A DNA stretch of 37,220 nt from Spirochaetia bacterium (lineage in GTDB: Bacteria; Spirochaetota; Spirochaetia; PWKH01). The DNA is taken from positions 1-37,220 of the forward strand of contig SKJE01000071.1 in the NCBI GenBank assembly GCA_007116075.1. The letters are read 5' to 3'. Made by a program: the position numbers and the translations under genes. Below are positions 1 through 37,220 of the stretch, piece after piece (position 1 is the first letter of the stretch; each line of letters opens with the position of its first letter). Under the pieces are notes generated by a model. It saw only the letters and a list, made by a program, of their open reading frames with translations. It was not told where the DNA came from and searched no databases.

Positions 1-27
1 CTCTTTGAAGACCTGGTGAAGGGTTAA
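1..27 (+). CDS. 3' end of an upstream CDS (partial, ...LFEDLVKG*)
   Basis: Frame 1 reads CTC TTT GAA GAC CTG GTG AAG GGT TAA; too short to identify. Confidence 0.3.
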   Translation, partial: LFEDLVKG

Positions 28-115
28 TTTAAGTAAATAGTTCTCCCGGAAAAGCTGCAGTTTTCCCTGGCACGTATCATGCTTACAACTTTCCATTGAG
101 GAGGTTACAAGCATC

Positions 116-952
116 ATGTACGTCACTCAACCAAGGCTTACGCTGCTTACCCATCTTGTCATCCGTTATCAGAAGACCGGGAACGGGCGGGAAAGGCTCT
201 TCCAGGAGATGTATCATCGGGTGTATTGGTTTGCCCGGACATCTCTCAATACCAACGAGGATGAGTTATCCGGCTTCTGCGCATTCTTCTTCCCCAAACT
301 CCCCACCATGGTGGAACATTTCACCTACCGGGGTATAACCTTCGACTACTATATTAAGCGCAGTGTCTGTTTCTCCATCAAGACCTTTATCGCCCGGAAG
401 CAGAAACGCAGGCTTGAGCAATCAGCTGTGCTGTGCAGCTATCATGAATCCTCCCCCGAACAGCCCGGAGAATCACTGGCAGTCGAAACACCTCCCTGCC
501 GGTATATTACGCGGCATCGGAAAAGTCTGGAAAAACGGATCCTCATTCTTGTTGCAGTTGAAGCATTTTCCATACCGGTATCACTCTATCCAGTAATAGC
601 TGAAGAAGTAGGATGCTCTCTTGAATATATTTCCGATGTTCTAGGGACCCTGCACTCCCGGGAGCAGAGGAGGTATCAGCGATATCTTAGACTCACCGAA
701 AGACGTGATATCTACTACGGTGACTTGATGGTAGTGCAGCTCAAGCTGTATGCGCACCCCCCTGAGCCGGAATACAGTGAACTGAAGCACCGTGAAAAGC
801 GTCTCAGGGAGCTTCTGGACAGGAGCCGGGATCGGGTTCTCAAGTTCCCCAAGAAAATTCCCCACAGGGTGGTGGCGGAGGTGCTGGGTATTCCAAAAGG
901 GACGGTGGACTCTGCCATCCACTACCTGAAAAAGAATGAACTCAATTCCTAG
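116..952 (+). CDS. Divergent RNA polymerase sigma-like / two-HTH DNA-binding protein (hypothetical)
   Basis: 278-aa ORF with GAGGAGG RBS at 98-104. N-terminal part resembles sigma-70 region 2 (FQEMYHRVYWFARTSLNTNEDE...YIKRSVCFSIKTFIARKQKRR); C-terminus resembles a region-4 HTH (HRVVAEVLGIPKGTVDSAIHYLKK). Confidence 0.5.
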   Translation: MYVTQPRLTLLTHLVIRYQKTGNGRERLFQEMYHRVYWFARTSLNTNEDELSGFCAFFFPKLPTMVEHFTYRGITFDYYIKRSVCFSIKTFIARKQKRRLEQSAVLCSYHESSPEQPGESLAVETPPCRYITRHRKSLEKRILILVAVEAFSIPVSLYPVIAEEVGCSLEYISDVLGTLHSREQRRYQRYLRLTERRDIYYGDLMVVQLKLYAHPPEPEYSELKHREKRLRELLDRSRDRVLKFPKKIPHRVVAEVLGIPKGTVDSAIHYLKKNELNS

Positions 953-985
953 ACCGTTTCATGGAAAACCTGTAAGATGCCCTTC

Positions 986-1585
986 ATGAAGATACTACTG
1001 GCAACCAATAACCGTCATAAACTGCGGGAGTTTTCAGATATGTTTGCTCCAGCGCATATTCTTTTCCCCCAGGACGAAGGAACTGACTTTTTCCATGAAG
1101 AGACCGGTTTCACCTTCCACGAAAATGCCCTCGGCAAGGCTCTTACTTTGTACAGGCTAACGGGTTCTCCGGTTCTGGCTGATGATTCCGGCTTGGTTAT
1201 TCCAGCCCTTGACGGGGAACCGGGCATCTTTTCCGCCCGTTACGGGGGAGAACACCTTGAAACCCCTGAACGAAACGCCTACCTTCTGGAACAGATGAAA
1301 GGTATCGACAGCCGGGAGGCATTTTTTGTCTGTTCCCTGGTGCTGCTGATAGATGAATACCGGTTTATTTCCGTCCAGGAGACTGTCGAAGGAGAGATTA
1401 TTCAAAAGATGCAGGGGACCGGGGGATTTGGTTACGATCCGCTGTTCTACCTTCCCCAGATGAACTGCACTATGGCGGAGCTCACTGATGTCCAGAAACA
1501 CCAGATATCCCACCGGGGACGGGCTGCCCGGAGAATCCGGACATGCATGAATGACTTGCTTACCAAGGAGAACCAGGACTTATGA
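986..1585 (+). CDS. rdgB: XTP/dITP diphosphatase, RdgB/HAM1 family
   Basis: MKILLATNNRHKLREF..., LADDSGLVIPALDGEPGIFSARYGG, GGFGYDPLF, KHQISHRGRAA motifs. Start placed at the internal Met (986) rather than 977. Confidence 0.93.
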   Translation: MKILLATNNRHKLREFSDMFAPAHILFPQDEGTDFFHEETGFTFHENALGKALTLYRLTGSPVLADDSGLVIPALDGEPGIFSARYGGEHLETPERNAYLLEQMKGIDSREAFFVCSLVLLIDEYRFISVQETVEGEIIQKMQGTGGFGYDPLFYLPQMNCTMAELTDVQKHQISHRGRAARRIRTCMNDLLTKENQDL

Positions 1586-3384
1586 ACAAACAGATACCAA
1601 CTCGGGATCAATTATCACCAGAGGACAAATGGGACCTCAGTTCCCTTTTTACCTCCACCGAAGCGTGGGACCAGGCACTTGAACAGATGAAGGAGATGAT
1701 ACCGAAGATCTCAGCCTATGAAGGCAGTCTTGATTCATCTCCTGAAACCCTGGCATCCTGTCTCAGACTCTTCAATGAAATAGGCATCCTCCATGAACGC
1801 CTGGAATACTATGCATTTCTCAACTATGCAGGGGATGCCAACAGCAGTGAGAACCAGGCACGGATGGGAACCATAACCCAGGTAAGTTCCGAGGCTGCTG
1901 CTGGGTTCAGCTTTTTTGAGCCTGAACTGCTGGCGGTGGATGAACACCGGATGAAGCAGCTCATCACGTCACCGGAGGTCCAGCCCTTTGCAGTCAAACT
2001 GGGAAAACTGCTGCGGTATCGGCCCCATACCCTCTCCCAGAAGGAGGAACGGATCCTCGCACTTCAGAGGGAAACCCAGGACACCCCTTCCAATGCCTTT
2101 GAGGCTCTTACCAATGTCGATATCGACTACGGGACCGTTGTAACCGACGAAGGGGAACTTCCCTTGAGCCAATCAACCCTGGCTTCCTTTTTAACTCATC
2201 CGGACGGAGCCGTCCGAAAGCAAGCCTACGATACATTTTACAGCCGATTTGAGCAGCATCAGCATACTCTTGCAGCCCTCTTTACCGGAAGCGTCAAGCA
2301 GGACGTCTACCAGGCCCGAGTCAGGAACTTCCCTTCCGCCCGGGCGATGGCACTCTTTCCTGACCAGGTAAACGAAGAGGTCTACGACGGCCTGGTTACT
2401 ACGGTGCGAGAAGGGCTTCCCCTGCTGCATCGCTGTTACGAACTCAAGCGCAGGAGGAATAACCTCCCTGAGCTCCGCCACTGCGATCTCTACCTTCCAT
2501 TTGTTCAGGAGGTGAAAACTCACTACCCCTTTGATCAGGCGGTGGATGAGGTCTGCCGGGCGGTCTCTCCTTTGGGAACCGAGTATACCTCAATTCTGAG
2601 GGAGGGACTCACCGGTGGATGGGTCGACAAGTACGAGAACCGGGGCAAACGTTCCGGAGCCTTCTCAGCAGGGAGCTATACCGGATATCCCTATATTCTT
2701 ATGAACTACAAGGAAGATGTCCTGCGGGATCTCTTCACCCTCGCCCATGAGGGCGGACATTCCATGCACAGTTACTACAGTGGACGCAATAATCCCTTCC
2801 AGCACTACAGCTACACTATTTTTGAAGCGGAGGTAGCATCCACCTTCAATGAACAGCTCCTCGGAGCCAGTCTGCTCGAACAGAACGATGATCCCGCCAT
2901 GGAAGCCTATATTATCGGCAAGCAGCTTGATGACATCACCGCAACCATATTCCGTCAGACCATGTTTGCAGAGTTTGAGCAGGTTATTCATGCTGCCTAT
3001 GAGGGGGGAACCCCCCTGACTACGGACCTGCTTCGCAGTTCCTATCGGGACCTCATGACGGACTATCTTGGTGAGAGTGTGGCGCTTGAACCGGTCAGCG
3101 ATCTTGAGGGACTTCGGATTCCCCATTTCTACCGTGCCTTCTATGTATATAAATATGCCACCGGCCTCTCTGCGGCCCTTGCCTTGAGCCGCCAGGTCCT
3201 TCAGGGAGATCGGGATGAGCGGGACCAGTACCTGCAGTTTCTCTCTTCCGGCGGTTCCACCTACCCTATCGATTCCCTCAAGCGAGCCGGAGTTGATATG
3301 TCATCTCCCGAACCGGTAAGGGCTGCTCTCCAGACATTCTCGGACCTGCTGGACCGGATGGAGCTGCTGCTTGGATCCCTTTAA
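1582..3384 (+). CDS. pepF: Oligoendopeptidase F, M3 family
   Basis: 600 aa with the zinc motif TLAHEGGHSMHSYYS; ATGA overlap with rdgB. Confidence 0.95.
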   Translation: MNKQIPTRDQLSPEDKWDLSSLFTSTEAWDQALEQMKEMIPKISAYEGSLDSSPETLASCLRLFNEIGILHERLEYYAFLNYAGDANSSENQARMGTITQVSSEAAAGFSFFEPELLAVDEHRMKQLITSPEVQPFAVKLGKLLRYRPHTLSQKEERILALQRETQDTPSNAFEALTNVDIDYGTVVTDEGELPLSQSTLASFLTHPDGAVRKQAYDTFYSRFEQHQHTLAALFTGSVKQDVYQARVRNFPSARAMALFPDQVNEEVYDGLVTTVREGLPLLHRCYELKRRRNNLPELRHCDLYLPFVQEVKTHYPFDQAVDEVCRAVSPLGTEYTSILREGLTGGWVDKYENRGKRSGAFSAGSYTGYPYILMNYKEDVLRDLFTLAHEGGHSMHSYYSGRNNPFQHYSYTIFEAEVASTFNEQLLGASLLEQNDDPAMEAYIIGKQLDDITATIFRQTMFAEFEQVIHAAYEGGTPLTTDLLRSSYRDLMTDYLGESVALEPVSDLEGLRIPHFYRAFYVYKYATGLSAALALSRQVLQGDRDERDQYLQFLSSGGSTYPIDSLKRAGVDMSSPEPVRAALQTFSDLLDRMELLLGSL

Positions 3385-3424
3385 ACTTGCCCGGTGAAGA
3401 TAATGGGTATACCATAGGGACGAT

Positions 3425-5041
3425 ATGTTTAAAGCACTCTTTGTAGATGACGAAATTATAGTACGGGAAGGGGTTGAGCGCCGGGTTGACTGGGAATCCC
3501 ACGGATTCCAGCTGATGGGTACTCTTGCCAATGGTTCACAGGTAGTCTCCTACCTCGAGAAGGACGATGACATCCAGCTGGTCTTCTCAGATATCTCCAT
3601 GCCGAATATGGACGGGCTGGAACTGGCAAAATATCTCCAGGAGCACCATCCGCATATCTATGTGCTGCTGCTTACCGGCTATGATGAGTTCGAGTACGCC
3701 CGGGAGGCGATCAAGTACCATGTGAAAGAACTGCTGCTCAAGCCTATCACTGCCCATGAGATGGGCAGGGTGCTTGACGGAGTGCACCAGGTCCTCGAGG
3801 GGGAGCAGTACCGCAAGCTGGAACAGGAGGAGCTCCAGCGGCTGGCTACTGAGAGTCGTCCGCTGCTGCGGGAGCGTTTCCTTAATTCCCTGGTCAAGGG
3901 GAACAGTTCTCCCGACCAGTTGTCACAGCAGCTGACTGTATACGACCTGCCCCGGATGAAGGGTCCCTGTATCTGCATTGTTCTGGATCCTTATCCGGAG
4001 GGTGACCAGGATGATCCCCAGCAATACTTTATGATATCCCTCCATGAGCTGTGCAGGAAGCATCTCCAGAAGCAGGATATCCTGTTCCAGGACAAGGATG
4101 ACCGACCGGTATACATACTCCAGCAGGAGAGCGCCCAGAGGCTGATCGACCGAAGCCGCCTGATCTGCAGCCAGATCAGGCAGCAGCTGAATCAGCATTA
4201 CCATGCATCGGTCTCCTTCGGTATAGGAAGGGTCTGCAGTGACTTCTCCGAAGTGCACCGCTCCTACCGGGATGCCCTTGCAGCCCTGAAGCACCAGTTC
4301 GTGCTGGGTAAAAACCGGATCATCTCCTATGATGATATATCCCATGACCAGAGCAGCCTCAAGGAGATTCGCAGGGATGTTGAAGAGGAACTGCTGGATT
4401 CCCTGAAGACTCAACCGGCTGATGCCAGCCAGCAGATTGTCAGTCGATTCTTCCAGGAAACCTTCTCCGAACATGTAAATCTCAGACAGGCCCAGCTACA
4501 GACTCACCTGCTCTTCGGGACGCTGCTAACCTTTGCGGAGGAAGCGGGGATAGATCCCTCCCGGGTGATTCCATCCTCCCAGGAGGGGTTGGTGGAAGTA
4601 TTCTCCCTGCGCAGCCGTGAGGAGGTCGAACAGTGGTTTTTTCAATGTATTGAGCAGATTCACCGGCAGGTTTCAACCAGCAGCTTGGATGTAACAGAGC
4701 AGAAAATTCGCCAGGCGGTAGCCTATATTGAGGAGCATTATTCCCTGCCTCAAGTGAATGTCCAGGATGTGTCCCGGGAGCTGCATATTTCACCAAGCCA
4801 TTTCAGTGCCCTGTTCAAACGTCATACCGGTAAGACCTTTGTGGAATACCTTACAGGTGTCCGGGTGCGTCAGGCCTCCATGCTGCTGAAGACTACCAAT
4901 CTCTGTGCCTATGAGGTTTCAGAAGCGGTGGGATACGAAGATTCCCACTATTTCTCTCAAGTTTTTAAGAAAGTGACCGGCATGACCATCAGGGAGTACC
5001 GATCGATGATTGGCTCATCCGAGGAAGGGGGCAAAGGGTGA
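3425..5041 (+). CDS. Response regulator, YesN type (REC + AraC-family HTH)
   Basis: N-terminal ALFVDDEIIVREG...VFSDISMPNMDG...KPI receiver; C-terminal ISPSHFSALFKRHTGKTFVEYLTGVRVRQASMLLKTT...YEDSHYFSQVFKKVTGMTIREYR AraC HTH. Confidence 0.95.
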   Translation: MFKALFVDDEIIVREGVERRVDWESHGFQLMGTLANGSQVVSYLEKDDDIQLVFSDISMPNMDGLELAKYLQEHHPHIYVLLLTGYDEFEYAREAIKYHVKELLLKPITAHEMGRVLDGVHQVLEGEQYRKLEQEELQRLATESRPLLRERFLNSLVKGNSSPDQLSQQLTVYDLPRMKGPCICIVLDPYPEGDQDDPQQYFMISLHELCRKHLQKQDILFQDKDDRPVYILQQESAQRLIDRSRLICSQIRQQLNQHYHASVSFGIGRVCSDFSEVHRSYRDALAALKHQFVLGKNRIISYDDISHDQSSLKEIRRDVEEELLDSLKTQPADASQQIVSRFFQETFSEHVNLRQAQLQTHLLFGTLLTFAEEAGIDPSRVIPSSQEGLVEVFSLRSREEVEQWFFQCIEQIHRQVSTSSLDVTEQKIRQAVAYIEEHYSLPQVNVQDVSRELHISPSHFSALFKRHTGKTFVEYLTGVRVRQASMLLKTTNLCAYEVSEAVGYEDSHYFSQVFKKVTGMTIREYRSMIGSSEEGGKG

Positions 5042-6816
5042 TCCGCAGGTTTTTTTCCTTCTTCTCCACTCTGGAATCGCGCACATATTACATCTTTACG
5101 CTCCTCATTCTCATGACTATTCTCTCAACCCAGCTGATATCATATAACTACACCCAGCGCTCCCTCATTGATGTAACCAATACCCAGAAGGGATATACCA
5201 TGGAGCGCCTTGCCTACCAGATTGATACCTATATGACAACCATGGAGCAGATTGCCCATACGGTCATCGACTCCGATGAAATCCAGCAGTACTTTACCCG
5301 TTCCGGGCAGAACGACTCTGTCGATGGAGACGCGGTGTCCCAATACCTTGCCTCGTTCCTGCGTGCCCGGGAGGACATCACCACCATAGCATTGTTCGGG
5401 TTCGACGGAACGCGGATCACCAGTTCATCGGATCAGCAGGTCAGTCCCTTTTCCCATGTGGAACAGCAGCAGTGGTATCAGAATGCGGTGCATAACCCGG
5501 GCAGGACAATCATTTCCTCTGCCCATGTACAGAATCTTTTTTTCGGTATCTATCCCTGGGTGGTCTCCATGAGTATGACCTTCCATGACCAGATTACCGA
5601 CGAACCCCTTGGTGTACTTCTGGTTGACCTCAATTTTAACCGAATCAGGGAACTGAGCCAGCCGGTCATGCAGGATCCGCCGGAGTATATCTTCATCCTG
5701 GACAGCCATGGCGATTATGTATTTCATCCCCAGCAGCAGCTGGTCTACAGCGGAATCACCACCGAACCTACTGAATCGCTTATGGAGATGACCGACCGTT
5801 CCGATCCCCTGGAGGTCTCGGGTAAGAGCTATATCACCCGGCAGGCTCAGTCTGCGGACTGGAGGATTGTCTGTGTTACCGAGCTCTACGGGAGCATGGG
5901 CCAATGGCGCTATATCCAGGCAGCCTACGCAACCATTGGTCTGATAGCCTTCATTGTGGTGGGGCTGGTGGCAAACCTGCTTTCCCGCTCAATTACCCAT
6001 CCGATAAAGGAGCTCTGTGCGGTCATGAAATCTGTAGACCGGCACAATTTTAATATCACTGCAGAGATTGACTCCACTGTTGAGATCCAGCAGCTGGCCG
6101 ATGAATTCAATATCATGGTCAGGAAAATCCGGGGCCTGATTGACCAGATCCACCATGAGCAGGAACTGAAACGCAAGAGCGAACTGAAGGCGCTGCAGGC
6201 GCAGATCAACCCGCACTTTCTCTACAATACCCTGGATTCAATTATCTGGATGAGCGAAATGGATCGTAACCGGGAGGTGGTGCTCATGACCTCAGCATTG
6301 GCGCGGCTGTTCCGTATCAGCATCAGCAAGGGCCGGGAGATCATCACCGTCCGAGAAGAGCTGCTTCATGTGGAAAGCTACCTCACCATCCAGAAAATGC
6401 GCTACCGGGATCATTTCTCCTATTCCATTGAAGTTGACGAATCCCTCCATGCCTATCCCTGCCTTAAGATCATCCTCCAGCCCCTGGTGGAAAATGCTAT
6501 CTATCACGGATTAAAGACCGTTGAGTATAAGGGTTTGATCAAAATTTCAGGGTTCATCCAGGATGACCGGATAATCCTGCAGGTGATCGACAACGGTGTA
6601 GGCATGGACCCCCTGCTGCTGGAGCGATTGATTTCAGACAGTTCCGCCAGGAAACAGCTGCGTTCATCCTCAGGAGTCGGCCTGCATAATGTCCACGAGC
6701 GGCTTCGCCTCTACTTCGGTGAGCCCTACGGCCTTACCTGCAGCTGCACCCCTGGAGAACGTACGGTCATATCGGTGATCATGCCTGCTACACCTCCAAT
6801 GGAGGAGGACCTATGA
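5038..6816 (+). CDS. Sensor histidine kinase, YesM/LytS-like (extracellular domain, HAMP, His_kinase, HATPase)
   Basis: GTG start overlaps the previous stop (GTGA). Two TM segments flank an extracellular domain; LQAQINPHFLYNTLDSIIWM is the His_kinase (PF06580) H-box; ATPase motifs PLVENAIYHG and DNGVGM. Confidence 0.95.
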   Translation: MIRRFFSFFSTLESRTYYIFTLLILMTILSTQLISYNYTQRSLIDVTNTQKGYTMERLAYQIDTYMTTMEQIAHTVIDSDEIQQYFTRSGQNDSVDGDAVSQYLASFLRAREDITTIALFGFDGTRITSSSDQQVSPFSHVEQQQWYQNAVHNPGRTIISSAHVQNLFFGIYPWVVSMSMTFHDQITDEPLGVLLVDLNFNRIRELSQPVMQDPPEYIFILDSHGDYVFHPQQQLVYSGITTEPTESLMEMTDRSDPLEVSGKSYITRQAQSADWRIVCVTELYGSMGQWRYIQAAYATIGLIAFIVVGLVANLLSRSITHPIKELCAVMKSVDRHNFNITAEIDSTVEIQQLADEFNIMVRKIRGLIDQIHHEQELKRKSELKALQAQINPHFLYNTLDSIIWMSEMDRNREVVLMTSALARLFRISISKGREIITVREELLHVESYLTIQKMRYRDHFSYSIEVDESLHAYPCLKIILQPLVENAIYHGLKTVEYKGLIKISGFIQDDRIILQVIDNGVGMDPLLLERLISDSSARKQLRSSSGVGLHNVHERLRLYFGEPYGLTCSCTPGERTVISVIMPATPPMEEDL

Positions 6817-7811
6817 GACGGATGAACTGGCTGTATATCAGCGTCATTATTGCCGCGCTGCTCTATCTGCTGCTGCTCAACCTTGACACCAATGGAACCC
6901 CCGACCAGATGAGAAACCGCCATGCGGTGGTGATCCTCAAGGAACATGGGGAGCTCGCGGCTGATTTCTGGCGGGTAGTCCAGGAGGGCATGCAGGAAGC
7001 TGCCCGGGAGAGCGGCCTGCAGCTCAGCATCACCGGTCCTCCCAGGGAGCATATGGTGGATCTGCAGATTCGGCTGGTGCTTGAACAGATCCAGCTGGAG
7101 CCGGACATCATAATACTCGCTGCCACCGATTTTGACCGGCTCAGGGACCCTGTAGCTTGGGCTCATGCCCAAAACATACCGATAATTACCGTTGATTCCG
7201 CAGTGAATTCACGTATACCGGCATCCTTTGTGGCCACCGACAACGTTGAAGCGGGCATGAAGGCAGGGGAGCTGATGAAACAGCTGGTGCCGGAACAGGA
7301 TACCCCTTTGCTTATACTCAGCCAGAGCCGGGAGAGTTCCTCGGCCATCGAACGGGAAAAGGGAGTTCGCATGGCCCTCGAGCACTACACGTCACTGTCG
7401 GTTGCCTACGCAGACGGACAGTACCAGGCAGCCTTCGATCTTGCCACAGAAGCCCTTATCCGGGGGGAGATCAGGGCAATCATATCACTCAATGAAGTAA
7501 CTACCCTTGGAGCCGGAGATGCCCTGGCGCACCTGGGCATGGGAGAGACAATATCCATGGTTGGTTTCGACAACGCCCCAAGAGTACTTGCACACCTCCA
7601 GTCAGGCATCCTTGAGGGAACCGTAGTCCAGCGCCCCTTCACGATGGGTTACCAGGCGGTTAAGCTTGCTGAGGCGGTGCTCAGCGGCCAGGAAGTAGAC
7701 TCCTTTGTGAATACCGGATCAGTGGTGATCACCCGGGAGAATATGTTCGAACAGGAGTACCAGGAACTGCTCTTTCCATTCGATGCACCTTTGCAGGAGC
7801 TCTCACCATGA
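6813..7811 (+). CDS. Membrane-anchored periplasmic sugar-binding protein (peripla_BP_4-like), copy 1
   Basis: ATGA overlap with the kinase; N-terminal single hydrophobic anchor WLYISVIIAALLYLLLLNL; type-I PBP features DFWRVVQEGMQEAARE, GPPREHMVDLQ, FVATDNVEAG, VGFDNAP. Confidence 0.9.
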   Translation: MRRMNWLYISVIIAALLYLLLLNLDTNGTPDQMRNRHAVVILKEHGELAADFWRVVQEGMQEAARESGLQLSITGPPREHMVDLQIRLVLEQIQLEPDIIILAATDFDRLRDPVAWAHAQNIPIITVDSAVNSRIPASFVATDNVEAGMKAGELMKQLVPEQDTPLLILSQSRESSSAIEREKGVRMALEHYTSLSVAYADGQYQAAFDLATEALIRGEIRAIISLNEVTTLGAGDALAHLGMGETISMVGFDNAPRVLAHLQSGILEGTVVQRPFTMGYQAVKLAEAVLSGQEVDSFVNTGSVVITRENMFEQEYQELLFPFDAPLQELSP

Positions 7812-8806
7812 AACGAAGCAGCTGGTTTTTTATAAGCATCATCACCGCAGGCCTTCTATACATTCTGCTGCTGAATGTCGGACTCTACCGAAATCCGGAC
7901 CACCGCCAGGAACACCATGTCATGGTTGTCCTGAAGGCAACGGTACAACCTATGGATTTCTGGGATGTAGTAAAAACCGGTATGGAAGAGGCTGCCCGGG
8001 AGCATACCCTGCAGCTCTCATTCATTGGTCCGCCCCATGAGCAAATGGTTGACCTGCAGGTTGAACTCATGCTGGAGGGTATTGAACAAGAGCCGGATCT
8101 CATCATTCTTGCGGCAGGGGATGTGGATCTGCTCGTAGATCCCATTGCCCGAGCTCATGAGAAAGGCATAGCAGTGATCATTATCGACTCGGGAACAGCA
8201 TCCTCCCTTCCAATCAGTTTTGTTGCCACCGACAATATTGAGGCAGGTATCAGAGCAGGAACATATATGGGACAAGTACTGGAACAAAGGATTCCCGACC
8301 GGCCCGGCAGAATCATGATCATGAGCCACAGCAGAGGAATAACTACGGCCATTGAGCGTGAATCGGGGGTTCGCAGGGCACTTGAAAAGCATGAAATCAT
8401 CGGCACGTGGTACTGTGATATAGATCATCAAGTGGCCTATGATTTGACCCGGGAGGTGCTTTCCATGTATCACATTGACGGCATCATCGGCCTCAATGAG
8501 GTCTCAACCCTCGGAGTAGCCGATGCAGTGTCAGACCTTGGTCTGGGAGGGGTGATTCCTATCGTCGGCTTTGATCATGCGGCCCAGGAAATGGCCTATC
8601 TGGAATCTGGCGTACTGGAAGCTACAGTTGTGCAGCGCCCTTATAACATGGGCTATATTTCTGTTACTCAGGCAGCCCGGCATCTGCAGGGTAAACCGGT
8701 AAAACCGGTGGTTAACACCGGCTCTAAGCTCATCACCCGGGAGAATATGTTCGAACCGAAGTACCAGGAACTGCTCTTCCCCTTCGAAAAGCTGAACGGA
8801 TTATAG
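7808..8806 (+). CDS. Membrane-anchored periplasmic sugar-binding protein, copy 2 (tandem paralogue)
   Basis: ATGA overlap with copy 1; same length (332 aa) and same architecture; WFFISIITAGLLYILLLNVGL anchor; FVATDNIEAG, VGFDHAAQ, NTGSKLITRENMFEPKYQELLFPF. Confidence 0.9.
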   Translation: MKRSSWFFISIITAGLLYILLLNVGLYRNPDHRQEHHVMVVLKATVQPMDFWDVVKTGMEEAAREHTLQLSFIGPPHEQMVDLQVELMLEGIEQEPDLIILAAGDVDLLVDPIARAHEKGIAVIIIDSGTASSLPISFVATDNIEAGIRAGTYMGQVLEQRIPDRPGRIMIMSHSRGITTAIERESGVRRALEKHEIIGTWYCDIDHQVAYDLTREVLSMYHIDGIIGLNEVSTLGVADAVSDLGLGGVIPIVGFDHAAQEMAYLESGVLEATVVQRPYNMGYISVTQAARHLQGKPVKPVVNTGSKLITRENMFEPKYQELLFPFEKLNGL

Positions 8807-8926
8807 ATATCCTTCTACACATCATAGTTTATTCACACTTCATAAGATTTTTCTCCATGTATTTCTTTCACATCCGACCTCATACTATTGATGTGTGAAA
8901 ACCGAAACAATCAAAGAGGACCGAGA

Positions 8927-10462
8927 ATGGCACAAAAAGAAATCCTGTCCATGAAGAACATTCAAAAAAGCTTTTCCGGTGTCCATGCCCTCAAGGGGGT
9001 ACATTTTGATCTTCTCCAAGGTGAAATCCATGCATTGGTCGGCGAGAACGGTGCAGGTAAATCTACCCTGATGAATGTACTCACCGGAATTCACCCGAAA
9101 GATTCCGGTGAGATCTACTACTACGACCGCCTGCTGAATCCCAGGGGCCCGAAACATGCCATGGAACTCGGTATCGGTATTATCCATCAGGAACTGAATA
9201 TGATGGACCACCTCACGGTGGCTCAGAATATCTTTATCGGCCGGGAATTTACCAAGCAGAAGGGACTCTTCCTTGATGAGAAGACTTTATACCGGGAAAC
9301 CGAAACACTGTTTAAGCGACTGAATGTAAATATCGATCCCACCGAAACTCTGGGTAAACTGACCATTGGGAAACAGCAGATGGTTGAAATCGCCCGGGCT
9401 GTATCCCACGATCTCCGTATACTCATACTTGATGAGCCCACCGCAGCACTCTCAAATCAGGAGATCAATGACCTGTTCAATATCATGAGGGACCTCGCTT
9501 CGAAGGGAGTGGCAATGATCCATATCTCCCATCGCCTTGAGGAAATCGCCCAGATCACAGACCGGGTGACCGTGCTCAGGGACGGAGCCAACGCCGGCTC
9601 ACGAGTGACCAAGGAAGTAGACCGGCAGGAAATCATCAACATGATGGTGGGCCGGGTTATTTACGAACAGCCGAAGCAGGAGAGTACCGTAAAGAAGAAT
9701 GCCCCGGTGGTACTTAAAGTGACAAACCTCAATGCGGGCAAGATGGTGCAGAATGTCTCCTTCGACTTAAAGCAGGGAGAGATTCTTGGATTTGCCGGCC
9801 TCATAGGAGCCGGTCGAACAGAGACTGCCCGGGCAATATTCGGAGCGGACAAGGTGCTCAGCGGATCCATCCAGATTAAGGGACGGCCGGTACTGATCAA
9901 AACCCCTGAGGACGCGGTGAATCACGGACTGGGCTACCTCTCGGAGGACCGAAAGCGTTACGGGCTCGCTATCAGAATGTCCGTGGCGGACAACATGATT
10001 CTGGCAACCATGGAACAGTTTCAGAAAAGACTGCTTATCAATGCAAAGAAGGTTCAGCAGGAAGCTGATGCGTATATCCAAAAGCTGAGCATCAAGACTC
10101 CTTCAATTAACCAGTTAGTGAGGAATCTCTCCGGAGGAAACCAGCAGAAGGTGGTTATCGCAAAATGGCTGATTAAGAACTGCGATATCCTGATCTTTGA
10201 TGAGCCGACCCGGGGAATTGATGTGGGTGCCAAAAGTGAAATCTATACGCTGATGAATGAGCTTGCCGACCAGGGCAAGTCAATCATCATGATCTCCTCC
10301 GAACTTCCGGAGATCCTGCGTATGAGCGACCGGATTATTGTCATGTGCGAAGGGAGAATTACCGGAGAACTGGACATTAAGGGAGCCACCCAGGAAGAAA
10401 TTATCAAATATGCAACTATGAGAAAAACAGGAGCGCAGGCATATGCAGACAGTGCAGAATGA
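8927..10462 (+). CDS. Sugar ABC transporter ATP-binding protein (RbsA/MglA type, two NBDs)
   Basis: GENGAGKST Walker A, LSGGNQQKVVIAKWL signature, DEPTRGIDVGAK; start set at 8927 after AGAGGA RBS. Confidence 0.95.
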   Translation: MAQKEILSMKNIQKSFSGVHALKGVHFDLLQGEIHALVGENGAGKSTLMNVLTGIHPKDSGEIYYYDRLLNPRGPKHAMELGIGIIHQELNMMDHLTVAQNIFIGREFTKQKGLFLDEKTLYRETETLFKRLNVNIDPTETLGKLTIGKQQMVEIARAVSHDLRILILDEPTAALSNQEINDLFNIMRDLASKGVAMIHISHRLEEIAQITDRVTVLRDGANAGSRVTKEVDRQEIINMMVGRVIYEQPKQESTVKKNAPVVLKVTNLNAGKMVQNVSFDLKQGEILGFAGLIGAGRTETARAIFGADKVLSGSIQIKGRPVLIKTPEDAVNHGLGYLSEDRKRYGLAIRMSVADNMILATMEQFQKRLLINAKKVQQEADAYIQKLSIKTPSINQLVRNLSGGNQQKVVIAKWLIKNCDILIFDEPTRGIDVGAKSEIYTLMNELADQGKSIIMISSELPEILRMSDRIIVMCEGRITGELDIKGATQEEIIKYATMRKTGAQAYADSAE

Positions 10463-11720
10463 TACCAGTCTCAAGACACAGAAGATAACTCTCAATCTCC
10501 AGAAATTGATGGCTCCGGCCGCCCTGGTGATTATCTACATCTTTTTTGGGTTGTTCGGGAGAAACTTCTTTTCCTACTCAACATTCATCAATATCGTGGA
10601 TTCCGCCTACTACATTGGGTTTGCAGCTATCGGGGTTACCTTCGTGATTATTACTGGTGGAATCGACCTTTCTGTTGGAACGGTCATGATGTGCGCCGCA
10701 GTTATCGGGGGAACCGCATACAGAACCTGGGGATGGCCCATGTGGATATCCCTGGTGCTCATTCTGGTTGTCGGTGTCATCTTTGGTATTTTTAACGGCA
10801 TCATGGTCTCCCGGCTGAAATTGCCGCCCTTTATAGCCACCCTCGGAACAATGATGATATCCATGGGAATCGGCTCAATCGTATCGAATGTGCGAAGTGC
10901 GGCCTTCCCGCCGAGAACTGCCCCTGACGGCTGGTTCAAGAATATCTTCAAGTACATCACAGAGAACCATTTTTCCATTCCTACAGGGCTAATTGTCTTG
11001 CTCGGTGTAACCGTCATCGCCCATATTATCCTGACAAGGACAAAGATGGGCCGCTACATCTTTGCCATCGGCAGCAATAAAGAAGCCGCCCGTCTGTCCG
11101 GGGTGAATATCCAGAAATGGGAGATGATGGCCTATGTGGTTGCCGGAACAACTGCAGGTATCGGAGGTATCTCCTTTGCAGCGGTTTATACCACCATCAT
11201 GCCGGCCCAGGGCCAAGGCTTTGAGCTTTTCGCCATTGCCGGTGCTGTTATCGGTGGAACCTCCCTGGCCGGCGGAGTCGGCTCAGTATTCGGCACCCTC
11301 ATTGGTGTGTTTATTATGGCCGTCCTCCGTTCAGGACTGCCCTCTATGGATCTGCAGGCCCACTATCAGACCTTCTTTACGGGTGTTGTGGTCATCGGTG
11401 CGGTGCTGCTGGATATGTACCGGAATAAGAAGGCTACCGAAGTGAAGCTGATAACCCCTGCGGATCTGTACAAACAGACAATGACCAAGAAAATCTCCGA
11501 GCTGAAACTTGAACAGCGCCAGGCTCAAAAAGCCGGCGATACCGCCAGGGCAAACACACTCTCCGCGCAGCTCAAGGATCTGCAGAGGGAGATGAAGAAG
11601 ACCTTTACGGACATGAAAGCGAAGGAAAAGAGAGAGCTTGAACGGACCCATGCTGAAGAGCGTGCAGCTGAAAAAGAATTCCAGGAGATGCTCAAAAAAG
11701 AGAGCAGCTCCTTGAAGTAA
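10443..11720 (+). CDS. Sugar ABC transporter permease (RbsC/MglC type) with charged C-terminal extension
   Basis: VTFVIITGGIDLSVGTVM...GRYIFAIGSNKEAARLSGVN...GGTSLAGGVGSVFGTLIGVFIMAVLRSGL; extra roughly 80-residue charged tail. Confidence 0.93.
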   Translation: MQTVQNDTSLKTQKITLNLQKLMAPAALVIIYIFFGLFGRNFFSYSTFINIVDSAYYIGFAAIGVTFVIITGGIDLSVGTVMMCAAVIGGTAYRTWGWPMWISLVLILVVGVIFGIFNGIMVSRLKLPPFIATLGTMMISMGIGSIVSNVRSAAFPPRTAPDGWFKNIFKYITENHFSIPTGLIVLLGVTVIAHIILTRTKMGRYIFAIGSNKEAARLSGVNIQKWEMMAYVVAGTTAGIGGISFAAVYTTIMPAQGQGFELFAIAGAVIGGTSLAGGVGSVFGTLIGVFIMAVLRSGLPSMDLQAHYQTFFTGVVVIGAVLLDMYRNKKATEVKLITPADLYKQTMTKKISELKLEQRQAQKAGDTARANTLSAQLKDLQREMKKTFTDMKAKEKRELERTHAEERAAEKEFQEMLKKESSSLK

Positions 11721-11760
11721 ATCAAACCCTTAACGGGGGAAACACATACAGGAGGTATGT

Positions 11761-12858
11761 ATGAAGACTAATCGAATTTTTATCGTACTGCTGAGCCTGG
11801 TACTGCTTGCGGCATTTGTAATGCCTATAGCAGCCCAGGGACGTGGTGAGGCTAAACCGTATATCGCGGTGGTATCAAAGGGAGAACAGCATGACTTCTG
11901 GCAGACTGTAAAGCTTGGAGCTGAAGCAGCAGCTGAGGAGTACGGTGTGGACATTACCTTTGAGGGACCTCCCTCAGAGAGCGATGTACAGATTCAGGTT
12001 GAAATGTTCAACAGCGCTCTTGCAAAGAATCCCGTAGCAATTGCCCTGGCAGCACTGAATACTGAGTCTGTCATTGACCAGCTTTCTGAAGCGCAGCGGC
12101 GCGGAATCCCTGTAGTCGGATTTGACTCAGGTGTACCTGAAGCTCCCGAAGGATCTATTGTTGCCAATGCTTCCACCAACAACTATGCTGCCGCCGGTAT
12201 GGCCGCAGAGAAGATGTTTGATGAACTGAAGGACAAGATCGATGCAGCAACCTCATCAAATCCTGTGAAGATTGTAGTGATGAACCAGGACGCTTCCGGT
12301 GAATCCCTGCTGAGCCGCGGTCGCGGATTCCGGGACAGAATCGTTGAACTGGTAGCTGAAGAAACAAGACATTCACGGAATAATATCCGCGTCATGGGCA
12401 ACCCTGCATACATTGCCAGTGATTCACCAACCGGTGGAAATGTAGTGTTTATCGAGATGGTAGTACCCGCCTCTGCAGCAGAGCAGGATACCACTGCAGC
12501 AGCACAGAACGTACTCAACAAGGTTCGGGAAGACAATATCCTGGGACTGTTCCTCTCTAATGAAGCAACTGTAAAGGGTATTCTCGCTGCAACCAACGAC
12601 GGAACCACCCTCGGATCAACCTACCAGGACCTCGAAGTGGTCGGGTTTGATGCCGGTCTTGCACAGAAGAACGCTGTCCGCGCAGGCTACTTCCTCGGAT
12701 CAATTACCCAGGATCCCTTTATGATCGGTTTCCGGGCTGTTGAGCTTTCGTCAAAGGCATATCGGGGCGAGCCGGTTGCTGATATTGACACAGGCGCCAA
12801 ATTCTATGACTCTTCCAACATGGATGAAGCTGACATTGCACGCCTATTGTATGATTGA
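11761..12858 (+). CDS. Secreted sugar ABC transporter substrate-binding protein (RbsB/MglB-like)
   Basis: AGGAGGTATGT RBS, cleavable-looking signal peptide ending AAQG; type-I PBP with DFWQTVKLGAEAAAEEYG, VVGFDSG, VVGFDAG. Confidence 0.93.
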   Translation: MKTNRIFIVLLSLVLLAAFVMPIAAQGRGEAKPYIAVVSKGEQHDFWQTVKLGAEAAAEEYGVDITFEGPPSESDVQIQVEMFNSALAKNPVAIALAALNTESVIDQLSEAQRRGIPVVGFDSGVPEAPEGSIVANASTNNYAAAGMAAEKMFDELKDKIDAATSSNPVKIVVMNQDASGESLLSRGRGFRDRIVELVAEETRHSRNNIRVMGNPAYIASDSPTGGNVVFIEMVVPASAAEQDTTAAAQNVLNKVREDNILGLFLSNEATVKGILAATNDGTTLGSTYQDLEVVGFDAGLAQKNAVRAGYFLGSITQDPFMIGFRAVELSSKAYRGEPVADIDTGAKFYDSSNMDEADIARLLYD

Positions 12859-12881
12859 TCTCGTCTGAAATGAGTATACCT

Positions 12882-12916
12882 GCGGCCCGCCAAAATGTTA
12901 CGGCGGGCCGCTTTTT
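12882..12916 (+). terminator. Rho-independent terminator
   Basis: Perfect 10-bp stem GCGGCCCGCC / GGCGGGCCGC (12882-12891/12902-12911) followed by TTTTT. Confidence 0.92.
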
Positions 12917-12995
12917 ATATCTCCTCCAGAATTTTTAATTCGACTTTACTGGCGTTTCACACAATTTTCGGGTACACTACCTTTTGAGGTACTGC

Positions 12996-13700
12996 ATGAA
13001 TACCTATGTGTTAATCACCCTGCTCGTGATTGCCGGACCCTTCCTGCTCTCCTTCGATAAAAAAGTTTCCTTCTGGAAACATTGGCGAGGTGTGCTTCTG
13101 GCCACCCTCCCGGTGAGCACCATATACATCATATGGGATATCCTGGTAACCCGCAGAGGTGACTGGTGGTTCAATCCTCAGTATGCCGGAGATGAGAAAC
13201 TGTTCGGCCTGCCTCCCGGTGAGTGGCTCTTTTTTATTACCGTTCCCTATGCATGCATCTTTATCTACGAGGTTGTCAGGGCATATTTCCCCAGAAGGAT
13301 CTATAAAAGTCACGAACAGAAGACGCCAAAACTGGTCATCGATGCTGCCGCAGCAGCGGTCCTGCTGTCAATTTCTTTCATGATTATTTTTTCTCACCTT
13401 GACTACTCGTTTCTGACCCTGCTTGCATTTATAACATGGATTCTTGTAACCCTCCTCTGGAATCCCTGGCTCTTCCGTGATTCCCACACCCTCTGGTTTA
13501 TGCTGCTTTCACAAGTAGCATTTCTCCTGATCAATGGAATTCTTACAGGACTACCTATTGTGCTCTATAATCCCGATGCTATCTGGGGAGTTCGTATTAT
13601 CACCATCCCCCTGGAGGATCTCTTCTATAATATCTCCTTCCTGGGGCTGATACAAAACGTTTATGTAAGGGTAGAAGGGTATGGCATCAGCAGGTCATAA
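12996..13700 (+). CDS. Lycopene beta-cyclase, fused CrtYc-CrtYd (heterodimeric/fungal-type domain) family
   Basis: Integral membrane protein with IWDILVTRRGDWWFNP...GLPPGEWLFFITVPYACIFIYE (first domain) and VRIITIPLEDLFYNISFL (second domain). Start set at ATG 12996. Confidence 0.88.
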   Translation: MNTYVLITLLVIAGPFLLSFDKKVSFWKHWRGVLLATLPVSTIYIIWDILVTRRGDWWFNPQYAGDEKLFGLPPGEWLFFITVPYACIFIYEVVRAYFPRRIYKSHEQKTPKLVIDAAAAAVLLSISFMIIFSHLDYSFLTLLAFITWILVTLLWNPWLFRDSHTLWFMLLSQVAFLLINGILTGLPIVLYNPDAIWGVRIITIPLEDLFYNISFLGLIQNVYVRVEGYGISRS

Positions 13701-15165
13701 TGCGGTAGTTATCGGGGGCGGGCTCGGAGGGCTCGCTGCAGCAGTGCATCTTGCTTCCGCAGGACGTCATGTGACGCTCCTGGAACAGTCATCACAGCTT
13801 GGAGGCAAAGCAGGTACCAAAACCGTCGATGGATACCGTTTTGATACCGGACCATCCCTCCTGACTATGCCGCATGTCTTTGATGAACTCTTCTCAAGTG
13901 TCGGCAGATCCCGCAGCGATTATATCACATTTGTCCCCCTCTCTCCCCTCACGGGATACTGGTTCCATGACGGAACCTTCCTGAGATCAGATACTATTGA
14001 ACCCTTTGTCAGCACCCTGGAGGAACAGCTTGGGGTCCCTTCCTATGAGAGCCGGGCATTTTTTTCCTATGCCCGGCGGCTCTATGAACAGGCTGGCACA
14101 GTTTTTCTTAACCATTCACTCCATGAGTGGTCCACATACCGGTCCGCCAGGGTGCTCTCATCACTGCTGCGCATATGGCAGATTGATCCCATGCGCACCA
14201 TGGAGCAGGGAATCCGCCGGTATACTTCCAGCCCCCAAGCATTGCAGCTGTTCTGCAGGTATGCCACCTATAACGGGTCAGATCCGTACCAAGCCCCGGC
14301 TACACTGAACAACATCGCCTATGTGGAGCACGGCCTCGGAGGATATGCCGTCAAGGGCGGTATATACCAGATCGTCAAGGGTCTTGAAACCCTGCTTAAG
14401 GAGCTGGGAGTTACCATCAGGCTCAACAGCCGGGTGGATGAAATCACCACAGTAAAGGGCCGGGTCACCGGTGTGCTATGCGGCAAGGAGGAGATCCCGG
14501 CTTCTGTGGTGATCTCAGATGTCGATGTGCTCACCCTGTATACCGACCTTCTGAAGGATTCTGATGCCCCCCTGGCAAAACGGTATCGCAGGCTCTCTCC
14601 ATCAACGTCCGGAGTGGTGTTTTTCTGGGGCATGGATCGAGTGTTTTCAGATATGGGAGTACATTCAATCTTTTTTTCCAAAGACTATCAGAAGGAGTGC
14701 TACCGGATTCACCGGGAAGCCCAGATTCCTGAGGATCCCACGGTGTATGTGAATATCACCTCGAAGGTAACCCCTTCGGATGCTCCGCCGGGAGGAGAAA
14801 ACTGGTTTGTCCTGGTCAATACACCACCGGATGACGGACGAAGATGGGATGTTGAGGCTCCCCAGCTTCGCAGGCATGTGATCTCTCGAATATCCCGGGA
14901 AGTCGGGTTGGATATCACGCCCCATATCCGCAGTGAATCCCTGCTGACACCGGCAGATATCGCCCGGGAGACCGGCAGCTGGCGGGGCAGTCTCTACGGC
15001 ATCTCATCCAACTCCCGGGCTGCGGCATTCATGCGCCATCCAAACCGGTCCCGCCGATATCGGGGTCTCTATCTCTGCGGAGGAAGCGTACATCCCGGAG
15101 GGGGGATGCCCCTCGCCCTGCTCTCAGGAAAGATTGCCGCCCAGCTTGCCGGCAGGTACAGTTAG
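13681..15165 (+). CDS. crtI: Phytoene desaturase, CrtI family
   Basis: VVIGGGLGGLAAAVHLASAGRHVTLLEQSSQLGGKAGT N-terminus; C-terminal LYLCGGSVHPGGGMPLALLSGKIAA; overlaps the cyclase gene by 20 bp. Confidence 0.95.
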   Translation: MASAGHNAVVIGGGLGGLAAAVHLASAGRHVTLLEQSSQLGGKAGTKTVDGYRFDTGPSLLTMPHVFDELFSSVGRSRSDYITFVPLSPLTGYWFHDGTFLRSDTIEPFVSTLEEQLGVPSYESRAFFSYARRLYEQAGTVFLNHSLHEWSTYRSARVLSSLLRIWQIDPMRTMEQGIRRYTSSPQALQLFCRYATYNGSDPYQAPATLNNIAYVEHGLGGYAVKGGIYQIVKGLETLLKELGVTIRLNSRVDEITTVKGRVTGVLCGKEEIPASVVISDVDVLTLYTDLLKDSDAPLAKRYRRLSPSTSGVVFFWGMDRVFSDMGVHSIFFSKDYQKECYRIHREAQIPEDPTVYVNITSKVTPSDAPPGGENWFVLVNTPPDDGRRWDVEAPQLRRHVISRISREVGLDITPHIRSESLLTPADIARETGSWRGSLYGISSNSRAAAFMRHPNRSRRYRGLYLCGGSVHPGGGMPLALLSGKIAAQLAGRYS

Positions 15166-15701
15166 CCTGAGCGACTGCGTTTCTTGGCCAGTTGGCCCTG
15201 CATCATCTCCCTGATATCCCGGTCCACAGCCTCCTGGTTCTCCGGGTGATAGTACCTCGGAGCCCAGAGAAAGTTGAAGCTCACCGCATCTTCACGGGTT
15301 ACTGCCGCGTGGTGGAGCCTATGGGCATTTATGATCCGTCTGAGATAGGGATGCTTCGGGTTGAGGCGCAGGCGTTTAATTCGTCGATGAAACATGATCT
15401 CATGAAAGAGGATGTACCCGACTCCGTAGAGGGTCGTACCCGCACCTGCTGCAACCATCAGGCTCTGTCCCAAAAGCAGTCCATTATAGATCAATAAAAA
15501 GGATATGAGAGCAAAGAAAAGCGCATAGGCATCGTTTTTCTCGAAGGTATGATTTTTACGGTTGTGGTGATCCTCATGGAGATACCAACCGATCCCGTGC
15601 ATCACATATGTATGCAGCAGGCCGGCGACCCCCTCCATTGCAAGGGCGAAGACCAGCACAACCGCACTATGTAAAACGATACTGACCAATGTCTGATTCA
15701 T
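15162..15701 (-). CDS. crtZ: Beta-carotene hydroxylase, CrtZ-like (fatty acid hydroxylase superfamily)
   Basis: His-rich motifs HTYVMHGIGWYLHEDHHNRKNHTFEKND, HEIMFHRR and INAHRLHHAAVTREDAVSFNFLWAP. Confidence 0.87.
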   Translation of the reverse strand: MNQTLVSIVLHSAVVLVFALAMEGVAGLLHTYVMHGIGWYLHEDHHNRKNHTFEKNDAYALFFALISFLLIYNGLLLGQSLMVAAGAGTTLYGVGYILFHEIMFHRRIKRLRLNPKHPYLRRIINAHRLHHAAVTREDAVSFNFLWAPRYYHPENQEAVDRDIREMMQGQLAKKRSRSG

Positions 15702-15765
15702 ATTTAATAAGTATGATCATATCCTCCGGCACAGTCAAGAAAGATTTGTACCGGGGGGTGCAGCT

Positions 15766-16446
15766 TTAATGAGATGTTTTCCTGTTCCGGGTATACCGAA
15801 ATTCTCTCTTATGATCGGCGTAATACCCCTGAAGAGATTCAGGCATGAGATCGGCCAAATGGACCATCATCTCATCGGTAACCTCCTGACGAATATCATT
15901 GGTAATTCGTCCCGGAGGGGGGATCACATCAAAGGGAATTCCCACTTTGATAGTAATGGGAGTACGCCTCAACCTCCTGATATTCCGGGGAAATGCTTCG
16001 AACCCCATAGTGACCACGGGGATCACCGGGACCTGCTCACGAAGGGAAAAATAGGCGGTCCCCGCCTTCCCCTTCTTGAGTTTCCCCTCTTTGCTCCGGG
16101 TTCCCTCCGGCGCAAGGCAGAGAAAATCTCCCTCTTTCAGAACCTTGAAGCATTGGTCCATAGCCTTCCGGTCCAGCATACCCCGGTCAACCGGGATGGA
16201 CTTCCAGGTCTCCATCATGATCCGGGTAAACCAGTTATTCCAGAGCTGCCGTTTTGCCAGGGCGATGGTTCGTCTCGGCCGAAGGTAGACATAGAGAAAG
16301 GGTCCCTCAAAGACAGATACGTGGTTAGTGATCAGCAGCATCGGTCCCTTCAGGGGAACCTGCTTCAGTGCTGAGGGATCAAACCGGAACAGAGTTCTCA
16401 GTATCCCCCGGATGATAAAGTTTATTATGGATTCTCGAATGCTCAT
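15766..16446 (-). CDS. 1-acyl-sn-glycerol-3-phosphate acyltransferase (PlsC family)
   Basis: LLITNHVSVFEGPF (HX4E variant of the HX4D motif) and FLCLAPEGTRSKEGKLKKGKAGTAYFS. Confidence 0.9.
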   Translation of the reverse strand: MSIRESIINFIIRGILRTLFRFDPSALKQVPLKGPMLLITNHVSVFEGPFLYVYLRPRRTIALAKRQLWNNWFTRIMMETWKSIPVDRGMLDRKAMDQCFKVLKEGDFLCLAPEGTRSKEGKLKKGKAGTAYFSLREQVPVIPVVTMGFEAFPRNIRRLRRTPITIKVGIPFDVIPPPGRITNDIRQEVTDEMMVHLADLMPESLQGYYADHKREFRYTRNRKTSH

Positions 16447-16521
16447 GGACAGAATGTATCAGGAGACGGGGGAAAAGGGAAGATGCTTCTCCAAGGGTTC
16501 GTATATTGGTATACTGCACGA

Positions 16522-17421
16522 ATGACACTGACTCAATTCAACCGGATCGTAGAGATTCGGACAAAAGTCATCAGCATGGGCACATTTCTCTGCGGTAGTA
16601 CCTTTGCGGCCGTGATGACCGGGAGCTTCTCATGGATACGTTTTGTGCTCATGGGGTGTGCGGTGCTTCTAGTTGATATGGGAACCACCGGGTTCAACAG
16701 TTACTTTGACTACCTCAACGGGACCGATAACAGGCATCTCAACCTTGAACGGGACAAGGTTCTTGTCCATGAGGGTGTGAGTCCCCATCTCGCCCTGGTG
16801 ATATCCCTGGGGCTCTTCGGTGCCGCAGCTTTACTCGGTCTGGTGCTGGCCTGGATGACCAGTTGGACTATCCTTGTCGCAGGGGCGGCCTCCATGGGTG
16901 TCGGTTTCTTTTATACCGGCGGGCCCAGGCCAATCTCCCGGACCCCCTTTGGGGAACTCTTTGCCGGAGGGTTTCTCGGCACCCTGCTGTTCAGTCTCTC
17001 ATATTATATTCAGGCTTCAACCTTTTCAATCAGGATATTCGCCGCTTCCCTACCCTTCTGGATCCTGATTGGGATGATTCTGACGGTCAACAACACCTGC
17101 GATCTTGATGCCGATAGGCAGGCGGGCAGACGAACCCTCTCCATACTGGCAGGGTTGAAGGGCTCTATCCTGATACTCAAAGCCGAACTCGCCTCAGCCT
17201 ATATAATATCCTTTGCCCTTGTGATTTTGGAGATATACCCTTTCTGGGTGCTGCCCTTTCTTATCCTATCACTCATGCTCGCCTTCCGGGAATGGACAGT
17301 CCTGGAGACCAGGGGTCTGACCCTGGCCACAAAGGGAGCTTCCATGGGCAGTATTTCCTTGATCTTCACAAGTTTCTCCTTAAGCCTGCTGCTGGGGTTG
17401 CTGCTTACGTTGCTGTTCTAG
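16522..17421 (+). CDS. UbiA-superfamily prenyltransferase, MenA-like
   Basis: Polytopic; FNSYFDYLNGTDNRH (variant first Asp motif) and VNNTCDLDADRQAGRRTLSILAG (second). Start placed at ATG 16522. Confidence 0.85.
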   Translation: MTLTQFNRIVEIRTKVISMGTFLCGSTFAAVMTGSFSWIRFVLMGCAVLLVDMGTTGFNSYFDYLNGTDNRHLNLERDKVLVHEGVSPHLALVISLGLFGAAALLGLVLAWMTSWTILVAGAASMGVGFFYTGGPRPISRTPFGELFAGGFLGTLLFSLSYYIQASTFSIRIFAASLPFWILIGMILTVNNTCDLDADRQAGRRTLSILAGLKGSILILKAELASAYIISFALVILEIYPFWVLPFLILSLMLAFREWTVLETRGLTLATKGASMGSISLIFTSFSLSLLLGLLLTLLF

Positions 17422-17780
17422 TCATCCTCATAGAGCTCGTGGATTTCATCCCACGCCTCAGGACTGTCCAGGCGGAGCCGGGCAAGCAGGTCATAGTAGT
17501 ACAGCAGCAGGTTTACCTGTGTGTTCCTAATCTTCTGGGGATCCTTGCTGAATCCGCCGGCCTTCTCAAGTAGGTATGCATCATCCAGGTTGAGGGTTTT
17601 ATCGAGTTCCTTTTCGAGTTTTGCACGGTCCATACTGAGAAAACCCTTAACAGGAAGCAGGAATGCGGGAGTAAAACTTCTCCGTTCGAGATGCTCCCGG
17701 GTCACTGCAATTGCTTCAGGACCGACGTCCTCGGAGAGGGTATCGAGCTGATGCTTCATTTCTTCTCTTGATTCTACCAT
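17418..17780 (-). CDS. Conserved-looking hypothetical protein (about 120 aa)
   Basis: ORF on the minus strand; Met at 17780 (MVESREEMKHQLDTL...) preceded by GGAGTC in the minus-strand leader; stop overlaps the convergent UbiA-family stop. Confidence 0.6.
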   Translation of the reverse strand: MVESREEMKHQLDTLSEDVGPEAIAVTREHLERRSFTPAFLLPVKGFLSMDRAKLEKELDKTLNLDDAYLLEKAGGFSKDPQKIRNTQVNLLLYYYDLLARLRLDSPEAWDEIHELYEDD

Positions 17781-17906
17781 GGTTGACTCCTTATCAGTGT
17801 TGATCCATCCTAACAAGTGAGGGCATCGAGGGCAAGTAAGAAAACGCCCCAAAGGAGCGCTTTTTGTGGTACAGTATCATATACTAACGTGCAACGGAAA
17901 TGTACC

Positions 17907-20312
17907 GTGAAACAGATGATCATCAGTATGATGACACTTTTCTTACTCACCTCAGTCATCCTCGCCGGCACGCCCATTCGAGCCGGCGGGGATGATGCGT
18001 ATCCGCCCTTTGAGTTCATCAATGATGAGGGATTACCCGACGGTTTCACTGTAGATATCGTCCGCGCTGTGGGCGAAGCCATGAGCCTTGACATCGAAAT
18101 CACCCTTGGACGATGGAGTGACGTACGAAGACAGCTGGAGGATGGAGAGATTGACCTAATCACCGGTATGCTCAGGACCACTGAACGGGAAAAGCTCTAT
18201 GATTTCTCCATTCCCTATATCGCCATGAGCTATGCACTGTTTGTCCCGGAGCATACGCTGCTGCATGATCCCGAAGAATTGATACATTCCAGGCTGATTG
18301 TCCAGCAAGGTGATGCCGCCCACGAATTCGCCCTGAAGCATAACATAGCCAGAGAGCTCGTCCTGGCAGACAGCTACCCGGAAGCCCTGAGGATGCTGGT
18401 TGAAGGTGTTGGAGAAGGAATCATCATGCCCCGCATCCAGGGGATGCTGCTGGTTAGGGATCTGGACGGCCTCGATATCAAGCCCGTTGGTGACAGTCTT
18501 TTTCAGAAAAACTATGGTCTGGCGGTTAGTAAAGGAAATTCCGACCTGCTCTATCTATTGAATGAGGGACTGAGCATCATCAAGGGAGAGGGCATCTTCG
18601 ACGAAATCTATCTCAAATGGTTCGATCTCTCTCCCAATCAGGGTGTCACCTTTCAGGACATAGCAACCCATATGCTCTGGGTGGCAGTTCCCCTGGGTAT
18701 CATCATCCTGCTTATACTGCTCTGGTCCTGGTCTCTTCGCCGACAGATACAGTACAAGTCCATTGATCTTGAAAGAGAACTCACAGAACGTGCCACGGCC
18801 CAGCGGGAGCTCGATACCAGCAGGGAGACACTCAATACTGTGGTCAGCCTCATCCCCCACTTGATCTTTCTGGCAGATCGGTCAAGGCGGCTGCTTCTGG
18901 TAAACAAAGCGCTATGCGAAACTGCAGGAAGGACCTTGGAAACACCGCCGAAGCATGTCAGGGAGCTGAATATCAAACCTGAAGAACTGATGGTGCTTAC
19001 TGATACTGCCCGGGAGGTGTTCACCACCGGTGAGCGGAGAGAAATATCCCGTCACCAGTTCACCGACTTTACCGGAGTGAAACGTTGGATGCATACCTAT
19101 ATGCTGCCCTTTACCAATACATCCAATGGAGAGACCAACCTTCTGGGTATATCTATGGATATAACGAAACTGCTGGACCTAGAGGAACAGCTGATGCAGT
19201 CCAGAAAGCTTGAAGCTGTGGGACAGCTGGCCGGAGGCATTGCCCACGATTTCAACAACCAGCTCACCGGGGTACTGGGGTTTGCTGAGCTGCTTCATGC
19301 TGAACTGCATGAACCACAGCATCAGGAATATGCCCGCTATATCCTTGAAGCTGCCGGAAACGCAGCGGAGCTTACGAAGAAACTGCTCTCCTTTGCCCGC
19401 AGGGGCCATTACCGTGCACAATATATCTCCCTTCACGACATAGTGAGGCAGGTGACTTCTATTATGAGTCACACCATTGACAAGCGGATCACCATCAAGG
19501 TACATCTCCATGCGCAGTCAGATATTCTCTTTGCAGATCCCACCCATGTGCAGAACATGCTGCTGAACATCGTCATAAATGCCCGGGATGCCATGCCGTC
19601 AGGAGGTGATCTGACGCTTTCATCCTGGAATGAAGATATCCCTATCCAGGATGATGAGGATCTTGCAGGGCCGGTTATCATGCTTGAAATCAGCGATACC
19701 GGCATCGGCATGTCAGAATCGGTGCAGAAACGGATCTTTGAGCCCTTCTACACGACTAAACAGCAGGGTAAGGGAACAGGAATGGGACTGGCCTCGGTGT
19801 ATGGATCAATTCAGCAGCTGGGAGGTGTTATCACTGTAGCAAGCACTCCTGGTCAGGGCAGTACCTTTCTTCTCAAGCTTCCCCTGGCCAGCGACCCTCA
19901 GCTGCTGGAAGAAATTGCTCCCCATGAGCACAGTGCTGCACCGTTTAAAAAACGTATGATCCTGGTCATAGACGACGAACAGGTATTCCAGCAGGCCCTG
20001 ATGGCAATGCTGACTGCTATGGGATGCAGGGTAGTTGGTCTGCTGGATCCCCTGGAGGGTATCAGGTACTACCGTGAGCATCAAGAAGAAATCGATGTGG
20101 TAATCCTTGATATGCTCATGCCGGTACTTAATGGTCAGGAGACTTTTCACGAACTGAAGCGAATTAATCCTGATATCAAGGTCGTTATTGCCTCGGGATA
20201 TTCCCCAGATGATTCCATTGAGCGGATGTACAGCCATGGAGTTTCCGGTTTTATCCTGAAGCCCTTCCAGCGGGATGAATTGATCCGGCTGCTCGAGGAA
20301 GTTCTGCCGTGA
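17907..20312 (+). CDS. Hybrid sensor histidine kinase: SBP_bac_3 - TM - PAS - HisKA - HATPase - REC
   Basis: GDDAYPPFEFINDEGLPDGFTVDIVRAVGEAM (SBP_bac_3), GGIAHDFNNQLTGVLGFAELL (H-box), DTGIGMSE and GKGTGMGLASVYG (ATPase), DDEQVFQQ...VVILDMLMPVLNG (REC). GTG 17907 or ATG 17916 are plausible starts. Confidence 0.92.
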   Translation: MKQMIISMMTLFLLTSVILAGTPIRAGGDDAYPPFEFINDEGLPDGFTVDIVRAVGEAMSLDIEITLGRWSDVRRQLEDGEIDLITGMLRTTEREKLYDFSIPYIAMSYALFVPEHTLLHDPEELIHSRLIVQQGDAAHEFALKHNIARELVLADSYPEALRMLVEGVGEGIIMPRIQGMLLVRDLDGLDIKPVGDSLFQKNYGLAVSKGNSDLLYLLNEGLSIIKGEGIFDEIYLKWFDLSPNQGVTFQDIATHMLWVAVPLGIIILLILLWSWSLRRQIQYKSIDLERELTERATAQRELDTSRETLNTVVSLIPHLIFLADRSRRLLLVNKALCETAGRTLETPPKHVRELNIKPEELMVLTDTAREVFTTGERREISRHQFTDFTGVKRWMHTYMLPFTNTSNGETNLLGISMDITKLLDLEEQLMQSRKLEAVGQLAGGIAHDFNNQLTGVLGFAELLHAELHEPQHQEYARYILEAAGNAAELTKKLLSFARRGHYRAQYISLHDIVRQVTSIMSHTIDKRITIKVHLHAQSDILFADPTHVQNMLLNIVINARDAMPSGGDLTLSSWNEDIPIQDDEDLAGPVIMLEISDTGIGMSESVQKRIFEPFYTTKQQGKGTGMGLASVYGSIQQLGGVITVASTPGQGSTFLLKLPLASDPQLLEEIAPHEHSAAPFKKRMILVIDDEQVFQQALMAMLTAMGCRVVGLLDPLEGIRYYREHQEEIDVVILDMLMPVLNGQETFHELKRINPDIKVVIASGYSPDDSIERMYSHGVSGFILKPFQRDELIRLLEEVLP

Positions 20313-21073
20313 GCAATGCACCCTTCGGGATCATAGAACAGCCGGGCAGGTCCAGATTGCTGCTTCTGTGTGATCACGCTTCCTGGGCGGTCCCGGCATC
20401 ACTGCACCATCTCGGACTGGATGTCCGGATACTTTCATCACATCACGGCTGGGATATCGGTGCTCTCGATGTAGCTTCCCAGCTCTCGGGCAGGCTCGCT
20501 GCACCGCTGATCTATACACGCTGTTCCCGGCTGGTGATCGACTGCAACAGACCTTTGGGCCACAGGGATCTGATCAGGTCGAGTATGAACGGAGATATAA
20601 TCCCCGGTAATCAGCATCTCAGTGACGAAGAGAGAAGGAATCGGATCAGGAGCTATTTTGATCCCTACCACCAGGCTGTGACGGCACACCTGCAGGGCCA
20701 GCTGGAAGTTTCTCCTGGGGTCCTGACAGCTGCAATTCACAGTTTCACCCCCGCCCTGGGGGGGATGCTACGGCCCTGGCACATCGGCATCACCTACCAT
20801 CAGCGCACCCCCTTTATAGACTGCCTGTTTGATTATATGGGTACATCCAGCGATCTGGTGGTGGGAGACAATCTTCCCTATCCGGTCACCAACGAGGGAG
20901 ATTTTACCCTGCCCCATCATTGCAGCAGTTCACAGACTCCTTCGGTGCTGGTGGAGATGAGACAGGATCTGCTCAGTTCTGCTGCTTCCCGACGCAGGAT
21001 CAGTCGTCTGATCGGTGACGCGCTGTATTACGCACTGAATCGGGCAGATCTCCAAGGGTGGTGGAAATCTTGA
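20309..21073 (+). CDS. N-formylglutamate amidohydrolase (HutG-like) family protein
   Basis: LLLCDHASWAVPASL, HHGWDIGALDVASQLS, YTRCSRLVIDCNRP, and LVEMRQDLL; GTGA overlap with the upstream kinase. Confidence 0.88.
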   Translation: MSNAPFGIIEQPGRSRLLLLCDHASWAVPASLHHLGLDVRILSSHHGWDIGALDVASQLSGRLAAPLIYTRCSRLVIDCNRPLGHRDLIRSSMNGDIIPGNQHLSDEERRNRIRSYFDPYHQAVTAHLQGQLEVSPGVLTAAIHSFTPALGGMLRPWHIGITYHQRTPFIDCLFDYMGTSSDLVVGDNLPYPVTNEGDFTLPHHCSSSQTPSVLVEMRQDLLSSAASRRRISRLIGDALYYALNRADLQGWWKS

Positions 21074-21929
21074 AAATTTCATCCCGGGCTTCCTCAATCT
21101 GCTGAAGCCGTTTCTGCACTACCGGCCAGTTGCGGTCCATCACCTCTGAAATAAGCGCCTCCACAACAGCACACATTGATACTAGGCTGTCCCAGCGGCT
21201 CGGCGAGGATACCTTACAGGACAGCACATGGTCTGAGATTTTTGCTATTGGAGAGAGCCACTCATCGGTGATGAGAATAATCTGGTCAACCTGTTCAGCA
21301 GCCCGGGTAATCAGCTCCAGCATATCCATCTGGTAGCGGCGTACATCAAAGACCACCAGTACATCCTTCTTTCCTAAATCCAGCAGGAGGTCAATCCGGG
21401 AAACCGTCTGGCCAAAGATCATGGAGACCCCGGGACGCATTTTTCGAAGATGGAAATAGAGATACTGGGCAATAGCCTCGGTGAACTGCCCGCCCATAAT
21501 ATGAATACGTTTTTTTTCGTTGGAAAATACCTCCAGGATGGCATCAACTTCAGAAGGTGAAATAGAGTTGAAGGTCTCCTCAATATTTTTGCGCAACTCC
21601 CGGGAGTAATGAGCAAAGTAGGACTGGGGGTCCTTCGGGTCGGCAGAGCTGTCTTGGGGAACAATGGCTAAGGGTCCTTTGATCCGCTGGTCCAGGTCCT
21701 TCTTGAGATATAGCTGAAAATCGGCATACCGGGTATAGCCCAATTTATAGATAAACCGAAGCACCGTCGGATCACTTACGTGGGCTTTTCTGGCCACCTT
21801 TGAGATCGGCTCAAGTCCCGACAGGGGGTAGTCTGAAAGAATAATTCTGGCTACCCGCTTCTCAGAGGGACTCAACAGGGCGAAACAGCTGTTTATCCGA
21901 GCGTATACATCATGAGTTTCTTGCTTCAT
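21000..21929 (-). CDS. MurR/RpiR-family transcriptional regulator (HTH_6 + SIS)
   Basis: LLSPSEKRVARIILSDYP...ISKVARKAHVSDPTVLRFIYKLGYTRYADFQLYLKKDL HTH, followed by a SIS-like domain. Confidence 0.92.
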   Translation of the reverse strand: MKQETHDVYARINSCFALLSPSEKRVARIILSDYPLSGLEPISKVARKAHVSDPTVLRFIYKLGYTRYADFQLYLKKDLDQRIKGPLAIVPQDSSADPKDPQSYFAHYSRELRKNIEETFNSISPSEVDAILEVFSNEKKRIHIMGGQFTEAIAQYLYFHLRKMRPGVSMIFGQTVSRIDLLLDLGKKDVLVVFDVRRYQMDMLELITRAAEQVDQIILITDEWLSPIAKISDHVLSCKVSSPSRWDSLVSMCAVVEALISEVMDRNWPVVQKRLQQIEEARDEIFKISTTLGDLPDSVRNTARHRSDD

Positions 21930-23472
21930 ATGAACCTACTATCGTGAAATGGTCCCGGAAGGCGGGATCCTTAGCAATATGGATATACTTCGGCTGGCCC
22001 GCACGCACGATACGGAGGGAATTGAGTTCCTGCCAGCTGTTCTCCTTGATCTGGGAGATCACCGGCGTATCAAGCCTGCCGAACTCATGACGCATCTGCC
22101 GATAGTCGTTGATACCCTCCATGAGATTCTGGTCAAGGAGGGAAGCAAATGTTTCTGAAAGGGGCGCACTTTCCTGGGCCGGTTCAACGAGCACCTCATA
22201 GCGGGGACGTTGATTCCCCGATTTGTAACAGGGAATATAGGTAAAGCCTTCCACCCGGACCCCGCTCTGTTCCATAGTCCGCTCCATGGCCTTTACCAGC
22301 TCCCGTTCACTGGCTAATTCTCCGACAATATTGAGGAAGAAATCCCGCTCAAAGAACCTGATCTGGGGAAGCTGATTCTTGAAACCTGTCACTTCCACGA
22401 CATCCCCTGTCTGATAGCGGTAAAGTCCTTCACTGGTAGTGAGTATAATCTTATATCGTCTTCCCTTTTCAAGATCATGTATCAGCCGTATCTGTTCGGG
22501 GTGGTCATAGTCCTGGAATTCAAAGAAGGTATTATAAACCGCAGGATATCCAGATATCTGATCATCACAGATTCCCAGGGAGATCCGTCCTTCGCTGGCA
22601 TTGATGCCGGGATCCCTGACGACGATATCCCGGCCGATCACATCCATGAGGGTCTGCATATAGATTTTGCTGGTCTCGGTCATGAAACAGTTAGCAAGGT
22701 GCAGTTTTGGCCAGATCATTCCCGGTTTCGGGTCACTGATGCTGCGGAGTTTCTTGGCCCTCCTTGGATTCATCTGCTCTATCTCCTGCACCAGCTGATC
22801 CCAGTGCTCCCTGATGTAGTCAAAGAGCAGCAGCACCTCGATACTGGTGGTGAATCCAAGGTGTGTCACATTACTCTGAAGAGCATGAATCGACATGAGG
22901 TGCAGCTTCTTTTCAAAGTCAAACTCATTAAATACCTCTATGGGAATAGCGAGGCGTTTTTTAGCCCAGTCAGGCCCTTTGTAGAGGAGATATCCCGAAA
23001 TACTTCCGTAGGGCGTACCACCCTCGGTGTACCCTTCGTGGTAGGGTCCGGCAATATAGAGAATCTTGCCCAGGGCATCCTTAAGATGACCCTTCAATGT
23101 CAGGCGCATCCAGATGATAAACTCCGTCTTGAGCGCCTGTACCCGTTCTTTCGTGACCGGCACCAGTTTCACCCCGCTGGTGGTCCCGGAGGTGGAAGCA
23201 AAGTACTCCACCGGGGCGGTGGTGAGCACCCCCTGCTTTCCCCGCTTGAGTTCCTCTATCTCAGGTATTATGTCTTCATATTCAATGATCGGCACCTGCT
23301 GCTGGTACCTCTCCACCGACGAGATTGAGCTGAAACGATGACGCATTCCGTAGATGCTCTGCTGGTTTTTTTTCAGAATACGCATGAGCGTTTGGGACTG
23401 TACCTTTTCGGGATCCTTGAATGCCTGAATAAAACGCTTTGTATATACTATTGATTTCATCCCTTGTGGCAA
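21910..23472 (-). CDS. GH3 (auxin-responsive promoter) family acyl-acid amido synthetase-like protein
   Basis: FASTSGTTSGVKLVPVT adenylation P-loop-like motif; GISGYLLYKGPDW-type and YRYQTGDVVEVTGFKNQLPQIRFFERDFFLNIVGE motifs typical of GH3. Confidence 0.88.
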   Translation of the reverse strand: MPQGMKSIVYTKRFIQAFKDPEKVQSQTLMRILKKNQQSIYGMRHRFSSISSVERYQQQVPIIEYEDIIPEIEELKRGKQGVLTTAPVEYFASTSGTTSGVKLVPVTKERVQALKTEFIIWMRLTLKGHLKDALGKILYIAGPYHEGYTEGGTPYGSISGYLLYKGPDWAKKRLAIPIEVFNEFDFEKKLHLMSIHALQSNVTHLGFTTSIEVLLLFDYIREHWDQLVQEIEQMNPRRAKKLRSISDPKPGMIWPKLHLANCFMTETSKIYMQTLMDVIGRDIVVRDPGINASEGRISLGICDDQISGYPAVYNTFFEFQDYDHPEQIRLIHDLEKGRRYKIILTTSEGLYRYQTGDVVEVTGFKNQLPQIRFFERDFFLNIVGELASERELVKAMERTMEQSGVRVEGFTYIPCYKSGNQRPRYEVLVEPAQESAPLSETFASLLDQNLMEGINDYRQMRHEFGRLDTPVISQIKENSWQELNSLRIVRAGQPKYIHIAKDPAFRDHFTIVGSYEARNS

Positions 23473-23488
23473 CCTTTTCTCTGCTTAA

Positions 23489-23509
23489 GATATATTTGTA
23501 TAATATATC
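23489..23509. promoter_or_regulatory. 21-bp AT-rich palindrome in the GH3/GyrI-like divergent intergenic region (operator candidate)
   Basis: GATATAT-TTGTATA-ATATATC, perfect 7-bp arms, 17 bp upstream of the GH3 ORF start. Confidence 0.4.
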
Positions 23510-23623
23510 CAATAATCTTCGACAATGCAAACAATTCTACCCGCCATATTTAATAATGGTTTTATTTGCTATTCACATCTGCCCGGTTTGGCTGTAGTAT
23601 GTACATAGAGCGGGAGTGTGCTC

Positions 23624-24199
23624 ATGATAAAAAAAGTTGATCTCAGAAAGACCTATAAAGAACTGTTTCATGCGCAGCAGCATGAATTTACCCTTATTAC
23701 AGTACCTCACCTGCAGTACATTACCATTGATACTGTCCTTGAGGATATGAGCAGCGCTCTTATGCTGCTGAAAGCCATGAACAGTGCGCTTATGGAGCTC
23801 TCTGCTGAAATGCTCCGTATTGAGTATATACCTTCCTACCTGGAGGGCTGCTGCGGGGATGACCTGGATATGTGGACCATGATGATTCTCCAACCTTCCT
23901 GGATTGACCGAAGCCTCTATAACCGTGCCCAGCAGCAGTTGGAAGCCAATGATATAAACCCTGAGGAACTGAAGTTTCAGGTCTTCCATGAAGGCACTTC
24001 AGTCCAGACCCTCCATACCGGAAGCTGGGACGAGATACCTGCTATCAGAAATTTTATTGAGGATGAATGGATCATCCGGCAGGGGTATCTTCCAGGTGCA
24101 TCCCACCATGAAATTTACCTCATAGAGGATCTGCCTCTTCATCCCGCTGAAGCTGAAAAATATATAATTCGACGGGGTGTGGCCAAGGAGAAACAGTGA
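23624..24199 (+). CDS. GyrI-like small-molecule-binding domain protein
   Basis: KKVDLRKTYKELFHAQQHEFTLITVPHLQYITIDT...HTGSWDEIPAIRNFIEDEWIIRQGY...HHEIYLIE...EKYIIRRGV pattern of the GyrI-like domain family. Confidence 0.75.
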   Translation: MIKKVDLRKTYKELFHAQQHEFTLITVPHLQYITIDTVLEDMSSALMLLKAMNSALMELSAEMLRIEYIPSYLEGCCGDDLDMWTMMILQPSWIDRSLYNRAQQQLEANDINPEELKFQVFHEGTSVQTLHTGSWDEIPAIRNFIEDEWIIRQGYLPGASHHEIYLIEDLPLHPAEAEKYIIRRGVAKEKQ

Positions 24200-24648
24200 G
24201 ACGAGAGGATAAACAGATGAAGGATGACCGGGAGCTTGAACTGGTGCTCAATCAAGCTCTATTCATCCATATTGCTCTTGCGGACCAGGGCATTCCCTAT
24301 GTGGTGCCCCTCTGTTTTGGATACCGCAACCGCTGCATCTATCTCCATGGTGCCCCCGGAGGGAAAAAGCACCAGATTATGGATCGCCACAATGTGGTCA
24401 GTTTCAACTGTGTAGCAGATGCTGCTGTAGTACCCGGTGAACATGCATGCTCCTGGACCATGAACTTCCGGAGCGTCTCCGGAATAGGACGGGCCAGGTT
24501 CATCACCTGTCCTGAAGAGAAACACGAAGCCCTCACCTGTATTATGGAACACTACGGCCATGTAGGAGAGGTTCATTTCCCCGATATAGACAGAATTGAA
24601 GTCATCTGCATCCATGTGGATACGATGACCGGCAAACAGCGGCTATGA
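24196..24648 (+). CDS. Pyridoxamine 5'-phosphate oxidase-like / NimA-type flavin-binding protein
   Basis: IHIALADQGIPYVVPLCFGYRNRCIYLHGAPGGKKHQIMDRHNVVSFNC...WTMNFRSVSGIGRARF...DRIEVICIHVDTMTGKQ. Confidence 0.85.
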   Translation: MRREDKQMKDDRELELVLNQALFIHIALADQGIPYVVPLCFGYRNRCIYLHGAPGGKKHQIMDRHNVVSFNCVADAAVVPGEHACSWTMNFRSVSGIGRARFITCPEEKHEALTCIMEHYGHVGEVHFPDIDRIEVICIHVDTMTGKQRL

Positions 24649-26187
24649 TCCGAGGGGTGTGAGAAGCCGCCGGCCCGTGACAAGGTTAGCCGCCAGTCGA
24701 CCGCTCAGTGCCGCAGAGATAACACCTCCCGGCCACAACGCATAGTGCCCGCTGGCATAGAGGTTCTCCACCGGAGTGTGAAGCATATTGAGCTTCCTGT
24801 TGCGGTATACGGGGGAAACTTTGTCATGGTAGCACCATCCTCCTGAAGCACCATGGGAATTCCGGGAAAATCGTATGAGCGATAGGGGTGTGCCGCAGTC
24901 GAAGAAATCTATTCTACGATCCAGGTCCGGAAGAATCGCCTTAGCGGTCTCCACCAATTCCCTGCCTGCCTGTTCCTTCAGCTGTCTGTAGGCATCACTG
25001 CGCTGCAGTGATTCGCTGCCGTTTTTCCAGAACTGCTGCCAGTCATAGGAGGAATAGGTCTGCAGTACCATACTGGATTTGCCGGGAGGGGCGGAGAGTG
25101 TGCTGTGCTGCTCTCCGAAAAAGTTGATCACCATCCACATGGAGCGATGTATATCCTCTGGGGAATTCCTGTCAGGAAAGACCGCCTCGAAGTTGGGAAA
25201 GTAGAACACATGGTGCCCTCCCGAGAGCTGCGCCTCAAGGTCCCGGGGTTCATAATTCACCCCCAGATACACGCTCAGCAGTGCTTCGGTAAGCCTGGCC
25301 TCACGGACGGTTTTGACAAGCCGGGGAGAGAAATGGTGCTCAGGGACTATATTTCCAATTAACCGTTTGTAGTCACCTGCATAGACCACATGGCGAGCGG
25401 AAATCTCCTCTCCTGTATCTATTCGTACACCAGTGGCTTGCCCTGAACTGATAAGCACCTTCTCAACTGAGGTGTTGAATCTCACCTCTCCTCCCCGGTC
25501 GGTAAAGGCTGCAGTGAGCCTGTCGAGAAAGGGCTGCATACCCCCGACAGGATACCAGTAATCCTTTGACCAAATATGCCAGAATCCGCTGAAGAAGAGA
25601 TACGGCATTTTATAGTAACCAATATGGGTAAACCAGCTGCGCAGGGCGGGGTCCTTGATCACCGAACAGGCCTTCTCACGGTACTCAAAGGTGAGCCAAC
25701 GCTTGAGTTTCGGCAGCCATTTAGCATTGGCAAGCAGTTTTCCCAGGGAGAAGTCATGAATCAGGGGAAATGAGTTTGGTGTGTAATTGTATGAGAGAAA
25801 CCGGGAGACCTCCTTTATCTCCTTGAACATCGTGCGGATCCCAGGCTCCTCATGTGGAAAAGAACCGATCAGGCTCTCCTCAACTTCTTCGATAGAGTCT
25901 ACGAAGAAATCAAAATCCCTGGAGATCATTCGGTATCGGACCTTCAGCCACTCCTGCTGGTCATACACACCAAGTTCCTCCAGCAGCGGGAATACCAGCC
26001 CGAGGCTTTCAAAGGACTGGTCTCCCCCGTCAAAGTAGTACCCCCGGCGGCGAAAGCCGGACATATTTCCCCCTGCATGATGGTTTTGTTCCACCAGCAG
26101 CACCTTTTGTCCGTATTTGGCGAGGAAATTCGCACAGATAAGACCGGAGATACCCGCCCCCACTACAATTGAATCATAAGAACTCAT
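24643..26187 (-). CDS. FAD-dependent oxidoreductase, CrtI/retinol-saturase/CRTISO-like
   Basis: YDSIVVGAGISGLICANFLAKYGQKVLLVEQNHHAGGNMSGFRRRGYYFDGG; C-terminal NLYASGHYALWPGGVISAALSGRLAA. Start set at 26187. Confidence 0.9.
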   Translation of the reverse strand: MSSYDSIVVGAGISGLICANFLAKYGQKVLLVEQNHHAGGNMSGFRRRGYYFDGGDQSFESLGLVFPLLEELGVYDQQEWLKVRYRMISRDFDFFVDSIEEVEESLIGSFPHEEPGIRTMFKEIKEVSRFLSYNYTPNSFPLIHDFSLGKLLANAKWLPKLKRWLTFEYREKACSVIKDPALRSWFTHIGYYKMPYLFFSGFWHIWSKDYWYPVGGMQPFLDRLTAAFTDRGGEVRFNTSVEKVLISSGQATGVRIDTGEEISARHVVYAGDYKRLIGNIVPEHHFSPRLVKTVREARLTEALLSVYLGVNYEPRDLEAQLSGGHHVFYFPNFEAVFPDRNSPEDIHRSMWMVINFFGEQHSTLSAPPGKSSMVLQTYSSYDWQQFWKNGSESLQRSDAYRQLKEQAGRELVETAKAILPDLDRRIDFFDCGTPLSLIRFSRNSHGASGGWCYHDKVSPVYRNRKLNMLHTPVENLYASGHYALWPGGVISAALSGRLAANLVTGRRLLTPLGS

Positions 26188-26281
26188 ATCCACTCCTTCA
26201 GGATCACAGCATACCCTCAATATGAGCAGGTGCGCAAGAAAAAAAGAGCTGACGGGATGCTGTTATCGCTATGATAAATTG

Positions 26282-26290
26282 TGGTACAAT
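26282..26290 (+). promoter_or_regulatory. Extended -10 promoter element candidate for the EIIA-DAC gene
   Basis: TGGTACAAT (TGn-TACAAT), 22 bp before the ATG at 26313, with only a weak -35 (GTTATC) 17 bp upstream. Confidence 0.5.
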
Positions 26291-26312
26291 AGGGATACTA
26301 TGAGGGGGTGTT

Positions 26313-27638
26313 ATGGCATTTTCTGATTATCTGCATGAACAGCACATTCTGTTTTTCCAGGACGTATCAAAGAACGAGGCAATTCACCAGCTTGCCCAGA
26401 CGGTCAGTGAGCGGGTCCCGAATAGTGATACGGATACCATAATAAAGGCTGTTTGGGACCGTGAATCCCAGCTTTCCACCCGGATAGCTCCAGGGATAGC
26501 CATTCCCCACGCCACCTTTCCCCATCTCAACACTACCTACATATCAGTCGGGGTCAGTCATAAGGGAATCCTTTACGATGCAAAGGAGGACGGGATAGTT
26601 CACCTGATCATTATGCTTGTGGGAGATGAGGCGAACCACCTCAAGGCACTCAGTGAAATGGCTATCCGGCTCCAGATTCCCGGCATCTATGAGCGAATCA
26701 TTGAATCAGAAAGCTCCCGTGAAATCTACAGCCTGCTTACCAGTCCCTCCCCTGACCTCCTAACCTCAATGGAATCGATTCATACCTCCCGCAAGATCTG
26801 CCGCCAGGCGGTGGAGCTTGCCCGGTCTCTCGAAGCTACCACAGTCATCATCCATGGGAATGACACTCTCATTTCCGGTGTGCGCTGCAGCCACCAGGAT
26901 ATCAGAATGCTCTATGTCGCTTCTGACACAAATGAACCCGTAGAAGAGAGCGTCAAGAATCCGAAGGAAAATACCCAGGTTATCACCATGCCCTTCAGGG
27001 GACTGAACCGCTCAAGCCAGGTGGAGATAAGTCTGCTTCTTGCCCTGTCAAAGGGGCTGCTTAAGCGTGAAGAGCGGGTGGTGAGCGTATTCGGACTCAA
27101 CTCACTGAAACGCCTTGACACTATCGTGTATACAGATGTACAGAGGGAGTTCAAGCGTTTTTTCTCCACCTCCATCGATAATGCGTCCAATGACATCCAG
27201 CAGCAGGTGTTCATTCGGGTGATGCAGCTTGCCTCCGAGATTGCCCATGAGGGACGGGAGGGAAAAGCGGTGGGAACCCTGTTTGTGATCGGGGAATACG
27301 AAGAAGTATCCCAACACTGCCAGCAGATGATTGCAAATCCCTTCAAGGGCTACGAAGATCATGAACGTAATATTCTTGACCCAGGGCTCTCTGAGACTAT
27401 CAAGGAGTTTGCCCAGATAGATGGTGCGATTATCATAAAGGGAAACGGGGTCATCGCCTCGGCAGGCACCTATCTTCGGGTTAAGCATCCGATTAAAAAT
27501 TTTCCCTCAGGACTTGGAGCCCGCCATGCAGCTGCTGCAGGTATAACCGCAGCAACCGAAGCGGTGGCTATTGCGATATCTGAATCAACCCGGAAACTGA
27601 GTCTCTTCAGTTCCGGGGAACGTATCATGGAAGTCTAG
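26313..27638 (+). CDS. Tripartite PTS EIIA (Fru/Ntr) - pyruvate-kinase-C-like - DisA_N diadenylate cyclase domain fusion
   Basis: EIIA: STRIAPGIAIPHATFPH with His66 and HLKALSEMAIRL; PK_C-like: SRKICRQAVELARSLEATTVIIHG...LLLALSKGLLKREERVVSVFG; DAC: QIDGAIIIKGNGVIASAGTYLRV...GLGARHAAAAGITAATEAVAIAISESTRKLSLFSSGE. RBS GAGGGGG. Confidence 0.85.
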   Translation: MAFSDYLHEQHILFFQDVSKNEAIHQLAQTVSERVPNSDTDTIIKAVWDRESQLSTRIAPGIAIPHATFPHLNTTYISVGVSHKGILYDAKEDGIVHLIIMLVGDEANHLKALSEMAIRLQIPGIYERIIESESSREIYSLLTSPSPDLLTSMESIHTSRKICRQAVELARSLEATTVIIHGNDTLISGVRCSHQDIRMLYVASDTNEPVEESVKNPKENTQVITMPFRGLNRSSQVEISLLLALSKGLLKREERVVSVFGLNSLKRLDTIVYTDVQREFKRFFSTSIDNASNDIQQQVFIRVMQLASEIAHEGREGKAVGTLFVIGEYEEVSQHCQQMIANPFKGYEDHERNILDPGLSETIKEFAQIDGAIIIKGNGVIASAGTYLRVKHPIKNFPSGLGARHAAAAGITAATEAVAIAISESTRKLSLFSSGERIMEV

Positions 27639-27656
27639 CAACTGAGGAGTAATTAC

Positions 27657-29048
27657 ATGCCGGTATTTGTGAACCGCACCCTGAATATGAAGAAGATCAA
27701 GCTGATCGGTTTTGACATGGACTATACCCTGGTCCCTTACCACACCGATGCATTTGAGGGACTCACCTATAAGATGGCCCTCACCAAACTTGTTGATGTA
27801 CTGGGCTATCCGAAGGAGATACACAGGCAGCAATTCGACCTCCAACGGGCTGTAGTGGGATTGGTGATAGATCGACGGACCGGGTATATACTGCAGCTGA
27901 GCCGCTATAACAAGGTAAAAACCTCCTACTACGGCCTGGATCAGGTTCACTACCGGGAACAGGATCGAATCTATGGAAACATGACCATAGACCTGAAATC
28001 GACAGACTACATCAGTCTTGACACCTACTTCGCTATATCCCATGGGGTGCTCTTCAGCCAGCTTGTGCAGCTGAAAAAGGAGGGGCTGGATCTGCCGGAC
28101 TACAGTACTCTCGAACAGGACATCCGTGACATGATCGACCTTATCCACCGGGATGGATCCCTCAAACGGGAGATTAAGCAGGATTTTTCCCGGTTCGTTA
28201 TCCAGGACGAAAAAACTGCCCAGGTGCTGGAACGGTACCGGGCGTACCGCAAGCAGCTCATGGTCATCACCAATTCTGACTACTCCTATACCAAGGCGCT
28301 TCTCGATTATGCCATCAATCCGTTTCTCCGTCATCATACCAGCTGGGAGGAGCTCTTCGATATCGTCATTACCCTGGCGGACAAGCCGCTGTTCTTTGAA
28401 CGGACCTCCCGATTTCTCTCCATTGATCCTGCAACAGGGCTCATGAGCAACCATGAAGCACCGGTCACCTCGGGCATTTTTCAGGGGGGATGCTCCCGAA
28501 TCCTGGAGCGGGATCTGAAACTCAAGGGCAATGAGATTCTTTACCTGGGAGATCACATATACGGGGATGTTGTCTCCATCAAGCGACGGTGCAACTGGAG
28601 AACCGCCCTGGTACTGGGAGAGCTGGAACGTGAGCGGGAGAGTCTGAGATTTTCACAACCGATCCAGCGGCAGATTGACCGGCTCATGGACCAGAAGGAC
28701 CACCTGGAACAGCGCATCAACACTATCGATATTCTCTCCTATGAAGGAACAAAGAGGGATCACCAGGAGCTCGATGAACTGTACCAGGACATCGACCGGC
28801 TCAATGAACAGATCTCCTCGCTGATCGCCTCCTATACATCCTATTTCAATCCCTACTGGGGACAGGTGCTCCGTGCCGGATTTGAGGAGAGCCTCTATGC
28901 AGAGCAGGTTGAGAAATATGCATGCATATATATGACCCGGGTATCAGATCTTTATGAATATTCTCCGAAAACCTATTTCCGGCCGAAACGGCGGATTCTC
29001 CCCCACGAACGGGACATCCTGCTGAGCACTCTCCCTGACCATGAATAA
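27657..29048 (+). CDS. HAD-IG family (cytosolic IMP/GMP-type) 5'-nucleotidase
   Basis: VFVNRTLNMKKIKLIGFDMDYTLVPY, MVITNSDYSYT, LYLGDHIYGDVVSIKRRCNWRTALVL motifs. Confidence 0.92.
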   Translation: MPVFVNRTLNMKKIKLIGFDMDYTLVPYHTDAFEGLTYKMALTKLVDVLGYPKEIHRQQFDLQRAVVGLVIDRRTGYILQLSRYNKVKTSYYGLDQVHYREQDRIYGNMTIDLKSTDYISLDTYFAISHGVLFSQLVQLKKEGLDLPDYSTLEQDIRDMIDLIHRDGSLKREIKQDFSRFVIQDEKTAQVLERYRAYRKQLMVITNSDYSYTKALLDYAINPFLRHHTSWEELFDIVITLADKPLFFERTSRFLSIDPATGLMSNHEAPVTSGIFQGGCSRILERDLKLKGNEILYLGDHIYGDVVSIKRRCNWRTALVLGELERERESLRFSQPIQRQIDRLMDQKDHLEQRINTIDILSYEGTKRDHQELDELYQDIDRLNEQISSLIASYTSYFNPYWGQVLRAGFEESLYAEQVEKYACIYMTRVSDLYEYSPKTYFRPKRRILPHERDILLSTLPDHE

Positions 29049-29154
29049 GTATGCATCTTTTTACATACAATATGCATAAAATGGTTTCGGACCTGAATAA
29101 AATGTGATATATTTTGTACAACATATGTCTTAAACCTATTAGAGGAGGATTAGC

Positions 29155-30495
29155 ATGAAAGCACCACGTGAGCTGTGGACTTCAAGAGTGGCATTTATCC
29201 TTGCCGCTGCTGGTTCTGCCGTCGGACTCGGTAACATTTGGCGTTTCTCCTATGTTGTCGGAACGAATGGTGGAGCTGCATTTATCATTGTGTATCTTAT
29301 TATTATTGCTGTTATCGGTTATCCGATGATGGTTACGGAAATCGCATTGGGGAGAAAAACCCATAAGAATGCGATCGGGGCATTTAAGGCTCTGGCTCCC
29401 AACACCCCCTGGTGGCTGGTCGGAGCGCTGGGTGTCCTTGCTGGGTTCGTCATTCTCTCCTTCTATTCGGTCGTAGCCGGCTGGTCTGTATCCTATATCT
29501 TCAAGACCATCGGAGGAAGCCTTGGTGCTGATGCTGACTTTGCGGGAGTGTTCGTCGGACATATTACCAGTGCCTGGGCACCAGTAATCTGGCATGCAGT
29601 TTTCATGGCCATCACATTGGGCATTATTGCAGCAGGAGTCGTAGGCGGAATCGGACGGGCTGTTCGTATTCTTATGCCCGCCCTGTTTGTACTGCTGATC
29701 ATTCTGGTTCTGCGTTCACTTACCCTGCCAGGAGCCGGAGCTGGTGTTGCATTTATCCTGCAGCCAGACTTCAGTGAACTAACCGCCCAGTCAATCCTTG
29801 GTGCCGTAGGACAGGCGTTCTTTACCCTCTCTCTCGGTATGGGATGTATGATTACCTACGGAAGTTACCTGAATGACAAGGACGACGTACCAGACAACGG
29901 CGCATGGGTTGTCGCTCTTGATACTGGTGTAGCCCTGCTTGCAGGTTTTGCCATCTTCCCTGCTGTGTTCGCCCTCGGGTTTGACCCCGCAGCTGGTGCT
30001 GGTCTGGCATTTATTACCCTGCCCGCAGTATTTGCATCCATGCCCGGAGGAGTACTGTTTGGCGTGCTGTTCTTTGTTCTGCTGAGTATTGCAGCTCTTA
30101 CCTCAGCGATTTCGCTGCTGGAAGTAGTAGTTGCATGGCTGGTAGATGAATATGACTGGAGCAGAAAGAAAGCTTCACTGATTATCGGTGTGCTGATTTT
30201 CCTCGTTGGTGTCCCCGCAAGTCTTAGTAACGGAGCAATCTCTTTCAATATCGCAGGAATGCCCTTCTTTGACTTTCTCGACTTCCTGCAGGAAAGTATT
30301 CTGCTGCCCCTGGGTGGTCTGCTGACTGCTGTATTTGCAGGACATGTCTGGACTGCTAAAAAGACCAGAGAATACGCAAATACTGAACGCGGCAAGATCG
30401 TTCTCGGCGGATGGTATGATGTACTGATCAAGTACATTGTTCCCATTGCTATCGCGGTCGTTATGATCTTCGGTCTCATCGACAAGTTCAGTTAA
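29155..30495 (+). CDS. Sodium-dependent transporter, neurotransmitter:sodium symporter (NSS/SNF) family
   Basis: WTSRVAFILAAAGSAVGLGNIWRFSYVVGTNGGAAFIIVYL...GYPMMVTEIALGR signature; AGAGGAGGATTAGC RBS. Confidence 0.95.
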   Translation: MKAPRELWTSRVAFILAAAGSAVGLGNIWRFSYVVGTNGGAAFIIVYLIIIAVIGYPMMVTEIALGRKTHKNAIGAFKALAPNTPWWLVGALGVLAGFVILSFYSVVAGWSVSYIFKTIGGSLGADADFAGVFVGHITSAWAPVIWHAVFMAITLGIIAAGVVGGIGRAVRILMPALFVLLIILVLRSLTLPGAGAGVAFILQPDFSELTAQSILGAVGQAFFTLSLGMGCMITYGSYLNDKDDVPDNGAWVVALDTGVALLAGFAIFPAVFALGFDPAAGAGLAFITLPAVFASMPGGVLFGVLFFVLLSIAALTSAISLLEVVVAWLVDEYDWSRKKASLIIGVLIFLVGVPASLSNGAISFNIAGMPFFDFLDFLQESILLPLGGLLTAVFAGHVWTAKKTREYANTERGKIVLGGWYDVLIKYIVPIAIAVVMIFGLIDKFS

Positions 30496-30512
30496 GCACC
30501 ATGATGTGATAT

Positions 30513-30537
30513 GAGGGTCCCTCCAACGGGGACCCTC
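30513..30537 (+). terminator. Strong hairpin after the NSS symporter (terminator-like, no T tract)
   Basis: GAGGGTCCC (30513-30521) / GGGACCCTC (30529-30537), 9-bp perfect stem. Confidence 0.55.
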
Positions 30538-30672
30538 AATACTTTCCTACCTCGCCAAAGCTGAGCACCTTCAGCAGGAAATTATGCAACCAATAGATGA
30601 TCAAAGCGGTTAACTATATATACGGTAATGTATTATCAGTTATTTTTTATATATCAAGATAGGCTTTTTTAT

Positions 30673-30701
30673 TTGACATTGCACTCAGAGTCAAGTAGAC
30701 T
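30673..30701 (+). promoter_or_regulatory. Sigma-70-like promoter candidate for the 57-aa ORF
   Basis: TTGACA (30673-30678), 17-bp spacer, TAGACT (30696-30701). Confidence 0.5.
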
Positions 30702-30736
30702 TAATTATCTTATATACTCATCAAAGGGGTAAAATA

Positions 30737-30910
30737 ATGCAGGAATTATCATTCTATGACGTAAAATCCAAGTCCAAATTTAATGCTTCCCAGTATGATA
30801 TTCGGGAAAAGAACGGGAGATTCTTTGCCGTAACCAAGTCTCTCACCGGGACCCATGAATGCTGGAGAGTTATCAGCAAGGCTCAGGCTGCGGAACTGAA
30901 AGACCAGTAA
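30737..30910 (+). CDS. Small 57-aa protein, hypothetical (not in supplied ORF track)
   Basis: ATG..TAA reading MQELSFYDVKSKSKFNASQYDIREKNGRFFAVTKSLTGTHECWRVISKAQAAELKDQ; AAAGGGG RBS-like 30723-30729; own promoter-like and terminator sequences. Confidence 0.65.
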   Translation: MQELSFYDVKSKSKFNASQYDIREKNGRFFAVTKSLTGTHECWRVISKAQAAELKDQ

Positions 30911-30927
30911 GACTGGTGTAAGGTATG

Positions 30928-30962
30928 CGCCTCCCTCTCTGGAAAAGAGAAGGAGGCGTTTT
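30928..30962 (+). terminator. Intrinsic terminator after the 57-aa ORF, facing hppA
   Basis: CGCCTCCCTCTCT ... AGAGAAGGAGGCG (one mismatch) followed by TTTT. Confidence 0.8.
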
Positions 30963-30980
30963 CTCTCTTAGCTGTACTTT

Positions 30981-32996
30981 CTACAGTGCTATCAGCACGA
31001 AGAACACCGGACCAAATATTACTGCAACCTTTCCAACCAGCTTGATCAGGATGTTCAATGACGGCCCTGCAGTATCCTTGAAGGGGTCACCCACAGTATC
31101 TCCAATCACTGATGCACTGTGAGCTTCACTTCCTTTACCTCCAAAATTTCCTGCCTCAATATACTTTTTGGCGTTGTCCCATGCACCGCCGGCGTTTGCC
31201 ATCATCACAGCCATGATGAAACCGGTCAGGAGAGACCCGAGCAGGAGTCCTGCAACAGCGTTGGGACCGAGGGTAAACCCAATGGCCAGTGGAGTAAGGA
31301 TTACCAGTACTCCCGGCAGCAGCATGGAGCGCAGGGCGCTCTTGGTCGCGATATCCACGCAGGATACATAATCAGGCTTCTCACTGCCATCCATGATACC
31401 CTTGATCTCAGCAAACTGTCGGCGAACCTCCGTGACAATTTCAAAACTCCCCTTCCCTACACTCTTCAAGGCTAAGGAGCTGAAGAGGAACGTGAGCATA
31501 CCGCCGATCATCACTCCAATAATGACATCCAGGTTGGTCAGGCTCGCAGTATCGATTTCTGCAACTTCAAAATAGGTAGCCAACCAGGCCAGGGAGGCTA
31601 AAGCAGCAGAACCGACAGCAAATCCCTTGCCCAATGCAGCAGTGGTGTTGCCTACCGCATCAAGGGCTTCACAGCGTCCGCGAACCTTGCTGCCGAGTCC
31701 TGCCATCTGGCTGATACCCGCTGCGTTATCAGCTATGGGACCGTAGCAGTCCATGGCAAGCAGCATACCTAAGTTTATCAGCATACCCAGAGCTGCTATC
31801 GCGATACCAAGCAAACCGCCCAGGAGGAATGAGATGAGGGTTGCCATGATCACCAGCAGTACCGGAAGAACGGTACTCATCATGCCGGTGGCCATCCCTT
31901 CGATGATGAGAATAGCTGATCCGTTTTCAGCACTGCGGGCTATATCCCGGGTTGGCTTATGGTCTGCGGAAGTAAAATATTCTGTAGACAGCGATATAAG
32001 GAATCCAGCTGCAAGACCGGCTATCAGTGCCCAGAAGAGCTCCAGGGATCCGATCATGTTCTTGATGATGAAAAAACTCACCGCCACCATCAGGATATTG
32101 CTGACATACACCCCCCGGTTCATTGCACCGTGAGCTTTGGATACCTGCTGATCGAAGTCTTCGGTCTCCAGTTCCCGGGGATTCACGCTGAGCGCTCCAA
32201 TGATTGATACAACAATACCCGAAGCGGCAAGCAGCAGCGGAAGGTACTTTCCTGTCTGGTGTCCGAATACTGAAATACCTAGCACCATTGCTGCGGCAAT
32301 AGATGATACGTAGGACTCAAAAAGGTCAGAGCCCATGCCTGCAACATCACCGACGTTATCACCGACGTTATCAGCTATGACTGCGGGATTGCGCGGATCA
32401 TCTTCAGGAATATTGCGCTCTACCTTCCCTACCAGATCGGCACCAACATCGGCACTCTTGGTGAAGATTCCTCCTCCGGCGCGCAGGAAAAGCGCTACCG
32501 ATGAGGCTCCAAAGGCAAAACCGAGCCATACGTAACTCTCATCCCATATAAAAGCAACCACCGAGAGCCCGATCAGCCCGAGTCCGACCACACAGAACCC
32601 CATAACTGCCCCGCTTTTAAATGCGATTCTGAGAGCCTTTGCCCAGCTTCCTACCGACGCCTGGGCAGTCCTCCCGTTGGCCAGGGTAGCAATATTCATG
32701 CCGAGCCACCCAGCCAGTGCTGAGGTCAGGGTCCCCGCCACATATGAAATTGCTACATAGGGCTTCGGTTCAATGAACAGCGCCAGAGCTATAGTGACTA
32801 CCAGGGTAAACACTGCCAGGGAGCGGTACTCCCTGCGAAGAAATGCCATAGATCCGGTACGTATTGCACGGGAGAGCTCCTGCATCACCTCAGATCCCTG
32901 ATCCTCTTTAAGAATTGACTTGATGAGATACACTACAAAGAGCAGGGCGAGAACTCCTCCCCCCAGAACAAATACACGTAGGATTATCAGACTCAT
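30981..32996 (-). CDS. hppA: Membrane-bound ion-translocating pyrophosphatase (HppA family), K+-dependent type
   Basis: [102 protein letters not shown]. Confidence 0.97.
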
Positions 32997-33020
32997 GGGT
33001 ACACCTCCAAATGTCAGAGT

Positions 33021-33049
33021 AGTGTAACCTGAGTGTGTTGTGAGGTCAA
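33021..33049 (-). promoter_or_regulatory. Sigma-70-like promoter of hppA
   Basis: Minus strand reads TTGACC - 17 bp - TACACT, then GGAGGTGTACCCATG. Confidence 0.75.
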
Positions 33050-33095
33050 TTTTTTTTTCTACATCCCATACTTGACAACAGGCAGAAAACCGTTA

Positions 33096-35498
33096 CTAGC
33101 TGGTAACATCAGTATGTTGAAGCAGCACCGGCGAGGTATAGATTTTCCCGTTTACCTCAATCTGGTATTCCTGTTCCTCCATCCGGGTGATCGATATGTC
33201 GTACCAGCGGTCTCTGAACAACCGTCGAACCCGGGCAGAAGAGAGCCATGAGGGAAGTGCCGGATCGATAAGAAGCCCGTCGAATTCGGGCCGGATACCG
33301 AGCATATAGTGATGGGATACCAGCACATTCCATGAGGCGGTACCGGTCAGCCAGGAGTTTTTCGCCTCGCCGAATCGGGGTGCATCGGGTCCTGCAATCA
33401 TCTGGGAGTATACATAGGGCTCTGCCCGATGTATCTCGCTGATGGATTCACGGTAGGCGGGATTGATCAGCCGGTAGTAGGCATAGGCCTGGTCGGGATC
33501 TCCCTGGAGAATCTCTGCGATCATCACCCAGGGATTATTGTGGCAGAATATTCCTGCATTCTCCTTATATCCCGGTGGATATGAGGAGATTTCTCCGTAC
33601 TCCCGCCTGTAGCTGGTGAACGCCGGGGTATTGAGCTGGATGCCATGGTCACTGACCAGCAGCTGTTTCACCGCATCCAGGGCCCTCCTGGGATACCCCT
33701 CCTCCTCACCGATTCGAGCCATGGAACAGAACCCCTGGGGTTCAATAAAGATTTTTCCTTCTGAGTCTTCACTCGTACCAACAGGATTCATGTGGTCATC
33801 ATAGGCTCTCAGATACCATGAGCCATCCCATCCGTGGTCGATCACAGCTTTTTCGGTCAACTCAAGTTCCCGTTCAATACGAGCAGATTCCTCCAATCTT
33901 CCAGTTCTTCGACACAGCTCCGCCCAGTCCGGGGCAATGAAGGCAAAGATTCCTGCGATCAGGACACTTTCGGCCCGGTTTCCTCCCCGATTCTCACAGG
34001 TCTGGAATGACTCATCCGGATCATCGGAATACGCATTGAGGTTGAGACAGTCATTCCAGTCAGCTCGTCCAATAAGCGGCAGTCCATGGACTCCCTTGCT
34101 GCTGCTATAGTGCTCAAGCACGGCATGAAGATGATCCCAGAACTGCACAGGGGTATCCGGTTCATCAGCGAAGGTCACCGGTTCATCAAGGATAGTCCAG
34201 TCACCGGTCTCCTTGATATATGAAACCGCTGCATAGACCAGCCAGAGAGGATCATCATTGAATCCGGTACCGACATCTCCGTTACCTCTTTTGGTCATGG
34301 GCTGGTACTGATGGTATGCGCTTCCGTCGGTAAACTGAATTGAAGCAACGTCCAAAATACGCTGACGGCATTCGTCGGGTAGAAGGTGCATCACCCCAAG
34401 CATATCCTGGTTGGTATCCCTGAAACCTATCCCCCGTCCGATACCCGATTCATAGTAGGAGGCACTTCTGGACAGATAAAAGTTCTGGACGCACTGATAC
34501 TGATTCCATGTTGATGCCATACGGTCAAACGGGTCTTCACCTGTTTCTGCCTGAAATCGGCTGAGCAGCCGGTCCCAGTGGATACTCAAGTCTTCAAAAG
34601 CGCGGTCGACCTCTGACGGATTGCTGAAGCGATCCAGAACTCGCCGGGCATCTGAGGTCTCCGGTATTCCCGGGGAAGCCCATTTATTTTTATCCCGTTG
34701 ACTTTGGTAGCCGAGCATAAAGACAATCCGTCTGGATTCACCCGGTTCCAGGTGCAGACTGACCCGAAACGCCCCGATGGGGAACCACCCGCTCACTATG
34801 CTGTTCTCCGAACCGCCGCTGCGTGGTACCGCCGGGTCCCGATAGTCTCCGTCCGGGCCGAGGAATACTTCCCGATCGGTATCAAATCCGGAGGGGTCAC
34901 AGTTGACTCCGTACCAGCTGTAATGGTCTCTCCGTTCCCGGTACTCCGTGGTATGGCAGATCATGCTCGGTTCAAGATGCACCTCCCCAATATTGAGGTT
35001 TCTCTGGAAATTGGTCATATCATCAAGGGCATTGTAGTTACTAAACTCAACGCAGCTGTAGAATTCCATATCCCGTACGCTTTCGCTGACATTTTCCACA
35101 AGCACATCCTGGAGTTCAACCTGCTCGTCCCGGGGTATGCACCAGCGCAGACGAACCCTGATACCGTTGCGGGAAGAGGTAATCTCTGTAGTTCCCATTC
35201 CATGGCGGCAGGTAAAATCATCGAGGGTATATTTCATCGGTTTGTACAGTGGACTCCAGAGATCGCCTGCCTCATTAATATAGACATTCCTAGCACCCAC
35301 ATCCCGGGGTACCTGATGATACCGATACCGGGTCAGCCTGCGCAGCCGTGCATCCTGGTAGAACGTGTACCCGCCGCCCGTGTGGGAGATCAGGGAGAAA
35401 AGAGTACCGTTACCCAGGTAGTTAATCCAGGGACGTGGTGTATTGGGGGTTGTAATGACATATTCCCGTCGTTTGTCGTCAAAGTGTCCGTACTGCAT
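33096..35498 (-). CDS. Cellobiose phosphorylase, GH94
   Basis: YGHFDDKRREYVITTPNTPRPWINYLGNGTLFSLISHTGGGYTFYQDARLRRLTRYRYHQVPRDVGARNVYINEAGD; catalytic region GLPLIGRADWNDCLNLNA. Closely follows the pattern I recall for the Cellvibrio gilvus cellobiose phosphorylase N-terminus. Confidence 0.93.
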   Translation of the reverse strand: MQYGHFDDKRREYVITTPNTPRPWINYLGNGTLFSLISHTGGGYTFYQDARLRRLTRYRYHQVPRDVGARNVYINEAGDLWSPLYKPMKYTLDDFTCRHGMGTTEITSSRNGIRVRLRWCIPRDEQVELQDVLVENVSESVRDMEFYSCVEFSNYNALDDMTNFQRNLNIGEVHLEPSMICHTTEYRERRDHYSWYGVNCDPSGFDTDREVFLGPDGDYRDPAVPRSGGSENSIVSGWFPIGAFRVSLHLEPGESRRIVFMLGYQSQRDKNKWASPGIPETSDARRVLDRFSNPSEVDRAFEDLSIHWDRLLSRFQAETGEDPFDRMASTWNQYQCVQNFYLSRSASYYESGIGRGIGFRDTNQDMLGVMHLLPDECRQRILDVASIQFTDGSAYHQYQPMTKRGNGDVGTGFNDDPLWLVYAAVSYIKETGDWTILDEPVTFADEPDTPVQFWDHLHAVLEHYSSSKGVHGLPLIGRADWNDCLNLNAYSDDPDESFQTCENRGGNRAESVLIAGIFAFIAPDWAELCRRTGRLEESARIERELELTEKAVIDHGWDGSWYLRAYDDHMNPVGTSEDSEGKIFIEPQGFCSMARIGEEEGYPRRALDAVKQLLVSDHGIQLNTPAFTSYRREYGEISSYPPGYKENAGIFCHNNPWVMIAEILQGDPDQAYAYYRLINPAYRESISEIHRAEPYVYSQMIAGPDAPRFGEAKNSWLTGTASWNVLVSHHYMLGIRPEFDGLLIDPALPSWLSSARVRRLFRDRWYDISITRMEEQEYQIEVNGKIYTSPVLLQHTDVTS

Positions 35499-35523
35499 GA
35501 TGTCGGCTCCTTGCTGTATGACA

Positions 35524-36123
35524 TTACATTACCAGCGGATCAGCCACTAAGCCGGGTACGCTGATACTTCCTGAAGTCCTTCCCATGACAGGGGAATAAT
35601 CGGGCTGAATATCCGGAAGCTCTACGGTAAGGGTAAAGGGAGTCTGGTCCTCTGTATGCTGAGGGACGTGAATATCTGATCCCGTCAATTGCTGCTCCAC
35701 TCCGCCGGGTTGTGCCAGATAGATCTTTCCGAATATCCCAGGACGATATGCCGCATCGCCTGGAATCCTGTGAAAGATGATACTCATATGGTTTTCCCCG
35801 TTCACAAGAAACGAGCCGACCGGGAACCGGTACTCCCGGAGGGTATGGGCAGCCCCTCCGATCAAGTATCCATTGAGAAACAGGTCGACGTCACCATGCA
35901 CCTTGGAAAGCAGGAGGAGTGCATCCCGGAATGAAGTGCAGTCATTGACCTGAAACGTTCTGGACAGTTCCCAGCCGGACTCAAGGAGGCAGGTAACCCG
36001 ATCCCCCGATACTGAGGGGATCGGGTCTTTGTGGATGTATCCCGGCAGCGTGCAGAGACAGGGCGGCATGGAGTCGGATAAATCCTGAACACTCCAAAAT
36101 CCGTTGAGCTGCACCGTTATCAT
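35524..36123 (-). CDS. Stand-alone GH2 N-terminal sugar-binding (beta-mannosidase-like jelly-roll) protein
   Basis: LNGFWSVQDL...LPGYIHKDP...SGWELSRTFQV...DVDLFLNGYLIGGAAHTLREYRFPVGSFLVNGENHMSIIFHR; no catalytic barrel follows. Confidence 0.65.
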   Translation of the reverse strand: MITVQLNGFWSVQDLSDSMPPCLCTLPGYIHKDPIPSVSGDRVTCLLESGWELSRTFQVNDCTSFRDALLLLSKVHGDVDLFLNGYLIGGAAHTLREYRFPVGSFLVNGENHMSIIFHRIPGDAAYRPGIFGKIYLAQPGGVEQQLTGSDIHVPQHTEDQTPFTLTVELPDIQPDYSPVMGRTSGSISVPGLVADPLVM

Positions 36124-36154
36124 AGATACCTCCAGAAACCATCTTGTATGGATC

Positions 36155-36176
36155 GTTAGTTTATTTTTGTACTAAC
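36155..36176. promoter_or_regulatory. ROK/XylR-like operator candidate 1
   Basis: GTTAGT-TTATTTTTGT-ACTAAC, 6-bp perfect arms, just downstream of a minus-strand promoter (TTGACG 36203-36208, 17-bp spacer, GATAGT 36180-36185). Confidence 0.6.
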
Positions 36177-36280
36177 TTAACTATCGCATGGGAATCACAC
36201 ACCGTCAAGGAACTTTCTTTTCCTTTTTCACAGAGAATAATCATATTGACTGCACCTTATATTCATGTAAATATTAACAA

Positions 36281-36302
36281 GTTGTTCTATTTTACAACTA
36301 AC
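36281..36302. promoter_or_regulatory. ROK/XylR-like operator candidate 2
   Basis: GTTGTT-CTATTTTACA-ACTAAC, same 22-bp layout as candidate 1 and overlapping an AGTTGT/ACAACT inverted repeat at 36280-36299; lies downstream of TTGACT (36246-36251) and just before the ROK gene. Confidence 0.55.
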
Positions 36303-36313
36303 AAGGATAATTC

Positions 36314-37220
36314 ATGAATCGAACCAGGATCATTAACGCAACAAGAATACTCAACACCATCTGGATACACCGAACCGTCAGCAGAGTCGATATTGCACGG
36401 CTTCTGGATTTAAACAAGTCAACCGTTTCTCATATTATCGGAGAGTTTATGGAGGCCGGTATTCTTGTGGAGGACTCCATTGGTGAGTCATCCACCCAGG
36501 GAGGGCGAAGGCCCATCAACCTGCGCATGAACAGCTATTACGGCTGTGTCATCGGCCTGGAACTGAGACCTGATTCCTATACTGCCATAGGAACGGACCT
36601 GCAGGGAGTCATTCTCTTTGTGAAGACAGAACAGATGACCATCTCCGGGGATCGGCTCAAGGATGTTTTCTTTGAAATTATCCGAAGAATAGAACCTGAA
36701 TGCCTCCGGGTCCATCGTCCTATCCTCGGAATCGGGGTGGGTATAGCCGGCCCCCTAGATCCCTTCCGCCAAATCATCAGGTACTCGATTCCTATGGGGA
36801 TCGAGAGCCACTTTGATTTCTTTGATACCGTATCGAGGCATATGCCCCTTCCGGTTTTTCTCGACAACGATGCCAACTGCGGTGCCTGGGGGGAACTTGC
36901 CTTCCATCGCCAGAGGGAATTGAAAAACTTCATATTTACCCTGGTGGAATTTCGAGACATGGATCAGCAGCGAATCCGTGAAAAAACATCCGTCGGTCTC
37001 GGTATTGTGATAAACGGCAGTGTCTATTACGGACATGACTATTCAGCAGGAGAGTTCAGCAGCATCTTTCGGAAACCCGAGGACCAGGGGCAATTCTCTT
37101 TATCCAAGGGTGAAATCAATCGTCTGGAAGAGGATCCGGAACTTCTGGAACGGTTTATCCGGGAGCTTTCCAGGAATCTTGCCCTGCTGATCAACACCTT
37201 AAATATGAAGCGGATTTTTC
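36314..37220 (+). CDS. ROK-family transcriptional regulator (partial, runs off the window)
   Basis: Not in the ORF track because it lacks a stop in the window. N-terminal HTH RVDIARLLDLNKSTVSHIIGEFMEAGIL, STQGGRRPINL, GIGVGIAGPLDP, LDNDANCGAWGEL. Confidence 0.92.
   Translation, partial: MNRTRIINATRILNTIWIHRTVSRVDIARLLDLNKSTVSHIIGEFMEAGILVEDSIGESSTQGGRRPINLRMNSYYGCVIGLELRPDSYTAIGTDLQGVILFVKTEQMTISGDRLKDVFFEIIRRIEPECLRVHRPILGIGVGIAGPLDPFRQIIRYSIPMGIESHFDFFDTVSRHMPLPVFLDNDANCGAWGELAFHRQRELKNFIFTLVEFRDMDQQRIREKTSVGLGIVINGSVYYGHDYSAGEFSSIFRKPEDQGQFSLSKGEINRLEEDPELLERFIRELSRNLALLINTLNMKRIF

Follow-up and report, generated by a model that had tools for sequence, protein, structure and literature searches.

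Among the closest known relatives of the protein reported here are the DacZ/CdaZ-type diadenylate cyclases of archaea and some bacteria, exemplified by Haloferax volcanii DacZ and M. jannaschii CdaZ, in which a domain with the fold of the pyruvate kinase C-terminal domain (PK_C) is followed by the catalytic DAC domain (PMC6741144). A further class, DacD, was named in Corrigan and Gruendling (2013), and its members, as given in PMC6741144, come from Lacunisphaera, Puniceicoccaceae, Coraliomargarita, and Opitutae. EIIA-Ntr (PtsN), which belongs to a regulatory PTS, acts as a free protein by binding its targets; in its unphosphorylated form it binds KdpD and activates kdpFABC, a K+ uptake system (PMC9239096). 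More generally, c-di-AMP acts in the control of K+ and osmotic balance (PMC7900238).

Elements of these systems are combined in a single 441-aa protein encoded in the window, that is, the whole analysed stretch of 37,220 nucleotides, a single contig from the 2.2 Mb draft genome of a Spirochaetia bacterium. The protein shares with DacZ and CdaZ a PK_C-fold domain immediately before a DAC domain of the same branch (PMC6741144), but differs from them in carrying an EIIA domain. With the EIIA-Ntr system it shares the EIIA fold, the phospho-His motif, a setting with few or no sugar permeases, and a link to K+ (PMC9239096); unlike PtsN, however, its EIIA is fused to a second-messenger enzyme. EIIA_2 domains fused to Na+/H+ antiporters and P-type ATPases, or encoded next to them, in the same genomes are comparable as input modules on effectors of cation homeostasis, except that the effector there is a transporter and here a c-di-AMP synthase. 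Judging from sequence and modelled structure, the protein is probably a soluble DacZ/CdaZ-type cyclase producing c-di-AMP from ATP, with the N-terminal EIIA predicted to serve as a built-in PTS phosphorylation switch.

Domain architecture and cyclase class

The open reading frame (26313-27638, + strand; supported by ORF, Pfam, AlphaFold, and Foldseek analyses) runs from an ATG start to a TAG stop and is preceded by an RBS-like AGGGGG (26303-26308, +, read from the sequence). Pfam placed three domains along the protein in the N- to C-terminal order PTS_EIIA_2, DacZ_P, and DAC. The AlphaFold model of the whole protein, built on a 36-row alignment, had a mean pLDDT of 86 and a pTM of 0.57, indicating that the single domains are well predicted, whereas their mutual arrangement is not.

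The PTS_EIIA_2 domain, of the EIIA-Ntr/Fru type, occupies residues 6-143 (26328-26741, +; Pfam, Foldseek) and matched PF00359 with an E-value of 2.5e-26 (92.8 bits; cut-off, 27), and a Foldseek search with the whole model recovered the EIIA-Ntr structures 3urr and 1a6j (E about 1e-9). The predicted phosphorylation site, His66, lies in the motif GIAIPHA (codon 26508-26510, +; sequence and alignment), so that the protein combines a significant type 2 EIIA match with a phospho-accepting His, as the first-pass annotation of this DNA had proposed. The expected second active-site residue, His109 in ANHLKALSE (codon 26637-26639, +; sequence and alignment), which we take to be equivalent to His120 of E. 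coli PtsN, varies among relatives and is replaced in several EI-positive clades, which counts against a phospho-switch.

The middle of the protein was assigned to DacZ_P (residues 160-284; 26790-27164, +; Pfam and structure model) by a PF21755 match barely above the cut-off (E 2.5e-6; 27.6 bits vs. 27.4), and the PF02887 (PK_C) profile gave no match in the window protein. When residues 147-292 were modelled alone (pLDDT 85), all 50 matches listed from the PDB were pyruvate kinases, the best with an E-value of 7.9e-7 and a TM-score of 0.68 of the query; additionally, a relative without EIIA (L007) matched PK_C directly (1.2e-4). The pyruvate-kinase-C-like domain suggested at first pass was thus recovered as a fold and as PF21755, but not as the PF02887 profile, and its position directly before the DAC domain upholds the suggested kinship to the CdaZ/DacZ layout.

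The DAC (DisA_N) catalytic domain (residues 311-436; 27243-27620, +; Pfam, Foldseek) matched PF02457 with an E-value of 4.6e-22 (78.3 bits; cut-off, 27), and the whole model matched the CdaA structure 6hvm (E about 2e-7). Both catalytic motifs expected of a diadenylate cyclase, DGA at residues 370-372 (27420-27428, +) and GARH at residues 402-405 (27516-27527, +), were located by sequence and alignment, in agreement with the initial reading of this region. Where CdaA and DisA have Arg as the last residue of the RHx motif, the window protein has Ala, so a catalytically weak or inactive enzyme, with its RHR-type motif reading RHA, has to be considered; this is very improbable, however, because the third position varies across the family and is also without Arg in an archaeal DacZ (GTRHHAA), D370, G371, R404, and H405 are invariant across the 36-row alignment, the protein is the sole DAC of several Verrucomicrobiota, and its DAC domain has a low dN/dS. 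The equivalog model for haloarchaeal cyclases (NF041371, Diadnylcyc_Halo) scored 116 bits (cut-off, 430), and the CdaA model TIGR00159 scored 36 bits (cut-off, 188.8). By its sequence, the window protein is related to, but is not, haloarchaeal DacZ, an example of which from Haladaptatus (L144) contains PF19294 in place of DacZ_P.

Distribution of the layout and its gene neighbourhood

The EIIA-DacZ_P-DAC layout occurs in Spirochaetota, Fibrobacterota, Kiritimatiellota, and Verrucomicrobiota, mostly in one clade. The full layout was present in only four of 248 genomes of the window's own phylum, and a scan of the genome collection added about 30 carriers from Spirochaetota, Verrucomicrobiota, Fibrobacterota, and one Kiritimatiellota MAG. 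A full-length copy was present in 95 of the 116 genomes from the verrucomicrobial order that includes Ereboglobus, making this the usual type of diadenylate cyclase there; it was the sole DAC in nearly all verrucomicrobial carriers checked, except for G261, which has a second, interrupted match. Because the same three domains recur in dozens of separate genomes, the fusion is neither a chance event nor an assembly artefact.

In a tree of DacZ_P-DAC sequences, the 32 fused sequences formed one supported clade, within which two rows had no EIIA, one cut by a contig end and the other on a long branch. Four spirochaete sequences (L005, L006, L044, and L049) were separate from the main clade in one tree but joined it, with a support of 77, after removal of long branches; the fusion need not, therefore, have had a strictly single origin. 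One spirochaete copy (L017, 7950-9326) has an in-frame TAG inside the DAC domain, reflecting either a pseudogene or a sequencing error, and a close relative (L020) has an intact copy.

Since the DacD members are taxa of just the group that is rich in EIIA-DacZ_P-DAC proteins, we conclude that the architecture is very probably the DacD class; the listed members come from Opitutae and relatives, where the layout is frequent and nearly always the sole DAC. In this respect the window's genome differs, as it encodes two cyclases, the EIIA-DAC protein and a CdaA (L122) on another contig beside a YbbR-like gene. The rarity initially suggested for the three-domain layout is therefore contradicted by its frequency in one order and its very probable identity with DacD. 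The layout is also less novel for belonging to a class already named, and an earlier description of it is likely. In the literature searched, no paper joined c-di-AMP with an EIIA domain, and what appears to be undescribed there is the proposed gating by the PTS, together with the observations that support it.

A HAD-type 5'-nucleotidase family gene (PF05761; 27657-29048, +) starts 18 bp 3' of the cyclase gene and likely shares its transcript; its substrate may be a nucleotide tied to c-di-AMP breakdown. This gene order was seen only in the two closest relatives (L012 and L013), which alone share as neighbours the HAD nucleotidase and an NSS transporter. Comparison of gene neighbourhoods yielded no operon partner conserved across families and no kept neighbour tying the cyclase gene to the PTS, and no c-di-AMP (ydaO) riboswitch was found in the 27 carriers searched. 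In a few Puniceicoccales, an HPr kinase (HprK) gene adjoins or lies near the EIIA-DAC gene (L184, 5595-7976; also L162, L167, L168, L169, and L039). Elsewhere in the window (6813-8806), two adjacent, similar genes look from their translations like periplasmic sugar-binding proteins, with a response regulator and a histidine kinase 5' of the pair and an apparent sugar ABC transporter 3' of it.

The EIIA domain with and without Enzyme I

Every one of the 25 distinct carrier genomes of at least 1.8 Mb encoded the N-domain of Enzyme I (EI; PF05524), and none of the 10 of at most 1.3 Mb did. HPr, found in 23 of the 25 larger genomes, follows the same pattern of genome size save for three exceptions, in draft genomes. 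Of the 24 EI-positive carriers whose motif could be read, 23 have the active His of EIIA, the exception being L022 with a Tyr; of the 10 EI-negative carriers, four, all of one clade, have lost it. However, the His is retained in five EI-negative carriers (L031, L042, L045, L046, and L051) and in L160 of G330, a genome without EI and HPr, all of which count against gating, as does the His loss in EI-positive L022. A strict rule equating retention of the His with the presence of EI was accordingly rejected, as it is broken by L022 and by the His-bearing EI-negative genomes, including G330.

A separate group of five reduced genomes (L162, L163, and L167-L169) shows a His-to-Tyr replacement, and among further reduced genomes EIIA was degenerate in two copies and missing from six. 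Searches by tblastn over all 878 kb of G283, a single contig belonging to the Tyr group, detected no EI N-domain and no HPr, and the same was found for G330, in which the His is kept; the positive controls worked in both genomes. In all, EI and HPr were examined in 12 reduced genomes. Separately, G283 retains an HPr kinase gene though HPr and EI are gone and its EIIA His is Tyr, and this kinase may have another substrate.

Among compared pairs that are not independent of one another, and in which the His losses represent few events on the tree, the constraint on EIIA differed with the presence of EI. A Fisher test of His loss against EI was set aside because its counts were rough and the losses are linked through the tree. 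The ratio of EIIA to DAC differences was 1.1-3.5 in EI-positive clades vs. 2.75-16 in EI-negative symbionts. In the EI-positive clades, the conservation of EIIA mostly equalled or exceeded that of DacZ_P; in the EI-negative symbionts, it was lower in every case. The dN/dS of EIIA was 0.02-0.12 with EI, 0.08-0.19 where EI is absent and the His kept, and 0.21-0.39 where both are lost, whereas that of DAC was 0.01-0.06 across all EI-negative pairs. Loss of the PTS is confounded with genome reduction, which brings many losses, and the contrast with DAC within the same gene serves as a partial control. The simplest reading of these sequence comparisons is that, where a PTS exists, EIIA is selected as a PTS phospho-domain, and that the cyclase is required with or without a PTS; the decay of EIIA but not of DAC after loss of the relay suggests that the relay really controls the enzyme.

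Two other readings of an active cyclase bear on the same data. The EIIA could be a docking or oligomerisation module that works independently of phosphorylation, or DAC or c-di-AMP could instead affect a role of EIIA as a PTS phosphate sink; the EIIA fold and His kept by several EI-negative symbionts, the poorly conserved second His, and the action of EIIA-Ntr through protein binding (PMC9239096) all agree with this reading, but it is unlikely given that EIIA is under stronger constraint with EI, is selectively degraded or deleted in reduced genomes, and has a His66 that is nearly invariant among EI-positive genomes. Alternatively, DacZ_P might be the main (metabolite) sensor, with EIIA fine-tuning the enzyme or riding along as the passenger of an old fusion. 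This we regard as less likely still: DacZ_P is indeed common to the relatives, those without EIIA included, and the C-terminal domain of pyruvate kinase binds effectors (PMC6741144), yet in EI-positive clades DacZ_P mostly does not exceed EIIA in conservation, and a passenger EIIA would not have held on to the active His in 23 of the 24 genomes. Gating by PTS phosphorylation, as first proposed for this protein, is thus partly supported by retention of the His together with EI, by co-occurrence with EI and HPr, and by the decay of EIIA after PTS loss.

PTS components, cation transport, and the proposed switch

The window's genome encodes both EI, split over contigs C183 and C178, and HPr, whose gene adjoins HprK on contig C129, along with a second HPr-like protein. 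A search of this genome turned up no EIIC of the Glc/Fru/Mtl family, and EIIC-GAT was represented by two contig-edge pieces of one gene. Most carriers are without the two PTS permease families tested, and for this reason the relay looks regulatory. A broader claim that carriers are without any PTS permease was dropped, given the EIIC-GAT pieces in the window's genome and the mannose type lying outside the test.

Seven EIIA_2 domains are encoded in the window's genome (G000), that of the cyclase included, and five of the six other EIIA genes (L126, 3636-5755; L128, 2809-4883; L125; L127; and L129) adjoin genes for Na_H_Exchanger or Mrp antiporter subunits, which points to ion homeostasis and suggests that the PTS regulates cation transport. 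Among relatives, four EIIA_2 domains are fused to Na_H_Exchanger (L136-L139), and in a Fibrobacter MAG a P-type cation ATPase carries one as an N-terminal fusion (L143, 575-3838); these loci were chosen for their long open frames and are examples rather than a census. At one of the antiporter loci, a 134-aa protein matching no Pfam family (L129, 799-1200, -) is encoded between the EIIA gene and MnhB of an Mrp operon and appears PII-like by eye. Given the few permeases of the tested families and the antiporter-adjacent EIIA genes, carbon or nitrogen status, the input first envisaged, is less well supported than cation and osmotic homeostasis.

In the phosphorylation switch that we favour, phosphate would pass from PEP through EI to HPr, and HPr~P would phosphorylate His66. 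The middle domain, with its pyruvate-kinase-C-like fold, would then relay the phosphorylation state of EIIA to the DAC domains. Because DAC domains react only as pairs, and do so face to face (PMC7288161), an N-terminal module can gate their pairing; a change in the state of EIIA would alter this pairing and hence c-di-AMP output. The direction of control is the weakest step of the proposal, and our guess is that the unphosphorylated form would be active and that phosphorylation would restrain the cyclase, because the DAC domain stays strongly conserved in symbionts with a non-phosphorylatable EIIA and the unphosphorylated form is thus probably competent. The neighbours and fusions linking EIIA to antiporters, the EIIA-Ntr/KdpD precedent, and the part that c-di-AMP plays in controlling K+ and osmotic balance together suggest that the switch would tie PEP or energy status to K+/Na+ and osmotic homeostasis.

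We give about even odds to the wider proposal that a PEP-driven relay directly sets c-di-AMP and that the cyclase, together with its antiporter-associated EIIA sisters, belongs to one ion-homeostasis PTS network in bacteria with few or no PTS sugar permeases. The control of diadenylate cyclases is a main open question of c-di-AMP biology, and a covalently attached, phosphorylatable EIIA would be a defined input joining PEP metabolism to K+ and osmotic control within one polypeptide. As a protein of this layout is seemingly the only source of c-di-AMP in much of one verrucomicrobial order, the question becomes tractable there with one enzyme, EI, and HPr.
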